Below are positions 1-64,000 of a DNA stretch of 64,000 bases, one piece after another (position 1 is the stretch's first letter; every line of letters begins with the position of its first letter). Made by a program: the position numbers and the translations under genes. The notes below the pieces were generated by a model. The model was not told the DNA's origin, searched no databases, and saw only the letters and a list, made by a program, of their open reading frames with translations. Origin of the DNA: Granulicella sibirica (GTDB lineage: Bacteria; Acidobacteriota; Terriglobia; Terriglobales; Acidobacteriaceae). The stretch covers positions 1,426,001 to 1,490,000 of the forward strand of contig NZ_RDSM01000001.1 in NCBI RefSeq assembly GCF_004115155.1, given 5' to 3'.

Positions 1-475
1 CGAACTTGCTCGCGTTGTAGAATCCCCAGCCGGGCGACCCGATGAGACCGCCGATCGACGAGAGGTTCACGACGTGTCCGGACTTCTGCGCTCGCAGGTA
101 CGGAAGAACAGCACGGGTGAGTCGGATGAGCCCAAAGACGTTCGTCTCGAAGACCGGCATGTATTCGGCTTCGGTTGCCTCTTCGATGGCTCCGGCGAGG
201 CCGTATCCGGCATTGTTGACGAGCACATCCACGCGGCCGAACTTCGTGATCGCACCAACCACCGCATTCTCGATCGAAGCAGCGCTGGTGACGTCGAGCG
301 GAAGCACGAGGGCCGTCTGCGGAAATTCGTCTGCAAGCTCGGCGATCTGTTCCGGCTTCCTCGCCGTCGCGACCACCTTGTCTCCGCGCCGCAGAGCCCG
401 CTCGGCAAGGTCGCGGCCAAAGCCCGTCGAGGACCCCGTGATGAACCAGACGCGTTGGTTCTTCGATTCAGTCAT
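1..475 (-). CDS. SDR family NAD(P)-dependent oxidoreductase (3' part cut by window edge)
   Basis: This is a short-chain dehydrogenase/reductase that starts at the ATG at 475 and runs off the left end of the window. About 158 residues are visible. The N-terminus MTESKNQRVWFITGSSTGFG contains the glycine-rich nucleotide-binding loop TGSSTGFG, followed by the NNAG motif, a VNLSS segment (catalytic Ser region) and the start of YNASK (catalytic Tyr and Lys). The fold therefore looks intact as far as it can be seen. The substrate cannot be deduced. Family members of this subtype are often annotated as oxidoreductases of unknown specificity. It is probably transcribed alone, since the next leftward gene begins more than 70 bp upstream. 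Confidence 0.9.
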   Translation of the reverse strand, partial: MTESKNQRVWFITGSSTGFGRDLAERALRRGDKVVATARKPEQIAELADEFPQTALVLPLDVTSAASIENAVVGAITKFGRVDVLVNNAGYGLAGAIEEATEAEYMPVFETNVFGLIRLTRAVLPYLRAQKSGHVVNLSSIGGLIGSPGWGFYNASKF

Positions 476-548
476 GATTCTTTCGATGCGACAGGGCCGG
501 TTTTCGGTGCGGAACGGAGTACGTAACAAAGGCTGATCGAGTCAACGA

Positions 549-689
549 TCAGTCCTGCTCGTACTCCCAATCATCTTCCGGATCGGGTGGAACGCTATCT
601 TCATATGTGGCCTGGAGCGATGTGTTGCGCTCGCCCGGGGCCGGAGTGTCGGTCAGCTTCTTGACCATCTCTTTCTCACTCGTGACCAT
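549..689 (-). CDS. Small acidic hypothetical protein (46 aa)
   Basis: A short open frame encodes a 46-residue protein beginning MVTSEKEMVKKL and ending in the acidic tail DPEDDWEYEQD. Tandem ATG codons lie at 692 and 689. An AGGAG lies directly upstream, and its spacing (6-7 bases) favours the second ATG. I do not recognise a family. The frame lies just downstream of the transketolase gene on the same strand (74 bp gap) and could be co-transcribed with it. The good ribosome-binding site and the lack of a competing gene on the other strand support it, but the short length keeps confidence moderate. Confidence 0.5.
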   Translation of the reverse strand: MVTSEKEMVKKLTDTPAPGERNTSLQATYEDSVPPDPEDDWEYEQD

Positions 690-762
690 CATGTCTCCTG
701 CGATGTTGCGGGAGGACGGCCCGTCCAGCCTAAGTGCCGGACCGCCCTCCCCGTTGTGTCGC

Positions 763-2757
763 CTACTTCTTGACCAGGCCCTTCGCCACCTCGACCACAT
801 GCGCGGCCGAGATGCCCAGCTTGTCCTGCACCAGCGGAGCCGGAGCCGACGCACCAAACCGGTCGAGGCCGATTACCGCGCCATGACGCCCGATGTACTT
901 GTACCAGCCCATGGTCGCGCCCGCTTCGAGTGCGATCTTCGGCACGTCGTGCGGGAACAGGGAGCTGATGTACTCCTCACCGGCTTCTTCGAGCAGTTTG
1001 AAGCTGGGCATTGAGATGACGGTCGCCAGGATACCGGCTTCCTTCAGCTCCAGCGCCGCCTTCATGATCATCGCCACTTCAGAGCCAGCCGCGACCAGGA
1101 TGACGTCCTTGCCGAACGACTCAAGCACATAAGCGCCCTTGCGGGTTCCTTCGAGCACTTTGTACTTCACCGCGTCGAGCACAGGGAGATCCTGCCGCGA
1201 GAGTGCCATGAAGCTCGCCGACTTGCGCTCAAGCGCAAGCTGCCAGCAAGCAGCGGTCTCGTTCGCATCCGCCGGTCGGAAGTCGGTGAGCTGCGGAATG
1301 GCGCGGAGGCTCATCAACTGTTCGATCGGCTGGTGCGTCGGTCCGTCTTCGCCGAGGCCGATGGTGTCGTGCGTGAAGATGTACAGCGAGTGGCAGCTCA
1401 TCAGGCCGCCCATGCGCAGCGCCGAACGGCAGTAGTCGGAGAAGGTGAAAAAGGTTGAGCCGAAGGGGATCAACCCGCCATGCGCCGCAATCCCGTTCAC
1501 CGCAGCCATCATGCCGAACTCACGCACGCCCCAGAACACATTCTTCCCCTTCGGGTCGACGTGGAAGCTGGGGGAATCCTTGAAGATGGTCTTCGTCGAC
1601 GAGGTAAGATCAGCCGCGCCGCCGAACAACTCCGGAACCGCCTTTTCGATAGCGTTCATGACCACCTGCCCAGCGTTGCGAGTCGCAACTGGCTTGTCCG
1701 GCGGGAAGACGGGAATTGCTTTCTCCCAGCCTTCGGTCATCTTCGATGAGAAACAGCGTTCGTACTGCGAGCCAAGCTCCGGGTAGGCCTTCTTGAACGC
1801 TTCGAACTTCTCCTGCCACTCAGCCTGGGCCTTGGCGCCCTTGGTTTTGGCCTCGCCCCAGTGCTTCGCAGCCTCTTCCGGAACATAGAAGGCCTTGTCC
1901 TCAGGGAAGCCGAGGTTCTTCTTGGTGGCCTTCGTCGCTTCCGGTCCGAGCGCTTCGCCGTGAACTTTGTTCGTGCCCGCCTTGGGGCTGCCGTAGCCGA
2001 TCACCGTGCGAACCCGGATCAGCGAGGGCTTCGTCGTCTCGGCCTTGGCCGCGAGGATGGCCTTCTCGATGCCTTCGAGGTCGTTGCCGTCATGCACCAT
2101 CTGCACATGCCAGCCGTAGGAGTGGAAGCGCTCGGTGACATCCTCGGTGTAGCTCAGCTCGGTAGGTCCATCGAGCGAGATCAGGTTGTCGTCGTACAGC
2201 AGGATGAGCTTGCCCAGGCCGAGGGTTCCAGCGAGCGAACAGCTCTCGTGCGAGATGCCTTCCATTAGGCAGCCATCGCCGCAGAGCACGTAGGTGTAAT
2301 GGTCGACCGGCGTGTGGTTCTCGTGGTTGTAGATCGCCGCAGTATGCTTCTCGGCGATGGCGAGGCCAACAGCCATCGCGATTCCCTGCCCGAGAGGACC
2401 GGTGGTGACCTCGACGCCCGGCGTCTCGCCATATTCCGGGTGTCCCGGGGTGTGCGAACCCCACTGGCGGAACTTCGCAAGCTGCTCGATCGGCAGGTTA
2501 TAACCCGCGAGGTGTAGTACTCCATAGAGAAGCGCGGAGGCGTGGCCGTTCGAAAGAACGAACCGGTCGCGATCGGACCAAAGCGGATCCAGCGGGTTGT
2601 ACTTCATCAGCTTGTGGTAGAGCAGATAGGCGATGGGCGCGCAGCCGAGGGGGGCGCCAGGATGACCGGACTTCGCCGATTCTACGGCGTCGACGGCGAG
2701 AAATCGGAGGGTGTTGATCGCTACCTGTTCAAGTTCCAGTACGCTCGTGTCGCTCAT
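763..2757 (-). CDS. tkt: Transketolase
   Basis: This is transketolase (664 aa), the thiamine-diphosphate enzyme that moves two-carbon ketol units in the non-oxidative pentose phosphate pathway. Family landmarks are present: the GHPGAPLG segment near residue 31, the thiamine-diphosphate/Mg motif GDGCLMEG at about 160-167, and the REFGM segment of the pyrimidine-binding domain with its catalytic Glu. The length is normal for a bacterial transketolase. The ATG at 2757 has a GAGGATC ribosome-binding site about five bases upstream. No other pentose phosphate genes are adjacent. The gene is complete and nothing in it looks abnormal. Confidence 0.97.
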   Translation of the reverse strand: MSDTSVLELEQVAINTLRFLAVDAVESAKSGHPGAPLGCAPIAYLLYHKLMKYNPLDPLWSDRDRFVLSNGHASALLYGVLHLAGYNLPIEQLAKFRQWGSHTPGHPEYGETPGVEVTTGPLGQGIAMAVGLAIAEKHTAAIYNHENHTPVDHYTYVLCGDGCLMEGISHESCSLAGTLGLGKLILLYDDNLISLDGPTELSYTEDVTERFHSYGWHVQMVHDGNDLEGIEKAILAAKAETTKPSLIRVRTVIGYGSPKAGTNKVHGEALGPEATKATKKNLGFPEDKAFYVPEEAAKHWGEAKTKGAKAQAEWQEKFEAFKKAYPELGSQYERCFSSKMTEGWEKAIPVFPPDKPVATRNAGQVVMNAIEKAVPELFGGAADLTSSTKTIFKDSPSFHVDPKGKNVFWGVREFGMMAAVNGIAAHGGLIPFGSTFFTFSDYCRSALRMGGLMSCHSLYIFTHDTIGLGEDGPTHQPIEQLMSLRAIPQLTDFRPADANETAACWQLALERKSASFMALSRQDLPVLDAVKYKVLEGTRKGAYVLESFGKDVILVAAGSEVAMIMKAALELKEAGILATVISMPSFKLLEEAGEEYISSLFPHDVPKIALEAGATMGWYKYIGRHGAVIGLDRFGASAPAPLVQDKLGISAAHVVEVAKGLVKK

Positions 2758-3021
2758 TTGATCCTCTAATCCTTCTGATCGTGACGTTGTCTTCTCTTAC
2801 GTTGCTTTCGTTCTCTTCAGTTTGCCTGATCCCGCTTCACTCGATCTCGGAACAGCCGTGACGAACGTTGACCCAATGCGCCATCTCTTCGGAGCTCTTG
2901 CGGGAGGGCCTTTCCTTCCGCGCGTCACAACAGTGTACAAGCGGTCACCGCGAATGCGATTGTCGATGCCTGACCGATTCCATGGGCCTATGAAGAAATT
3001 TCGATAAATCGGAGCCCGGTA

Positions 3022-5589
3022 TCAGGTCTTCTTCCTAGATCGCTTCGCCGCGGGCTTTGGCGTCGAAGCGGTTTCGGACGCGTCTTCCACGACATCCACC
3101 GCTGCGTCTTCGCTTTCGATCTCGGCCGGTGCGCTTACCGGGGCCGGGGCTGGGACGTTAGGGGTAACGATGGCCACGTCGTAGTTGCGGCCGACCCAGC
3201 GACCCTGCTCCGGATATTCCAGTGAGAACGAGATGGTAACGCCAACCTGGTCGATTCCGGTAGGAATATCTGCCTGGAAAAAATTCGCGCTGATCCTGGT
3301 CGAATCGAGGCTCTGGGTATTGCCCCAGTTGTCGATCGTCCAGACCAGCCGGAACTTCTCGTGATCGCTGATGCGCAGCGTCTGTCCAGCCGGAACGGTA
3401 GACACAATGCGCGTGGTGCGGAAAATCTCCGTGTTGTTGGAGAACGTCCGGTCCGCGGGAGCCTTGGCGTAGCGCTCCTCGACGACGGAGATCGTGTCGA
3501 ACACCTTACCGTCCGCGACCGACCGCAGGAGCTTCAGGTATTCGGCGTGCGCCCAGACCAGGGGCTGCGCGGAACCGGCCGAGAAACCGAGGAACATGCC
3601 TTCTTCTGGCATATCGGCGTGATCCCATACCTGCTCCGGCATCATGCCGCCGATCGAGGAGAACTTTTCGTAGGCCGTGATGAACGGCTTCACATCATGG
3701 CCGGCAGCAAGCTCGTAGTGGGCGCGTTCGCCGCCAAGCAGGGGCCACGCGCGTCCCTGTCCCCAGCCGCCGTACGGGCCGCCGTCTTTGCGCTGGCCGT
3801 AGCCGTCGTGGTTGTAGCGGCGCCAGCAGTCGCCGTTGGGCGTCTCGATCTTCAGGGTATGGTCGATCACCTTCAGCGAATCGACCATCAGCGGATCGTC
3901 CGCCCGGCGAATCCCATAACGGACCAGTTCGAGGAAGCCAGCGTCGACGACTTCACGGGCTTCGAAGGTGTTCTTCTCGCCTGGGCCGCGATTCGCGATG
4001 ACCAATGAGCCCACAGGAATCGTGTCGTTGTGGAACGGCTCCCCAGGAGCCGGAGGCGTGATGCGGACATAGTGCCGTTTGATGTCCGGGTGCAGAATAC
4101 CCTCGGTAGTCGTCGTCCACTCGTCGAGATGCGCTTCCAGCCAGTCGGCATACCCCTCGAAGGCGTTGGCGGTATCCGCCTTTCCGCCAGCCCGTGCGAG
4201 GTCCGCGGCGCAAACCAGACCCGAGATCACAGCAGCCAGGGTGGACGGCGAGTATCCCGAGTTCTCCTCCCAGCGCTCCTGTTGCGTCACCGGGGCGTAC
4301 TTGCACAGGAACGCAGCCGCAGCTTCCACAAATGGCAGCACGTCGAAGTTTCCGAGGCCATCGACCTTCCAGAGACGCCATGCCAGGATGATCGGAAAGG
4401 CCACTTCGTCGAGCTGTATTCCCGACCAGTAGGCCGTTCCGTCTATCCAGAAATTCTGCGCGAAGCCGCCGTTTGCCTGTTGCGTGCAGGCCAGATAGAC
4501 GAGCGCGCGGCGAGCCGTATCGATGCGTCCGCACGCCAGGAGCGAGGTTGCCGACTGCACCATGTCGCGCGTCCACACCAGGTGGTATCCGCCAAGATCG
4601 TCGTCCGACTTTGAGGCTCCCCACGGAACCGAGGCCGAGGCGATGAACGCCCCGGAGTACGTCTTGTCCTCATGAGTCAGCACGATATCGTGGCTGATGC
4701 GCATAAGCCTTCCACCGTCGGTCGAGTACGCGCCCAGGCGCGCCGGCGAAGCAGCCCGGTGCCACTGTTCAATGAAGCGCTTTGAGTGCAGCTCGTAGGG
4801 CGTCGAAAGCGTCTGCATCATTCCGGCGAGAGCGGCATGGTGGCCATCTCCGAAGGCGATCGCGATCGTGAAATGAGGCGTGTGCCCGCAGTTGATCTCG
4901 CCCATCACGGCCAGGTTGCCGTTTAGCGCCTGCCCGAACTCCCAGGCCATCTTCCCGTTCCGATTCAGATCCTGATAACCGTCGCTCGACCCCACGTACC
5001 CGCACGACGACCGGCTGAAGCCGCAATCCGCGCCCATCGCCAGCGAGACGTTATTCTTCCACGCTACGATGCATCGCTGGCCCGCCACGCGGATGGACCG
5101 CGCCGAGTTCCCTGCTCCGCCTCCGTCGAGATGCGGCGCCAAAAGTGCATAGCACTTCAGCTTCGCCAACACTTCCGGCTTGGCTTCGATCTTCACGTTC
5201 ATCAGGACAACCGGGTGATGCGGGTCCGAAATGAACTCCTTCGTAACTTTGTACAGGCCACCCGCGGCATGCCCCGTCACTCGCACCGCTGGCGCGTCCG
5301 GGTCGATGTAGCTGAAGTCGTACATGAAATCGCGTTTTTCTTCGTGGACGAAGGTCTCGCCATCCGTGAACAGCAGTTCCATGTCGCGTGTCTGCGGGCG
5401 ATCGATGGTGGGATAGTACATCTCGTTCAAGGTTCCGTGCGAGAGGGTGAACCACACCCGGCTGGACGCCGCATACGCCGTCGCTACAGCGTCTTTCCGG
5501 CTGGACGTCCAGCGCGGCTCAAGGCCCGGACCTCCGAAGGCATGTCCTTGATCGTTGAGCCAATGGTACGCAGATTCGAGGTCGCTCAT
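3022..5589 (-). CDS. Glycoside hydrolase family 15 (glucoamylase/glucodextranase-like)
   Basis: This 855-residue protein looks like a glucan 1,4-alpha-glucosidase of family GH15. The N-terminal half (about 1-270) resembles the beta-sandwich domain of bacterial glucoamylases and glucodextranases (motif [19 protein letters not shown]). The C-terminal half is an alpha/alpha-barrel with [10 protein letters not shown], a glutamate-bearing [14 protein letters not shown] segment, and the signature [18 protein letters not shown]. The last 50 residues form a Pro/Ala/Lys-rich tail. No signal peptide is evident, which suggests a cytoplasmic enzyme acting on glycogen or maltodextrins. It is probably a single-gene unit, separated by about 230-260 bp on each side. 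The exact substrate is unknown. Confidence 0.9.
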
Positions 5590-5816
5590 TTGGAATCATT
5601 AGAACGCAAAACCCGGCTGCGTGGGAGCCGCCATGTGCTATTTGCGGACAAATGTTGCGCCTGGGATATGATGCTGAGGCTGGATCAACTTGGGCGGTTT
5701 TCGCCCTTGGCTACATGCTGCATCGCGGCGCACGGAGATGGCATCGAAGTAAGCGTGACCGCCCGGCGAACCGCGACCCGGGCCCCTACCGTTTCACGAT
5801 ACGAGGAGAACGCGAC

Positions 5817-6428
5817 ATGGCTTTTGAACTTCCCCCCCTGCCTTACGCTTACGACGCTCTTGAGCCCTACATCGACGAAGCAACGATGAAGCTTCACCAC
5901 GACAAGCACCACCAGACCTACGTCACCAACCTGAACGGTGCCATCGAGAAACATCCCGAGCTCGGCTCCAAGTCGCCCGAAGAGCTCATCAAGGATCTCG
6001 CCTCGATCCCCGAGGACGTGCGTCCAGTCGTGAAGAACAACGGCGGCGGCCACGTCAACCACACCATGTTCTGGCAGATTATGAAGCCAGGCGGCGGCGG
6101 CACTCCGACCGGCGAGATCGCCGACCAGATCAACGCCGACTTCGGCGACTTCGAGACCTTCAAAAAGACCTTCAACGAAACCACCGCAAAGCAGTTCGGC
6201 TCCGGCTGGGGATGGCTCGTGTTCGATGGCGGCAAGCTCAAGATCGTCACCACACCGAACCAGGACAACCCGATCTCGACCGGGCTGTTCCCCATCCTCG
6301 GCAACGACGTCTGGGAGCACGCCTACTACCTCAAGTACCAGAACAAGCGCCCGGACTACCTCGCCGCCTGGTGGAGCACCGTCAACTGGGAAGAGGTCAA
6401 CAAGCGCTTCGCTACCGCCAAGAAGTAA
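5817..6428 (+). CDS. sodA: Superoxide dismutase, Mn-type of the Fe/Mn family
   Basis: This 203-residue enzyme disproportionates superoxide. The four metal ligands are visible: His27 (KLHHDKHH), His82 (VNHTMFW), Asp164 and His168 (DVWEHAY). The second-sphere glutamine comes from the C-terminal half (PNQDNP, near residue 148). The N-terminal position usually glutamine in Fe enzymes is glycine (NNGGGH). Both features are typical of manganese enzymes, although metal use cannot be proven from sequence. An upstream in-frame extension exists, but the ATG at 5817 is preceded by GAGGAG and begins with the canonical [17 protein letters not shown], so this start is chosen. No signal peptide is present. 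Confidence 0.96.
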
Positions 6429-6441
6429 GCATTCAGCAAGA

Positions 6442-6469
6442 AAGGGCCACCCTGGATGGGGTGGCCCTT
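6442..6469 (+). terminator. Intrinsic, probably bidirectional terminator
   Basis: A perfect 11-bp stem (AAGGGCCACCC / GGGTGGCCCTT) encloses a six-base loop between the convergent sodA and typA genes. Pyrimidine-rich flanks lie on both sides, so it could end transcripts in either direction. Confidence 0.8.
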
Positions 6470-6493
6470 CTGCTTTGGTGCAACGCCGAAAGC

Positions 6494-8326
6494 TTATTCG
6501 CCCGAGCTGCTCTGGCTCCGCTTGGGGCGCCGATTTGCCTGGAGAACCTTCTTGCGCATCCGCAGGCTCTTCGGCGTGATCTCCACAAGTTCGTCCTCGG
6601 CAATAAATTCGATCGACTGCTCGAGCGTCAACTGCTTGAACGGAACGAGGCGCACCGCGTCATCCGAGCCCGACGCACGCATGTTCGTCAGCTTCTTCTC
6701 GCGAACCGCATTGACATCGAGATCGTTGTCGCGCGAGTGCTCGCCCACAAGCATCCCTTCGTAGACTTCAACGCCATCCCCAAGGAACAGCACGCCGCGT
6801 TCCTGGATCATGTCCAGCGCGTACATCGTGGTCGTTCCCTGGCGATCCGAGATCAGCGCGCCCGACGGCCTCTGCGGAATATCGCCCTGGTACGGAATGT
6901 AGTCGCCCGAGATCGAGTTCATGACGATCGTTCCACGCGTCTCGGTCAGCATCTCGTTGCGCAGACCGATCAGGCCGCGCGAAGGCACCTTGAACTCCAT
7001 GCGGACGCGTCCCGAGCCGTGATTGGCCATCTTGACCATCTCGCCTTTTCTCGGTCCAAGCCGCTCGATCACCGTTCCGACGAAGTTCTCGGGAATATCG
7101 ATCGTCAGGATTTCCGAAGGCTCCATCAGCTCCCCGTCGATGCGCTTGGTCACGATCTGCGGACGCGAGACCATGATCTCGAACCCTTCGCGACGCATCA
7201 TCTCCATCAGCACCGAGAGCTGCAGCTCGCCACGCCCAAGCACCTTGAAGGTCTCCGGAGAGCCGGTGTCTTCAACGCGGATGCTGACGTTGGTCAGAAG
7301 CTCGCGGTCGAGACGCTCCTTGATGTTGCGGCTGGTGACGAACTTCCCTTCGCGACCCGCGAACGGCGAGTTGTTCACCGAGAAGTTGATCGCAATCGTC
7401 GGCTCGTCGATTTTGATCAGCGGCAGCGGCTCAGGATTCTCGATCGAGCAGAATGTCTCGCCGATTGTGATCCCCGGAACTCCGGCAATCGCGACGATAT
7501 CTCCAAGCACCGTCTCCGTCGTATCCGTCCGCTTCAGCCCGTCGAAGCTGAACAGCTTCGTGATCTTCACGTTCTGCATCGTACCGTCGGTTTTCGAAAC
7601 CGCGACTTCCTGGCCGGTCTTAAGGGTACCGTTGAACACGCGTCCGATCGCGAGTCGGCCAAGATAATCCGAGTAATCGAGGTTCGTCACGAGAATCTGC
7701 AGCGTGCCGTCCGGATCGCCCGTCGCCGCCGGAATGGTCTTCACGATGAGATCAAACAGAGGCTGAAGATCAGTCCCGGGCGTCGCAAGATCCATCGTCG
7801 CGGTTCCGGCCTTGCCGTTCGTGTAGATGATCGGGAACTCAAGCACGCTCTCATCGGCGTCGAGATCGATGAACAGGTCATAGACCTCGTTCACCACTTC
7901 CTGCGGGCGCGCATCAGGACGATCGATCTTGTTAATGACAAGAATCGGAGTCAGCTTCGCTTCGAGAGCCTTCGACAGCACGTAGCGCGTCTGTGGCAAA
8001 GGACCTTCCGAAGCGTCGACCAGCAGCACAACGCCGTCGACCATCTTCAACGCACGCTCAACCTCACCGCCGAAGTCGGCGTGGCCCGGAGTGTCGACGA
8101 TGTTGATCTTCGCGTCCTTATAGTGGATCGCGGTGTTCTTGGCGAGAATCGTGATCCCGCGCTCTTTTTCCAGGTCGTTCGAGTCCATGACACGGTCGGT
8201 CACCGCCTCATTCGTGCGGAAGGTGCCGGACTGACGAAGCATCGCATCGACCAGCGTGGTCTTGCCGTGGTCAACGTGGGCGATAATGGCGATGTTGAAG
8301 ATAGGGGCGATCGTGGGATTGCTCAC
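6494..8326 (-). CDS. typA: Ribosome-associated GTPase TypA/BipA
   Basis: TypA/BipA (610 aa) is a translational GTPase that binds the ribosome and affects assembly and stress adaptation. The P-loop AHVDHGKT is at 16-23, followed by the switch segment [20 protein letters not shown] and the NKID base-recognition motif. The C-terminal EF-G-like domains follow, with PGTDLQP and the conserved [13 protein letters not shown] segment. The initiation codon is GTG at 8326, with AAGGA somewhat far upstream (about 12 bases). Its length agrees with the family. It sits convergent with sodA and downstream of the VWFA gene. Confidence 0.97.
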
Positions 8327-8445
8327 TGCGGATGTGTGTCCTTTGGGTGGGCGCTAGGAGAAAAAATGCGCGTCGACTCCTAGTTTAGCAGGGCGACCCC
8401 ATCGCCTTCCGTGAAAACACGCCACATCGCCCGATGCGGCCCTCA

Positions 8446-9381
8446 TCAGTGCTCCAGAGCGTAGTACCCGGACCGGATCACCACGCGGTCCACTCGGTCC
8501 GACCCCATCCACTCGATCCGGTGAAACGTCCCATCCCACTTCAACTCCGTGGGCCGGTAGACGATCCTATATTGATTACGAAGATCTGCCTCGATCATTT
8601 CCAAATCCTCATCGACTTCGGCCTCCGAAGCGTCACTGAAAAACACCCGCCCACCCGTCTCCGCTGCAAGTTCGGCCAGCGTTGCCGGCCCGGTCGAACT
8701 GGTCTTCGGCTTGGCGTGGAAGGCGTAAATTGCGGTATTCGCCTTCTGGCAGGTACCCACCACCTGCTTCAGCGTCGCGAAGCTCGCCGTATCCTCTCCA
8801 TCGGAGAACAGCAGGATGAAGTTCTCGCTGCCGTCATGTTCGAGCGAACCAATCTCAATGCGACAGATATGCTCCAGCGTATCGAATAGCGCCGTACCGC
8901 CTCGGGGGTTGACCCCACCCATGGCCCGCTGTTTGACCCCTGCGGCGAGCAAGCTTGCATCACTCGTCCACGGCTGAACGATCTCCGCCTGGTAGCCGAA
9001 GTCCATCACAAGCGCTCGGTCTGTCTTCTGTCTGAGCACACGCTGCGCGTACCTCGTGGAGATCGCCCGATCAGTCGCAAGCTCCCCAAGCATTGATCCA
9101 CTTGTGTCCATCAGGATCGCCGCGCGAATTGGAAAGTCCTTCAGATACTGGAAACGAAGAATCCTCCGAGGGGGCTTGCCGTTATCCAGAAGCCGGACCT
9201 CATCCAGCTTCAGATCATTGATGGGCAGACCTTGGGAATCAGCCACGTGAAACGTTACGCTCACCTCATCGACAGCGACCTTGAGCCGGTAACTCCCTGC
9301 AGCGCGATCCGGTTGATTCGGAACCTGTGCGCAGAGGCACCGAAGAGGAATGAGCGAGAGAAGCAAGGTCCGCCAGATCAC
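8446..9381 (-). CDS. Secreted VWFA-domain protein
   Basis: This 311-residue protein has a hydrophobic N-terminal export signal (about 1-19, ending at the Cys-Ala region) and a von Willebrand factor type A domain. The metal-binding MIDAS motif DTSGS is at 92-96, and further elements are GGTALFDTL and LLFSDGEDTAS. VWFA proteins of this architecture are numerous in acidobacterial genomes, usually with unknown roles in adhesion or envelope interactions. It is transcribed divergently from the PadR gene, so their promoters share a region of roughly 80 bp. The name VWFA-related protein is as far as the sequence allows. Confidence 0.88.
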   Translation of the reverse strand: MIWRTLLLSLIPLRCLCAQVPNQPDRAAGSYRLKVAVDEVSVTFHVADSQGLPINDLKLDEVRLLDNGKPPRRILRFQYLKDFPIRAAILMDTSGSMLGELATDRAISTRYAQRVLRQKTDRALVMDFGYQAEIVQPWTSDASLLAAGVKQRAMGGVNPRGGTALFDTLEHICRIEIGSLEHDGSENFILLFSDGEDTASFATLKQVVGTCQKANTAIYAFHAKPKTSSTGPATLAELAAETGGRVFFSDASEAEVDEDLEMIEADLRNQYRIVYRPTELKWDGTFHRIEWMGSDRVDRVVIRSGYYALEH

Positions 9382-9416
9382 ACTCCCACTCTAAATCTGC
9401 CGCGAATAAGAGTTAC

Positions 9417-9445
9417 TTGACGCCACATCCTGTACGCCATACAGT
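9417..9445 (+). promoter_or_regulatory. Sigma70-type promoter of the padR operon with possible PadR operator
   Basis: TTGACG at 9417-9422 and TACAGT at 9440-9445 are separated by 17 bases, close to the housekeeping consensus. The interrupted palindrome TGTA-N5-TACA (9431-9443) overlaps the -10 box. It is a plausible autoregulatory site for the PadR protein, whose usual operators are short inverted repeats. The assignment is by pattern only. Confidence 0.6.
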
Positions 9446-9459
9446 GTGTTCAGCACAGT

Positions 9460-9825
9460 ATGACTTCAGCCCTCCAACCCGACCTCTTCGACTCCCTCAA
9501 GCTCGAACTCAGGCGTGGCTGCCTCATCCTTGCCGTGCTCGCGCAACTCAAGCAGGAGCACTACGGCTACACCCTCCGCAAGGCTCTCGCCGACGAAGGA
9601 CTCGCCATCGAGGAAAGCACCCTCTACCCACTGCTCCGCAGGCTCGAAACCCAGGGCCTCCTCACCAGCGAGTGGCGCGAAGAAGAAAAACGAAATAAGC
9701 GCTTCTACCGCCTCTCCCCCGCCGGCGAAACCATCCTGACCGATCTTCTTGCCGAGTGGAACGGAATCAACCGGGCCCTGCACGGAATCCTGAACCGCAC
9801 ATCCCACACCCAAAAAGTGAGCTAA
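9460..9825 (+). CDS. PadR family transcriptional regulator
   Basis: This 121-residue protein is a winged-helix repressor of the PadR family. The segment RGCLILAVLAQLKQEHYGYTL followed by ESTLYPLLRRLETQGLL is diagnostic for the DNA-binding domain, and the usual short C-terminal dimerization helix follows. The next gene starts two bases after the stop codon and encodes a membrane protein with an N-terminal HAAS-like helical domain. PadR/HAAS pairs are recurrent, and the membrane partner is thought to transmit a signal to the regulator. Its own promoter contains a palindrome that may be its operator. Confidence 0.93.
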   Translation: MTSALQPDLFDSLKLELRRGCLILAVLAQLKQEHYGYTLRKALADEGLAIEESTLYPLLRRLETQGLLTSEWREEEKRNKRFYRLSPAGETILTDLLAEWNGINRALHGILNRTSHTQKVS

Positions 9826-9827
9826 CC

Positions 9828-10850
9828 ATGCCCTTCCACGACGATCTCCTCAACCGCTACCTCCAGGCCGTTGGGTCTTACCTTCCGGCCGCCAGCAAAG
9901 ACGACACCCTCGCCGAACTCCGCGCCAACCTCGAGGCCCAGATCGAAGCCCGCGAAGAAGAGACCGGCACGCCCCTCGCGAACGACGAAGTTGCCGCAAT
10001 CCTAAAGGCCCACGGCCGCCCGGTCCTCGTCGCCGCCCGTTACCTTCCACAGCGCCAGCTCATCGGACCCACCGTCTTCCCCTTCTACTGGATGACGCTT
10101 CGACGAGCGTTCCCCTTTGTCCTCCTGATCTACGCTGTCGCCCGCTCTGCCACGATCCTCTTTCACCAGGAAGGAAGCGACCTAGTTGGAGCCATCGCGC
10201 GCGCCATCTTCCAGTTCCCCCCGGTCCTCATCACGTTCTGGGCCGTCGTCACCCTCGTATTCGCGGCAATCGAGTACGCGCAGACCAACGGAGGCGTCTC
10301 TGCCAACTCATGGACCAAATGGGATCCCCACGATCTACCGCCCGTGTCCCACGAAGACAAGGCCAACAGACCGGAGCCCATGGCAAACCGTGTCGCGGAC
10401 TGCCTTTTTCACTGCTTTCTCGTCCTATACGTGCTAGCAGTACCCTCGCACCCGTACCTGATTCTAGGTCCGGGAGGGGGCTACCTCGATCGCGTTCCCG
10501 TCGGCCTCTCACCCGAGTGGCATGTCTTCTATCTCGTCATCGTCGCGCTGCTCATCGCGCAGATCGCCGCAAAATTCCGCGCGCTCTTCGTCACCACCCG
10601 GCGCGCACAGGAAGCCATGGGTTTGGTCACGCAAGCCATCAGCACGGTCACTGCCGCTGTTCTCGTTTCGGCCCGTATGACGTTCATCCCGAAGAGCCCC
10701 ACAGTCGACTTGGCCAGCCTCGCCACCGTCAACTATGCCGTCAACCTCGGCTTCAAGATTGCGCTTTTGGCCAGCGTGACCGATCTCCTCTGGCGACTAT
10801 CGAAGTTCTTCCGCGGCCGGATGGGAACCGCATATCTGGCTCTCCCGTAG
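9828..10850 (+). CDS. HAAS-domain integral membrane protein (PadR partner)
   Basis: This 340-residue protein begins MPFHDDLLNRYLQAVGSYLP. Residues 1-80 form a helical domain with the pattern of HAAS (helix-rich, PadR-associated) domains, including DTLAELRANLEAQIEAREEE and a KAHGRPVLVAARY segment. About five hydrophobic segments follow (around 100-120, 130-165, 210-235, 250-270 and 300-325). An in-frame start upstream at 9756 would overlap padR and lacks support, so the ATG at 9828 is preferred. It is co-transcribed with padR and probably modulates it or responds to an envelope signal. The ligand is unknown. Confidence 0.82.
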   Translation: MPFHDDLLNRYLQAVGSYLPAASKDDTLAELRANLEAQIEAREEETGTPLANDEVAAILKAHGRPVLVAARYLPQRQLIGPTVFPFYWMTLRRAFPFVLLIYAVARSATILFHQEGSDLVGAIARAIFQFPPVLITFWAVVTLVFAAIEYAQTNGGVSANSWTKWDPHDLPPVSHEDKANRPEPMANRVADCLFHCFLVLYVLAVPSHPYLILGPGGGYLDRVPVGLSPEWHVFYLVIVALLIAQIAAKFRALFVTTRRAQEAMGLVTQAISTVTAAVLVSARMTFIPKSPTVDLASLATVNYAVNLGFKIALLASVTDLLWRLSKFFRGRMGTAYLALP

Positions 10851-10877
10851 CGAAAGGGCCGTTCCGCGACCCAAGAC

Positions 10878-12416
10878 CTAGGGTTGAACGCTCGGAACCA
10901 CCGAAGAAGGCGCGGGGACGCCCGTCTGAGCCGGAGTAGGGGCCTTCGGAACCGGAAGCAGCGCGTCTAACATGACAAGGTCAGCCTGCAGGCTCGTCCA
11001 ATCCTTCGACGAAGCTCTGTACCAGTCGGGCTCATTGCGCGGACCGCTATAGAAGTCCTTGAAACTCTGCTGCACATCCGCCGTGAACTGCGCTTTGCCG
11101 TCGTGCAGGATCGTGTTCAGCAGACGCGCATAGGTTTCATCGGCCAGATGGTACTCGCCGAACCGTGACGGATTCCCCGTGTCGAGGTCAATCTCCGCCA
11201 AATCTGGGGCCCGCTGCACGCTCGCCGGTTCAGCCATCTGCATCGCCGGGTCCGCCGCTGGAACAGCGAGCGTGGCCGGGATCGGAGGAGTTGGAACTGG
11301 AGTGACCGCTGGCTGATCGGAAACCGTCTTCGAGGCTACGTGAGCCGGAGCAAGCAGTTTCTCAGGAGCAGAAGGATAAACCGGAAGCCAGGGAACCGCG
11401 GGTTCAGGCGGTGTCACCTGTGCGAGGTAGATCTTGTAATAATCGACCGTCGTATTGACGCTCTTGATATAGATCTGCTGCTCGTCTGCATTTGGAATGC
11501 TGAGCTTGAGCGCCTTTAGCGGGCCAATCTTGGGGAGGTGTGCCACGAAAAAGGCGAAGAACCTCGTTTTCGGTCCGGGATGGACGTACTGCCGTCCATA
11601 CTCCTTCTCGAACTCGGTCCGCCGCAGGCGATAGAGAAACTTGTTTCGGTTGAAGCCAGGGTTTTCCTTTTCGATCTGGTCCTTGTAGCTGACGAGCGCC
11701 ACCGTTGTCATCTTCGGAATCAGGCTCGAGACCGCCTTGCGATAGGTCGCGATCGCGAGATCCTCGTGCTTCATTACCGAATCCATCGGGATGCCGTAGG
11801 TCTCCTGGAACGCCCTTTCAAGGAGAGGCTTCGAGACCTGGAATCCGATGAAGTCACGGTAGTTCTGCTGTGAGTAGCGCCCATGCGCTACCTCGACCAC
11901 GTCGAAGCCAAACTCGGTCCGGAGGTGAGCGACCTTATCCTGGTCGTACGTCACCGAGCGGCCGAACCGCTTCTTGAGCTTGGGAAACTCGTCCGAGGTC
12001 GCGATGTTGACCGCAGGATGGCCGTAGACGTCGCCGCAGTAGTGTGCGAGCGCTCCAAGCGCAAAGGCATATTCGTTCGCGTCATGCGACTCGCGTATCA
12101 GCGCCGAGACGAAATCCCCTGTACGAACATAGTGCAGCAGGTCGGAGTAGTACGGACTGCCGAACGGGTAGTAGCCAATGTCCTGTATCACCGACCCGCC
12201 ATAAGCGTATCCATGAGCCATCACGAGATCCGCGTCCGAGATGCCTGGAAAACGCGCTTTGAGCATCGGCACGATGGTGGCGAGCCACGCCATATCCACC
12301 ACCTCCTCGTGCGAGAGCACCGAATAAGCCTCGGCCGACCGGAGCGGGAGGGCAAGCAAGACCAGCAAGACAGCAAGAAAACGGGAAGCAGAGAGGCGGG
12401 AACACGCGTTAAGCAC
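10878..12416 (-). CDS. Secreted zinc-dependent phospholipase C family protein
   Basis: A signal peptide (about 1-30, AEAYS junction) leads into a domain resembling the bacterial zinc-dependent phospholipase C fold. His36 lies in SVLSHEEVV, then VMAHGYAYGG and the histidine/aspartate-rich helix ALGALAHYCGDVYGHPAVN, which are typical zinc ligands. The 512-residue length exceeds classical PlcC enzymes. A Pro/Ala-rich linker (about 345-400) joins a C-terminal helical segment of unknown role. In this family the enzymes hydrolyse phospholipid head groups, but the substrate here is not known. It is convergent with the PadR operon and divergent from the ATP-grasp gene. Confidence 0.8.
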   Translation of the reverse strand: MLNACSRLSASRFLAVLLVLLALPLRSAEAYSVLSHEEVVDMAWLATIVPMLKARFPGISDADLVMAHGYAYGGSVIQDIGYYPFGSPYYSDLLHYVRTGDFVSALIRESHDANEYAFALGALAHYCGDVYGHPAVNIATSDEFPKLKKRFGRSVTYDQDKVAHLRTEFGFDVVEVAHGRYSQQNYRDFIGFQVSKPLLERAFQETYGIPMDSVMKHEDLAIATYRKAVSSLIPKMTTVALVSYKDQIEKENPGFNRNKFLYRLRRTEFEKEYGRQYVHPGPKTRFFAFFVAHLPKIGPLKALKLSIPNADEQQIYIKSVNTTVDYYKIYLAQVTPPEPAVPWLPVYPSAPEKLLAPAHVASKTVSDQPAVTPVPTPPIPATLAVPAADPAMQMAEPASVQRAPDLAEIDLDTGNPSRFGEYHLADETYARLLNTILHDGKAQFTADVQQSFKDFYSGPRNEPDWYRASSKDWTSLQADLVMLDALLPVPKAPTPAQTGVPAPSSVVPSVQP

Positions 12417-12518
12417 ACCTAAATCTACGCGGATTCCGCGATCTTCGCCCTCCCACCTTTGGGACGAACTGCTTTTCGTTTCCGCAATGGAATACCTGAC
12501 TTATACTCAGGGAACCTC

Positions 12519-13985
12519 ATGACCTCATCCACGTCTCCCCAATTCGGACATCCAGCCTTGAAAAACTACAAGCTGGATCATGCCTATGACGAGATGTTCC
12601 AGAGCGCCGACGAGCTTCACTCGCATTACGAACCTCTGCTCGAACACTTTACGTCCCTGCCGGAGAACGAGCTGCAGCGGAGAAAACAGTCCGCCGACCT
12701 GAGCTTCCTGAACCAGGGAATCACCTTCACGGTCTACGGCCGCGAAGAAGGCACGGAGCGGATCTTCCCTTACGACCTCTTGCCTCGCATCATCACCAGC
12801 GCGGAGTGGGCAACGGTCGAGCGTGGCCTGACCCAGCGCATCACCGCCCTGAACCTCTTCCTCAAAGACATCTATAACGAAGGCAAGATCCTCGACGACG
12901 GCATCGTGCCCCGCGAGGTCGTTTATAGCTGCAAGCAGTTTCGCCGTCAGATGATCGGCCTCCAGGTTCCGCGCAACGTCTATATCGCGGTCTGCGGAAC
13001 AGATCTCATCCGCCTCGAAAACGGCGAGTTCGTCGTCCTCGAAGACAACTTGCGCGTCCCCAGCGGCGTGAGCTACATGCTCACCAACCGCCGCGTGATG
13101 AAGCGGATCTTCCCCCAGCTCTTCCGCGGCTACAACGTTCGCCCAATCGAGCACTACACTCAGGCGCTGCTCGGCACGCTTCGCTCGCTCGCTCCCGAAG
13201 GACGTCCCGAACCGAACATTGTCCTGCTGAGCCCAGGCGTCTTCAACTCGGCCTACTTCGAGCATGCCTATCTCGCTCGCCAGATGGGAATCGAGTTGGT
13301 CGAAGGCCGCGATCTCGTCACCCACGACAATATCGTCTATATGCGCACCACGAGTGGCCTCCGCCGCGTAGATGTAATCTACCGCCGCGTCGACGACGAC
13401 TTCATTGACCCACTCGCCTTCCGAGCCGACTCGATCCTCGGAGTCAGCGGACTCTTCAACGCCTATCGCGCCGGAAACGTCACCCTGGCCAACGCCTTCG
13501 GAACCGGCGTAGCCGACGACAAAGCTCTCTATGCCTACGTGCCGGACATCATCAAGTACTACCTCACCGAAGAGCCGATCCTGAAGAACGTCGAAACGTA
13601 TCTCCTGACCAAGCCCAAGGAACGGAACTACGTTCTCGCGAACCTCGACAAGCTCGTGGTAAAAGCCGTCGGTGAAAGCGGAGGATACGGCATGCTGATC
13701 GGCCCTCAGGCCAGCGTCGCCGAGCGCGAGGAGTTTGCCCGCAAGATCGAGGCTGATCCACGCAACTACATCGCACAGCCGACGATCTCGTTCTCCCGCG
13801 CCCCCTGCCTCATCGGCGACGAACTCCAACCGCGCCACGTAGACCTTCGTCCCTACGTCCTCTACGGCGACAAGGTCACGATCGTCCCTGGTGGCCTCAC
13901 CCGCGTCGCCCTCAAGGACGGATCCCTCGTAGTGAACTCATCCCAGGGCGGCGGCAGCAAAGACACCTGGGTCCTGAGCCAGTAA
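12519..13985 (+). CDS. Circularly permuted type 2 ATP-grasp protein
   Basis: This 488-residue protein is a circularly permuted ATP-grasp (CP_ATPgrasp) enzyme. Such enzymes are predicted to form amide bonds using ATP. Visible landmarks are [41 protein letters not shown] (nucleotide and metal site), LVEGRDLV, and the C-terminal [17 protein letters not shown]. The ATG at 12519, preceded by AGGGAA, is preferred over a start 60 bases upstream. It is followed by an alpha-E protein and a transglutaminase-like protein, an arrangement that comparative genomics has linked to a putative peptide synthesis or modification system. The product is unknown. Confidence 0.9.
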
Positions 13986-14019
13986 CTGAAGCGTTCGATA
14001 GAACCACAGAGGAGCCGAT

Positions 14020-14991
14020 TTGCTTTCACGCGTGGCGGATAGTCTTTACTGGATGAGCCGGTACCTCGAGCGGGCGGAGCATACGACGCGCCTGCTCGAT
14101 GTCAACCTCAACCTTATGCTCGACGAAAGCGAATCGAGCGCCGAGAAGCGTTGGCAGCGCGTCTTGCAGGCGCTCGGGAATCCGAAGGAGGTCGAGTGGA
14201 CCGGCGACCCCTACGAGCTCACTCGCACCCTCACCTTCGACACGCAGTACAAGGGCTCCATCATCTCCTGCATCATCTCGGCGCGTGAGAATGCCCGCCA
14301 TGTCCGCGAGCAGATTTCCACCGAGCAGTGGCATCGGCTGAACAGTCTCTACCTCGAAGTGACTGGCCCGAACCTGCGCTTCGACAAGATGACTGGCACC
14401 GAGCAGCCGACCGAGTTCCTGCAACAGGTGATGGAAGCCGTCCACCAGTTCCAGGGTGTAAGTGACTCGACGATGAGTCACGGCGAAGGCTGGCAGTTCA
14501 TCCAGGTCGGCCGATACATCGAACGGGCCGCCGCAACAGCCTTGCTTCTCGAGGCGTACCACGAGGATCTATGGAGCGCCCCCGAGGTCACCGGCGACGG
14601 AAACGAGTACCTCGAGTGGATGGGCCTGCTCCGCTCCGCAACAGCCTTTGAAGCGTATTGCAAGGTGTACACAGCCGATTTGACGCCGGACCGCATCCTC
14701 GAATTCCTTCTCCTCGATGAGGAGTTTCCGCACTCCCTTCGATTCGCGATCGACTCGCTCCAGCGCTCGCTTATCGCGATCGATAAGGAGAGCGCCATCA
14801 GCCACGCCGAGCCTCTGCGGCGACTCGCAGGACGACTCCAGGCTTCGCTCAGCTACAGCAGCGTCGACGAGATCCTGAAGCAGGACGTCATCGCCTATCT
14901 CCAGGCCATCCAGACGCAGTGCGGCGAGATCCACAACACCATCTACGAACTGTACGTGGACTATTCGATTCAGGCAGCACTCGCGGGCTAG
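14020..14991 (+). CDS. Alpha-E domain-containing protein
   Basis: This 323-residue alpha-helical protein belongs to the alpha-E family (bacterial domain of unknown function). It starts LLSRVADSLYWMSRYLERAEH, a hallmark of the family, and later has QFIQVGRYIERAAATALLL. The initiation codon is TTG at 14020, preceded by AGAGGAG with good spacing; no ATG lies near the conserved N-terminus. It is 34 bases downstream of the ATP-grasp gene and 21 bases upstream of the transglutaminase gene, so the three are very likely one transcript. A biochemical role has not been established for the family. Confidence 0.9.
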   Translation: MLSRVADSLYWMSRYLERAEHTTRLLDVNLNLMLDESESSAEKRWQRVLQALGNPKEVEWTGDPYELTRTLTFDTQYKGSIISCIISARENARHVREQISTEQWHRLNSLYLEVTGPNLRFDKMTGTEQPTEFLQQVMEAVHQFQGVSDSTMSHGEGWQFIQVGRYIERAAATALLLEAYHEDLWSAPEVTGDGNEYLEWMGLLRSATAFEAYCKVYTADLTPDRILEFLLLDEEFPHSLRFAIDSLQRSLIAIDKESAISHAEPLRRLAGRLQASLSYSSVDEILKQDVIAYLQAIQTQCGEIHNTIYELYVDYSIQAALAG

Positions 14992-15012
14992 CTGCATGCG
15001 ACAGGAGATGCA

Positions 15013-15996
15013 ATGTATTACTCGATTCGGCATCTGACGAAGTTTCTGTACGACAAGCCGGTTAGCGAAAGCATGATGGAGACGCGGATGCATCCGCGCA
15101 GCGACCAGAACCAGCGCTGCCTCACGTTCCATCTGTCGGTAAGCCCGCGCTGCCGCGTCTTCAGCTATCGCGATCACCTTGCGAACCACGTGCATCACTT
15201 CGATATCCCAGGACAACATGGACAGTTGGTGATCGTCGCGGAATCGCTCGTGGACATGCAGGCCCCGGTCCTCGTTCCGGCCTCTCTCACTCCGGCTGCC
15301 TGGTCGGAACTTGATGCGATGGTCGAGGTCGGCGACTACTGGGAAATGCTGTTTCCGAGCGAGTTCACGGCACCGACCTCGGCGCTCGATGAACTCGCAA
15401 AGCATCTCGGCGTCGAGCGGACGGACGATCCGCTCTTGTGCCTGCATGAGCTAAATCAGCAGATCTACGACTACTTCGATTATGTGCCGAAGTCGACCAA
15501 GGTCGATTCGCCCATCGACGTCGCGCTGACGAGTCGGACCGGGGTTTGCCAGGATTTTGCCCACATCATGATCACGCTGGTGCGGAGCAAGCTGCGGATT
15601 CCCTGCCGGTATGTGAGCGGATATCTCTTCCACGAAGACCGAAGCGACCGCTCGTCGGAGTCAGCGACGCATGCTTGGGTTGAAGCGCTTATCCCGGGGT
15701 ACGGCTGGGTTGGCTTCGATCCGACAAACAGTCTTTTAGCTGGTGAAAGACACATTCGGACGGCGATTGGGCGCGATTATTCGGATGTTCCACCGACGCA
15801 TGGGATCTTTCGCGGGCGCGCGAAGAGCCAATTGAGCGTAGCTGTAAGGGTCACTCCTTCGATTGGAACGCCGTCGCTCGATCAGGAACTACCGGTGCCT
15901 GAGGACTGGTCGATCCTTGTCGAGAAGGCGCAGGCTCTGCCAGAACAGCCGCCTACACCCACCCGTCAGCAGCAAATGGCGCAGCAACAGCAGTAG
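15013..15996 (+). CDS. Transglutaminase-like cysteine protease family protein
   Basis: This 327-residue protein has an N-terminal beta-rich domain (MYYSIRHLTKFLYDKPVSES) and a transglutaminase-like core with the catalytic triad. The cysteine is in SRTGVCQDFAHI, the histidine in ATHAWVEALIPGYGWVGFD, and the aspartate in the same FDPTN segment. Proteins of this type usually act as amidases or peptidases rather than true transglutaminases. The C-terminus is glutamine-rich. It is the third member of the ATP-grasp / alpha-E / transglutaminase operon and may trim or transfer the peptide made by the ligase, which is an inference from context. Confidence 0.9.
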   Translation: MYYSIRHLTKFLYDKPVSESMMETRMHPRSDQNQRCLTFHLSVSPRCRVFSYRDHLANHVHHFDIPGQHGQLVIVAESLVDMQAPVLVPASLTPAAWSELDAMVEVGDYWEMLFPSEFTAPTSALDELAKHLGVERTDDPLLCLHELNQQIYDYFDYVPKSTKVDSPIDVALTSRTGVCQDFAHIMITLVRSKLRIPCRYVSGYLFHEDRSDRSSESATHAWVEALIPGYGWVGFDPTNSLLAGERHIRTAIGRDYSDVPPTHGIFRGRAKSQLSVAVRVTPSIGTPSLDQELPVPEDWSILVEKAQALPEQPPTPTRQQQMAQQQQ

Positions 15997-16142
15997 TTTT
16001 TTGTAGTGCGGGAGAATTTGCCGCTCGCTCCGGTCACGATTGTCTGGCTATAGCCGATGCTGGTTCGAAAGGGTACCGGTGGCACCGGATACGACGGCTT
16101 TCGCGAAGGATCCGTCCGGACCGCTTTTCGGGGAACCGCCTG

Positions 16143-16970
16143 TTAGAGGTTCAGTTTCTTGAAGATCCGGTCCGGAATATTGCGAATGACGAACATGATG
16201 GGCTGCCACTGAAACGGCACGTAGAGGTTGTCAACGCGCTTGTCGACGGCGTTGACGATCGTCTGTGCCACCTTGTCGACGTCGGCGAACTTCTCGCTTC
16301 CCTTCATCGTGCTGGTCATCGCTGTCTTGACCGGACCAGGTTTGATCGTTAGCACCGTGACACCTTCGCGGTCCACCCGATTGCGGAGCCCTCCGAGAAA
16401 CGCCGAGAGGCCGGCCTTCGAGGAGCCGTAGAGATAGTTCGACTTGCGTCCGCGGTCACCGGCAACGGATGAGATTACAGCAAGCACGCCGGCGTGGCGC
16501 TGGACACAATAGTTCGCCAGCCACGTCAGGAGCGAGACCGGCGCGACAAAGTTGGTGTGAAGAATCTGGGCAGCGGTATTGAAGTCCTGCTCGGCGGCCG
16601 TCTGGTCGCCGAGGACTCCGTGCGCAAGGTAGGCGACGTCCATGCCGGCGAGCGAGTTGATAGCGTGGGCAAGGAGGGCGGGATGCCCCTCGGTGTCATC
16701 GAGGTCGGCAACGGCGGTATCGACGAAGGCGGCTCCGCGTACGCGCAGATCGGCGGCAACGGCGGCGAGTTTGTCGGCGTTACGGGCTACGAGGAATAGG
16801 CTCGCACCCTGGCGAGCCCAGATGCGGCACGTGGCCTCCGCAATGCCGGAGGTGGCGCCGAGGACGAGAATCTTCTTCCGTGCGCCAAGGATAGGAGCTT
16901 CACCTTGCTGGCTGGCGGCGAGTGCGGTCGGGGCGGTCGTTGAACCGTACGAAGAACCGTTCGTGGTCAT
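16143..16970 (-). CDS. SDR oxidoreductase resembling DprE2
   Basis: This 275-residue short-chain dehydrogenase has LVLGATSGIAEATCR (nucleotide-binding loop) and YLYGSSKAGL (catalytic Tyr and Lys). Its closest known theme is DprE2, the keto-reductase step that in Actinobacteria turns decaprenyl-phosphoryl ribose into the arabinose form. The start ATG at 16970 overlaps the stop codon of the upstream DprE1-like gene by ATGA, so the two are translationally coupled. This supports a two-step epimerase function. The acceptor sugar or lipid in this organism is unknown, and a longer in-frame start upstream would overlap the partner. Confidence 0.85.
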   Translation of the reverse strand: MTTNGSSYGSTTAPTALAASQQGEAPILGARKKILVLGATSGIAEATCRIWARQGASLFLVARNADKLAAVAADLRVRGAAFVDTAVADLDDTEGHPALLAHAINSLAGMDVAYLAHGVLGDQTAAEQDFNTAAQILHTNFVAPVSLLTWLANYCVQRHAGVLAVISSVAGDRGRKSNYLYGSSKAGLSAFLGGLRNRVDREGVTVLTIKPGPVKTAMTSTMKGSEKFADVDKVAQTIVNAVDKRVDNLYVPFQWQPIMFVIRNIPDRIFKKLNL

Positions 16971-18325
16971 AAGGCGAGTTTGTCTCCGGTAACGCGCTCC
17001 CAGAAGCTGGAGGTGATGAGGGGATCGCGGAAGCGGGCCAGCTGCTCCCACTGGGGATAAAAGGTCTGAAACTGCGAGGCGGTCATGGCCGCGTCCTTGG
17101 CCGGATAGAGACGGCCGCCAAAGTCGCGTGTCATGTCGGCCAGTCGCTCGAAGAGCGGGAACGTCACGTCCGGCTTGATGGGAAAGTCGAGCGCGAGCGT
17201 GATGCCGGGCTGCGGGAAGCTCATCAGGCCCGGCGACGGGACATCTCCGAAAGCCTTGAGTACGGCGAGGAAGCTTGCGAGGCCGGACTTTGCGACCTCA
17301 CCCAGGATCGCGACGGTTCCTTCGCGTGCGTTCTCCCACGGGATGGCGTACTGGAACTGCAGCAGTCCGCGCTTGCCATAAAGGCGATTCCAGCGGAGAA
17401 CCTTGTCCAGAGGATAGAAGAAGGGTTCGTAGTCCTGGAGCGCCTTCACGCGAGCCTTGATCTGCTTGTGAAAGAAGACGGTGTTGAACAGGGAGACCGT
17501 GGTGTGATTCAGCGCGAAACCGGGTGCGTCGAAGGGAAAGATCAGCTTCGGCTCAGGAGACGGCTTCAGCTCGGCCGGCACCTTCGAGTGATCGCCGAGC
17601 ATGAAGACGCCGCGGCAGAAGTTTTTGCCGGTGGAGGCGCAATCCACCCAGGAGACGGTGTACTCGACATGCTGGCTCTGCCGGGTGATGTCGAGGAACT
17701 CGTCGATGCCGTGGAACTGGATCCCCTCATAGTCGATCATGCGCGAGACGATGGGACGCAGACGCAGCGTTGCCCAGGAGATGAAGCCGGTGAGACCGAG
17801 GCCGCCGATGGTCGCGGCGTAGAAGTCCGGGTTCTCGGTCGGGCTGCAGAGGCGACGAGAGCCATCCGAGCGGACGAGTTCAAACTGGGTGACGTGACAG
17901 CCGAAGGTGCCGGCAACGTGGTGGTTCTTTCCGTGGATGTCGTTGGCGATCGCCCCGCCAAGCGTGACGTACTTCGTTCCAGGACTTACGGGCAGAAAGA
18001 ATCCGAGGGGGACGGCGAAGTCTAGGATCTGGCCAAGGGTGATTCCGGCTTCGGCCGTCAGAAGGCCGGTAGTGGTATCGAAGGAGAGCAGGCGATTCAT
18101 GCTCGTGGTGACGAGGAGGTTTCCATCCTTCAACAGGCAGGAGTCGCCATAACTGCGGCCCATGCCGACGGGAAGGGCTCCGTCATGGATGCCTGCGGCG
18201 ACCTTGGGAAAATCGTTCTGCCAGTGAACCGGGAGAACTTTCGCCTGGTATGTGGGGTAACGACCCCAGGACTCAAAAGGCGCGGGGGCGTCGGGGAGGC
18301 CATTGGGGGGTGTTGTAGGCGGCAT
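16967..18325 (-). CDS. FAD-binding oxidoreductase resembling DprE1
   Basis: This 452-residue flavoprotein belongs to the vanillyl-alcohol oxidase/PCMH FAD-binding superfamily. LPVGMGRSYGDSCL (about 52-65) and PVSPGTKYVTLGGAIANDIHGKNHH form the FAD site, and the C-terminal half resembles ALO/DprE1 domains. DprE1 oxidises the C2 hydroxyl of decaprenyl-phosphoryl ribose. The coupled SDR partner immediately downstream matches the DprE1/DprE2 pairing. The equivalent of the benzothiazinone-reactive cysteine was not identified with certainty. Whether this pair makes an arabinose-type sugar for envelope glycans in this bacterium is only an inference. Confidence 0.85.
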   Translation of the reverse strand: MPPTTPPNGLPDAPAPFESWGRYPTYQAKVLPVHWQNDFPKVAAGIHDGALPVGMGRSYGDSCLLKDGNLLVTTSMNRLLSFDTTTGLLTAEAGITLGQILDFAVPLGFFLPVSPGTKYVTLGGAIANDIHGKNHHVAGTFGCHVTQFELVRSDGSRRLCSPTENPDFYAATIGGLGLTGFISWATLRLRPIVSRMIDYEGIQFHGIDEFLDITRQSQHVEYTVSWVDCASTGKNFCRGVFMLGDHSKVPAELKPSPEPKLIFPFDAPGFALNHTTVSLFNTVFFHKQIKARVKALQDYEPFFYPLDKVLRWNRLYGKRGLLQFQYAIPWENAREGTVAILGEVAKSGLASFLAVLKAFGDVPSPGLMSFPQPGITLALDFPIKPDVTFPLFERLADMTRDFGGRLYPAKDAAMTASQFQTFYPQWEQLARFRDPLITSSFWERVTGDKLAL

Positions 18326-18405
18326 GATCCTAGCATACCCGATACAGGGTGTGCCTTCGATAAACGGAAGTCATCACCCCGGCGCGAGTAATGGCCGAAA
18401 GGAAT

Positions 18406-18432
18406 AAGGGCACAGCCGAAGCCGTGCCCTTT
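18406..18432 (-). terminator. Intrinsic terminator of the rpmI-rplT unit
   Basis: On the minus strand an AAGGGCACGGC / GCTGTGCCCTT stem with one mismatch carries a TTCG tetraloop. It sits just downstream of rplT and is the natural end of its transcript. Confidence 0.75.
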
Positions 18433-18451
18433 CGATTCCAGGCAAAGAATG

Positions 18452-18835
18452 CTACGCGGCAGCCTTAATCTTCGGCTCGGTCTTCGGAGCGGCCTTCGCC
18501 TGGGCGATCAGGGCCGTGAAGCCGGCTGGGTCGTTGGCGGCGATGTCGGCTAGGATCTTCCGATCAAGCGTGTTCCCCGCGCGCTTGAGGCCGTTGATGA
18601 ACGTCGAGTAGCTCATGCCGTTGATGCGGCAGGCGGCGTTGATACGAACGATCCAAAGAGCGCGATACTGGCGCTTCTTCTGCTTGCGCCCGGTGTAGGC
18701 GAACATGAGTCCGCGCTCGACGGCTTCCTGCGCTGCCTGGTAGAGCTTGGATTTGGTGAGGAAGTAGCCACTCGCACGCTTGAGAATCTTCTTGCGGCGG
18801 TCGCTGCGCTTAGTACTCCGTTTAACACGGGGCAT
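18452..18835 (-). CDS. rplT: 50S ribosomal protein L20
   Basis: This is ribosomal protein L20 (127 aa). The family N-terminus [20 protein letters not shown] is followed by [20 protein letters not shown] and the [10 protein letters not shown] segment, all strongly conserved. L20 binds 23S rRNA early in large-subunit assembly and in several bacteria represses its own operon. The start has a strong AAGGAG upstream. The C-terminal Ala/Lys-rich tail is slightly longer than in E. coli (118 aa). It is separated from rpmI by an unusually long spacer. Confidence 0.98.
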
Positions 18836-19018
18836 GACACAATCTCCTTTTGCGTACTTCGTTTAGCGGCTGGAGGTAAGGGTGGCCTCTTCACGCGCTC
18901 TGCAACTTCAAATCTCGGTGGAGGTCCCATCCGGGACTTCCAGGGGCCGGGTTCGCTTTCTGGCCCTTCGCCGGTTTTACCGGACGGCTCGATCTGAAAA
19001 ACTCTTTCTTCCCTCGCT
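18836..19018 (-). promoter_or_regulatory. Long structured spacer between rpmI and rplT
   Basis: This 183-base spacer within the rpmI-rplT unit contains several self-complementary segments on the transcribed strand, including CCGG-TAAAA-CCGG and GTCCC-GGAT-GGGAC, before the AAGGAG of rplT. It could be an autoregulatory L20 site or carry an internal promoter. No reading frame is convincing. Confidence 0.35.
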
Positions 19019-19216
19019 TTACGCGTAGGGAAGCATACGGGCAATCTTCGGGGTATCCGCCACCGAGATCAGAGCAGCGCCACCGAGCTTGCGCTTGGTC
19101 TTGGTCTGCTTTGAGGTGAGGATATGACGCATCTTGGACTGCCCGCGCTTGAACCTGCCGCTGGCGGTCTTGCTGAAGCGCTTCGCCGCGCCGCTGTGTG
19201 TCTTCTGCTTTGGCAT
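19019..19216 (-). CDS. rpmI: 50S ribosomal protein L35
   Basis: Ribosomal protein L35 (65 aa) has the canonical start [20 protein letters not shown] and the [17 protein letters not shown] segment. It is a very basic component of the large subunit. It is upstream of rplT on the same strand. In many bacteria infC precedes the pair, but here no infC is adjacent: the preceding DNA is non-coding up to the divergent gyrB. A TGC-TACACT extended -10 element on the minus strand at 19274-19282 is a plausible promoter. Confidence 0.98.
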
Positions 19217-19273
19217 TGTGTTCCTAACGAGTGGAAGCGATAGTGCTGCCTGGTGATTTCGGCAACGTCTTTC

Positions 19274-19279
19274 AGTGTA
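19274..19279 (-). promoter_or_regulatory. Possible extended -10 element for rpmI
   Basis: On the minus strand TACACT is preceded by TGC, giving an extended -10 arrangement about 60 bases upstream of the rpmI start. No clear -35 box is seen. Confidence 0.35.
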
Positions 19280-19359
19280 GCAGAGGTTTCGTGGGAGAAC
19301 GCCTACTCGAGGCGGCGAGAGCTCGCGGCTATCAAGCCAATTTTATACTCTGCAGAGGC

Positions 19360-19493
19360 ACCCCCCCTCCCCATACTTGTCGCATAAGTCGTTTATTATG
19401 AAACGCTTAGGTGGATGCGCTTGCCGCAAGCGTATCAAAATAAACAGCTTACGCGTAAATATTAGTCAATAAAGGACTTAGCTCGCTGTCAAA
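19360..19493 (+). repeat. Intergenic hairpin repeat, copy A (C7TCCCCA / AAAGGACTTA family)
   Basis: The copy starts with a C-rich tract ending in CTCCCCA (about 19361-19373). It continues with TAAGTCGTTTATT (19385-19397), whose complement-like partner AATAAACAGCTTA is at 19439-19451, and ends with AATAAAGGACTTAGC (19469-19483). The same ordered parts recur downstream of gyrB at 22617-22745. It is non-coding. The rest of the interval between rpmI and gyrB (19217-19875) shows no gene. Confidence 0.7.
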
Positions 19494-19739
19494 TCGAATG
19501 TCAAGGTGGCGAAAGTCCGCGGCGCCCTGGGGCGGCGGATGTTCTTCTCTCTAGCTATTATTTTATCGAATGGACCGAAACTAAAAGGACACCGACTTTT
19601 CCCTTTGCTTTTAGGGACTTAGGCGATATCGGCCCTTGACACGCGAGTTTTGCCCATTTTTCGAGAAAACACTGATAAAGGTCATTTCGCTGCTTGCCGC
19701 GCCCCGCCGACGGACATCGGACGAAGCTATGCCCCGTGG

Positions 19740-19745
19740 TATACT
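19740..19745 (+). promoter_or_regulatory. Possible -10 element for gyrB
   Basis: TATACT lies about 130 bases upstream of the preferred gyrB start. The corresponding -35 region (TCGGAC at 17 bp spacing) is weak. A TTGACA hexamer at 19636 has no good -10 partner. Confidence 0.3.
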
Positions 19746-19779
19746 TGAGCTAGCGCAGGAGCGTCCTCGTCGCGGGTAA

Positions 19780-22530
<2,751 letters not shown>

Positions 22531-22557
22531 GCCTTTGCCTCAGGTTTCAACTTTCTC

Positions 22558-22588
22558 AAGGGTCATCGCTTGCGCGGTGGCCCTTTTT
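22558..22588 (+). terminator. Intrinsic terminator of gyrB
   Basis: The stem AAGGGTCATCGC / GCGGTGGCCCTT (with mismatches), loop TTGC, and a following run of five T residues lie 28 bases after the gyrB stop codon. Confidence 0.7.
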
Positions 22589-22616
22589 GCTGCGTTCTTT
22601 TTACTGCGTTCTGAGG

Positions 22617-22745
22617 GGGTACCCCCCCTCCCCACTGTCGGGGTGTAAGCTGTTTCGAATGATGGACTTGCAGCTTAGTAACAGCTGCAAATATATCATT
22701 CGAAAGGACTTACACCCTAGATATCAGATAGCAAAGGACTTAGCC
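22617..22745 (+). repeat. Intergenic hairpin repeat, copy B (C7TCCCCA / AAAGGACTTA family)
   Basis: The same order of parts as copy A is seen: C-rich tract with CTCCCCA (22622-22634), GTGTAAGCTGTTTCGAATGAT (22643-22663), its inverted partner ATCATTCGAAAGGACTTACAC (22695-22715), then a second CAAAGGACTTAGCC (22732-22745). The arms could form a long hairpin. This lies in the non-coding 700 bases between gyrB and the ABC-3C island. The remainder of that interval (22746-23230) contains only a small GCCCGT-AAAA-ACGGGC hairpin at 23088-23103 and no convincing gene. Confidence 0.7.
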
Positions 22746-23230
22746 GGTGTTTTGGCGGTGCCGGGGCTTTCGTGTCGGCTTTTCTTGCTGCGGCCGGTGT
22801 CCTGGTGCCGGTTGGCCTGATGATGGCCGACCCGCTTCCCGGGGCGTGGCTGCTGTGCAGGAGAGACTTGCGGCGTTGGCCCCGCCGCGCAGTTGTTTGC
22901 CTGAGGTGGTGCGAGTACCTTGCTGCAATCTAAGATGGTTAGACCCGTATAGACCGTCCCCACGGCCTTTGTTGGGTTTTTCTTTGTACTGTTTTAATTC
23001 TACGCTTTTGGAGGGGGTAAACAGGACCGGTACTAAGTACCTTGGAATGATCAGGTTACGTTGTTTTGGGGCTTGACATGCAAATTTGCCCGTAAAAACG
23101 GGCCTAATTTCACAACTTTATTTTCCAGCGATCTCTAGGACTGACGGCCCTCAACGAAATCTCCGTCCATGATGCTTTGCGACTGGTGCTATTCTGCGAC
23201 TTCCAATATGTTCTCCTTCAGGAACGCGGA

Positions 23231-23995
23231 TTGACGAACGCACGGCGAGCCTACACCAAGTCTGAAGAATTGTCGCTCACTACGCAGGTTGGGGGATACT
23301 GTCCCCTCTGCGATGCTCCACTCTTTTACACAAAAAGAAATCATGACTACAAAAACTATCAACTCGCGCATATTTACCCGCTCAATCCCACTCCAGAGGA
23401 AATTGAAGAGCTCAAGGAAGTGGCGCGACTGCATTCTGAAGTGAACCATCCGGATAATCAAATTCCTCTATGTGCAAGATGTCATAGTCAATTCGACAAA
23501 CCCCGCACTCGCGAAGAATATGAGCAGCTAGCTGCGATCAAGATCAGCATTCTCCGTCAGCAGATGCAGCGAAGCCTTCGTGGGGACTACCAATTAGAAG
23601 CGTCGATTGATGAAGTTATTTCGCTCCTTGGAGAAGTTGACTTCTCGGACGAGAACACCAACAACCTGCAATTCGATGCAAAGAGTCTCGATCAGAAATT
23701 CGACGCTTCGCTCCCAGGGCCGACGCGTCGAAAAATCAAGCATCACGTCGCGGACTACTACTCACATATCAAGCGCGGCTTTCGCGACCTCGAGATGCAG
23801 ACGCCAATGGCGTCTGAAGTTATTTATACGCAGGTGAGATCGTTTTACAAAAAGCAGAAGAGCCTCGGGCTTTCGCAGCCAGAGATTTTCTTAAATATTG
23901 TTCTTTGGCTTAGGAGTAACACTGCTTCGCATAGCTTTGATGCTCCTGAGATCATCGCGTCTTTTTTCGTGCAAAATTGCGAGGTCTTCGATTGA
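23231..23995 (+). CDS. HNH nuclease-domain component of an ABC three-component (ABC-3C) system
   Basis: This 254-residue protein has an N-terminal HNH/zinc-ribbon nuclease domain: CPLCDAPLF, the catalytic-type YQLAHIYPLN, and NQIPLCARCHSQFDKPRT. A helical C-terminal domain follows, typical of the third, effector-bearing component of ABC-3C conflict systems. The TTG at 23231 has AGGA at suitable distance and gives MTNARRAYTKSEEL. An upstream TTG at 23177 would add 18 residues. Downstream genes overlap and encode a middle component and an SMC-like ATPase. The likely role is nucleic-acid cleavage upon activation, defending against phages or plasmids. Function is inferred from family context. Confidence 0.75.
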   Translation: MTNARRAYTKSEELSLTTQVGGYCPLCDAPLFYTKRNHDYKNYQLAHIYPLNPTPEEIEELKEVARLHSEVNHPDNQIPLCARCHSQFDKPRTREEYEQLAAIKISILRQQMQRSLRGDYQLEASIDEVISLLGEVDFSDENTNNLQFDAKSLDQKFDASLPGPTRRKIKHHVADYYSHIKRGFRDLEMQTPMASEVIYTQVRSFYKKQKSLGLSQPEIFLNIVLWLRSNTASHSFDAPEIIASFFVQNCEVFD

Positions 23996-24216
23996 TCACA
24001 CCGAACAAAGCGATATCGCTTAAGGAATCAGCCCTCGGTCACCTAGGCGTGATACTGAAAGTGCGGGTGGAAGGCATGGATCTGATTACTCTGTATCACA
24101 AAGTGGCAGACCAGTTCGAGAGCTTAGACCAGTTCCTTTTAACCCTAGACACCTTGTACATTCTTGGCCGAATTGACGTTAATGTTACGACTAGGGTTGT
24201 GAATTATGCTCCTTGA
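23992..24216 (+). CDS. ABC-3C system small middle component
   Basis: A 74-residue protein starting MITPNKAISLKESALGHLGV is encoded from a TTG at 23992 that overlaps the stop of the HNH gene (TTGA). It ends 11 bases inside the ATPase gene. The size, position and the predicted winged-helix-like pattern fit the middle components (MC) of ABC-3C systems, in which the MC is thought to bridge the ATPase and the effector. Which MC family it belongs to cannot be decided by eye. A longer start at TTG 23977 is possible but lies within the preceding gene. Confidence 0.65.
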   Translation: MITPNKAISLKESALGHLGVILKVRVEGMDLITLYHKVADQFESLDQFLLTLDTLYILGRIDVNVTTRVVNYAP

Positions 24217-25843
24217 GATCCGTTCTGAGCAGTTTCGCAAGAAAGTGGTGCAATTCAAGATTGGCCTTAACGTCATCCTTGGGGATGACAATGCAACAAA
24301 TTCGATTGGTAAATCGACCTTGCTGATGGTCATCGATTTTTGCTTCGGCGGCAGTGATCTTCTAAGCCACAATACCGATTTAATTCCTGAATTGGGTCAT
24401 CATGATTACTCCTTCGCTTTTAGATTTGAGGAGCAGGATCATCGCTTTCGTCGCGGCACTTTTGAACCCTCGCTTGTTTACATTTGCGACGAGACCTACA
24501 GTCCTGGCCCTCCTATTTCACTTCAGGAGTACACCGCCTTCCTCAAGCAGGCATATAAGATCTCCCTGCCCGATCTAAGTTTCAGAGCGCTTGTCGGCCT
24601 CTACATCCGTGTATGGGGCAAGGATAACCTCTCCGTGGAGAGGCCGCTAAATTTAGATCAACGACAGGCAGCGGGTCAGTGCGTCGACATTCTTTTAAAG
24701 ACTTTTGACAGATATAGTGCAATTAGAGATGTCACACAGCAACTGAGCGCCGCGGAGGGTCAAATAGAAGCGCTAAGACAAGCGCGAAAGTATGATTTTG
24801 TCCCGAAGATCAGTAAGCGAGCTTATGAAGAAAACGACAAACGGATAAATGAGCTAGAGAGGGAGATGGCAGATATTCGTCTCAACCTCGCAAGGTACGC
24901 TACTAACCTCTCTGAAGTCGTGAATAAGGAAGTTCTGCAACTCAAGCTTCAGAAAGATCAGCTGCTCGCGCAGCGGTTGTCCTTAGCGAGTCGTCTTCAA
25001 AGAGTTCAGGGTAACCTAAACGGAAGCAGGGTCATACGAAGTGAGAGTTTCCGCGACCTCATAAATTTCTTCCCGGAGATAAGCAAAGATCGACTGGAGA
25101 AAGTCGAAGATTTCCATCGTGATGTTGCTCGTCTATTGAGAACCGAGCTTCAGGAGTCTGAGGCTCAACTTGATTTGGAGATATCCCGAATAGATGGTGC
25201 GATTGCGGAAATTGATATTGGCATGTCGCAAACTCTTAGTTCCGTTGAGCAACCCAATGCACTCGTCGAACACGTCTACAGGGTATCGGTGGAACTTGAT
25301 AACACACGTGGAGTGAATCAAATATTCGATGACGAGAGTGCCCTTAAAACGAGGTTAGGTGAACTTCAGGAGCAGCTTGCTCTAGAAAAGAAAAATGTCC
25401 TTCAGATCGTCGAAGATACGGTCAACGATGGAATGCGGAGAGTTGTGACGTCCGTGTTTGGCGGGGAGCGCAAGAGCCCTGAACTCACTCTCCAAGAAAA
25501 GAGCTATAAGTTCAAAGTATATGACGATACAGGCACCGGCGTTGCTTACTCTAGCCTTGTCGTGCTCGACCTAACTGTCTTTCAAGCGACGGTGCTTCCA
25601 GTAGTCGTGCACGATACGCTCCTCTTCAAAAACATTGAAAATGATTCTGTCTCAAGACTTATTCAGATATATCTAAATTCGAATAAGCAATCGTTCATAG
25701 CGTTAGATGAAATCGACAAGTATGGATCCGAGACCGCTTCTATCCTTAGAAGCCGTAGCGCAATCGCGCTAGATAACGTAGATGTTCTTTATGTAAAGGA
25801 CTGGCGCCCAAGCAGAGGTTCGCAGAAATTAGTCAAAGAGTGA
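24206..25843 (+). CDS. ABC-3C system SMC-like ATPase (DUF2326-type)
   Basis: This 545-residue protein has an N-terminal nucleotide-binding half with the variant P-loop GDDNATNSIGKSTLLMVIDF. A long coiled-coil-like middle (about 165-380, rich in Glu/Leu/Arg) follows, and then a C-terminal ATPase half with VVVHDTLLFKNIEN and FIALDEIDKY. This arrangement resembles DUF2326 ATPases of ABC-3C systems, which are related to SMC/RecF-type sensors. The ATG at 24206 overlaps the preceding gene by 11 bp. The whole three-gene set is AT-rich compared with its neighbours, suggesting horizontal acquisition. It probably senses a foreign nucleic acid and licenses the HNH effector. Confidence 0.75.
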   Translation: MLLEIRSEQFRKKVVQFKIGLNVILGDDNATNSIGKSTLLMVIDFCFGGSDLLSHNTDLIPELGHHDYSFAFRFEEQDHRFRRGTFEPSLVYICDETYSPGPPISLQEYTAFLKQAYKISLPDLSFRALVGLYIRVWGKDNLSVERPLNLDQRQAAGQCVDILLKTFDRYSAIRDVTQQLSAAEGQIEALRQARKYDFVPKISKRAYEENDKRINELEREMADIRLNLARYATNLSEVVNKEVLQLKLQKDQLLAQRLSLASRLQRVQGNLNGSRVIRSESFRDLINFFPEISKDRLEKVEDFHRDVARLLRTELQESEAQLDLEISRIDGAIAEIDIGMSQTLSSVEQPNALVEHVYRVSVELDNTRGVNQIFDDESALKTRLGELQEQLALEKKNVLQIVEDTVNDGMRRVVTSVFGGERKSPELTLQEKSYKFKVYDDTGTGVAYSSLVVLDLTVFQATVLPVVVHDTLLFKNIENDSVSRLIQIYLNSNKQSFIALDEIDKYGSETASILRSRSAIALDNVDVLYVKDWRPSRGSQKLVKE

Positions 25844-25970
25844 GGTAAGCCTCTTAGCTCGATATGATTTCGAGTGATGTGTTAGCTTGGCTGGCGATTT
25901 GTTGGAAAAAGCAGGGCGACTGACTAGGGGGTTAGATCGGACGCTGTCTTTAGGATGCAATAATGCGTCC

Positions 25971-27899
25971 ATGAGCGATACGTCTGTTTCTTCTTCGGTT
26001 GCGTCTTCGACGCGGCGGCGGTTTCTTGCGGCTTGTTCGGCGGCGGGGTTTGGGGGGACTTTGCTGCCGGGGGTGCTGCTCGGGATGGTGGGGCGGGTTG
26101 AGGGGCAGGGGGCGGCGGGGGAGGGGTTGCCGAAGATTACGGGGGCGATGATCGAGGGGGCGGCGGGGATCGCGGGCGTCAGGGTGACGCAGGAGCAGAT
26201 TGCGATGATGCTCGGGGATGGCGAAACCGGGGGGCTCGAGGAGCAGCGGGGGCATGTGGAGCGGATTCGGGGGTTGGGGATTCCGAATGCGGTGGCTCCG
26301 GCGGTGGTGTTCGATCCGGTACCGGGTTGGATGCGGGTGGATGCGGCGAGGAAGGCGGCGCGGATCAGCAAGGCTCCGGGGGTGGGGGGGATTGCGATCG
26401 GGGCGGGGCTGGAGGGGACGTCGGATGGGCTGGCGTTTGCCACGGTGCGGGAGCTGGCAGAGCTGGTGCGGACGAAGAAGGTGACGTCGGTTGGGCTGAC
26501 GAAGATGTACCTGGAGAGGTTGAAGCGGTTCGATCCGCGGCTGCATTGCGTGATTACGCTGACGGAGGCTCGGGCGATGGAGCGGGCGGCGGCGGCGGAT
26601 GGGGAGATTGCGGGGGGACGGTATAAGGGTCCGCTGCACGGGATTCCGTGGGGGGCGAAGGATCTGCTGGCGGTGAAGGGGTACAGGACGACGTGGGGGG
26701 CGGGTGGGTTCGAGGAGCAGAGCTTCGATTACGACGCGGAGGTGGTGAGGCGACTGGATGAGGCGGGGGCGGTGCTGGTGGCGAAGCTGTCGATGGGGGC
26801 GCTGGCTTCGGGGGATTTGTGGTTTGGGGGGCGGACGAGGAATCCGTGGAATGTGAGGCAGGGGTCGAGCGGGTCGTCGGCGGGGAGCGCGAGCGCGGTG
26901 GCGGCGGGATGCGTGGGGTTTGCGATCGGGACGGAGACGCTGGGGTCGATCTCTTCGCCTTCGACCAGGTGTGGGGTGACGGGGTTGCGGCCCAGTTTTG
27001 GGCTGGTTCCGAGGACGGGAGCGATGGCGCTGACGTGGTCGATGGATAAGATCGGGCCGATCTGCCGGTCGGTGGAGGACTGCGCGATGGTGTTGTCGGC
27101 GATTTATGGGCCGGATGGGAAGGATCTTTCGGTCAAGGACGCGAGCTTCAATTGGGATGCGGAGTTCGACTGGAAGACGCTGCGGGTGGGGTACTTCAAG
27201 GCGGCTTTCGAGGCTCCGAAGGCTGACGAGGAGGAGAAGGAGCCGGTGGGGGCGACGGCGGCGGAGATGGAGGCTTATCGGGGGAGGGTGGCGGGGCGGC
27301 GGGAGTTTCTGGCGAGGCAGAGCTATGACTTGAAATACAACGTTGCGGCGGTGGAGAAGCTTAGGGCGATGGGGGTTGCGCTTATCCCCGTCGAGATGCC
27401 TAAGTTTCCGTTCGGGTCGATTGTGCCGGTGCTGGAGGCGGAGGCTGCGGCGGCTTTTGACGAGTTGACGCGGAGTGGGCAGGATGGGCTGCTGACGGGG
27501 CAGAAAGCCGGGGATTGGCCGAATACGTTTCGGGTGGCGCGGTTTTATTCGGCGGTGGATTATGTGCAGGCGATGCGGGCCCGGACGCTGGCTGTTGGGC
27601 TGATGGCGGAGTTGTTCAAGACGGTGGACGTGATTGTGACGCCTTCTTCGGGGACGCAGTTGTCGGCGACGAATCTGACGGGGCAGCCGGCGGTGATTGT
27701 GCCGAATGGGGTGCGAGGGGAGGATGCTCCTGTGCCGAGGGTGACGGAGGATGGGGCGGCGGAGAATGTTGGTGGGCCGGGGACTCCGGTGAGTCTTACG
27801 TTTCTTGGGGCTTTATATAGCGATGCGCGAGTGGCGTCTTTCGCGAGGGCTTACCAGGAGGCTACGGGGTTTCACCGGCTGAGGCCGGGGTTGGCTTAG
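25971..27899 (+). CDS. Tat-exported amidase (amidase signature family)
   Basis: This 642-residue protein starts with a twin-arginine signal (STRRRFLAACSAAGFGG) followed by an amidase-signature domain. The catalytic Lys is in GIPWGAKDLL and the Ser-rich loop in QGSSGSSAGSASAVAAG, with GSISSPSTRCGVTGLRPSFG following. The family hydrolyses amides via a Ser-cisSer-Lys triad. An N-terminal region of about 150 residues before the amidase core and an internal insert around residues 410-440 lengthen it. A start at 25887 would bury the Tat signal, so the ATG at 25971 is used. The coding strand is strikingly G-rich. The substrate is unknown. Confidence 0.9.
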   Translation: MSDTSVSSSVASSTRRRFLAACSAAGFGGTLLPGVLLGMVGRVEGQGAAGEGLPKITGAMIEGAAGIAGVRVTQEQIAMMLGDGETGGLEEQRGHVERIRGLGIPNAVAPAVVFDPVPGWMRVDAARKAARISKAPGVGGIAIGAGLEGTSDGLAFATVRELAELVRTKKVTSVGLTKMYLERLKRFDPRLHCVITLTEARAMERAAAADGEIAGGRYKGPLHGIPWGAKDLLAVKGYRTTWGAGGFEEQSFDYDAEVVRRLDEAGAVLVAKLSMGALASGDLWFGGRTRNPWNVRQGSSGSSAGSASAVAAGCVGFAIGTETLGSISSPSTRCGVTGLRPSFGLVPRTGAMALTWSMDKIGPICRSVEDCAMVLSAIYGPDGKDLSVKDASFNWDAEFDWKTLRVGYFKAAFEAPKADEEEKEPVGATAAEMEAYRGRVAGRREFLARQSYDLKYNVAAVEKLRAMGVALIPVEMPKFPFGSIVPVLEAEAAAAFDELTRSGQDGLLTGQKAGDWPNTFRVARFYSAVDYVQAMRARTLAVGLMAELFKTVDVIVTPSSGTQLSATNLTGQPAVIVPNGVRGEDAPVPRVTEDGAAENVGGPGTPVSLTFLGALYSDARVASFARAYQEATGFHRLRPGLA

Positions 27900-28444
27900 T
27901 TGAAGTGGATGGTGGTGAAGCGGCCGAGGGTGGACAGGGCTAACTGGATGGGCCGGGGTGGGCCGGTTTTGGGGACGGTGACTTCGACCCATAGGTCTTC
28001 GCCGGGCTTGAGGGGGAGTGGGGTTTTGGCGGTGTCTGGGATGTAGAGGGGTACGGTGACGTGGGTGGGGACACGATCGCAGGGCTGGCCTTCCGACAGG
28101 GTAATGAGCTGGGTGGCAGGTCTGCGGTCGGCGAGCCGGGCCTGGTACTTGCCGTCGTTGAATTCGAGGGACGCGTTCCAGCTCCAGAAGCCGGGGCCGA
28201 CGCGTCCATCCGGGAATCGATAGCCTGGACGGCGATGGGCGGGGTCGCGGGGGAGAGCGCAGGCATCGGCGAGGAGTTGAAGGGAGAGGTAGCGGCCGCG
28301 GAGCGGGGTGTTGGGATCCCAGGTTCCGGCGCGGACCCAGACGCGTGGGCGGGTGTGGCGCTCGTAGAGGTACTTGCCCGCGATGCTGAGGACGAGAAGA
28401 AACTGAACGAGGGTGAGGATGACGGCGGCGCGGAGGGGTTTCAT
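27896..28444 (-). CDS. GDYXXLXY-type membrane-anchored protein
   Basis: This 182-residue protein has a single N-terminal hydrophobic segment (about 6-27) and a beta-rich outside domain containing LRGRYLSLQLLADAC, which resembles the GDYxxLxY motif of a family often encoded next to DUF2157/DUF4401 membrane proteins. The start ATG at 28444 overlaps the stop of the upstream gene (ATGA), indicating coupling. It is convergent with the amidase, overlapping its last four bases. A much longer open frame extends upstream in this frame but is a by-product of GC-rich DNA opposite the DUF2157 gene. Confidence 0.75.
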   Translation of the reverse strand: MKPLRAAVILTLVQFLLVLSIAGKYLYERHTRPRVWVRAGTWDPNTPLRGRYLSLQLLADACALPRDPAHRRPGYRFPDGRVGPGFWSWNASLEFNDGKYQARLADRRPATQLITLSEGQPCDRVPTHVTVPLYIPDTAKTPLPLKPGEDLWVEVTVPKTGPPRPIQLALSTLGRFTTIHFN

Positions 28445-29619
28445 GGGTTCACCTCGGGCGTCGCGCTTATAGACATGGCGTTTACCAGGCGACGCCGGGT
28501 CTGCTCGAGGGCCCATCCGCCGGCGAGAAAGAGGACTCCGAGGACGATGAGGCCGAGGGAGCGATTGAGCTTGTCCATGACGCTTGAGAAGTAGAACCAG
28601 GCGACGGTGAGGGCGAAGGCGACAATGCCGTAGTTCACCAGGGCCGGGCTGAGGATGTGGACGCCCCACCAGACGAGAAAGACGGCGGAGGCGGCGACGA
28701 GAGCGTAAGCGAGGAGGTTGGGTTCGGATGTGGTCCAGGGATGGGCGAGCGTGCCGCCGTTTTGAACCGCCTGAGCCCAGGGGAGTGCGTAGGCGAGCGC
28801 CGCTGCGATGGCCGCGGGTGGTGCGCTGCGACGGTCGGCCAGCCAGCCGCAGGCGATCACGGCGAGGATGAGGGCGGCTGCCAGGATCTGGCCGGATACG
28901 GGGAGGAAGCCGGTTTGTGAGAGGAAGGAGTTGTTCCTCCAGGCCTCTTCGGCGAGGAAGCCGATCGAGACCGGGGCGAGAATGGCTCCGGCGGCGAAGA
29001 GAATGCCGAAGACGGCGCGGCGGCGGGAGCGCAGGAAGGCGGCGAGGTAGACGATGGCGAGGACGAGACCGGCGCGGGCAAGGTATGTGTTGGCGACGGT
29101 GTAATTCTGGGCACCGTCGGCCCACTCGCAGGCGATCCAGGCTGGAATGAGGAGGAGGGTGAGGGTCTGCTGGAACTGGTCGCGGAGGAGAAGCCATCCG
29201 GCGGCGGCGCAGAGAGCCCATAGGAGAATGGCGGCGGGCCAGTGCTCCTGCATGTTGAAGATCTGGCCGATGAGGGCGATGGCCGCGCCGCAGGAGACGG
29301 TGCCGACGGCGTGCATGGCGGTGGCGAGGCCGGGGAAGCGCTGGTGGACAAGGAGGCCGATGCCGTGGAAGAAGGCGAGCATCGACAGGACGAGGGTGAG
29401 GCGGGAGGTGGGCGAAAGCGCGTCCCAGTGGGCGGCGACAAAGAGGAGGACTCCGGCGGAGAGGAGGATACAGCCAAGGATGAGAGCGAGGAGGACCTGC
29501 CACTGGCGGTTGGCGGGACGGGCATGGGCGGATTCGTAAGCCCGGATGCGGGCCGCGGTGGGGTCGTCGATGAGGCCGGCGGCCTGCCAACGGGTGAGGA
29601 GGCTTTCGGGGGTCTCCAT
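28441..29619 (-). CDS. DUF2157 multi-pass membrane protein
   Basis: This 392-residue protein has a short soluble N-terminus METPESLLTRWQAAGLIDDP, typical of DUF2157, followed by about ten hydrophobic segments from residue 44 onward. Examples are LLALILGCILLSAGVLLFVAA and GTVSCGAAIALIGQIF. Family members are inner-membrane proteins of unknown function. No clear ribosome-binding site precedes the ATG at 29619. Longer upstream starts would translate the repeat region 29640-29800 and are rejected. It is translationally coupled to the downstream GDYXXLXY-type gene. Confidence 0.85.
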   Translation of the reverse strand: METPESLLTRWQAAGLIDDPTAARIRAYESAHARPANRQWQVLLALILGCILLSAGVLLFVAAHWDALSPTSRLTLVLSMLAFFHGIGLLVHQRFPGLATAMHAVGTVSCGAAIALIGQIFNMQEHWPAAILLWALCAAAGWLLLRDQFQQTLTLLLIPAWIACEWADGAQNYTVANTYLARAGLVLAIVYLAAFLRSRRRAVFGILFAAGAILAPVSIGFLAEEAWRNNSFLSQTGFLPVSGQILAAALILAVIACGWLADRRSAPPAAIAAALAYALPWAQAVQNGGTLAHPWTTSEPNLLAYALVAASAVFLVWWGVHILSPALVNYGIVAFALTVAWFYFSSVMDKLNRSLGLIVLGVLFLAGGWALEQTRRRLVNAMSISATPEVNP

Positions 29620-29700
29620 GGGGGGAGTAGAGCAGATGCTTCTGTGTGGGTAAAGGGGAAAGATAGTGGGGGTGGGGCGGCGGGTAAGGCAAAGGCAAAC

Positions 29701-29729
29701 GCAGATTCCCTGCGGGAATGACAACCAGA
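29701..29729 (+). repeat. Dispersed hairpin repeat GCAGATTCCC...GAATGACAACC, copy 1
   Basis: The core GCAGATTCCC-TGC-GGGAATGACAACCAGA contains an ATTCCC/GGGAAT inverted repeat. The same core recurs at 29745 and 30795, each embedded in AAGCAACGGC-like DNA. It is non-coding, upstream of the orphan ABC ATPase. Confidence 0.65.
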
Positions 29730-29744
29730 GAAGCAACGGCAGCG

Positions 29745-29771
29745 GCAGATTCCCTTTGGGAATGACAACCA
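29745..29771 (+). repeat. Dispersed hairpin repeat, copy 2
   Basis: GCAGATTCCC-TTT-GGGAATGACAACCA lies only 15 bases after copy 1, so the two form a tandem pair. Confidence 0.65.
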
Positions 29772-29843
29772 CATGGGCAAGGGAGCGACCGTTCAACGGC
29801 AACGGCACCGCGATGGGCGCAGCGCAACTGCTACCATCCGGAA

Positions 29844-30641
29844 ATGTCCGGGAAGATGTCCGAGGGGTTGCTGGTGGAGGCGCGGGGTTTGGTGAAGGAG
29901 TATCCGCGGGGGGCGGGTGTGGCCCGGGTGGTGGATGGAGTTTCGTTCTCGATTGGCAAGGGCGAGACGCTTGGGCTGGTGGGGGAGTCGGGGTCGGGGA
30001 AGAGTACGGTGGCTCGGATGCTGTTGAGGCTCGTGGAGCCTACAGCGGGTGAGGTGCGGTTTGATGGGGAGGATGTGCTCGGTGCGCGTAAAGGCGAGTT
30101 GCGGGCGATGCGGCGGAAGATGCAGATCGTCTTTCAGGATCCGTATGCGGCGCTGAATCCTCGGATGCGGGTGTCGCAGATCCTGGCGGAGCCGTTCGCG
30201 ATTCATGGGGAGAAGCCGGACTGCGGTGTTGAGGCGCGGGTGCTCCAGTTGCTCGGCCAGGTGGGGCTGGAGGCGGGAGCGCTGCGGCGTTACCCGCATG
30301 AGTTCTCCGGCGGGCAGAGACAGAGGATCAATATCGCGCGGGCGTTGGCGCTGCGGCCTAAGTTTCTTGTGCTGGATGAGCCGGTGAGCGCGCTCGACGT
30401 GAGCGTGGGGGCGCAGGTGATCAACCTGCTGAAGGATCTGCAGGCGTCGCATGGGTTGACGTATTTGTTTATCTCGCACTCGATGCCTCTGGTGCGGTAT
30501 CTGTGTGACCGGGTGGCGGTGATGCAGGGGGGACGGCTGGTAGAGATGGGAGATGTCGAGCAGGTCTGTTCGGCGCCGAAGGATGCCTATACGCAGAGGC
30601 TGATTGCGGCGACTCCGGTGATGCCGGGTGAGGGTGGCTGA
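29844..30641 (+). CDS. ABC transporter ATP-binding protein, oligopeptide/dipeptide (OppF/DppF-like)
   Basis: This 265-residue ATPase has the Walker A motif GESGSGKST (47-55), the Q-loop segment VFQDPYAALNPRM, the signature EFSGGQRQR and the Walker B LVLDEPVSALD. The D-loop, SHSMPLV (H-loop) and C-terminal AYTQRL segment are characteristic of the OppD/OppF subfamily that energises peptide or nickel importers. No permease or binding-protein gene is adjacent, so it is an orphan in this window and must work with partners encoded elsewhere, or it has another role. The start is the first of two close methionine codons. Confidence 0.88.
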   Translation: MSGKMSEGLLVEARGLVKEYPRGAGVARVVDGVSFSIGKGETLGLVGESGSGKSTVARMLLRLVEPTAGEVRFDGEDVLGARKGELRAMRRKMQIVFQDPYAALNPRMRVSQILAEPFAIHGEKPDCGVEARVLQLLGQVGLEAGALRRYPHEFSGGQRQRINIARALALRPKFLVLDEPVSALDVSVGAQVINLLKDLQASHGLTYLFISHSMPLVRYLCDRVAVMQGGRLVEMGDVEQVCSAPKDAYTQRLIAATPVMPGEGG

Positions 30642-30693
30642 GTTGTTGGTTTGACGGAGGACGCAACAGCCCGCGATTTGACGGTTTGGGTTT

Positions 30694-30740
30694 CCCACCT
30701 TAGCCGACGATGAGACTGTCGGCGAAGATGGGGCACCCGG
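30694..30740 (+). repeat. Dispersed CCCACC / GGTGGGGCACCCGG hairpin, copy 1
   Basis: CCCACCTTAGCCGAC faces GTCGGCGAAGATGGG across a short loop and is followed by GCACCCGGCTT. The same design occurs at 32969. It lies downstream of the ABC ATPase gene and may double as a terminator-like structure. Confidence 0.6.
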
Positions 30741-30794
30741 CTTTACCTGGGATGCGCGGACGCGGAGAGTACAAGGGCAAAAGCAACGGCAGAC

Positions 30795-30823
30795 GCAGAT
30801 TCCCTTCGGGAATGACAACCAGA
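30795..30823 (+). repeat. Dispersed hairpin repeat GCAGATTCCC...GAATGACAACC, copy 3
   Basis: This is the most regular copy: ATTCCC-TTC-GGGAAT followed by GACAACCAGA. It lies between the ABC ATPase gene and the TauE/SafE gene. Confidence 0.65.
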
Positions 30824-30903
30824 AAGACAAGGGCAACGACGTTATCGAGGGCCAGGGCGGCGGTGGAGGCCCCTGGTGCGGGGTCGCCTACAATGAAGAG
30901 AGA

Positions 30904-31689
30904 ATGATTTCTGGATTAAGTACGCACTGGAACTTCGTTTGGCTGGTGGCTGCCTCGTTTCTTGCCGGGGTGATGAACGCGATGGCGGGTGGGGGCTCGT
31001 TTATCTCGTTTCCGGCGATGATCGCGATGGGGGTACCTCCGGTCGAGGCGAATGCGACGAATACGGTTGCGCTTTGGCCGGGTCAGTTGACCTCCCTGGC
31101 GGCGCTCCGCGGGGATATGCGGAAGGATCTGCTGCCGCTGATCTCGGTGGCTTCGATTCTTGGCGGGGTGGGTGGGGCGATTACGCTGCTGAAGACGAAG
31201 CAGGTGACGTTCATGCACCTGATCCCGTGGCTGATGCTTGGCGGGGCGCTGATCTTCGGGGTGAGCGGGCCGATTTCGAAGTGGCTGCGGTCGCGGTCGA
31301 AGGCACATCCGGATCATGTGGGCGAGAGGCCGCTGCCGTTGATGTGGGTGTTCCTGTGCACGATTCCGGTTTGCTTTTACATCGGGTATTTCGGCGCTGG
31401 CGGCGGGTTCCTGATCATGACGATCCTGGCGCTGTTCGGCGTGGAAGAGATGCACGTGCTGAACTCGCTGAAGGTTCTTGCGGCCTGCCTCTCAAACTTC
31501 TGCGCGATCGTGACGTTCGTGATCAGCGGACGGGTGCTGTGGCACTACTGCCTGATCTCGATGGTGTTTGCGGCGGGCGGCGGATGGGTGGGCGCGAAGT
31601 ACGCGCGGAGGACAAACCCGGATGTGCTGCGGGCGATTGTGGTGTCGACCGGGTGTGTGATCGCGGGGTACTTTTTCTGGAAGGGTTGA
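30904..31689 (+). CDS. TauE/SafE family sulfite/organosulfur exporter-like permease
   Basis: This 261-residue membrane protein belongs to the TauE/SafE family. The N-terminal GVMNAMAGGGSFISFP and ANATNTVALWPGQ segments and the repeated GYFGAGGGFLIM in the second half are family hallmarks. About seven to eight hydrophobic helices are seen. Family members are implicated in export of sulfite, sulfoacetate or related anions, but the substrate here is not proven. It is followed 13 bases later by a DUF971 gene and may be co-transcribed with it. Confidence 0.9.
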   Translation: MISGLSTHWNFVWLVAASFLAGVMNAMAGGGSFISFPAMIAMGVPPVEANATNTVALWPGQLTSLAALRGDMRKDLLPLISVASILGGVGGAITLLKTKQVTFMHLIPWLMLGGALIFGVSGPISKWLRSRSKAHPDHVGERPLPLMWVFLCTIPVCFYIGYFGAGGGFLIMTILALFGVEEMHVLNSLKVLAACLSNFCAIVTFVISGRVLWHYCLISMVFAAGGGWVGAKYARRTNPDVLRAIVVSTGCVIAGYFFWKG

Positions 31690-31702
31690 TGGAGCGTGAG
31701 CG

Positions 31703-32122
31703 ATGAGTCATGAGGGAATTCGGATTGTGAGCCAGGAGCAGGCGGAGCGGGAGGCTCAGCCCGAGGTGAAGCTGCCTGTGGATGCGGTGACTCCGGCGAA
31801 GGTCAGGGTGATGAAGACGGAAGGGACGGGCGTCGAGATCGACTGGCGGGACGGGCACAGGAGCAAGTGGACGTTTGCGTGGCTGCGAGAGGCTTGTCCG
31901 TGTGCTACTTGCCATGAGGCAAGAGACGCGGATGGGAGGAAGCCGGGGATTCCAAAGGCGCAGCCGGCTACGCTGCTTCCAATGTTCAAGGAGAAGATTC
32001 GTCCGCTGGAAGCGAACGCTGTCGGGAAGTATGCGCTTCGGTTCAAGTGGAACGATGGGCATGAGAGCGGCATCTACTCGTGGGAGTATCTGCGGCGATT
32101 GCCGGAAGGAGCGGAGGTTTAG
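31703..32122 (+). CDS. DUF971 (gamma-butyrobetaine hydroxylase-like N-terminal domain) protein
   Basis: This 139-residue protein matches the DUF971/GBBH-like domain: VEIDWRDGHRSKWTFAWLREACPCATCHEARD, then KFKWNDGHESGIYSWEYLRRL near the C-terminus. The Cys residues in the CPCATC segment may hold a metal. In bacteria such proteins have been associated with iron-sulfur cluster or molybdenum-related enzymes, but no specific role can be assigned. It is sandwiched between the exporter gene and the DUF3050 gene in a tight same-strand row. Confidence 0.88.
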   Translation: MSHEGIRIVSQEQAEREAQPEVKLPVDAVTPAKVRVMKTEGTGVEIDWRDGHRSKWTFAWLREACPCATCHEARDADGRKPGIPKAQPATLLPMFKEKIRPLEANAVGKYALRFKWNDGHESGIYSWEYLRRLPEGAEV

Positions 32123-32124
32123 GG

Positions 32125-32934
32125 ATGGAGATGGTGGGTTGGAACGATGCGCAGCCGGTGGCGCTGCAGGAGCTTGCGGAGAGGCTGAAGCCGCTTTATG
32201 TGCGACTGGCGGAGCATAAGCTTTATCGGACCTTTCGGTCGATTGAAGACCTGCGGCTGTTTATGGAGGCGCATGTGTTCGCGGTGTGGGACTTCATGTC
32301 GCTGCTGAAGACGCTGCAGCGTGGGTTGACCTGCGTTGAGGTGCCATGGGTGCCAAGTACGTTTCCGGTTTCGCGCAGGCTGATCAATGAGATTGTGCTT
32401 GGGGAAGAGAGCGATCTCTATGCGGGGAGGCCGGCGAGCCACTTCGAGATTTATCTCTCGGCGATGCGGCTTTGCGGGGCTTCGACGGCGGCGATCGATG
32501 GGTTTATCTCAGGCGTGCGGCGTGGGGTTGCGGTTGAGGAGTTGCTGGATGGGATTCCGGCGGCGGCCCGGGAGTTTGTCCGGACTACGTTTGGGTGCAT
32601 TGCGACGGGTAAGCTGCATGCAGTGGCGGCGGCGTTTACGTTTGGCCGGGAGGATTTGATTCCGGATATGTTTCGGAGCTTCATTCGGGATCAGAATGAG
32701 GCTATGTCCGGGCGGCTCGAGATGCTGCGGTGGTACATGGAGCGGCATATCGAGGTCGATGGGGATGAGCATGGACCGATGGCGCTGCGGATGATCGCGG
32801 AGTTGTGTGGGTCAGATGAGGTTCGCTGGACGGAGGCGGGTGAGGCCGCGGAAGAGGCTTTGCTGGCGAGGATTGCGCTTTGGGATGGGATCGTGGTGGG
32901 GATTGAGACGGGGCGGCTGGTTGGGGTGAGATAG
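32125..32934 (+). CDS. DUF3050 (heme oxygenase-like fold) protein
   Basis: This 269-residue protein matches DUF3050: HKLYRTFRSIEDLRLFMEAHVFAVWDFMSLLKTLQR near the N-terminus, and RYMERHIEVDGDEHGPMAL-like residues near the C-terminus (WYMERHIEVDGDEHGPMA). Conserved His, Glu and Asp residues suggest a helical heme-oxygenase-like or diiron fold. The reaction is unknown. The ATG at 32125 follows the DUF971 stop by two bases; a second ATG lies six bases further on. It is probably co-transcribed with DUF971. Confidence 0.85.
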   Translation: MEMVGWNDAQPVALQELAERLKPLYVRLAEHKLYRTFRSIEDLRLFMEAHVFAVWDFMSLLKTLQRGLTCVEVPWVPSTFPVSRRLINEIVLGEESDLYAGRPASHFEIYLSAMRLCGASTAAIDGFISGVRRGVAVEELLDGIPAAAREFVRTTFGCIATGKLHAVAAAFTFGREDLIPDMFRSFIRDQNEAMSGRLEMLRWYMERHIEVDGDEHGPMALRMIAELCGSDEVRWTEAGEAAEEALLARIALWDGIVVGIETGRLVGVR

Positions 32935-32968
32935 GAAGACAACGACTCCCCGTTGGGCGGCCTACGTT

Positions 32969-33018
32969 CCCACCCTAACCGACGGTGAAGCTGTCGGTGA
33001 GGGTGGGGCACCCGGGCT
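32969..33018 (+). repeat. Dispersed CCCACC / GGTGGGGCACCCGG hairpin, copy 2 (possible terminator)
   Basis: CCCACCCTAACCGAC (32969-32983) pairs with GTCGGTGAGGGTGGG (32993-33007) at 14 of 15 positions, followed by GCACCCGGGCTTTTT. It lies between the convergent DUF3050 and 33042-33671 genes, where a bidirectional terminator would be expected, and shares its design with copy 1. Confidence 0.65.
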
Positions 33019-33041
33019 TTTTCGAAAAGCAACGGCGAAAG

Positions 33042-33671
33042 TTACTCGTTGGATTCGAGCTTTTGTTCCTGGTAGTGGCCGATGTGGTCGTAGATGGCTT
33101 CGGGGAATTTCAGGTTGCGGTAGAGGTTGCCGCAATCAGGATCTTCGGGATTGGGGAGGATGGGGAAGTCCTGCTCGCTCTGCCACTCGAGGATGCGGTC
33201 GCGCTTGGGTGGGTTGTAGTCGCGGCCTTCGACCTGTTTGAGCATGAGGGTGGCTTGCTCTTCGGAGAAGTCGCGATCCTTGGTGAGGTAGGCGAGGACT
33301 TCTTCATGGGGCATGAAGTGGCGGGCGACCATCGCGAAGACAAGGCGGCCGTAGTGGCCGATGTCTTTGCCTTCGTTGAGGGAGTCGAGGAGGTGGGCCA
33401 TCATGGAGTCTTTGCGGAGCTCTGATTCGCCACCCTGGCCTGTGGCTTCTCCGGCTGTGCTCGGGGACGGTGGGTTCTTGAGGGCTGCGTCGTCGATGCC
33501 TACGTGCTTCGCGGTTGGGGCGGGCTTTTCACGGTGGCTGGCGGCTACGCCTTGCTTGAGCTTGGCGAGTTCGGCTTCGGCTTGCTCGGCGCGCTCGGTG
33601 GCGTGACGGAGGGCTTCGGATTGTTCGTCCACAATGACGGGTTGGTCGAGCACTACTTCGCGGTGTGCCAT
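33042..33671 (-). CDS. Hypothetical coiled-coil protein (209 aa)
   Basis: I do not recognise a family. The N-terminal region has a short heptad-like stretch, ALRHATERAEQAEAELAKLK, followed by a Pro/Ser/Gly-rich linker. A helical C-terminal region then contains HYGRLVFAMVARHFMPHEEV and DRDFSEEQATLMLKQVEGRDYNPPKR. There is no signal peptide or membrane segment. The protein is charged and likely cytoplasmic. The good codon pattern and separation from neighbours support a real gene. Confidence 0.7.
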   Translation of the reverse strand: MAHREVVLDQPVIVDEQSEALRHATERAEQAEAELAKLKQGVAASHREKPAPTAKHVGIDDAALKNPPSPSTAGEATGQGGESELRKDSMMAHLLDSLNEGKDIGHYGRLVFAMVARHFMPHEEVLAYLTKDRDFSEEQATLMLKQVEGRDYNPPKRDRILEWQSEQDFPILPNPEDPDCGNLYRNLKFPEAIYDHIGHYQEQKLESNE

Positions 33672-33760
33672 GTTGGTTCCTCACTTGCGCGGACGGCTGG
33701 ATTCGCCATTTCTTCGCTACAATTGAGACGCGGGCTGGCGGCTGTGCGTTGTCTTGTGAG

Positions 33761-34303
33761 CTAGAGACCTAGTTGGGTGAGGGCGTCTTCGACGGTGTCG
33801 GCGACGAGGAGGATGGCGCGGTTGTGAGGCTTGAGGACGCGCTCGGTGACGCAGTGGTCGAGAAAGGCCAGGAGCGGGTTGTAGAAACCGTCGGTGTTGA
33901 GGAGGAGGATGGGTTTGGCGTGGAGCTTGAGGGTTTGCCAGGCGAGGACTTCGAAGAGCTCTTCCATGGTGCCGAAGCCGCCGGGCAGAATGACGAAGGC
34001 GTCGGCGCGGTCGCCCATCATCGCTTTGCGGGTGTGCATGGTGTCGACGATATGGAGCTCGGAGAGGCCGTCGTGAGCGACCTCGAGGTCGACGAGGACT
34101 TCGGGAATCACGCCTACGACGCGGCCTCCGGCGTTGATGGTGGCCTCGGCTACAGCGCCCATGAGGCCAACCTTTGCGCCGCCGTAGATGAGGCCGATGT
34201 TGCGGGCGGCGAGGGCGCGGCCGAAGGCTTCGGCCTGCTCGCGGTAGATGGGGCGGGCGCCTTCGGCCGAGGCGCAGAAGACGGCGATGTTTTGTATCGA
34301 CAT
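33761..34303 (-). CDS. LOG family protein (TIGR00730, cytokinin riboside 5'-monophosphate phosphoribohydrolase-like)
   Basis: This 180-residue Rossmann-fold protein has AVFCASAEGARPIY near the N-terminus, LIYGGAKVGLMGAVA, and the family signature LPGGFGTMEELFEVL (PGGxGTxxE). LOG proteins hydrolyse N6-modified or plain AMP to the base plus ribose 5-phosphate; bacterial members often act in nucleotide salvage. Length and motifs are normal. It is transcribed alone. Confidence 0.93.
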   Translation of the reverse strand: MSIQNIAVFCASAEGARPIYREQAEAFGRALAARNIGLIYGGAKVGLMGAVAEATINAGGRVVGVIPEVLVDLEVAHDGLSELHIVDTMHTRKAMMGDRADAFVILPGGFGTMEELFEVLAWQTLKLHAKPILLLNTDGFYNPLLAFLDHCVTERVLKPHNRAILLVADTVEDALTQLGL

Positions 34304-34438
34304 ACTGCACCTATTGTCGCAGGGTCGAGTGAGAGTGGTGCGAAGGGGCAGGTCGGGGAGAGCGGATGGTGGCGCTCTCCCCCGGCTGGCCTCATGTTGG
34401 GTCGTCCATTGCCGCAGGCGACCGGGGTGAGTTGGTTG

Positions 34439-34801
34439 TTAGTTGAGGACGACGGTGCTGTCGTTAAGGGCGCTCGAGACTTCGCAGATGACGGCGCCGG
34501 CTTCACGCTTGTCGGTCTTGACGTTGTTGATGACGCGGGTGCCGTTGGGAAGCTTGAGCTCCATGGTCTGGCCCGCGGCTACGGTCATGACCTGGTCGCC
34601 GGCCTTGAGCTCGATAGGTGCGCCGGAGGAGTTGCGGACGTTGAAGTGGATGGTCTTGACCTTATCGCCGAAGAAGGCGTGGACAGACGGAGTGACGTGG
34701 AGCGACGACGCGAAGGCAGCGCTCGGAGCGAGGGTGACGGCGAGAGTGGCGAGGACGACGGCGGACTTCAGGGCGGATGCTTTGAACGATTTGGTCATCA
34801 T
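34439..34801 (-). CDS. Small exported protein of unknown function (120 aa)
   Basis: A signal peptide (SAVVLATLAVTLAPSAAFASS) precedes a roughly 90-residue beta-type domain with KTIHFNVRNSSGAPIELKAG and VAAGQTMELKLPNGTRVI. No family is recognised. The repeated valine and threonine strands suggest a small immunoglobulin-like or pilin-chaperone-like fold, but that is a guess. Two ATG codons are adjacent (34801 and 34798), preceded by GGAG. A 39-residue upstream extension in the same frame is unlikely. Confidence 0.7.
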   Translation of the reverse strand: MMTKSFKASALKSAVVLATLAVTLAPSAAFASSLHVTPSVHAFFGDKVKTIHFNVRNSSGAPIELKAGDQVMTVAAGQTMELKLPNGTRVINNVKTDKREAGAVICEVSSALNDSTVVLN

Positions 34802-35008
34802 GGCGATTCTCCGGTTTGGATCTATGTTGCGTATCGGGAAGAGGTGCCGGCCACCCTTACCGTCGCACTTGGTTATACGCAGTGAATGTGAGAAGGTTCC
34901 GTGGTTCTTATCGAACACTCTGTGAATTAAGTTGTCCGGATTCGTACAGGGTGGAATGGATTAGGTGTCCGGTGAATGGACGATTAAGATGGAGGCTGGA
35001 GTGTTGGC

Positions 35009-37765
35009 ATGGCGTCTCACCTTCTTGAAAAAATGAATCCGCAGCAGCAGGATGGCATACAGTCCGTCGATGGACCGGTGCTTCTGCTTGCGGGTGCTGG
35101 CAGTGGAAAAACCCGCGTGATCACGCATCGAATCGCGTACCTGATCCAGGAGCGCGGGGTTCCCGCGGACTCGATTCTTGCGGTGACGTTTACGAACAAG
35201 GCCGCGAAGGAGATGGCCGAGCGGGTCGACAAGATCATGGGGCATACGTCGCTGGCGAAGCCTACGCTGGCTACGTTTCACAGCTTTTGCGTGAGGGTGC
35301 TGCGGCGGGATATCGAGGCGCTAAGAACCAATGGCGTGGGGCTGACGAAGACGTTCGCGATCTATGACGAGACAGATCAGCAGGCGGTGGTGAAGCAGGC
35401 GTTGAAGAGGCTTGCGATCGATGACAAGCAGTTGAAGCCTCGGGTCGCGCTTGGCCGTATTAGCTGGGCGAAGAACCACATGATCGATCCGCAGGAGTAC
35501 TTCCTTGCATCGACTAACCCGATGGAAGAGAAGATCGCGCACATCTTCGAGATTTACCGGAAGGAGTTATTCAAGGCGAATGCTTTGGACTTCGACGACT
35601 TACTCCTTGAGACGGTAAGGCTGCTGAAGACATCGAGCGAAGTAAGAGATCGTTACAACCGGCGTTACAGATATCTTTTGATCGACGAGTACCAGGATAC
35701 GAACAAGCCGCAGTACGAGTTGATGAAGCTGCTTGGGTCGCATGGGAATGTGTGCGTGGTCGGCGATGAGGATCAGTCGATCTATAGCTGGCGCGGCGCG
35801 GATATCAAGAACATTCTTGATTTCGAGAAGGACTTCCCTGCTGCGCGGACGATTCGGCTGGAGCAGAACTACCGGTCGACGCAGATCATTCTCGAAGGGG
35901 CCTCTGCCGTGGTTGCGCAGAACACGCAGAGGAAGGGGAAGAACCTCTGGACCTCGCGTGAAGGTGGGTCGCTGATTGGGTACTACGAGGCTCCGGATGG
36001 AGAAAACGAAGCACTGTTTATTGCGGACCGCGTGAATAAGTATTTGAAGACGGCGGGTGAGTCGGAAGAGGCTCCGCGATGCGCGGTGTTATATCGGACT
36101 AACTCGCAGTCGCGCCTCGTGGAAGAGGCGCTTCGGCGATATCAGATTCAGTACCACATGGTTGGGGGCTTCTCGTTCTATGACCGGGCTGAGGTCAAGG
36201 ACATCCTGAGTTACATGAAGCTGGTGCAGAACACGAACGATTCGATTGCGCTGAATCGCGTGATCAACTCGCCGGCTCGCGGCATTGGGAAGACGACGAT
36301 GGAGGTGCTGGAGAGGATTGCGCTCACCACCGGCATCAGTACGTGGGACGCGATTGCTCGGGTGATCCAGGATAAGCTTCTGCCGCAACGGGCGCTGATG
36401 GCGCTGGCTAGTTTTCGAAGGCTGATTGAAGATGCGCAGGCGATGCTTGGGACTGAGTTCGCGGAGAAGTTGGCTGCTGATGTTGGGGCTTCGGATGCTG
36501 CTGAAGTAGAAGATGCCGATGTCTCGTTCGGGTTTGGCGATGAGGCTGGGCCGAGCGAGACCGGAGCGGATGAGACTGCGGATACTTCGTTCGATACGAG
36601 TTTCAACTTTGGATTCGATTTTGGGCCGAGCGAGGAGATTTCGACGATCGCGGCGGAGAATGCTTCGGACTCGGATGCGGCGCATGGGATCGCGGCCGGC
36701 TTTAATCCGTTTGCTCCGGTGGTGCTCAAGAGTGCCGCGGCTACGAAGCGTGAGAAGGCTGCGGCGATAAAAGCTGCACAGGAAGAGCCGAAGGTGGAGG
36801 AGCGTCCGGCTTTCAGGAAGCCTGGGGATGCGGCTACCTTGCCGGAGTTGATCAAGTTTCTGAACGATCGCAGTGGGTACCTCCGGGCTCTTGAAGAAGA
36901 GGCTACGCCGGAGTCGTTTTCGCGGATCGAGAACCTGAAGGAACTTGCGAATGCGGCGCAGGACGCGCAGGAGCGCGGGGAGACGCTGCACGAGTTTCTG
37001 GATCACGCGGCGCTGGTGTCGGATGCGGACTCGTACTCAGCCGAGGCGCGGGTGACGCTGATGACGCTGCATGCGGCGAAGGGACTCGAGTTTCCTCTGG
37101 TGTTCCTGGCAGGCATGGAGGAGGGGTTGTTTCCGCACTCGCGGACGCTGGTGGATCCGACGCAGATGGAGGAGGAGCGGCGGCTCTGCTACGTGGGGAT
37201 GACGCGGGCGATGGATACGTTGATCATGACGCGGGCGCGGTATCGGCGGCGGTATGGAAGCGACATGCCTGAGGGGAGCGTGGCTTCGCGGTTTCTCGAA
37301 GAGGTGCCTTCGAGGCTGGTGGAGGATCTGGGGAGTCCGGGGATGCGGCCTGCGTACAGGGCGGGGTCCGGGTATGGGGTCCGGGCGGGATATGAGGATG
37401 GGGAGCGGCACTACTCCTATGAGGACGAGGATCAGAGTGGGGGACGGGCGCGGCCTTCGGGTGCTCCGGGGGTGAATGGCCGGCCTTCGTATGCGGCTCG
37501 GGCGGGCGGGTCGGGATCGCTGGATAACGTCGCGAACTTCTTTGCGGCGCGCGGGCAGAAGGTCTCAAGGCCGAAGCTGGCGGTTCCGGAGCCTACGGGC
37601 AAGACGGGTTTGCAGCGTGCGGTTCGCGTGAAACACCCGAAGTATGGCGAGGGGATGGTAATTCAGCGGGAGGGCGACGGAGATGACGCGAAGATTACAG
37701 TACAATTTCAACAGCACGGCGTGAAGAAGCTGGTGGAGAAGTTTGCCCAGCTCCAGATCCTCTAA
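35009..37765 (+). CDS. pcrA: UvrD/PcrA-type ATP-dependent DNA helicase
   Basis: This 918-residue SF1A helicase has the Walker A motif LAGAGSGKTRVITHR, the DEYQDTNKPQYEL (Walker B) and EDQSIYSWRGAD motifs, QNYRSTQ, and the C-terminal motif VTLMTLHAAKGLEFPLVFLAG with GMTRAMDTL. The last 50 residues (RVKHPKYGEGMVIQ...) match the Tudor-like RNA-polymerase-binding domain of PcrA. A low-complexity insert (about 487-610, rich in Ala, Asp, Glu, Ser and Phe) interrupts the 2B region and is absent from typical PcrA. It probably acts in repair and in clearing replication-transcription conflicts. Confidence 0.92.
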   Translation: MASHLLEKMNPQQQDGIQSVDGPVLLLAGAGSGKTRVITHRIAYLIQERGVPADSILAVTFTNKAAKEMAERVDKIMGHTSLAKPTLATFHSFCVRVLRRDIEALRTNGVGLTKTFAIYDETDQQAVVKQALKRLAIDDKQLKPRVALGRISWAKNHMIDPQEYFLASTNPMEEKIAHIFEIYRKELFKANALDFDDLLLETVRLLKTSSEVRDRYNRRYRYLLIDEYQDTNKPQYELMKLLGSHGNVCVVGDEDQSIYSWRGADIKNILDFEKDFPAARTIRLEQNYRSTQIILEGASAVVAQNTQRKGKNLWTSREGGSLIGYYEAPDGENEALFIADRVNKYLKTAGESEEAPRCAVLYRTNSQSRLVEEALRRYQIQYHMVGGFSFYDRAEVKDILSYMKLVQNTNDSIALNRVINSPARGIGKTTMEVLERIALTTGISTWDAIARVIQDKLLPQRALMALASFRRLIEDAQAMLGTEFAEKLAADVGASDAAEVEDADVSFGFGDEAGPSETGADETADTSFDTSFNFGFDFGPSEEISTIAAENASDSDAAHGIAAGFNPFAPVVLKSAAATKREKAAAIKAAQEEPKVEERPAFRKPGDAATLPELIKFLNDRSGYLRALEEEATPESFSRIENLKELANAAQDAQERGETLHEFLDHAALVSDADSYSAEARVTLMTLHAAKGLEFPLVFLAGMEEGLFPHSRTLVDPTQMEEERRLCYVGMTRAMDTLIMTRARYRRRYGSDMPEGSVASRFLEEVPSRLVEDLGSPGMRPAYRAGSGYGVRAGYEDGERHYSYEDEDQSGGRARPSGAPGVNGRPSYAARAGGSGSLDNVANFFAARGQKVSRPKLAVPEPTGKTGLQRAVRVKHPKYGEGMVIQREGDGDDAKITVQFQQHGVKKLVEKFAQLQIL

Positions 37766-37820
37766 TGCGCGCCGGGCAAAAACTCCGACATTCTGTATGT
37801 AGAAAGATTGGCATCGACTC

Positions 37821-37976
37821 ATGGCGAATACAAAGAGCATTACCGACACCCAGGAACGCAAGAAGATCAAGCGCGCGGCTCGCAAGAAGGCGGCCCCGAA
37901 GGCTCCGCGTACGGGTGCTCGTGGCGAAAACAAGCAGAAGCTGAAGAAGGCTGCACGCGGTCAGAGCAAGCGCTAG
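37821..37976 (+). CDS. Small basic protein (51 aa) of unknown function
   Basis: This frame encodes a 51-residue, very basic protein, MANTKSITDTQERKKIKRAA onward, ending RGQSKR. It looks like a small DNA- or RNA-binding protein, but no family is recognised. It overlaps a longer but less plausible frame starting at 37808. It sits 55 bases after the helicase gene on the same strand. The Ala/Lys/Arg-rich composition and the ATG start make it a likely real gene, although the ribosome-binding site is poor. Confidence 0.6.
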   Translation: MANTKSITDTQERKKIKRAARKKAAPKAPRTGARGENKQKLKKAARGQSKR

Positions 37977-38111
37977 CTTTTTGGGCGGCTCCTTGGCGGG
38001 AGCTGCCCTGCTCTAGACCCGCACCAGGGACACGAAGTGTGAAGCACGTAACGCCCGAACCATAGCCTTTCCCACAACCGGGAAGACCTCAAGATTCAGG
38101 GAGCGAGCACA

Positions 38112-39677
38112 CTGGCCCGGCAAATCTTCGCAACGAAGTCCATCGACAAACTGATTCGAGAGTCTGAGCGGCCGGAACACGCGCTGCGCAAGACGCTTGG
38201 TCCGGTCTCTTTGACAGCTCTGGGCATCGGGGCGGTAATCGGGTCGGGGATCTTCACTGTCATCGGCACGGCGATTTCTGGAGATATGTCTTCAGGGGCG
38301 GTTTCGGGGAGCGTGCTGAAGACCCCGGTTCTGGACTACATTCTGCATCACTCCGCACTGGCTGGACGGCCGGGAGCGGGGCCCGCGCTGGCGTTGTCGC
38401 TTGTGCTGGTGGCGATCGTGTGTGCGTTGACGGGGCTCTGCTATGCGGAGCTGGCGTCCATGATTCCGATTGCGGGGTCGGCTTATACGTACACCTACGC
38501 AACGATGGGCGAGCTTGTGGCTTGGATCATCGGGTGGGATCTTGTGCTCGAGTATGCATTCTCGAATATGAGCGTGTCAGTGGGGTTCGCGGCGCATGTT
38601 GTCGATCTGATGGACTGGCTTGGGCTGCGGCTGAGCCCGAAGTGGCTATCGCCGGCTTACCTGCCGCAGGGTCTGCAGGATCTGGCCGGGAAGGACATTT
38701 ATCTGCCGGGCTGGCATTCGGGCTTCAATATTCCGGCATTTCTCGTGGTGATGCTGCTTTCAGTTGTGCTGGTGCGGGGGATTCGGGAGTCGGCGCGGAC
38801 CAACAACATCATGGTGTTGTTGAAGATCGTGGCGATCCTGCTGTTTGTCTTCTTTGGGATCGGGTTCATTCATCCCGGGAACTATCACCCGTTTTCTCCG
38901 AATGGCTGGTCGGGCGTGCTGACCGGTGGGTCGATCATCTTCTTTACGTATATTGGGTTCGATTCGGTTTCGACGGCGGCGGAAGAGTGTAAACAGCCGC
39001 AACGGGATGTGCCCATCGGGATTCTGGCGACGCTGATCATCTGCACGATTTTGTACTGCGCGGTGGCGATTGTGCTGACGGGCATTGTGAAGTGGGACAC
39101 GATGGTGGGCGACGCGGCTCCGGTGGTGAACGCGCTGAAGAAGCTATCGGTGCTGCCGGGTGGGCACAAGCTGCACTGGGTTCGGCTTGGCGTGCTGTGC
39201 GGGGCGCTGCTTGGGATGATCTCTTCCCTGCTGGTGTTCCAGATGGGGCAGGCCCGGGTTTGGTTTGCGATGTCGCGGGACCGGCTGCTGCCGGACTGGT
39301 TCAGCGTGATTCATCCGCGGTTTCGGACGCCGGCGAATGCTACGTGGTTTGCGGCGGTGCTGGTGGCGATTCCGGCGGGGCTGTTCGATGTTGGGACGTT
39401 TGCGGAGCTATCGAACATCGGAACACTGTTTGCGTTTGTGCTGGTGTCGGTGGGGGTGCTGGTGTTGCGGTATCGGGAGCCGGCGCGGCGGCGAGGGTTC
39501 CGGGTGCCGCTTGGGCCGGTGATTCCGATGCTCAGCATCATCTTCTGTACGCTGCTGATGGCAGGTCTGCCGATTCTTACGTGGCTGCGGTTCTTTGCGT
39601 GGCTGGTGATCGGGCTGGGAGTTTACTTCCTTTACAGCAGGAAGCGGAGTGAGTTCTACCCCGGGCCGGGCGCGTAA
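38112..39677 (+). CDS. APC family amino acid permease; probable non-standard CTG start
   Basis: This amino-acid/polyamine/cation antiporter superfamily permease has about twelve helices; TM1 contains ALGIGAVIGSGIFTVIGTA. The conserved pre-TM1 segment ATKSIDKLIRESERPEHALRKTLGPVSLT begins upstream of the first standard start codon (TTG at 38211). Reading back to the in-frame stop at 38049 finds no ATG, GTG or TTG. A CTG at 38112 has AGGGAG eight bases upstream and yields MARQIFATKS, close to family N-termini, so CTG (521 residues) is proposed. The 38211 start would give 488 residues and lose the conserved cytoplasmic segment. Confidence 0.85.
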   Translation: MARQIFATKSIDKLIRESERPEHALRKTLGPVSLTALGIGAVIGSGIFTVIGTAISGDMSSGAVSGSVLKTPVLDYILHHSALAGRPGAGPALALSLVLVAIVCALTGLCYAELASMIPIAGSAYTYTYATMGELVAWIIGWDLVLEYAFSNMSVSVGFAAHVVDLMDWLGLRLSPKWLSPAYLPQGLQDLAGKDIYLPGWHSGFNIPAFLVVMLLSVVLVRGIRESARTNNIMVLLKIVAILLFVFFGIGFIHPGNYHPFSPNGWSGVLTGGSIIFFTYIGFDSVSTAAEECKQPQRDVPIGILATLIICTILYCAVAIVLTGIVKWDTMVGDAAPVVNALKKLSVLPGGHKLHWVRLGVLCGALLGMISSLLVFQMGQARVWFAMSRDRLLPDWFSVIHPRFRTPANATWFAAVLVAIPAGLFDVGTFAELSNIGTLFAFVLVSVGVLVLRYREPARRRGFRVPLGPVIPMLSIIFCTLLMAGLPILTWLRFFAWLVIGLGVYFLYSRKRSEFYPGPGA

Positions 39678-39686
39678 ACTATAGGG

Positions 39687-40727
39687 ATGGCACGTCGGAT
39701 TCCGAAACCTGAGCTGGAGCTTGAGCCGGAGGTATGGCTCCGCAAGCTTCCTAAAGTGGAGCTGCATCTGCATCTTGAGGGCACGATTCTGCCCGAGACG
39801 CTGGTTGCGCTGAGCGAGCGGCATGATGCGGAGCCGTTGACGCTCGCGGGGGCTCAACAGCTTTATCGCTATGCCAACTTTCATGGGTTTCTGATGGCCT
39901 TCAAGGCAGTGACGGAGAGGCTGCGGACCCCGGATGACTACGAGTTCATGACGTACACCATGGTTCGGGAGCTGGCGGCGCAGGGTGTGGTGCATGCTGA
40001 GGTGTATATCTCGTTCGGGATTCTGAACCGGCAGGGGCGGCTTGCGGTCGATGACGTGATGTTGGCGATCGAGCGGGGGCGGACGCGGGGTGAGGCGGAG
40101 TTTGGCACGACCGTTTACTGGCTGATCGATGCGGTGCGGCACTTCGGGGTCGAGGAGGCGGCGGTTGTGTTTCGGGCGGCGGCGGCCATGCGGAAGGAGT
40201 TTCCGAGCATTGTTGGGATCGGGATCGGCGGAGATGAGGCGCGAGGTGGGGCGGATCTCTTTCGGGAGCTCTATGAAGAGGCTCGGGAGGCTGGGCTACG
40301 GCTGACGGCGCATGCGGGGGAGTCAACGGGGCCGGCTAGTATCTGGTCGGCGATCAATATCGGGGCGGAGCGGATTGGGCATGCACTCACGGCGAAGGAA
40401 GATCCGGAGCTGATGGAGGTGTTGGCCGAGAAGCAGATTCCGCTGGAGATGAACGTGACGAGCAATATCCGGACGGGGTGTTGCGCCGACTTCGACGCGC
40501 ATCCGGTGAAGGAGTACTTCGATCGCGGGCTGATGGTGACGCTGAACTCGGACGATCCGCCGATGTTCGGGAGCAACCTGCTGGGCGAGTACATCCTGGC
40601 GTACGAGCGGTATGGGTTCACGCTGGAGCAGATGCGGGAGCTGGCGGCCAACTCGGTCGAGGCGAGCTTTCTGCCTGCGGAGCGGAAGATTGCACTGCTC
40701 CAAAAAGTAGAGCAGTTCGGCTGGTAG
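39687..40727 (+). CDS. add: Adenosine deaminase
   Basis: This 346-residue protein matches the metal-dependent adenosine/AMP deaminase family. VELHLHLEGTI (zinc histidines) is near the N-terminus, HAGES carries a further His and the catalytic Glu region, and RIGHAL plus the LNSDDPPMF motif carry the remaining His and Asp. The enzyme hydrolyses adenosine to inosine. The start lies nine bases after the permease stop, so the two are probably co-transcribed, which fits purine salvage or amine/amino-acid use. It could also be an adenine deaminase subtype. Confidence 0.93.
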   Translation: MARRIPKPELELEPEVWLRKLPKVELHLHLEGTILPETLVALSERHDAEPLTLAGAQQLYRYANFHGFLMAFKAVTERLRTPDDYEFMTYTMVRELAAQGVVHAEVYISFGILNRQGRLAVDDVMLAIERGRTRGEAEFGTTVYWLIDAVRHFGVEEAAVVFRAAAAMRKEFPSIVGIGIGGDEARGGADLFRELYEEAREAGLRLTAHAGESTGPASIWSAINIGAERIGHALTAKEDPELMEVLAEKQIPLEMNVTSNIRTGCCADFDAHPVKEYFDRGLMVTLNSDDPPMFGSNLLGEYILAYERYGFTLEQMRELAANSVEASFLPAERKIALLQKVEQFGW

Positions 40728-40734
40728 GTTCGGG

Positions 40735-40905
40735 CTAATCGCCCAGCAGCTCGCGCTGGTGGAGCATGTGGACGAGCTGGTGGCGCTTCTCCTGGACTAC
40801 ACGCTGAAACCAGGTGCGTTCAATGGGTTCGAGTCTCCGGATCTCGCGTTCGAGGTCGTGGATCCTGCGGTCAAGTTGTTGTTTGGCGTCTTCCTGAATT
40901 TCCAT
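40735..40905 (-). CDS. Small hypothetical helical protein (56 aa)
   Basis: The frame on the minus strand encodes MEIQEDAKQQLDRRIHDLER followed by further Arg/Glu/Leu-rich helix, ending HQRELLGD. Heptad-like spacing suggests a short coiled coil. There is no family match that I can name, and no strong ribosome-binding site. It is convergent with adenosine deaminase. It may be real, but the short length limits confidence. Confidence 0.4.
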   Translation of the reverse strand: MEIQEDAKQQLDRRIHDLEREIRRLEPIERTWFQRVVQEKRHQLVHMLHQRELLGD

Positions 40906-41092
40906 GGTGGAGAGACTATCGACACATTATGATGGGGCAAAATACCACGGAAGCGTCAGGTCTCCGCCTGCTTGCCGGCACGAAGGCTCACGTAAGGGAT
41001 GCGGATGCACCCGACGACGCTGATGTCACCCCACCCCGGAAATTCCACTTCCTTCGAAGTGAGAAGATGTATCAGAACACAGGAGACGAACG

Positions 41093-41545
41093 ATGAAGAA
41101 TCACACTGTTGCCTTTGCGAAGCGAAGCCTCTTTCTCGCTGCCCTCATTGCCCTTTGCGCCTCGGCCTCAGCGTCCGCGCAGAACAAGGCTATCGGGTTC
41201 AAGCAGGGCATGCCCTTCAGCAACGCCTACGTCGCAGGCAACACCCTCTACGTCGCCGGTCAGCAAGGCCCCGATGAGAATGGCAAGGTGACCGGGACCG
41301 ACATCACCCTGCAGACGACCAACACCCTCAACATCATCAAGAAGATCGTCGAAGACGCCGGCTTCAAGGTCACGGACATCGTGAACGTCACGGTCTACGT
41401 AACCGACCTCGCCGATGTGCCAGCTATGAACGCTGTCTACAAGAAGCTTATGCCCGACCCCAAGCCTGCCCGTGCGACGGTCAAGGTCGCCGGACTGATC
41501 GGCGACGCCAAGATCGAAATCTCCGCCATCGCCGTCAAGCAGTAA
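41093..41545 (+). CDS. Exported RidA/YjgF family protein
   Basis: This is a 150-residue RidA (YjgF/YER057c/UK114) domain protein with a cleavable signal peptide (about 1-29, AALIALCASASASAQ). Landmarks of the fold are NAYVAGNTLYVAGQQGPD and ARATVKVAGLIGDAKIEISAIAV (the Arg of the imine-binding site). Most RidA proteins are cytosolic 2-aminoacrylate deaminases; an exported version must meet another substrate. The ATG follows GGAGACGAACG. It appears monocistronic. Confidence 0.92.
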   Translation: MKNHTVAFAKRSLFLAALIALCASASASAQNKAIGFKQGMPFSNAYVAGNTLYVAGQQGPDENGKVTGTDITLQTTNTLNIIKKIVEDAGFKVTDIVNVTVYVTDLADVPAMNAVYKKLMPDPKPARATVKVAGLIGDAKIEISAIAVKQ

Positions 41546-41566
41546 TGACGCGCGTGGCTCTGGCGG

Positions 41567-42685
41567 CTACTCGAGGGTGGCCGCCAGGGCCGGCGTAACG
41601 GTTCGGTGCGTTGCGATGACTCGCGGCGGGGCTACCGACATGGGCGCATACCGCTTGTAGACGCTGAGATGAAAACAGGCCTGCTGAAACTCCTCTTCGA
41701 CATCGATGCGCCCGTCGTCCAGAAGCGGCGTGAGGTAGAGGCGCATCCAGGCGATCTCCGCCTGCGACATTCCCTTCTTCCCAAGATCAATTGCCTGCCC
41801 CGTCAGATGGGGTGACGCTGCCTCCCCATCCGCCTGCGCCGCGTTGCCATTCGTCCGCATCAACCTCAACTGAAATGAAACAGTGCGCACGGCCGAGTTG
41901 ATCTGAAGCGGCGCATGGAACTGTGCGTAGTGGGCCCGGCCCACCGCGAGCAGAAACTGCGCAACCCAGGGCCTGCAGAATCTGCGGTTCACGGGAAGCC
42001 GCTCGTCGATCCGGAGGCCTTCGTTCACCGGTAAGGCCACCAGCATCTTCTTCTGCCGCATGTCGAGGAGATCGTCGTCATCCTGTATGCGGGTGAGGCC
42101 ATCCTGGTCGGCCATGAGGTTCTGGTGCACCAACACCTCGTGGCTGCCACGAAGCGCTGCAGGCATATTGAGGTGACCGCGTCCGTCGTAGAGGCCGGGA
42201 ACGACCTCGGCTGAGGCCACCACCTCCTCGGCTGGAGCGACTTGCGGGTGTACTGCGTCCTGGCGGATGACGCTCACAACGGAGGTGGGGACGCTCGGTT
42301 GAGGGACTGACTTCGGAGTGCTCTCGTCTGGTTCGTCGGCGGAAAGTGCTCTCGTTTGTGCTGCTTTCGTGATTCGCCGGTGACTTTGCCTGGCCTTCAA
42401 GAGCTTGACGGGAGTGGCGGCCTGCTTGCGACCGCGTCTCACTGGTTCCTTCACCGCGAGTTCCGCGCGTTTGTGGCGAGAGTCTGCTTTGCGGGAGAGT
42501 TCGCGGGACTTGATCGCTTGCCTGCCTGCAGGGCGGACCCAGTGGGCTTCGTGGGTCGGATGGAAGCGCACCTGGGGACGCGGAGGCTTGATTCCGGTCG
42601 TGCGGGAATGGTAGGCAAGGAGCGAAACCGGAAGCAAAAACAGGGCCGCGAACGCTGCAAACAAACGGGTTAGCGTGGAACGCAT
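41567..42685 (-). CDS. DUF5715 family exported protein with M15-peptidase-like motifs
   Basis: This 372-residue protein has an N-terminal signal sequence (about 1-24, ending near LAY). A Lys/Arg/Ala-rich linker follows, and then a C-terminal domain with SPHLTGQAIDLG (SxHxxGxAxD type) and ACFHLSVYKRY. These resemble the zinc-binding motifs of M15 D,D-carboxypeptidases or endopeptidases. DUF5715 proteins are common in acidobacteria and may act on peptidoglycan. It is divergent from the cytochrome-like gene at 42803. Confidence 0.82.
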   Translation of the reverse strand: MRSTLTRLFAAFAALFLLPVSLLAYHSRTTGIKPPRPQVRFHPTHEAHWVRPAGRQAIKSRELSRKADSRHKRAELAVKEPVRRGRKQAATPVKLLKARQSHRRITKAAQTRALSADEPDESTPKSVPQPSVPTSVVSVIRQDAVHPQVAPAEEVVASAEVVPGLYDGRGHLNMPAALRGSHEVLVHQNLMADQDGLTRIQDDDDLLDMRQKKMLVALPVNEGLRIDERLPVNRRFCRPWVAQFLLAVGRAHYAQFHAPLQINSAVRTVSFQLRLMRTNGNAAQADGEAASPHLTGQAIDLGKKGMSQAEIAWMRLYLTPLLDDGRIDVEEEFQQACFHLSVYKRYAPMSVAPPRVIATHRTVTPALAATLE

Positions 42686-42802
42686 CAGCAGATTGTGGGA
42701 GGCCGAGAAGAGCGCCAGAGCCTCTTTAGAGTAGGGGATGGGTATGATTGGTGGGGAGTGGCGGGTTGGGTTCTGTTGCTGAGTTGGTTATTAGGAGCGT
42801 GG

Positions 42803-43198
42803 ATGCGGAGCGTCTGGGTGGCTTTAGGTTTGGGGCTTATCTCGTTGTCGGGTAAGGGGTTGTTGGGACAAGAGGAGGCTCGGCCAGAGTTTTACGTCCA
42901 GCACGTGAGACCGATCTTCGAGAACCAGTGTTTTCGGTGTCATGGAGGCATGAATCATCGGGGCGGATTGAACATGTCGACTCGGGCGGGGATGTACAAA
43001 GGGGGCAAGGATGGGGCCGTGCTGGTTCCCGGGGATCCAAGTAAGTCGTTGATGGTGAAGGCAATACGGCACGAGGGGCAGAACGGGAGTCCAAAGCCGA
43101 TGCCGGAGAAGAGCAAACTTTCCGATGGCGATATCGGAACCATCGAACGGTGGATCCGGGCGGGGGCGATCATGCCGGTGGACATTCCGAAGCCTTAG
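42803..43198 (+). CDS. Small exported c-type cytochrome-like domain protein
   Basis: This 131-residue protein has an N-terminal export signal (MRSVWVALGLGLISLSGKGL) and one heme-binding CxxCH (CFRCHG). LNMSTRAGMYKGG and VLVPGDPSKSLMVKAIRHEG follow, which is the layout of the planctomycete-type cytochrome C1 domain (PSCyt1). Larger upstream starts exist, but AGGAG five bases before the ATG at 42803 fixes this start. It probably works in the periplasm as a redox or anchoring module; its partner is not adjacent. Confidence 0.8.
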   Translation: MRSVWVALGLGLISLSGKGLLGQEEARPEFYVQHVRPIFENQCFRCHGGMNHRGGLNMSTRAGMYKGGKDGAVLVPGDPSKSLMVKAIRHEGQNGSPKPMPEKSKLSDGDIGTIERWIRAGAIMPVDIPKP

Positions 43199-43262
43199 AA
43201 CGCTATCTCGATTCTCGATTTCCCCTCGTGTCCTTGGTGTCCTTCCCGTGGATGGTTTGCCG

Positions 43263-43292
43263 TTGACCGGATCGTCGGGGCCATGCTAGCGT
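43263..43292 (+). promoter_or_regulatory. Promoter for leader peptide 3 and the CDO-rhodanese gene
   Basis: TTGACC at 43263-43268 and TAGCGT at 43287-43292 are 18 bases apart. The leader ATG at 43298 lies about where transcription would begin, so the leader mRNA could be nearly leaderless. Confidence 0.4.
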
Positions 43293-43297
43293 CGGTT

Positions 43298-43351
43298 ATG
43301 GCGTTTTTCGGGCTTCCTCGTTGTCGTTGCTGCCGACCCTCCGTCGGGTGA
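43298..43351 (+). CDS. Cysteine-rich leader peptide 3 (17 aa), upstream of CDO-rhodanese gene
   Basis: The ATG at 43298 opens a 17-residue frame, MAFFGLPRCRCCRPSVG, ending at TGA 43349-43351. It contains three Cys codons within four (CRCC), the same cluster as in leader peptide 2 upstream of the TonB operon (PCRCCC). No ribosome-binding site is visible, consistent with leaderless translation. A small CCGAC/GTCGG hairpin begins in the last codons. Its position ahead of a cysteine-metabolism gene suggests a cysteine-sensing attenuator or translational sensor; this is an inference. Confidence 0.55.
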   Translation: MAFFGLPRCRCCRPSVG

Positions 43352-43486
43352 GCTGCGACCTTCCCAGAGCCTTCTGAAACGCCGTCTCCGGAACTCATCC
43401 GAACCCTCACATCCCTGGCTTGCATGGAATTTGCCAACACTTGCGTGTGGTGGCCTGTCGCGAGCCGTGCCTTCGGAGAGAGTTTT

Positions 43487-44464
43487 ATGGAAATCAGAAG
43501 AGACGAACAGCTTGCCCACGGCGGCGAGATCACGTCCGCGGGATCCGGCATGATCCTAAAGACCTCAGAGGAGCTCGCCGGTATTATCTCGCTGGTCGCT
43601 TCGTCGAATCGATGGGTCGATCGGGTAAGACTCCGTGCTGAACACCGTTGGTACGAGCGGTTATATGACGGTGCGGACCATGACATCTGGGTCATCAGCT
43701 GGCTGCCAGGGCAGTCTACCGGGTTCCACGACCATGGCGACTCCGCGGGAGCCTTCGTGGTGGCGACGGGCATTCTCGAGGAGCATCGTCCAGGGGAGCA
43801 GCCCCTCACGATCCGTCCAGGGGAGCCGCGCATATTCGGCACCGGCTACGCGCACGATGTCCGCAATGCTTCCCTGGCGCCGGCCATCAGCATCCACGCC
43901 TATTCGCCTCCACTCAGTGAGATGAACGAGTACGAACTGGCTGGCGGTGAGCTCGTACCGCGCGAGCGCGCGTCCGAGGAGGCTGAAGGAACAGATTGGA
44001 AGCGGAGAGAGAACAAAGAGAAACTGAATGACCGGCCTGTCGTCCTGAGCATCGAGCAGGTGCTTTCCGTGGCGCGCACCCGCCTGCAACGCCTGCCACC
44101 TGATGTGGTCTATCGGGAGCTGATTGGAAAGCAGGCCCTGTTCGTCGATATTCGTCCCGAGGGCCAGCGCGCGATTGAGGGTACTATTCCGGGCGCCCTG
44201 GTCATCGAGCGGAACGTGCTGGAGTGGCGGCTCGATCCGCTCTCCAGCGCTCGGTTGCCGGTCGCGACCGATCATGATCTCCGGGTCATTCTTTTCTGCT
44301 CCGAGGGGTACACCTCGAGCCTCGCCGCTGCCGCTCTCCAGGATCTTGGGCTGTGGCGCGCGACGGACATGATTGGTGGTTTCCATGCATGGAGACTGGC
44401 TGGCCTGCCGATCGCGGAAGCGGGCCAGTCTTCCTCGCAGTGTTCGACGCTGAGAGCATCGTAG
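43487..44464 (+). CDS. Cysteine dioxygenase-rhodanese fusion protein
   Basis: This 325-residue protein has an N-terminal cupin of the type I cysteine (thiol) dioxygenase family. The first two iron ligands are His81 and His83 (GFHDHGDSAGAF), and the third is His123 (GTGYAHDVRN). A linker leads to a C-terminal rhodanese domain with FVDIRPEGQR and the active-site Cys270 (LFCSEGYTSS). Cysteine dioxygenase makes cysteine sulfinate; rhodaneses carry sulfane sulfur. The fusion suggests coupled thiol oxidation and sulfur transfer. The start ATG at 43487 has GGAGAGA upstream. A 43424 start would lack this site. It lies behind leader peptide 3. Confidence 0.85.
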   Translation: MEIRRDEQLAHGGEITSAGSGMILKTSEELAGIISLVASSNRWVDRVRLRAEHRWYERLYDGADHDIWVISWLPGQSTGFHDHGDSAGAFVVATGILEEHRPGEQPLTIRPGEPRIFGTGYAHDVRNASLAPAISIHAYSPPLSEMNEYELAGGELVPRERASEEAEGTDWKRRENKEKLNDRPVVLSIEQVLSVARTRLQRLPPDVVYRELIGKQALFVDIRPEGQRAIEGTIPGALVIERNVLEWRLDPLSSARLPVATDHDLRVILFCSEGYTSSLAAAALQDLGLWRATDMIGGFHAWRLAGLPIAEAGQSSSQCSTLRAS

Positions 44465-44562
44465 CCTCTCACGAGAAGCGCTCTCAGCAAGACCGTGCGG
44501 GAGTCTATCGTACGATCAGAATCGGCCCAGCTCCGTATCTCGCGCTGGGGACAGGAGCCGAA

Positions 44563-44727
44563 ATGCCATCGTTCTCAAATGAACTTTCCAATGCACTCAC
44601 TTACAAGCAGTACCTTGCATTGGGGACCAAAGAGCAGAAGCGCCGCTGGACGCAGGTCTATGACATAGGACGCCTCGATGCCGTACAACAGCAGCGCGAA
44701 GGGTGCCGGGGCTGGACCCGAAGATGA
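44563..44727 (+). CDS. 54-residue ORF resembling the N-terminus of thioredoxin-fold proteins
   Basis: The ATG at 44563 has AGGAG five bases upstream and encodes MPSFSNELSNALTYKQYLAL onward, with EQKRRWTQVYDIGRLD, ending GCRGWTRR. This resembles the N-terminal helix region of some thioredoxin-fold family proteins, but the domain stops before any CxxC motif. Its stop codon overlaps the deformylase start (ATGA). It may be a decayed remnant that now serves to couple translation of the deformylase, or an independent small protein. The family resemblance was seen by eye only. Confidence 0.5.
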   Translation: MPSFSNELSNALTYKQYLALGTKEQKRRWTQVYDIGRLDAVQQQREGCRGWTRR

Positions 44728-45314
44728 GGATAAAGATTGCGAGTGTTGGTGAGCCTGTCCTGCGTGATGCAGCAAGGCCTCTTCGTCCGGAGGAGATTGG
44801 CACTGGCCGTATCCGCGAATTGATCGAGCATATGCGAGAGACGCTTGCGGATGCTCCCGGTGTAGGCCTGGCCGCCCCGCAGGTAGGGGAGTCGCTGCAA
44901 CTTGCCATTATTGAAGATAAAGCGGAATACCAGGCTACCGTGGCAGCTGGCGAGTTAGCCGAACGGGAGCGGTCGCCCGTCCCATTCCATGTCCTGATCA
45001 ATCCTGAGATCGAGTTGCTATCGCCGCCAGAGGTAAGTTTCTTTGAGGGTTGTCTCAGCCTCCCCGGCTTTGTGGCGATGGTGCCTCGCGCGAGACACGT
45101 CAGAGTGCGGGCACTGAATGAGACAGGGCAGCCTGTACAGATCGACGCGGAGGGATGGTATGCACGGATTCTGCAGCATGAGATTGATCACCTTCACGGA
45201 ACCTTGTATATCGACCGCATGTGGCACCGCAGCTTCTCCTCCATCGACCAGCACAGCCGGCATTGGAAGTCCAGATCGACCGCGGAACTTGTAACTCATT
45301 TTCGTCCTAAGTGA
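44724..45314 (+). CDS. def: Peptide deformylase
   Basis: This 196-residue metalloenzyme removes the formyl group from nascent proteins. All three motifs are present: GVGLAAPQ (46-53), EGCLS with metal-binding Cys110, and HEIDHL with His152 and His156. A GTG at 44703 could also start the protein, but the ATG at 44724, overlapping the stop of the small upstream frame, is the simpler choice. Its location in a putative sulfur operon, not near fmt or the usual housekeeping context, suggests a secondary copy. The functional essential def is probably elsewhere. Confidence 0.93.
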   Translation: MRIKIASVGEPVLRDAARPLRPEEIGTGRIRELIEHMRETLADAPGVGLAAPQVGESLQLAIIEDKAEYQATVAAGELAERERSPVPFHVLINPEIELLSPPEVSFFEGCLSLPGFVAMVPRARHVRVRALNETGQPVQIDAEGWYARILQHEIDHLHGTLYIDRMWHRSFSSIDQHSRHWKSRSTAELVTHFRPK

Positions 45315-45379
45315 TAAAGCAATAAAACGCAGATAGACATATTGATCTTAATATCAGAGGGCGAAAGGCAACATGCCTG

Positions 45380-45411
45380 TTGCATTCTTCAGGCAGGCGT
45401 GGTTCTATAAG
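45380..45411 (+). promoter_or_regulatory. Putative promoter of the tandem cysteine leader region
   Basis: TATAAG at 45406-45411 resembles a -10 box, with a TTGCAT 20 bases further upstream at 45380 that is too distant for a perfect -35. The leader ATG at 45419 lies just where transcription would begin, which suggests a leaderless mRNA. Confidence 0.4.
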
Positions 45412-45418
45412 AATAATC

Positions 45419-45499
45419 ATGTTGATCAACTTTTCCATGCGTTGTTGCTGCACTCCGGTTATCGCCGTTGAGTGCCGTGCCGCATGGTGTTGTTGCTGA
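45419..45499 (+). CDS. Cysteine-rich leader peptide 1
   Basis: From ATG 45419 a 26-residue frame reads MLINFSMRCCCTPV..., continues with one Cys, and ends AAWCCC followed by TGA (45497-45499). It holds seven Cys codons, three directly after an internal ATG at 45437 and three immediately before the stop. No ribosome-binding site is seen, but the ATG can be the 5' end of the mRNA. A perfect intrinsic terminator lies 58 bases downstream. This is the layout of ribosome-mediated attenuation; cysteine limitation would stall ribosomes in the Cys runs. Confidence 0.6.
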   Translation: MLINFSMRCCCTPVIAVECRAAWCCC

Positions 45500-45505
45500 T
45501 CTTCA

Positions 45506-45537
45506 TCTCTTCAAGAAGCCTGACCTCTCTTCAAGAG
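45506..45537 (+). repeat. Duplicated TCTCTTCAAGA motif between leader 1 and the terminator
   Basis: TCTCTTCAAGA occurs at 45506-45516 and 45526-45536. Each copy is nearly self-complementary, and the copies can partially pair with each other. They lie in the segment where an antiterminator or pause structure would be expected, but no unique alternative fold could be derived by eye. Confidence 0.45.
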
Positions 45538-45556
45538 TCTAGACAAGCATCATGCG

Positions 45557-45582
45557 AAGCCCGGTTTCTGCCCGGGCTTTTT
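45557..45582 (+). terminator. Intrinsic terminator acting as candidate attenuator
   Basis: AAGCCCGG (45557-45564) and CCGGGCTT (45572-45579) form a perfect 8-bp stem with a seven-base loop, followed by TTT. It lies 58 bases after leader 1 and about 200 bases before the TonB receptor gene, so transcription of the operon from the upstream promoter must pass it. Confidence 0.8.
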
Positions 45583-45670
45583 CTGCGCCCCTATCAAACA
45601 AACAGACTGCGATAAGGCGTCCATGTATCTCCGGATCCAATTCTCCTCTAGCGCCACCAAAGGCAGTTTG

Positions 45671-45703
45671 ATGCCTATGCCTTGTCGTTGTTGTTGCCGC
45701 TGA
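45671..45703 (+). CDS. Cysteine-rich leader peptide 2 (10 aa)
   Basis: ATG 45671 opens MPMPCRCCCR followed by TGA (45701-45703), with four Cys codons in five positions. AAAGG at 45659-45663 is a plausible ribosome-binding site. It shares the CRCC core with leader 3. The receptor ATG follows 77 bases after the stop. It may control translation initiation or transcription downstream, independently of leader 1. Confidence 0.55.
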   Translation: MPMPCRCCCR

Positions 45704-45779
45704 CAGCATAAGACACGCAATGCGCGCTCCTACGCATTAGCAAACCTGCGCGCAAAAAACATCAGCAAAGAAGAGGATC

Positions 45780-48700
45780 ATGAAACATCTGGTACGTGCT
45801 TTTCCTATCATCCTGGTATCGTCCTTCGCCATCGCTCAGAACCAGGGTGGTTCTCTCTCAGGCCTTGTCACGGATGCCAGCGGAGCGGCTCTACGGCATG
45901 CGCACGTGATCGTTCGCAACACGGCCACCAACAAGATCAGCCAGGCGGACACAGTCGATGACGGCCAGTACACCGTGCCTCTGCTACAGGCAGGCACATA
46001 CGAAGTCACCGCAAGCTACGACGGCTTCGAGCGCGAGGTTCATACCGGTGTCGTCCTTGCAGTGGACCAGCAGGGCCGTTCCGATTTTTCACTCAAGGTC
46101 GGTTCCGCGACCCAGACTGTTGAGGTCACCGCGGCTGCGCCTCTTACTTCCACGGAGAGCTCTGAGGTCGGCACCGTCATCGACAATCGCAAGGTCGTTG
46201 GCCTGCCGCTGAACAATCGTCAGTTCTATTCGCTCGCACTCCTCGCACCTGGTGCGTATCCGCCTGCACAGAACTCGGGCCTTGGTTATCGCGGTGGTTT
46301 CAACGTGGTCGGCATGCCGGAAGTGACGAATAACTTCAGCGTCAACGGCGTCGATGACAGCGACGAGATCGCCAATGCGCCTTCGTTCCGGCCATCCATC
46401 GAAGGGATCCAGGAGTTCAAGCTACAGAGCGGAACTTACACTGCCGAATATGGACGCAGGCCGGGAGCCCAGGTCAATGTCGTGACCAAAGGCGGAAGCA
46501 ACAGCTTCCATGGCGATCTCTTCGAATTCATTCGCAACCAGGCAATCGACTCGGTCAATTACTTCACCCTTCCCGGCGTCTCACCCTCTTTCAAGAGGAA
46601 TCAGTTCGGGGGCACGCTCGGCGGCCCCATCCTCCGCGATAAGACGTTCTTCTTCGTGAACTATGAAGGCCTGCGACTCAGGCAGACAGTCTCTCCAAGA
46701 ACAACTGTTCCTACCTCCACGATGCTCAACGGCGACTTTCGAAACCTTGGCATCTCGATCAAGAATCCGTACACGGGCCTGGACTTCAAGACTCCTAACG
46801 TGATCGATCCGAGTCTCATCAGCGGACTCGGAAAAACGCTCTCCGGATACTATCCCTCGCCCACGAGCGCGACGCTTGGAGGCGGGCTGCCAAGTAACAA
46901 CTACACACTCAATGACGTGCGGCGCGAGACCATGGATGAGATATCCGGCCGCGTCGATCATACCTTGACGAACCGCGACTCACTTTTCGCTAACTACAAC
47001 TATTTCAACGACCCATCCTATGAGCCGTATAACAATCAGTGCGGAACATCCGTGCTTCCAGGGTTTGGTTGCAGCCAGGGTCTCAAGGTCATTCACATCG
47101 CCGTTGGCGAGACACACACCTTCTCGCCAACCCTGATCAATGAGTTCAGCATCGGCGGCAATCGTCTGCACCAGCCGAAATATCCTGATTCCGCCCAAGG
47201 CAACTACTTTGGCTTGCTGAACGCGGCATACAACCTGACCTCGCCGATCGGCCTTGCCAGCACCAGCGTCAACGGCTATGGCAACCAGGGAACGGGTGCG
47301 ATGGTTCCATCGAACCGCTATGACACCACGGCGCAGATCAGCGACTCCGTCACCTTCCTGCGCGGGAAGCATACGTTCAAGGCGGGCTTCCTTTTCATCA
47401 GTTCCACCGCGTCTTACAAGAACACCGGCACTGGCAAAGCGACCTTCTCCTTTTCGCCGACGGCAACTAACTTCACCAGTGGCTATGGTCTTGCCGACTT
47501 ACTCCTTGGACTGCCGAGCACCGTAACCTATAGCCCCAACGCGGGCGCGACGCACCCCATCGTCAATAACTACGACTGGTTTCTCCAGGACGATTGGAAG
47601 ATCACGCCATACCTCACCATTAACGCGGGCCTTCGCTACGAGCTCAATACGCCGTTCTCCGACCGCGACAACCAGTACTCTACCTTCGATCCGACCCTCG
47701 CCTCAACCACGGACTCCGTCGTTGCGGATCACTTCCGTATTGCGGGCCGCAATGGCGAGGGCCGATATCTCACGTCCTGGGATCTGAACAACTTCGCGCC
47801 GCGCCTTGGCTTTTCCTGGCAACCTTTGAAGAATGCCGCCACGGTAGTCCGCGGAGGGTTTGGCACATACTTCTACTCGGCTGTGACCTTGACTACGGGC
47901 TACACCTATCTGCAGTCGCAGTTCCCCTTCGCCGTTGGGCAGACCTTCACCTCCACCAAGGCGAATCCGGTGCTGCTCTCGAACCCATTTGGAACGGGCA
48001 ATGCTACAAGCTCCAATACTGCCTATGCCGTCGCAGCCGGTCTCCCCACTCCGTACGTCAACGAGTGGAGTCTCGGGATACAGCAGGCCTTGAACAAGAG
48101 GATCCTCTTCGAGGCAACGTACATCGGTTCCAAGGGAACCAAACTTCCGCTCAGCTACAACCTCAACCAGGGGCCTGTCCGTCCCTTCACGACCTTCGCG
48201 AATATTCAGGGAATCCGTAACGGAGGCGACTCGTTCTACCACGGTCTTCTGGTGAAGGTAGAGCAGACCTACGGCTCTCACTTCACCTTCCTTGCCTCCT
48301 ACACTCTCGGCAAGTCCATCGATGACACGCCGGGTCTCATCAGCGCTGGCGACTCCTCGAAGGCTCTCCCTCAGAACTCGCTCAATCCTCGCAGTGAGCG
48401 CGGCCTCTCGGACTTCGACATCCGCCAGCGCTTCGTCGTCAGCCCTGTATACACGCTTCCCTTTGGACATGGGCAGCGGCTTCTGAGCTCCGGTATACCG
48501 GCACTGGTGACCGGTGGCTGGCAGTTATCGGGCATCTTCACGATACAAGGTGGCACTCCGTTCACGCCCTACTACGCAAGCAACAACAGCGGCAGCTTCA
48601 ATCTCTCGGACCGCCCGAATATCGCAGGCAATCCCAACAGCGGTCCTAAGACGGTAAACGCCTGGTTCAACACGGCAGCCTTCACGGCCGCGCCCCTCGG

Positions 48701-48947
48701 CACCTTCGGAACTGCGGGCCGCAACGTCATCACGGGCCCCGGCTACGTCGACGTCGACACGGCCATCACGCGCACCTTCCCCATCCACGAAGACGTCGCC
48801 TTTCAGTTCCGCGCCGAGGCCTTCAACCTCGCCAACCATCCCAACTTCCAGAACCCGACCGGCAACTTCGGCACAACCACCTTCGGCAAGGTGACGGTCG
48901 CAAGCGATCCACGTCAACTTCAGTTCGCCGCCAAGCTGCTCTTCTAA
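45780..48947 (+). CDS. TonB-dependent receptor with N-terminal carboxypeptidase-regulatory-like domain
   Basis: This 1055-residue outer-membrane protein has a signal peptide (about 1-19, ...SFAIAQ), an Ig-like/CarboxypepD_reg domain (GLVTDASGAALRHAHVIV, 25-110) and a plug region (VEVTAAAPLTSTESSEVGTVI, PLNNRQFYSLALLAPG, GSNSFHGDLFEFIRN). A beta-barrel follows, ending in the typical aromatic C-terminus AAKLLF. It belongs to the large acidobacterial 'Oar/SusC-like' receptor class. AAGAAGAGG precedes the ATG. It is the first gene of the putative organosulfur operon and likely imports the substrate; the ligand is not known. Confidence 0.92.
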   Translation: MKHLVRAFPIILVSSFAIAQNQGGSLSGLVTDASGAALRHAHVIVRNTATNKISQADTVDDGQYTVPLLQAGTYEVTASYDGFEREVHTGVVLAVDQQGRSDFSLKVGSATQTVEVTAAAPLTSTESSEVGTVIDNRKVVGLPLNNRQFYSLALLAPGAYPPAQNSGLGYRGGFNVVGMPEVTNNFSVNGVDDSDEIANAPSFRPSIEGIQEFKLQSGTYTAEYGRRPGAQVNVVTKGGSNSFHGDLFEFIRNQAIDSVNYFTLPGVSPSFKRNQFGGTLGGPILRDKTFFFVNYEGLRLRQTVSPRTTVPTSTMLNGDFRNLGISIKNPYTGLDFKTPNVIDPSLISGLGKTLSGYYPSPTSATLGGGLPSNNYTLNDVRRETMDEISGRVDHTLTNRDSLFANYNYFNDPSYEPYNNQCGTSVLPGFGCSQGLKVIHIAVGETHTFSPTLINEFSIGGNRLHQPKYPDSAQGNYFGLLNAAYNLTSPIGLASTSVNGYGNQGTGAMVPSNRYDTTAQISDSVTFLRGKHTFKAGFLFISSTASYKNTGTGKATFSFSPTATNFTSGYGLADLLLGLPSTVTYSPNAGATHPIVNNYDWFLQDDWKITPYLTINAGLRYELNTPFSDRDNQYSTFDPTLASTTDSVVADHFRIAGRNGEGRYLTSWDLNNFAPRLGFSWQPLKNAATVVRGGFGTYFYSAVTLTTGYTYLQSQFPFAVGQTFTSTKANPVLLSNPFGTGNATSSNTAYAVAAGLPTPYVNEWSLGIQQALNKRILFEATYIGSKGTKLPLSYNLNQGPVRPFTTFANIQGIRNGGDSFYHGLLVKVEQTYGSHFTFLASYTLGKSIDDTPGLISAGDSSKALPQNSLNPRSERGLSDFDIRQRFVVSPVYTLPFGHGQRLLSSGIPALVTGGWQLSGIFTIQGGTPFTPYYASNNSGSFNLSDRPNIAGNPNSGPKTVNAWFNTAAFTAAPLGTFGTAGRNVITGPGYVDVDTAITRTFPIHEDVAFQFRAEAFNLANHPNFQNPTGNFGTTTFGKVTVASDPRQLQFAAKLLF

Positions 48948-48975
48948 CTCGCCTCATAGCCACAAGGAGCCCTTC

Positions 48976-50055
48976 ATGTCTGACACGCAGAGCACGCCAT
49001 CCACACGCAGCAGCCTCTTCTACTCCCGCTGCCCTGCCGTTCCCACCAACTCCAGCCTGGCTGCGCAACTCGGCTTTCTGGACGAAGAGTTTGCGCTTGA
49101 GCACGATCTCGATATCCGCTCCGAAGTCATCGGTCTCGACCCGAACCCGAACCCTCCCTATGAGGATCGCCTCTGGCTTCGCCATGCCGGTCACGTCAAG
49201 GCAGTCTGGGCGCGGTCAAAAGGTGCAGACACAAAACTTGTTACTTTCTCCTGGCTCGAAGGTTCCTATCCCATCTTTGTCCGCCGTGAGTCCGGCATCA
49301 AGACCGTGGCCGATCTAAAAGGCAAACGCCTCGCAGCCCTCAAGTTCAAGGACACCCCCTTCGATCTCCTTCGCGCGCAGAACCTCAAGGTCTACGACGC
49401 AGCCCTTGGCACCGCAGGCCTCACGCTGGACGACGTTACCCTCGTCGATGTCCCACAGGAGAAGCACAACAAGCCGGAGCCAGACAGCAAGGGCACGGCC
49501 CCGAAGAAGAGCGTCTTCGCCTCCATCGCTCGCGACCTTTCGCTCTGGCTTCTCAACGACAAGGTCGATGCCGTGACCGCTCGCATCCCCGCGGATATCG
49601 CGGAGTTCTTCGATCTTGTCGAGATATACGACACCCGCAATCACCCCGACGCGAACGCAAGGGTGAACCCGGGCGTGCTACGGAACGTCGTGGTCAGCGG
49701 AGCCCTCTTGCGCGAACGCCGCGACCTCGTCGTCCGTATCCTCGCCCGCCTGCTCGAAGCGTCCGACTGGGCAAGAGAGCATCCGGAGAAGACCCTCGAA
49801 CTTCTCGCCAAAGACCTGAGCACAACACCCGAAGCGCTCGAGACCTACTTCGAAGATCTGGCCAGCGGCATTCAGGTCGACGCCACCACGCAACAGGTTG
49901 AAGCCCTGCGCACCCAGAAGGACTTTCTCCTCAAGCACGGCTTCCTCGACAACGACTTCGACATCGACGAGTGGGTGGATCTCACCCCCCTGCAGGAGGC
50001 ACGCGCGCTGCTCGCTGCCCGTCACGAGAAGGAAGCCGGCGTTCTCGTCTCCTGA
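48976..50055 (+). CDS. DszB-like desulfinase / SsuA-type substrate-binding fold protein
   Basis: This 359-residue protein has the periplasmic-binding fold of the SsuA/NMT1 family. Its start, FYSRCPAVPTNSSLAAQLGFLD, resembles DszB, the 2'-hydroxybiphenyl-2-sulfinate desulfinase, including the active-site Cys (Cys19 here). A second active-site residue seems kept (Arg69), but the DszB histidine position is Asn59. There is no signal peptide, and no ABC permease or ATPase gene is nearby, so an enzyme role is more likely than a transporter subunit. AAGGAG precedes the ATG at 48976. The exact substrate is unknown. Confidence 0.75.
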   Translation: MSDTQSTPSTRSSLFYSRCPAVPTNSSLAAQLGFLDEEFALEHDLDIRSEVIGLDPNPNPPYEDRLWLRHAGHVKAVWARSKGADTKLVTFSWLEGSYPIFVRRESGIKTVADLKGKRLAALKFKDTPFDLLRAQNLKVYDAALGTAGLTLDDVTLVDVPQEKHNKPEPDSKGTAPKKSVFASIARDLSLWLLNDKVDAVTARIPADIAEFFDLVEIYDTRNHPDANARVNPGVLRNVVVSGALLRERRDLVVRILARLLEASDWAREHPEKTLELLAKDLSTTPEALETYFEDLASGIQVDATTQQVEALRTQKDFLLKHGFLDNDFDIDEWVDLTPLQEARALLAARHEKEAGVLVS

Positions 50056-50132
50056 CGAAGCCCGCATGAGAGCAGAGCTCGCGGAGCTGCGAAGCATCCG
50101 GCTCCGCGAGAACGACAACACGAGGAGAGATG

Positions 50133-51464
50133 ATGAGCACCTTCAGCCCCGCAGTCCCTTCAGTCCCCTTGCCCGCTCTTTCCGGGCAAGAGACCGCCGC
50201 ACCCTCACGACCCGCGCTCGGCAGTTTCTCGCGACACGCTTCCCTGGCGTTGTTGCTTGCGCTCGGAGTCGTCTGTGTTGTGGATGCCGTCATCATCAGC
50301 TCGCTCCTCACGCCGATCAAGACCAGCCTCCACCTCACCGACGAGCAATTCTCCCGCACCGCTTCCCTGCTCACTTTTGCCGGCATCGCCGGTGCGCCCG
50401 TCTTCGCCTTCTTCGCCAACCGCTTCGGGCGCAAGCGCGTACTCCTCGCGGGCATCCTCCTCTGGAGCATCGCCTCCATTGGCAGCGGCCTCGCCGCGGG
50501 TCTCGCCGGCTTGTTACTGTGGCGCGCCACCACAGGCTTCGGCGAAGCCGCCTACAACGGTCTCGCTCCAAGCTGGCTCGCCGATCTTTACTCCGCGAAG
50601 TGGCGCAATTTCGTCTTCTCCCTCTTCATGCTGCGCAACAAGGTCGGCTATGCCGTAGCGCTGTGGGCTGGCGCAACCATTGCCAGCCGCTACGATTGGC
50701 ACCACGCCTTCTTCGTCGCTGGCATCCCCGGCCTCGTGCTCGCCGTAGGCCTTCTCTTCCTCAAAGAGCCACGCCCGGGCGAGGCCGATGGAGCAATTGT
50801 TCGAGCAGCGAAGCCAGGATCCAGAGAACTGCTGCAGGTCTTACGCTATCCCGGCTACATCGCGCACGCGGTCGCCTTGCTCGTCTTCTTCATCGCACAG
50901 GCAGGGCTCATCTGGATCCCCGCATACCTTCACCGCGTCTATGGCCTCACTAACAAAGAAGCCGCGGGTTTCTTCGCGGGCGTCCAGCTCTATACCCTGC
51001 CCGTCGGATTGATCGGCGGCTATCTCGCCGGTCTCACATTGCAGAAGCTTCGCGGCGGCCTCGCAGGCTTCCTTAGCCTCACATCTCTCCTATCCGCCGC
51101 CGCTGCCTACCTCGCCTACACCTCGCATGATCTCGCCGTCACCAAGGCCTTCATCATTACCTTCGTCTGCGCCTTCGGAGCAAGCGCCGGAACATTGACC
51201 ACGCTGGTCGTCGAGACCGTTCCGCCCGAACATCGCATCAGCGCCGGCTCCTTCTCCGCCATCATCTCCACCGGGGTCTCGGGCATCGTCGGCCCTGAGC
51301 TCATCGGCATTCTCTCGGATCACTTCGGGCTTCAGAAAGCCATCCTCGTCGCTCCCACGGCCTACTTCACGGCGGGCCTTCTCTGGGCCGCCCTGGCCAT
51401 CTGGCTCGCCACCCGCAGCCTCCCCCAAACAGCAAGCCACATTGAAGGGATCCCATCACGATGA
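50133..51464 (+). CDS. MFS transporter
   Basis: This 443-residue major facilitator has about twelve hydrophobic helices and the family loop motif FFANRFGRKRVLLAG between helices 2 and 3. VVDAVIISSLLTPIKTSLHLTDEQFS precedes it, and a second half carries FIAQAGLIWIPAYLHRVYGL. Two ATG codons (50130 and 50133) are adjacent; GAGGAG spacing favours the second. The stop overlaps the next start (ATGA). It is likely an uptake or efflux carrier for the substrate or product of the desulfurization pathway. Confidence 0.9.
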   Translation: MSTFSPAVPSVPLPALSGQETAAPSRPALGSFSRHASLALLLALGVVCVVDAVIISSLLTPIKTSLHLTDEQFSRTASLLTFAGIAGAPVFAFFANRFGRKRVLLAGILLWSIASIGSGLAAGLAGLLLWRATTGFGEAAYNGLAPSWLADLYSAKWRNFVFSLFMLRNKVGYAVALWAGATIASRYDWHHAFFVAGIPGLVLAVGLLFLKEPRPGEADGAIVRAAKPGSRELLQVLRYPGYIAHAVALLVFFIAQAGLIWIPAYLHRVYGLTNKEAAGFFAGVQLYTLPVGLIGGYLAGLTLQKLRGGLAGFLSLTSLLSAAAAYLAYTSHDLAVTKAFIITFVCAFGASAGTLTTLVVETVPPEHRISAGSFSAIISTGVSGIVGPELIGILSDHFGLQKAILVAPTAYFTAGLLWAALAIWLATRSLPQTASHIEGIPSR

Positions 51465-52726
51465 GCCTCTCCACCGCCGAAGCCCTCGAAGACGCAACGC
51501 AACCCACTCAACACCATCGCCCGACAGACTGGCTCACCATCGCACGCTCCCTCGCCGACGACTTCCGCACCCACGCCATCGATCGGGATCGCGAAAAAAT
51601 TAAGCCATTCCAACAGCTCAGGACGTTGAGAGCCAGCGGCCTGCTGTCTCTCTTCTATCCAAAGGAACATGGTGGCGGCGGTGGCTCGATCCACGACGCA
51701 GCCTGGTCTGTCCTTGAGATTGGCCGCGCCGACGGCTCTCTCGGCGCACTGCTCGCCTTCCATTACTACAACTCGGCCGTACCCCTCTTCCTCGACTTCG
51801 AAGGCGACAACGCCGCCATCCTACGCCGCTCTACCGAACAGCGCTGGCTATGGGGCAACGTCACCCAGTACGTCAACCGTGATTTCTTCGCCGAGCCTCA
51901 TCCCGACGGTGGCTACACCATCAACGGCACAAAGAAGTGGAACACCGGCGCCCCACTCGCCGACGTCACCACCGTCTTAGCCATTCACACCGGCCTCGAC
52001 CGCTATATCTACAGCGTCGTCCCCACCAGCCGCGAGGGCATCACCTTCCACGGCGACTGGGATCCCATCGGCCTTCGTGGAGCCGACTCCAGCACCGTCA
52101 CTTTCAAGAACGTCCGCGTTCATCCCGACGAAGTCATCCCCTGGCGTCACGAGGGCGTACAGGATAAGCCCATCCCTTTCTGGACCACATTCGGTGCCGT
52201 CTATTACTCCGCGGTCTACCTCGGCTCGATCCAGGGCGCGCTCGATACGGCACAGGACTACGCCCGAAACCGCAAGCGCCAGGTCCACGCCAAGAACGCC
52301 CCGCCAACCCACGCCGACCCACTCGTCCAGGCCCAGTTCGGCGAAGCCTGGATCAAGCTGCAGGCCGGCCTCGGCTACTTCGATCGCGTCATCGCCGAGT
52401 TACAGGAGGCATGGGACCGCCGTCGCAACATCACGGAAGAAGAGCGCAACGAGATCGCCGTCAAGACTCTTGCGCTCCGCTATTACACCGCACGCCTCGC
52501 CCTCGAACTTACCCCGCAAACCTTCGAGTTCGGTGGAGGCACCATGACCGGCGACGCCGAGGGCTTCGACCGCTTCTGGCGCAACGTCCGCACCCTCGCA
52601 TCGCACGATCCCCTCGTCCACTCCGTCCGCACCGTCGGCGACTACGCCCTCAACGGAACCCTCACCCGCTTCGGCTCCCACTTCCCCAAGCCCACACCAG
52701 AAGAGAGAAAGGACGAAACAAAATGA
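51461..52726 (+). CDS. Acyl-CoA dehydrogenase-like flavin monooxygenase (DszC/SfnB-type)
   Basis: This 421-residue protein has the acyl-CoA dehydrogenase fold but belongs with the FMNH2-dependent monooxygenases of organosulfur metabolism (DszC, SfnB). Features are GLLSLFYPKEHGGGGGSIHDAAWSVLEIGRADGSLGALLAFHYYN, TINGTKKWNTGAPLAD and a C-terminal helix bundle with QTFEFGGGTMTGDAEGFDRFWRN. DszC oxidises dibenzothiophene sulfur to the sulfone; SfnB acts near dimethylsulfone. Which substrate applies here is unknown. It is coupled to the MFS gene and to the amidohydrolase gene by ATGA overlaps. A separate flavin reductase was not found in the window. Confidence 0.8.
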   Translation: MSLSTAEALEDATQPTQHHRPTDWLTIARSLADDFRTHAIDRDREKIKPFQQLRTLRASGLLSLFYPKEHGGGGGSIHDAAWSVLEIGRADGSLGALLAFHYYNSAVPLFLDFEGDNAAILRRSTEQRWLWGNVTQYVNRDFFAEPHPDGGYTINGTKKWNTGAPLADVTTVLAIHTGLDRYIYSVVPTSREGITFHGDWDPIGLRGADSSTVTFKNVRVHPDEVIPWRHEGVQDKPIPFWTTFGAVYYSAVYLGSIQGALDTAQDYARNRKRQVHAKNAPPTHADPLVQAQFGEAWIKLQAGLGYFDRVIAELQEAWDRRRNITEEERNEIAVKTLALRYYTARLALELTPQTFEFGGGTMTGDAEGFDRFWRNVRTLASHDPLVHSVRTVGDYALNGTLTRFGSHFPKPTPEERKDETK

Positions 52727-53739
52727 TCATCGACTGGCACAATCACTGGCTCTCCCCCCGCTCCATCGACCTCCTGCTCGCCCGCACGGAAGCACCGTAC
52801 CTGCGCCGCTCGGAGGATGGCACCCTCACCTATACCGGAGCCGGCAAAGCCCTCGCCCGCCCAAGCCTTGCCCTCGACCGAGGCTTCCACGACATTCCCA
52901 CGCGCCTCGCTCATCTCGATGAAGCCGGAGTCGATCGGCAGGTCATATCGTGGCCCACGACCTTCGGTCTCGACGGTGTCCTCGAAGCCGACTTCACCGT
53001 GCCGTTCTTCAAGGCATGGAACGAAGACCTCGCCGTGCTCGTACGAAAACACCCCGACCGCTTCACCGGTCTCGCCGCCCTTCCGACAGCGGACATTGCC
53101 TGGTCCGCCGCCGAGCTCCAGCGCGCCCACGATGTCTATGGCTTCATCGGGGGCGTCCTTCCCGTCGGAGCCTTCCTCACGCTCGAGGGTGCCGAGACTC
53201 TTCGCCCCATCTTCGAAGTGGCCGAGCGCAACCACAGCCATATCTATCTCCACACCGGGGCCGCGCACCCATCCATCCCCGGCCAATGGTCTTCCACCCT
53301 TCGCCAGGACGCCGCCTGGGCCCGCTGGCTCCTCGAGGTCAACTCCCACTTCGCCGCGTCCATCATCACCCTCACGCTCGGCGGCTTCCTCGACCGCTAC
53401 CCCAACGTCACCGTACAGATAGCCATGCTGGGCGGAACCCTGTCCTTCCTCGAAGAGGCCATCACCACACGCTCACGCCCAGAGGCCGATCCCGACGTAC
53501 CCGCCTCGCTCAAGCGCGTCTTCATCGACACCGGAGTTATGGGACAAGGCCCCAACGCCCTTGCCTCCGCCTACCGCGTCTTCGGCCCCGACCGCATCCT
53601 CTTTGGTTCGGACTACCCGCTCGTCCCCAGCCAGCGCACCCTAGAAGTCGTCGAGCAAAGCGGTCTTTCCCACAAGCAGAAATCTCTTCTTCTCGCAGGC
53701 AACGGGGAACACCTTCTCAAGCAACTTGTCCGCTCCTAG
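52723..53739 (+). CDS. Amidohydrolase family protein (PF04909-type)
   Basis: This 338-residue TIM-barrel hydrolase/decarboxylase has metal-binding IIDWHNHW (His6, His8) at the start, HTGAAH-type histidine and NSHFAASII segments in the middle, and the LFGSDYPLVP Asp near the C-terminus. This is the pattern of the amidohydrolase_2 family (aminocarboxymuconate-semialdehyde decarboxylase-like). It could hydrolyse or decarboxylate a carbon fragment left after sulfur removal. Its ATG overlaps the upstream stop (ATGA). A longer upstream frame is a shadow of the monooxygenase gene. Confidence 0.88.
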   Translation: MIIDWHNHWLSPRSIDLLLARTEAPYLRRSEDGTLTYTGAGKALARPSLALDRGFHDIPTRLAHLDEAGVDRQVISWPTTFGLDGVLEADFTVPFFKAWNEDLAVLVRKHPDRFTGLAALPTADIAWSAAELQRAHDVYGFIGGVLPVGAFLTLEGAETLRPIFEVAERNHSHIYLHTGAAHPSIPGQWSSTLRQDAAWARWLLEVNSHFAASIITLTLGGFLDRYPNVTVQIAMLGGTLSFLEEAITTRSRPEADPDVPASLKRVFIDTGVMGQGPNALASAYRVFGPDRILFGSDYPLVPSQRTLEVVEQSGLSHKQKSLLLAGNGEHLLKQLVRS

Positions 53740-53805
53740 ATTCCGAGATTCCCGGACTCCTAGACACCTAGACGACCGAACCAGAACCCATCAGGAGAAC
53801 GCTTC

Positions 53806-54282
53806 ATGAAGCCCCTCGTCCACCTCGCCGCAGCACCGTTGCTTGCTGCGCTCTTCGCCTTTACGGCCCTCACCGCAACGCCCGTTGTTCTATCTGCCCA
53901 GCAGGCCGCCGCGCCCACGCCCAAGCCAGTGATCGAAGAATGGGTCTACCGCACGAAGTACGGCTTCAAGGACGAGTGGTGGGCGATCTTCAAGAAGTAC
54001 CAGATCGCCATCCTCGAACGGCAGAAGCAGCTCGGCTACGTCAAAGACTTCACCGTCTACGCCCCGAGCCTCCATACCAGCGAAGACTCCCGCTGGGATT
54101 ACCGCATCATCATCGTTCGAGCCTCGGCCGACGCGCCTCCGGGCCAGTCCGAGGGGGAGGTAGGCAAGCAACTCTTTCCCGATCAGGCCACCTTCCGGCA
54201 TGACGAAAACCGCCGCTGGGAGCTGACGACGAACCACTGGGACCTGCCCATCCATGTGGTCAATCTCGATGCGTCGAACTAG
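53806..54282 (+). CDS. Small exported hypothetical protein of the organosulfur operon
   Basis: This 158-residue protein has a signal peptide (about 1-31, LFAFTALTATPVVLSAQ). The mature domain has WVYRTKYGFKDEWWAIFKKYQIAILERQKQLGYVKDF, then RWDYRIIIV and RRWELTTNHWDLPIHVVNLD. No family is recognised; the aromatic- and charge-rich pattern suggests a small alpha/beta (possibly dimeric ferredoxin-like) periplasmic protein. It follows the amidohydrolase by 66 bases and is probably the last gene of the operon. Confidence 0.75.
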   Translation: MKPLVHLAAAPLLAALFAFTALTATPVVLSAQQAAAPTPKPVIEEWVYRTKYGFKDEWWAIFKKYQIAILERQKQLGYVKDFTVYAPSLHTSEDSRWDYRIIIVRASADAPPGQSEGEVGKQLFPDQATFRHDENRRWELTTNHWDLPIHVVNLDASN

Positions 54283-54327
54283 CACACACTCGCGACATGG
54301 ATGCAAAACATCAAGAACTGCGTGGGG

Positions 54328-55092
54328 CTAGCGCGCGGCGACTGCCGTCGTCTGTGGAATGACTTCGAGGAGCGCCGCGCTGTGAGCCCAGATCTTCGGC
54401 GAGGAGTGTGTCGAGGTGAGCGCGAGCGTTGACGGCTCACCTGTCCTTCCTGTTCCGGTAAGCGATGATCCCGTGAAACCGTAAAGGCCACAGGCGCTTG
54501 CCGAGAAGGCGCCTACGGGCTGCTCGGTGTTGCCCGCGCTGCATCCTCCCGAGGCGGAGAGGAGATGAGCATAGACACCGCCATGATGCCTGTACCCGAC
54601 GATGTCGCCTTGCGATGAGAGCACCTCATCCTGCGATGGAGTCACCTGGTCTCCTCCGATCTGGGTCGTCGTGCCGCGGGGATCCATGTCGGTTGCCTGG
54701 GGCCGGGCAGCATCCCACACAGTCGTAGGATCAGCGAGTGCACGGACATAGACGGTCAAGGGGACGTGGACTCCGCTTCCATCGAGGGTGTCAAAGCGGA
54801 TCGCCAGATTCGATGGGCTCTGCGTGGCGTAATGCGTTGTATCGAAGTGGAAGGCGTCAGCCGCCAAAACGTGTCCGGTAACATGAGCACCGGCCGAAAC
54901 CAGCCTTCCATCCGCGAGTTGCACGAGCTGCGTCGTGTGCGCCGAGACTGTGTCGCCAGCGTGCGCGCGGCTCGCATCGATGCCATGGTCGAAGGTGATG
55001 GGGAGGGTCGTACCGGGAGCCAGGCGGGAGACCTGGGCAAAGGCTGTGGAGGCCGTCAGCAGAGCGAGTAGAGGGAGGTAATTTGTTTTCAT
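54328..55092 (-). CDS. Exported hypothetical protein (254 aa)
   Basis: A signal peptide (about 1-19, ALLTASTAFAQ) precedes a beta-rich domain with LPITFDHGIDASRAHAGDTVSAHTTQLVQLADGRLVSAGAHVTGHV. This repeated hydrophobic/Thr pattern resembles small secreted proteins of acidobacteria that share a TrbI-like or SH3-like motif, but I cannot assign a family. Gly/Ser/Thr residues dominate the C-terminal third. It is divergent from the two-component system. Confidence 0.7.
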   Translation of the reverse strand: MKTNYLPLLALLTASTAFAQVSRLAPGTTLPITFDHGIDASRAHAGDTVSAHTTQLVQLADGRLVSAGAHVTGHVLAADAFHFDTTHYATQSPSNLAIRFDTLDGSGVHVPLTVYVRALADPTTVWDAARPQATDMDPRGTTTQIGGDQVTPSQDEVLSSQGDIVGYRHHGGVYAHLLSASGGCSAGNTEQPVGAFSASACGLYGFTGSSLTGTGRTGEPSTLALTSTHSSPKIWAHSAALLEVIPQTTAVAAR

Positions 55093-55171
55093 CCGGGCAC
55101 CTCGGCCAGATAGATATCCGGCAACAATCGAAGTGGACCATGAAACCCCCTTACCAATTCCTTACAAGATC

Positions 55172-55187
55172 CTGACATTTATGTCAG
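55172..55187 (+). promoter_or_regulatory. Perfect palindrome upstream of the two-component operon
   Basis: CTGACAT-TT-ATGTCAG has perfect 7-bp arms and lies in the divergent interval between the 54328-55092 gene and the response regulator gene, 23 bases before the preferred start. It may be an autoregulatory operator. Confidence 0.45.
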
Positions 55188-55209
55188 AAACTTGCGGAGA
55201 AGCGATGCG

Positions 55210-55953
55210 ATGGAGAATGATCGATTCGGGGGGCAGACTTTGCCGGAAGCGCTTGCGTCAGCTCGAATTCTGATCGTGGAAGACGATGCGAGAATGGCCG
55301 AGTCCCTCGCCTCCGGCCTCGGTCAGCGGGGCTATCAGACGACAGTCGCTCCAAGCGGCGAGGATGCGTTCTTCCTCGTCCACAGTATGCCTCCAGACCT
55401 CATCGTGCTGGATCTGACGCTTCCAAAGCGCGGCGGCCTGGAGATTCTGAAACAGCTCCGAGCGGAGAAGCTGGACATCCGCGTCCTGATCCTGACCTCA
55501 CACAACTCGGTTGAAGACAGAGTCGCCGGCCTGAACGCGGGGGCCGACGATTATCTTGGTAAGCCGTTCTCCTTTCCGGAGCTTCTCGCCCGGGTTGCTT
55601 CTCTGCTGCGCCGCGTTCCCATCGCGACTCCGGTTGCCGCGACCTCTCTGCATCTCGCAGATCTCAAGATAGACAAGCAGACACGGGGGGTGAGCCGTTC
55701 CGGCACGCCGATCGATCTCACGCCGCGTGAATTCGATCTCCTGATCTACCTTCTCGATCATCGCGACAACACGGTCTCGCGCGAGATGCTGGCCAAGGAT
55801 GTTTGGTCGGAGGTCTCCCGCTTCACTCCGCTGGACAATGTCATCGACGTACAGATGGCGAGGCTGCGGCGAAAACTTGATGACCCATTCCCGATCAAGC
55901 TGCTGCACACCGTACGTGGCATGGGCTTCATCCTGAAGGAGCCTGCACCGTGA
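55210..55953 (+). CDS. OmpR-family response regulator
   Basis: This 247-residue regulator has a receiver domain with acidic residues Asp25/Asp26 region (LIVEDDARMAES), the phospho-acceptor Asp68 (IVLDLTLPKRGG), and the conserved Lys in LGKPFSFPEL. A winged-helix DNA-binding domain follows: LTPREFDLLIYLLDHRDNTVSREMLAKDVW, VIDVQMARLRRKLDD. The ATG at 55210 is preferred over TTG 55192 by conserved length. The stop overlaps the kinase GTG start (GTGA). The stimulus is unknown. Confidence 0.93.
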   Translation: MENDRFGGQTLPEALASARILIVEDDARMAESLASGLGQRGYQTTVAPSGEDAFFLVHSMPPDLIVLDLTLPKRGGLEILKQLRAEKLDIRVLILTSHNSVEDRVAGLNAGADDYLGKPFSFPELLARVASLLRRVPIATPVAATSLHLADLKIDKQTRGVSRSGTPIDLTPREFDLLIYLLDHRDNTVSREMLAKDVWSEVSRFTPLDNVIDVQMARLRRKLDDPFPIKLLHTVRGMGFILKEPAP

Positions 55954-57377
55954 GGCTCTCCCGTCCGACTCATATCCGCACGCGGCTTGCGTTGTGGTAT
56001 GTCGCGATCCTCGCTTTGACTCTTACGGTTTATATCGGGATCGTCTTCGCCTTTCAGTACGTTCTGCTCGAGCACCAGATTTTCCACGATGAGATTCAGG
56101 ATGTCGAGACGGTCGAAGGCCTGCTCTACTTCGACCCCTCCGGTGCGCTCCGGGTTCAGGAGAGCTACCACTCTCATCCGCAGTCGCGGCTTCTTGTCGA
56201 TCGCATGATGGAGATTCGCGATCTCACGGGAACGGTACTTTACCGGAGTGACACACTGCATGGGGTCCCTCTCGGTGGGCCGGCCTTTGCAGGCGAAGGA
56301 GCAGGAACGTTCAACCAACGATCCACTCAACTCGCCGATGGTACAAGTGTCCTTGCGATCAGCCATCTGCATCCGGTGGAAGGAAGGCCTGTTCTCATCC
56401 GCCTCGCGTATGGTCTGGCCCCGCTGCAGGATCGCATGCTTCATTTCTTCCTGCTTCTTCTGTTGGCGACGCCGGTCGGCCTGCTCGTTGCAGGCTTTGC
56501 CGGATACAGCCTCGCCCGCAGGGCTCTTCGTCCGCTTGAACTCATGGCTGCGCGTGCCGAGCAGATTACGGCTAGCAATCTCCACGATCGGATTGAGATA
56601 GAGAATCCGCGGGATGAGCTTGGACGCATGGCTCGCGTCATGAACCATCTTCTGGAGCGCCTGGAACAGGCCTTCGCACAGCTTCAACGGTTCACGGCAG
56701 ACGCCGCGCATGAACTCCGGACGCCGCTCGCTTCTCTTCGAGCTACCGGCGAGCTGGCACTCCAGGGAAACACAACGCTCAGCGAGTATCGTGACTCAGT
56801 CGGCAGCATCCTTGAAGAAACAATTCGTCTCAATCAAACGATCGAGGGGCTGCTTCTGCTCTCGCGTGCGGAAACCACCTCGGACGCCACCTTGCAGACG
56901 ACGTTCTCCCTGCAGGAGGTGGTCGACGAAATCCTGCTTCTGCTCGAAGTGATCATCGAGGAGCGTAAGCTGACCATTCGCAAGGAGCACGAGGTCATCG
57001 CGGGACTTCTTACGGCAGATCGAAGTCTTGTTCGCGTCGCCCTCCTCAACGTGCTGCATAACGCAGTAAAGTTTTCGCCCGACGGATCCACGATTCGCAT
57101 TAGCTACTCCAGCGAGCAGTACGAGAGAACGCCTGTCTTGCAGGTGTGCATCCACGACAGCGGCCCTGGAATCCTCAGGAACGAGTACGATCGCGTGTTT
57201 GAGAGATTCTTCACCAGCAGCTCGACAGGGACGATTTCAAAGAGTGGGGCGGGGCTTGGCCTGTCCATCGCAAAACTCATCGTTGCGCGGAGCGGCGGAC
57301 GTATCTTCTTCGATGAGCAGGTCACCCAGGGTGCGCGCTGCTGCGTCGCGCTCCCAATCTCCACCTCCCAAGGATAA
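55950..57377 (+). CDS. Sensor histidine kinase with HAMP domain
   Basis: This 475-residue kinase starts with GTG. Two membrane helices (about 15-38 and 165-187) bound a periplasmic sensing domain. A HAMP segment is followed by the H-box FTADAAHELRTPLASL (phospho-acceptor His254), the N-box VLHNAVKFSPDG, the G1 box HDSGPGI and the G2 box SGAGLGLSIAKLI. It is translationally coupled to the response regulator. The periplasmic domain shows no recognisable family. Confidence 0.93.
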   Translation: MRLSRPTHIRTRLALWYVAILALTLTVYIGIVFAFQYVLLEHQIFHDEIQDVETVEGLLYFDPSGALRVQESYHSHPQSRLLVDRMMEIRDLTGTVLYRSDTLHGVPLGGPAFAGEGAGTFNQRSTQLADGTSVLAISHLHPVEGRPVLIRLAYGLAPLQDRMLHFFLLLLLATPVGLLVAGFAGYSLARRALRPLELMAARAEQITASNLHDRIEIENPRDELGRMARVMNHLLERLEQAFAQLQRFTADAAHELRTPLASLRATGELALQGNTTLSEYRDSVGSILEETIRLNQTIEGLLLLSRAETTSDATLQTTFSLQEVVDEILLLLEVIIEERKLTIRKEHEVIAGLLTADRSLVRVALLNVLHNAVKFSPDGSTIRISYSSEQYERTPVLQVCIHDSGPGILRNEYDRVFERFFTSSSTGTISKSGAGLGLSIAKLIVARSGGRIFFDEQVTQGARCCVALPISTSQG

Positions 57378-57399
57378 GCCGAGGTTTCTTCGTTCGGTG

Positions 57400-58302
57400 T
57401 CAGTGAGCAAAACCGCTAAAGCTCTGCATAAACGCTAAGATCGCCGGCACCAATAAGACGAGGAAGATGCACGGGAAAATGCAAAATACCAGCGGAAAGA
57501 TGATCTTGACCTTGGTTTTCGCAGCGGCTTCTTCAGCATGCTGACGGCGCTTGCTGCGAAGTTCATCAGAAAAATCACTCAGGGCTTTTGTGATCGGCGA
57601 GCCGAAGCGATCTGTTTCCGACAGCATGTTCACAAAGGCACCGATCTCTTCGATCCGAGTGCGATTCGCCAGCGCGCGCCACGCTTCGACTCTGGATGCT
57701 CCCGCGCTTCGTTCGAGCATAACGCGTTCGAGTTCCTCCGCGATCTGCGGATGAGAGAGGGCGAGTTCTTCGGTCACGCGTTGAAGAGCCTGGTCCAGGC
57801 CGAGACCGGCTCCCACACAGATCACAAGAAGGTCGACCATGTCCGGGATGCTTCGTCGAATACTCTCCCGTCGCCGTTTCTGCTTCGAGCCTAACCACAT
57901 GTCAGGGAGCATGAATGCTATTGCTCCGCAAATCAACATCCAGAAGAAGGAGTTAGAAGGGGCGAAACTCCCGAGCAAGCCACCCAGGATTACCCCGGCT
58001 CCCTGTGTCAGAAAGAAGAGATCGGACACGTAAGATCCTCGGAGACCCGCTTCTCCGAAACGCCTCAGCATCTTCTCGTTCTTCTTCTTGCCGGAACGTT
58101 TACTGACTTTGGATACCTGTCGCGAAAGGGAGTCCGCAAACCGTTCGCCCATGCCTACCTTTCGTTTATCCTCGCGACTGCTCTTTACGAGGGCCAACAT
58201 TCTCTTGGCTTCGGGAGAAGAACGACGAATCCAGGGCAAGCAAAGCAAGAGGAAGCAACAAGAGCCGAGAAACATGACGAGGAAAAGCGTAGTTGCGTTC
58301 AT
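57400..58302 (-). CDS. tadC: Type II secretion F-family protein, TadC-like
   Basis: This 300-residue inner-membrane protein has an N-terminal hydrophobic helix (about 5-25), then a cytoplasmic T2SSF domain with DLLVICVGAGLGLDQALQRVTEELALSHP and ERSAGASRVEAWRALANRTRIEE. Hydrophobic segments (about 110-140 and 275-295) follow. TadB and TadC form the inner-membrane platform of the Tad/Flp pilus. It follows the TadB gene by three bases and is the last member of the operon visible. Confidence 0.88.
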   Translation of the reverse strand: MNATTLFLVMFLGSCCFLLLCLPWIRRSSPEAKRMLALVKSSREDKRKVGMGERFADSLSRQVSKVSKRSGKKKNEKMLRRFGEAGLRGSYVSDLFFLTQGAGVILGGLLGSFAPSNSFFWMLICGAIAFMLPDMWLGSKQKRRRESIRRSIPDMVDLLVICVGAGLGLDQALQRVTEELALSHPQIAEELERVMLERSAGASRVEAWRALANRTRIEEIGAFVNMLSETDRFGSPITKALSDFSDELRSKRRQHAEEAAAKTKVKIIFPLVFCIFPCIFLVLLVPAILAFMQSFSGFAH

Positions 58303-58305
58303 TCT

Positions 58306-59277
58306 CTAGACCTCGATTGCCTTGACTATCCGGTGAATCAGATAGCCGCCAAGGCAAAGCAGACATGCGGCACCATACATAAGCTTTTGCCCGAGAGGAT
58401 TGTTGAACAGGACGCTGACGTAACCGGGGTTCGTGAGAGCAAGCATCCCGAGCATCAAGATAGGAAGCAGACAGAGGATCCAACCGGTAAGGCGTCCCTG
58501 AGCGGTATGTACCCTTACATCACCCTGCAACTTCAAACGCTCGCGTATCACGGCGGAGGTTCGATCCAATATCTGGACCAGATTGCCTCCACTGTCACGC
58601 TGTACCAGGATCGCTGTCACCAGAACTTTGAGGTCTTGCGAGGGATAGTGGCGCACCAACTCGGAGAGCGAGTCGCGCATAGGCAGCCCGAACTTCTGTT
58701 GCCGAAACACTTCGCCAAAAGCACTGCCTGCCGGCTCCGCCGCCCCTTCGGCCACGATGCCGATCGCCGCCGACATGGAGTGTCCGGCGCGCAAGGCGCG
58801 AGACATCATGTCCAACACCTCAGGCAGAACCTTATTCATGGCTGCAGTCCGGCGCGTGGCCTGCCACCTGAGCAGGAATATCGGTCCGCAAGAGGCTATC
58901 GCTCCAGCTACGAGTTCCGCGGACAGACTATGAATGCCACAGAGAAATACCGCCGCAACAGCCGCTATCGCCGCGAGACCGCACCACCGAAGCAGTACCT
59001 GCGGCGTTCGCTGACTATTTGCCCGCAGCAGGAGCGACTCCAACTTCAGGAGCGCGGAGAATTTACCTACGACAGCTTCCAGAACATGCGAGGATTCCGA
59101 CTCAGTCTTCTTGAGGAGATTGATCTGGCTGCTGGCCGACAATCCGCCCGCGCCGCCGACCTGCAGCATCGAGAAACGTGCCTGCATCCGCCGGTCTTCT
59201 TCTGACACGCGGCCAGCCAGAAGAACGAAGGGTAGGAACAAACCTACGATTGCGATAGCGGACAGAAGCAGGAGCAA
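58306..59277 (-). CDS. tadB: Type II secretion F-family protein, TadB-like
   Basis: This 323-residue inner-membrane protein begins MLLLLSAIAIVGLFLPFVLLA and has a T2SSF domain with LPEVLDMMSRALRAGHSMSAAIGIVAE, EVFRQQKFGLPMRDSLSELV and LVQRDSGGNLVQILDRTSAVIRERLKL. Membrane helices are at the N-terminus, the middle (about 90-125) and the C-terminus (about 270-310). It partners TadC in the Tad pilus platform. It sits between the CpaF ATPase and TadC genes. Confidence 0.9.
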   Translation of the reverse strand: MLLLLSAIAIVGLFLPFVLLAGRVSEEDRRMQARFSMLQVGGAGGLSASSQINLLKKTESESSHVLEAVVGKFSALLKLESLLLRANSQRTPQVLLRWCGLAAIAAVAAVFLCGIHSLSAELVAGAIASCGPIFLLRWQATRRTAAMNKVLPEVLDMMSRALRAGHSMSAAIGIVAEGAAEPAGSAFGEVFRQQKFGLPMRDSLSELVRHYPSQDLKVLVTAILVQRDSGGNLVQILDRTSAVIRERLKLQGDVRVHTAQGRLTGWILCLLPILMLGMLALTNPGYVSVLFNNPLGQKLMYGAACLLCLGGYLIHRIVKAIEV

Positions 59278-59285
59278 GGATAACC

Positions 59286-60638
59286 TCAGATCTCCATGGA
59301 ATGGTTCAGCAGACCAGGAGGAAAGTTGATGCCAGCCGCCGTAAGTTTTTCAGAGAATTTAGGCATGATCCCAGTGGCATAAAACCGGCCCTTCACCTTG
59401 TTCTGTGCGTCCAGGCCCTTCTTCTCGAAGAGGAAGATATCTTGCATATTGATGACCTGATCGAAAGCGCCAGTGATTTCCGTGATGTGAGTGACCCGCC
59501 GCGAACCATCGCTCATACGGGAAACCTGGATGATGAGGTGCACGGCAGAAGCGATCTGAGTGCGGATGGCCCGCTCCGCCATTCGCATGTCACTCATCAT
59601 GGCCATTGTTTCCATGCGGGAAATGGCATCGCGCGGAGTATTGGAATGGACCGTCGTAATGGAGCCATCATGTCCAGTGTTCATAGCCTGGAGCATGTCG
59701 AGCGTCTCCTCTCCGCGGACTTCTCCAAGGATGACGCGATCCGGGCGCATTCGCAGCGCATTGATCACCAACTCGCGTTGCCGCACGGCTCCCTTGCCTT
59801 CCACGTTTGGCGGGCGAGTCTCAAGTCGAACGACGTGCGCCTGCTTCAACTGCAATTCGGCTGAATCTTCGATGGTGACAATCCGCTCCTTCTCAGAGAT
59901 GAAGCCTGAGAGGACGTTGAGCAGCGTAGTCTTTCCGGCACCGGTGCCGCCTGAGACGACAATATTCAGCCGCGCCTTCACGGCTGCCGCGAGAAGTTCG
60001 AGCATGGGCTGTGTCAGCATGCCCGTGCGCACTAAGTCTGCCGCACCCAGCGGAGAGCGTCCGAATCGACGAATCGAAAGTATCGGCCCATCGACGGCGA
60101 GGGGAGGAATGATGACATTGACTCTCGATCCATCGGGCAGGCGAGCATCCACCATTGGGGATGACTCATCGATTCGGCGGCCGACACTCGAAACGATCTT
60201 GTCAATAATCTGCAGGAGGTGACGGTTGTCACTGAAGGTGATGTCGGTCTTTTCCAGGAGACCGTGCCGCTCAACATAGATGGAGCTGGCGGTATTGACG
60301 AGGATGTCGCTGATGGACTGATCGTGCAACAGGGGTTCCAAGGGGCCCAGGCCAAATACTTCGTCGAGTACCTCCTGCGCTAGCGTATTACGCTCCGCCG
60401 TGCTCAACGGGGTCGTCTGGTCTGTCAGCAACTGGTGGATGATGGACAGGAGTTGCTGCTGGCCGGCTCGAGTGCTCTGGAATTCCGAGAGCTTCTCGAG
60501 GTCAAGGCGCTGAATCAGGTCCTTATGGACTCGAGACTTGATGTCCTGCTGCGACGCGACGATGCTGACACGACCATTCTGCGGTCGAACCGGTGCCGCG
60601 TAGTTAAACCGGGGAGCTACAGTGCCGTGGGATTCCAT
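59286..60638 (-). CDS. cpaF: CpaF/TadA pilus assembly ATPase
   Basis: This 450-residue secretion ATPase drives assembly of Flp pilins. The GspE-type P-loop is [13 protein letters not shown], the Walker B-like [12 protein letters not shown] and the ASP/His-box segment [32 protein letters not shown] are present. The ATG at 60638 has GAGGGC upstream and follows the cpaE stop (60640) with a one-base gap, which indicates coupling. A start 51 bases upstream would overlap cpaE more and is less likely. Confidence 0.94.
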
Positions 60639-60639
60639 G

Positions 60640-61923
60640 CTATGCCCTCTTTTCCACGGCTTGGGCTCTCGTGCCGATCGACGAGACAAGTTGCTTCAGA
60701 GAGGCCCAGGGATGGGATTTTGTGGTGGGCACCTTCACCGATAGCTTCTCTTCGACGAGCCCCACCAGGGATTGTGCCCACTTGGTGATCTCGATGGTGA
60801 AGCCGGATTTGCCATCAGCGCTCACCGGGACACCAAGGTTCGCCGAACGGACGAGCTCGATGTAGTTGTTTGGGATACTGAAACTGACAGGCAGGCGAAT
60901 GGCCTTTTCTATCTCCTCAAGACTTACCGCGAATTGGGAGGAATAGCGATTGATGACGACTCGTACATCGATCGCGCTATCCATTCGAGCTAGATCGTCC
61001 ACGTGTCGCGATAGATCGCGTATAGCCGTGATATCCGGAGTGGCTACCAGATAGACCTGGGAGGATGCTGTTACGATCGCCCGTGTCAAGTCGTCAGCCA
61101 GATTATCGCAATCGACGATGACGAAATCGTACTCGCCGCGGAGAAACTCCAGGGTAGGAACAACCTCCTCCCGGAACATCTGGCGAGCGATCTGCCCGAC
61201 ATCGGGCGAAGACAGGAGTTCGACCCCGCTCGGGTGCTTGCTCACAAATGACTTCAGAAGCTCACTATCCAAACGATTGACGTTGCTTACAAGTTCCTGG
61301 AAGTGGCACGAACTGCCGTCGGCCCCGAGGTAGATACACACGTGTCCGAATTGCGGCTTGCTATCGATGAGGAGCACTTTCTTCTTATTATTCTGTGACA
61401 GGTAAATCGCTAGATGGACTCCCAGGGTTGTCGTGCCAACGCCCCCTTTTGCGCCCAGCATCGAAAGGACGGTGCCCGCCGTTTGCGGAGTGGATGTGCG
61501 AGCGGCAAGCTGCTGCTCCACACCATGAAATGCATTGTGCAGTGTTTGCGGAGCCAAGGGAAGGTTCAGAAATTCCGTGCAGCCGGCACGCATGGCTGCC
61601 AGCATATACGGCATCTCCGCCTTGCCGGACACAGCCATGATCCCAAGGTGTCCGGGGAAGACCTGCCGCAGGAAGGCTGCTGCTTCGGCCGCTTGATCCG
61701 GATCCTTCTCGAAGTCAATCAAAGCGATGCAGCCGTCTCCAGCCTTCAGCGCGTCAGGAAAATGAGGGCGGCGGCGCGATGAGATGTAGCTATCGAAACT
61801 GGCCCGTGTCACGGTCCATTGACGCTCCATGGCGACATCGAGGGCTGCGCTCACGATGTCCTCGGAGACACACACCGACAGCAACGTCATGTTCAGCGCA
61901 TCGGAGTCAACTGTATTCATCAT
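60640..61923 (-). CDS. cpaE: CpaE/TadZ pilus localisation ATPase
   Basis: This 427-residue protein has an N-terminal receiver-like domain without an obvious phospho-site, then a MinD/ParA-type ATPase with the deviant P-loop [18 protein letters not shown] and [13 protein letters not shown]. TadZ/CpaE proteins mark the site of pilus assembly at the cell pole. The order cpaB-cpaC-cpaE-cpaF-tadB-tadC matches Tad/Flp loci. The ATG at 61923 is the first of two neighbouring methionine codons. Confidence 0.9.
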
Positions 61924-61962
61924 CGACCTGCATCTCCAGAGTAGTAAGTCCGCTATGTCGCA

Positions 61963-63411
61963 CTACGGCGTGTGAATCGTCGGAAATCCCGTATCAAACT
62001 TCTTTTCGTTCAAGAATGGCCGAACTGTCGTTGGCTCAGCCGGTGGTGTGCTGTCCGACACTGGATCGACTATTGTTGGGGTCACCACAACGATGAGCTC
62101 AGAGGTAGACAGGTTGACTCCCTTGGACTTGAAGAGCGCTCCCAGGATCGGAACATTGGCGATACCCGGGGTCCGAGCGAAAGCATCGGTTGTGCGGCGG
62201 TCGAGCAAACCGGAGATCGCAAAGCTCTGTCCACTGCGCAACACCACCTGTGTATCCACGTGCTTGGTGGAGATGGCAGGAATGGTGTATCCGCTGATGG
62301 AAACTTCATTGGTGTAGTCGAGTGAGCTTACCTCTGGCGACACCTTCAGCTCGATGGTCCCGTCTTCATTGACCTTCGGTGTGAAATTGAGCTTTACGCC
62401 ATATGGGCGAAATTGAATCGTAATCGAGGTAGCGCCGGTGGATGCTCCCTGCACCACGGGAAAGGGGAACTCGCCACCTGCGAGAAAGCTTGCGGGCTGC
62501 CCATTGAGCGTGGTGATAGTGGGCTCGGAGAGGATCTGTACGATTTCTTTATTCTCGAGGTCTTGCACCGAAACTCCAACGCCTGCCCTGGCGCTGTAGA
62601 AGAGGAAATTCAACGGATTACTGATGGTCAGCGTATTCCCTCCAACCAGCAGACCAGTACCGGTGCCTCCACTGGTAAGTGTCGCTGGAGAGGAGAACTG
62701 CGAGGTCCCCGAAGATCCGACTGAGTTACCGGGGCCCGGAGCAAAGATATTGATTCCGTACTGATTGAGTCTCGAGCGATCGACTTCCACGAAACGCACC
62801 TTGAGCTGCACCTGCTTGGCGTTCGTGGAATTCACGTTCAACGAATTCACAACGTCCTTAGTAAATTGAGCGGCTAGCTTCTCGGCGGCGTCCGAGGCGA
62901 CCTGGGTCGTGACGGAGCCGGTAAGTGTCACGCGCCCCTGATGTTCCTCGACGGCAATCCTCTCGCCCGGCAAAGCTCCTTTGAGGGCACTGCGAAGCGG
63001 ATCCAGATCAAGCTCGCTGGAGATCATGTAATTCTGCATCTGGTTCTTTTCATCCCAGAGGACGACGGAGACGATCCCCGGAGCTTTCGCGGTAAGGAGG
63101 ATCTGCTTCGGGCTGACAATATAGGACTCGAGTGCCGTCGGATTACCAACGTAGAGACGACTTACCCTCGACTTTGTATTCACAAAGAGTGTGTGCCCCA
63201 CACTTAGATGAATCGTGTCCGTCGCGGGCTGCGATGCTTGTGCCGCTTGATCGAGCGAAGTGGTGACCTGCAAGGAATCTCTCGTTGTGGCGCTGCCAGG
63301 AGCGGTGGTCTGACACGATACGCTGCCAGTGACACCGAGAACGATGAGTGAGATACAGGCGCGGGGGCGAAGCAAAATGAGTTGGCTCCAATACCTAAGC
63401 AGATTTTTCAT
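61963..63411 (-). CDS. cpaC: CpaC/RcpA outer-membrane secretin
   Basis: This 482-residue protein has a signal peptide (about 1-34), a BON/pilus-assembly N-terminal domain (IHLSVGHTLFVNTKSRVSRLYVGNP, AVEEHQGRVTLTGSV) and the C-terminal secretin domain (ILSEPTITTLNGQPASFLAGGEFPFPV, YGVKLNFTPKVNEDGTIELKVSPEVSSLD, SGLLDRRTTDAFARTPGIANVPILGALFKS). It forms the outer-membrane pore for the Flp pilus. Its ATG overlaps the CpaB stop (ATGA at 63408-63411). Confidence 0.95.
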   Translation of the reverse strand: MKNLLRYWSQLILLRPRACISLIVLGVTGSVSCQTTAPGSATTRDSLQVTTSLDQAAQASQPATDTIHLSVGHTLFVNTKSRVSRLYVGNPTALESYIVSPKQILLTAKAPGIVSVVLWDEKNQMQNYMISSELDLDPLRSALKGALPGERIAVEEHQGRVTLTGSVTTQVASDAAEKLAAQFTKDVVNSLNVNSTNAKQVQLKVRFVEVDRSRLNQYGINIFAPGPGNSVGSSGTSQFSSPATLTSGGTGTGLLVGGNTLTISNPLNFLFYSARAGVGVSVQDLENKEIVQILSEPTITTLNGQPASFLAGGEFPFPVVQGASTGATSITIQFRPYGVKLNFTPKVNEDGTIELKVSPEVSSLDYTNEVSISGYTIPAISTKHVDTQVVLRSGQSFAISGLLDRRTTDAFARTPGIANVPILGALFKSKGVNLSTSELIVVVTPTIVDPVSDSTPPAEPTTVRPFLNEKKFDTGFPTIHTP

Positions 63412-64000
63412 GGTTGGCCTGCCTGGAATGTTTGAACCGTAGATTTTCCGCCCGAGAGGGTTTCCACGCTGAAGGCGCCCGTTGACTGGCCCGCAGATTT
63501 TTTTCCGGACGGCGCAGGCGATTTGCCGGCCGCGCGGCCCAGCGACGAGCCCGGCGGGGCGAGGGTTAGCTGAGGGATATAACTGGACAACGACTTATCC
63601 GACTGGTTGCGAAGAACAAAGGTGAGTTTCCCCTGAGAACCTGCTACCGCAAGCCGGGCTGCTTCGTTCGGAGTCAGGAGAAGGGTGAGCGTCTCATCGG
63701 AAGGATGCGTGTTGTCCGCTGCCGGGGTCCCCTTTCTTCCAAGAAACAGGACCCGGACATTCTGCACGACCATCGAGCTCACAAACGTTGCATCCGTATC
63801 GGAGTGGTAACTCACAAGAATGTCGAGATAACTTCCCACAGCGATCAGACCCGAAAGTCCAGCAGCCTCATCGGACATCTTGATGGATACGGCGCGCATT
63901 CCATCCGGTACGGACGCTGCGACGCTATCGACTTCATTCCCGGCCAGGGAATGCTCAACGACCGGCTCGCCCGCGGACACCGAGATCAGAAGCTCCCGTC
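63408..64000 (-). CDS. cpaB: CpaB/RcpC Flp pilus assembly protein (5' part cut by window edge)
   Basis: The C-terminal portion of CpaB is visible, continuing past the right window edge. The segment VAASVPDGMRAVSIKMSDEAAGLSGLIAVGSYLDILVSYHSD is typical of the SAF/CpaB domain, followed by VQNVRVLFLGRK and LLLTPNEAARLAVAGSQGKLTFVLRNQSD. A Ser/Gly/Lys-rich tail ends the protein. A GTG at 63980 is in frame, but conserved sequence continues upstream of it, so that is not the start. It is the first visible gene of the Tad operon and modulates secretin assembly. Confidence 0.9.
   Translation of the reverse strand, partial: RELLISVSAGEPVVEHSLAGNEVDSVAASVPDGMRAVSIKMSDEAAGLSGLIAVGSYLDILVSYHSDTDATFVSSMVVQNVRVLFLGRKGTPAADNTHPSDETLTLLLTPNEAARLAVAGSQGKLTFVLRNQSDKSLSSYIPQLTLAPPGSSLGRAAGKSPAPSGKKSAGQSTGAFSVETLSGGKSTVQTFQAGQP

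Follow-up and report, generated by a model that had tools for sequence, protein, structure and literature searches.

Tandem cysteine-rich leader ORFs and a candidate transcription attenuator before a TonB receptor operon of Granulicella sibirica

In the stretch of 64,000 nucleotides of Granulicella sibirica DNA analysed here (the window), two short cysteine-rich ORFs precede a TonB receptor gene. We consider it likely that the first of them (leader 1) forms, with the intrinsic terminator at 45557-45582, a trp-type transcription attenuator specific for cysteine, and that the second (leader 2) serves as a further Cys checkpoint. A cysteine-responsive attenuator had been proposed for this place in an earlier, sequence-only reading, and related loci support it: the Cys codons are retained, terminators lie just after leader 1, antiterminators are conserved or predicted and the neighbouring genes are sulfur-related.

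The operon lies on the forward strand. An Oar-like TonB receptor (PF25183, CarboxypepD_reg; 45780..48947) is followed by an SsuA-family-like/NMT1 substrate-binding protein that scores under the SsuA cut-off (48976..50055), an MFS transporter (50130..51464), a DszC/SfnB-like flavin monooxygenase of acyl-CoA dehydrogenase fold (51461..52726; DszC 8e-69, SfnB 1e-55, below the family cut-offs) and an amidohydrolase (PF04909; 52708..53739). DszC/SfnB-like genes are present in 2 of 200 family genomes. The DszC locus of G090 was considered as a further example and rejected, a convincing leader being absent there.

Anatomy of leader 1

Leader 1 (45419..45499, forward strand) is a short ORF of 26 codons, MLINFSMRCCCTPVIAVECRAAWCCC followed by a stop, with the clustered cognate codons of trp-type leaders. 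As had been read, it carries two CCC runs, at codons 9-11 and 24-26, and one more Cys at codon 19. The first run (TGT TGC TGC, 45443..45451) holds the proposed sensing codons, and the second (TGT TGT TGC, 45488..45496) is followed directly by TGA. The perfect 8-bp stem with a T-tract also proved correct: the arms AAGCCCGG and CCGGGCTT (45557-45564/45572-45579) enclose a 7-nt loop, the T's stand at 45578-45582, and the hairpin (-13.2 kcal/mol) begins 57 nt after the leader stop. It scores above 20 of 20 shuffles. A stricter consensus scan did not list it; the T-tract is short, and of the 8 bases that follow the stem 4 are T.

The -10-like hexamer TATAAG that had been noticed upstream of the ATG is present (45406..45411, forward strand), at a spacing of 7 bases and not 8; a strict consensus scan found no full promoter around leader 1, and a good -35 is absent. 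Orthologous leaders of yeiH operons also have such a hexamer, separated from the ATG by 6-8 nt in 14 of 15 cases and by 11 nt in the remaining one. A leaderless start is therefore plausible, and to judge from the sequence leader 1 is probably leaderless. At L147, L150 and L151 a longer gap with SD-like sequence precedes the leader (by eye).

Three complementary stretches give leader 1 the 1:2, 2:3 and 3:4 segments of a trp-like leader, all on the forward strand. Segment 1 (CCATGCG, 45435..45441) is the protector strand for segment 2 in the full-length fold. Segment 2 (TGCCGTGCCGCATGG, 45473..45487) is the predicted 5' strand of the antiterminator, whose 3' strand, segment 3 (CATGCGAAGCCCGG, 45551..45564), also contributes the terminator 5' arm. 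The RNAduplex energy of segments 2 and 3 is -16.5 kcal/mol (shuffle p=0.036). Taken alone, the window is only suggestive of a stall-dependent antiterminator: next to this duplex value, predicted arm sequestration did not go beyond shuffles (17/60), and the best ungapped helix has p=0.45 in a search that overlooks the bulged antiterminator of the window.

Recurrence in related loci

No ortholog of the exact window locus was found in the genomes searched. A DNA search with the 501-nt region in 41 genomes returned, besides the region itself, a single match of 25 nt in low-complexity sequence (L002), which was rejected. The seven nearest fetched relatives of the window TonB protein (39-47%) have no leader directly before the receptor except for an sORF in L114, held doubtful on account of the homologous region in L111, which has no Cys run (by eye). 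L115 has a Cys sORF further upstream.

Elsewhere in the family, Cys-rich short ORFs recur in front of Oar-like TonB receptors that have sulfatases, FGE or a YeiH-type 'sulfate exporter' nearby. Leader 1, terminator and second Cys leader occur together at L061/L139, L133/L142, L143, L150 and L151, and again in the sulfatase-first operons L140, L170, L172 and L173. The tandem arrangement had been thought new; it is not unique, being found again at these other TonB loci. For one TonB ortholog group, 51 of the 62 genus genomes contain a match, and a Cys-rich sORF precedes all 30 of the best 30 among its 57 matches listed (23 by a strict rule that gives 5 on the antisense strand, 7 by eye). In other families, 24 TonB homologs from a longer list yielded one weak TTG-start sORF, with 4 of the 24 cut at contig ends and uninformative; among the loci examined, the arrangement was not seen outside the family.

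Pattern searches were also made. CRCCC followed by a stop matched in 61 of 299 class genomes, from which 20 candidates were retrieved: 12 were discarded for want of an in-frame start codon, 6 overlap ORFs of at least 200 residues, and the other 2 are relatives, both in G021. CCCR followed by a stop matched 230 times in the 62 genus genomes, against 78 for the backwards pattern; the start lay outside a long ORF in one of 30 such loci (at most one per genome), and this one, with no gene following, was rejected. The leader core CGCCGGRATATGTTGTGGGCAYTGC with at most 3 mismatches was found in 6 of 398 genomes (backwards control, 2), namely three known loci, one further homolog without a good terminator (L178) and two that are not leaders.

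Terminators, stall-dependent folding and leader 2

A terminator that beats 20 of 20 shuffles follows each of the 15 orthologous yeiH leaders 1 and 17 of 22 other leaders; the 22 were hand-picked and do not include eight leaders 2 without an evident terminator. Folding was compared in the 18 leaders that remained after 4 of these 22, in which no terminator was found, had been dropped. Predicted sequestration of the terminator arm is 0.71 with the ribosome stalled at the first Cys cluster and 0.30 with the ribosome at the stop codon, and is higher in the stalled state in 16 of the 18; L151_l1 and L155_l2 show no difference. Shuffles give 0.50 (sd 0.05) for the stalled state and 0.12 (sd 0.07, maximum 0.29 of 60) for the stalled-minus-stop difference, against 0.41 observed; the leaders are partly related and the p values optimistic. 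In 14 of 18 leaders the arm has a partner 4-13 codons downstream of the first Cys cluster (null 0.276), a range chosen after the duplex result of the window had been seen. With the ribosome placed at the first Cys cluster, the 18 leaders as a set are predicted to sequester the arm beyond shuffles, by an antiterminator that excludes the terminator and is free under a stalled ribosome.

Leader 2, read earlier as the mini-ORF MPMPCRCCCR, is confirmed at 45671..45703 (forward strand, from the ATG at 45671); a long form, MYLRIQFSSSATKGSLMPMPCRCCCR followed by a stop, comprises 26 codons from the ATG at 45623 (45623..45703). Its CRCCC stretch (TGT CGT TGT TGT TGC, 45683..45697) adjoins the stop. The spacer to the receptor gene (45704..45779) has no intrinsic terminator in the shuffle test (6 of 20 shuffles equally high). 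A terminator above all shuffles follows 0/8 leaders 2, the window's included, and 1/27 in another set. Since an intrinsic terminator is lacking, leader 2 needs a mechanism other than that of leader 1. At 27 of 30 loci (L185, L187 and L188, with no evident leader 2, were left out) the post-leader-2 spacer has a C-G value of 0.166, against -0.012 in 28 controls taken from another place, 70-150 nt before the receptor match; the window's own spacer, at 0.08, exceeds the mean of the controls by about 1 sd. On this base composition, leader 2 may be a second checkpoint without an intrinsic terminator, Rho-like or tnaC-like.

This lack in the leader 2 of the window and of most loci would also suit translational attenuation as reported for mycobacterial polycysteine uORFs, in which a ribosome stalled in the leader would expose the RBS of the gene that follows, and the terminator would do no more than end background transcription. 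In the passages cited, mycobacterial Cys leaders have no conserved terminators (PMC1262725), and their polycysteine leaderless short ORFs (Canestrari et al. 2020) are referred to as translation attenuation (PMC13236596). Against it, for leader 1, stand the strong terminators of the yeiH and other leaders counted above and a predicted stall-dependent sequestration that concerns the terminator arm. We regard translational attenuation as unlikely.

Chance and conservation

Runs of adjacent Cys codons in such short frames had been called unlikely by chance, and the counts agree. In 45 TonB loci of 660 nt, found by protein homology as sets of 30, 10 and 5 among the matches listed, there are 15 sense and 2 antisense CCC-type ATG sORFs where dinucleotide shuffles predict 0.55; L133 and L142 are the same place and enter the count twice (2 sORFs), while the sets of 10 and 5 were drawn with queries themselves bearing leaders. 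The 30-locus set alone has 5 sORFs in 3 loci, the window being one, against 0.36 expected. At most 12 candidates per genome were scored in the receptor searches.

Such counts speak against Cys codons that are incidental, with a terminator belonging to the upstream peptide deformylase gene. Leader 1 does sit 104 nt downstream of that gene (which ends at 45314) and has no -35. However, terminator-bearing Cys leaders are found again where the upstream gene is an unrelated one (aminotransferase, LysR, PEPCK), and the 15 orthologous yeiH leaders keep both a TTGAC element and their Cys clusters, with TGC/TGT swaps. That the deformylase gene owns the terminator thus seems quite improbable. The earlier reading had made conservation of the Cys runs and terminator in relatives a touchstone: both are kept in 15/15 of these leaders, which are not orthologs of the exact window locus.

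The terminator and stop-codon hairpin of the yeiH leaders show 7 pairs changed on both sides, against 0/500 shuffles, with the structure derived from the same alignment. In their conserved antiterminator the last Cys run pairs with the terminator 5' arm; 95.5% of cells are paired, compared to at most 41% in slid versions, and covarying pairs number 0, which shuffles equal. The sequence of the yeiH leader peptide is conserved, with 7-9 Cys, as would be expected if small Cys-rich peptides acted themselves, by metal binding or redox sensing, and not via ribosome position. We give this very little credence: the RNA pairings account for part of the conserved stretch, whereas beyond the yeiH leaders the Cys runs persist and, by eye, the other residues differ widely.

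NCBIfam leader peptide HMMs gave no matches for five peptides. That an RNA element for SAM or O-acetylserine, be it a riboswitch or a protein-binding one, controls the operon, with the sORFs as by-products, is hardly credible: SAM riboswitches are used by sulfur operons elsewhere, but Rfam yielded no match at gathering thresholds in 12 loci, the window's (L108) included.

Proposed mechanism

In the trp-type attenuation that we favour, a ribosome would begin leader 1 at the RNA 5' end or within a few bases of it. With ample Cys-tRNA it would reach the stop codon and cover segment 2, the 3:4 terminator would form and the operon would be off. With scarce Cys-tRNA it would stall at the first Cys run and leave segment 2 (45473-45487) to pair with segment 3 (45551-45564), and read-through would follow. 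If there is no translation, 1:2 pairing should let termination win. A stall at the second Cys run of the window would mask segment 2, with the opposite effect. Leader 2 would give the receptor gene a second Cys checkpoint. Some leaders 2 of relatives have a terminator of their own; more often a spacer rich in C and poor in G follows, and a ribosome stalled beside the leader 2 stop may keep Rho off this spacer in a tnaC-like manner.

The same layout stands in front of sulfatase-TonB operons and of yeiH-TonB operons, and together these would form a sulfur-starvation regulon. At somewhat less than an even chance, we suggest that this is a family-wide, RNA-only cysteine/sulfur-starvation regulon, in which each operon has a leaderless 5' attenuator with an intrinsic terminator and then, directly before the receptor, a different, Rho-type or second-terminator checkpoint, so that making the receptor would take two successive shortages of Cys-tRNA. 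Leaders of this kind would give Acidobacteria a large functional class at once and tie orphan TonB receptors to sulfur. They would also provide a natural set of tandem attenuators for studying leaderless initiation, stalling and termination side by side, and a simple sequence mark for locating organosulfur and sulfate-ester uptake operons.

Comparison with known systems

Leaders of the trp and his type have runs of cognate codons, an intrinsic terminator just downstream and an alternative antiterminator. The leaders 1 described here share all three, with a predicted protector helix in the window. They differ in the proposed signal (cysteine), a probably leaderless start, the doubling of leaders and the targets, which here are outer-membrane receptors, sulfatases and YeiH, and there a biosynthetic operon. 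An example of a trp/his-type leader peptide attenuator in Mycobacterium is ilvB (cited passage of PMC13236596).

The sequence-only reading had likened leader 1 to the mycobacterial polycysteine sORFs. The leaderless start remains plausible; as to mechanism, leader 1 is best explained by transcription attenuation of the trp type and not by the mycobacterial type. As far as the cited passages describe them, the mycobacterial sORFs share by their features the Cys runs and the position upstream of sulfur genes, and probably the leaderless start, while leaders 1 here have intrinsic terminators and stand in tandem. Cys leader peptides before cys/cbs operons have been described in Mycobacterium, P. 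acnes and B. longum (Seliverstov et al. 2005, PMC1262725). In the part cited, these resemble leader 2 in Cys runs that adjoin the stop and a polypyrimidine stretch after it, for which Rho was suggested; they differ in their genes and in that terminators were not found there (PMC1262725).

A ribosome held beside the stop codon and shielding a Rho site, as proposed for leader 2, would resemble tnaC. TnaC of the E. coli tryptophanase operon stalls in response to free tryptophan, whereas the stalling proposed for leader 2 would be caused by starvation.

Leader ORFs and gene neighbourhood of the window

Both leader ORFs, their Cys runs, the stem and the TATAAG element described in the sequence-only reading were found again in the window sequence, with two corrections. 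The first is that TATAAG lies 7 nt from the ATG of leader 1, not 8. Leader 1 (45419-45499) has 26 codons, with Cys runs at codons 9-11 and 24-26, and is followed by a terminator (45557-45582) with a short T-tract; a promoter scan found no -35 element for it. The second correction is that the frame of leader 2, read in its short form from ATG 45671 to 45703, is also open from ATG 45623, which gives 26 codons. The first operon gene, 3' of the leaders, encodes an Oar-like TonB receptor (45780-48947), and downstream in this gene group lie an SsuA-family-like binding protein, an MFS transporter, a DszC/SfnB-like monooxygenase (51461-52726) and an amidohydrolase, with the SsuA, DszC and SfnB scores all below the curated cut-offs. 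A cysteine dioxygenase-rhodanese gene and a peptide deformylase gene are located upstream of the leaders. Another Cys-rich sORF, MLASVMAFFGLPRCRCCRPSVG (43283-43351), precedes the dioxygenase-rhodanese gene, possibly by chance.

A search of 41 genomes with the window leader region returned only the self-match, besides one 25-nt chance match. Among the seven nearest relatives of the window TonB receptor examined from the matches listed (39-47% identity), six lack such an sORF directly upstream and the seventh, L114, has a doubtful one. At locus L115, MPFCSYRETTCCCCR and a stop sit 5' of the peptidase gene that precedes TonB; at L141 (5866-5913), MPFCSYRETTCCCCR and a stop, with GATAAG 8 nt ahead of the ATG, lie 5' of an M14 peptidase and a TonB gene. 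The SsuA-like binding protein has three distant relatives in a named-genome scan, which may omit near ones. A DszC-like gene occurs in 2 of 200 family genomes, the window's and G090, and the G090 locus shows no convincing leader. Because so few genomes of the family carry the DszC/SfnB-like gene (51461-52726 in the window; L174), the operon of the window may have been acquired locally and put under a resident type of control.

Recurrence of Cys leaders

The tandem with an intervening terminator, which had looked new, is a real arrangement that is not unique to the window. A search for CRCCC plus stop gave two more cases, both in genome G021. At L061/L139 the whole tandem recurs, with MRKNFTPNCTCCVCCRDAAFAWV and a stop, a terminator, a frame ending in APCRCCCR, and TonB, and the search along TonB homologs led to L133/L138/L142 in genome G019, where a leader 1, a terminator, a leader 2 and TonB precede a sulfatase-like gene identified from its motif. 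All ten matches listed for the L138 TonB protein have a Cys leader (six by the strict rule; L145, L146, L147 and L150 by eye). Of five new loci from the L151 TonB search, two pass the strict rule, two others have CC, and L155 has just two separated Cys. In the sulfatase-first operons L140, L170, L172 and L173, a leader with terminator stands 5' of the sulfatase gene and a second leader between sulfatase and TonB; L172 belongs to the window's own genome. Sulfatases were called from the CxPSR motif, and by Pfam for four proteins (L161, L164, L168, L170). Other genes beside Cys leaders encode an FGE, DUF1501 and DUF1553.

Several individual features were observed. The sulfatase gene 5' of leader 2 in L173 (genome G024, 1765-3170, reverse strand numbering) reads as two overlapping ORFs. 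In L138, MLISSFYCCCFPSQQ and a stop (1856-1903, reverse strand numbering) lie directly 5' of a LysR regulator gene, itself ahead of the sulfatase-linked leaders. The leaders 1 of L147, L150, L151 and L178 share the core CC.RRAGICCGHC (a variant in L178), and by eye the terminator arm GCCCAC could base-pair with their TGTTGTGGGC.

A core group was collected with the L139 TonB protein, for which 51 of the 62 genus genomes contain a match (E <= 1e-150). A Cys-rich sORF precedes TonB at 30/30 loci (best 30 of 57 listed matches), 23 by rule, compared with 5/30 on the antisense strand; the remaining seven have CC or CRC close to the stop, by eye. In 15 of the 20 loci extended upstream (L238-L252), a leader 1 stands ahead of a yeiH-like gene and leader 2 lies between yeiH and TonB. 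These yeiH-like genes are 75-100% identical to the L238 copy (tblastn), and the two scanned score above cut-off for PF03601 and below it for TIGR00698, "putative sulfate export transporter". The window genome has such a locus too (L239/L200). In genus g16 of the same family, leaders were found in 3/3 loci, one being L159 again; in other families of the class, among 24 TonB loci taken from a longer match list, the 20 with upstream sequence gave one weak TTG-start sORF only.

Predicted stall-dependent folding of leader 1

In a trp-type scheme (1:2 protector, 2:3 antiterminator, 3:4 terminator), the window segments CCATGCG (45435-45441), CGCATGG (45481-45487) and CATGCGAAGCCCGG (45551-45564) allow pairings 1:2 and 2:3, and CATGCGAAGCCCGG with CCGGGCTT forms 3:4. 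The full-length fold contains 1:2 and the terminator, while 2:3 forms when folding starts at the first Cys run and the 3' arm is omitted. The bulged 2:3 duplex reaches -16.5 kcal/mol versus -13.2 for the terminator (shuffle p=0.036); other fold measures on the window were not significant (17/60 shuffles; p=0.45).

Across 18 leaders with a terminator, upstream pairing of the terminator 5' arm has a mean probability of 0.71 if the ribosome front is placed at the first Cys cluster and of 0.30 if the ribosome is at the stop; it is higher when stalled in 16/18. In 60 shuffles the corresponding values were 0.50 (sd 0.05, highest 0.595) and 0.38, and the difference is 0.41 observed versus 0.12 shuffled (sd 0.07, maximum 0.29). 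Duplex tests gave Fisher p=0.0085 (14 leaders) and 0.0048 (18 leaders), values that are optimistic because the tested leaders are partly related. The partner strand begins 4-13 codons past the first Cys cluster, a range chosen after the fact, in 14/18 leaders versus a null of 0.276.

In the 15 orthologous yeiH leaders 1 the Cys clusters are retained with synonymous use of TGC (53 codons) and TGT (70 codons), TTGAC lies upstream in 15/15 (by eye), and a -10-like hexamer stands 6-8 nt ahead of the ATG in 14/15. The terminator and a hairpin starting at the stop codon covary, with seven pairs changed on both sides and 95.2% of cells paired (0/500 shuffles). When the first Cys cluster is taken as occupied, TGCTGCTGCGTYGG, the last Cys run, pairs in the consensus fold with GGAACCCACGTATCAGC, which takes in the terminator 5' arm; 95.5% of cells pair, versus <=41% in slid versions. 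This antiterminator is without covariation among the 15 leaders; such a pattern would be expected with other constraints on both strands, and hence gives no independent proof.

Terminators of leader 1 and leader 2

Terminators were scored against 20 shuffles each. Among 22 hand-picked leaders of both types, 17 exceeded all shuffles, the L147 leader 1 was beaten by one, and four (leaders 1 of L157 and L178, leaders 2 of L147 and L159) were not distinct from shuffles, with a bulged terminator-like hairpin visible by eye in the L159 leader 2. Most leaders 2 are a different kind of device from leader 1, since terminators exceeded all shuffles in 15/15 yeiH leaders 1 versus 0/8 leaders 2 outside the hand-picked set, the window's included, and 1/27 in the spacer-composition set, which shares one locus with the eight. 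Leaders 2 with their own terminator occur at L149-L151 and L154-L157.

In leaders 2 without a terminator, the window's among them, the Cys codons lie close to the stop, and the spacer behind it is rich in C and poor in G. In 27 loci C-G after leader 2 is 0.166, versus -0.012 for 28 receptor loci that lack such leaders, counting L114 with its doubtful sORF; the window spacer has 0.08, smaller than the 27-locus figure. By eye, many yeiH-TonB loci (L189-L206) carry a stretch like GCGAGAACCAGC(C)CC directly 3' of the leader 2 stop. Judging from spacer composition, we infer that these leaders 2 may be under Rho-type control, which Seliverstov et al. 2005 (PMC1262725) suggested for similar actinobacterial Cys leaders.

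Comparison with known attenuators

Rfam and NCBIfam held no matching entries for the loci and peptides scanned, and none of the matches listed from the open-licence literature described Cys leader attenuators for the window's bacterial group. Both attenuation by leader peptides and the Cys leaders of actinobacteria are already known, and therefore the system would be a variant of a known mechanism. Its new features would be that it is probably cysteine-specific, uses intrinsic terminators at leader 1, is doubled, and is aimed at uptake and sulfatase genes.
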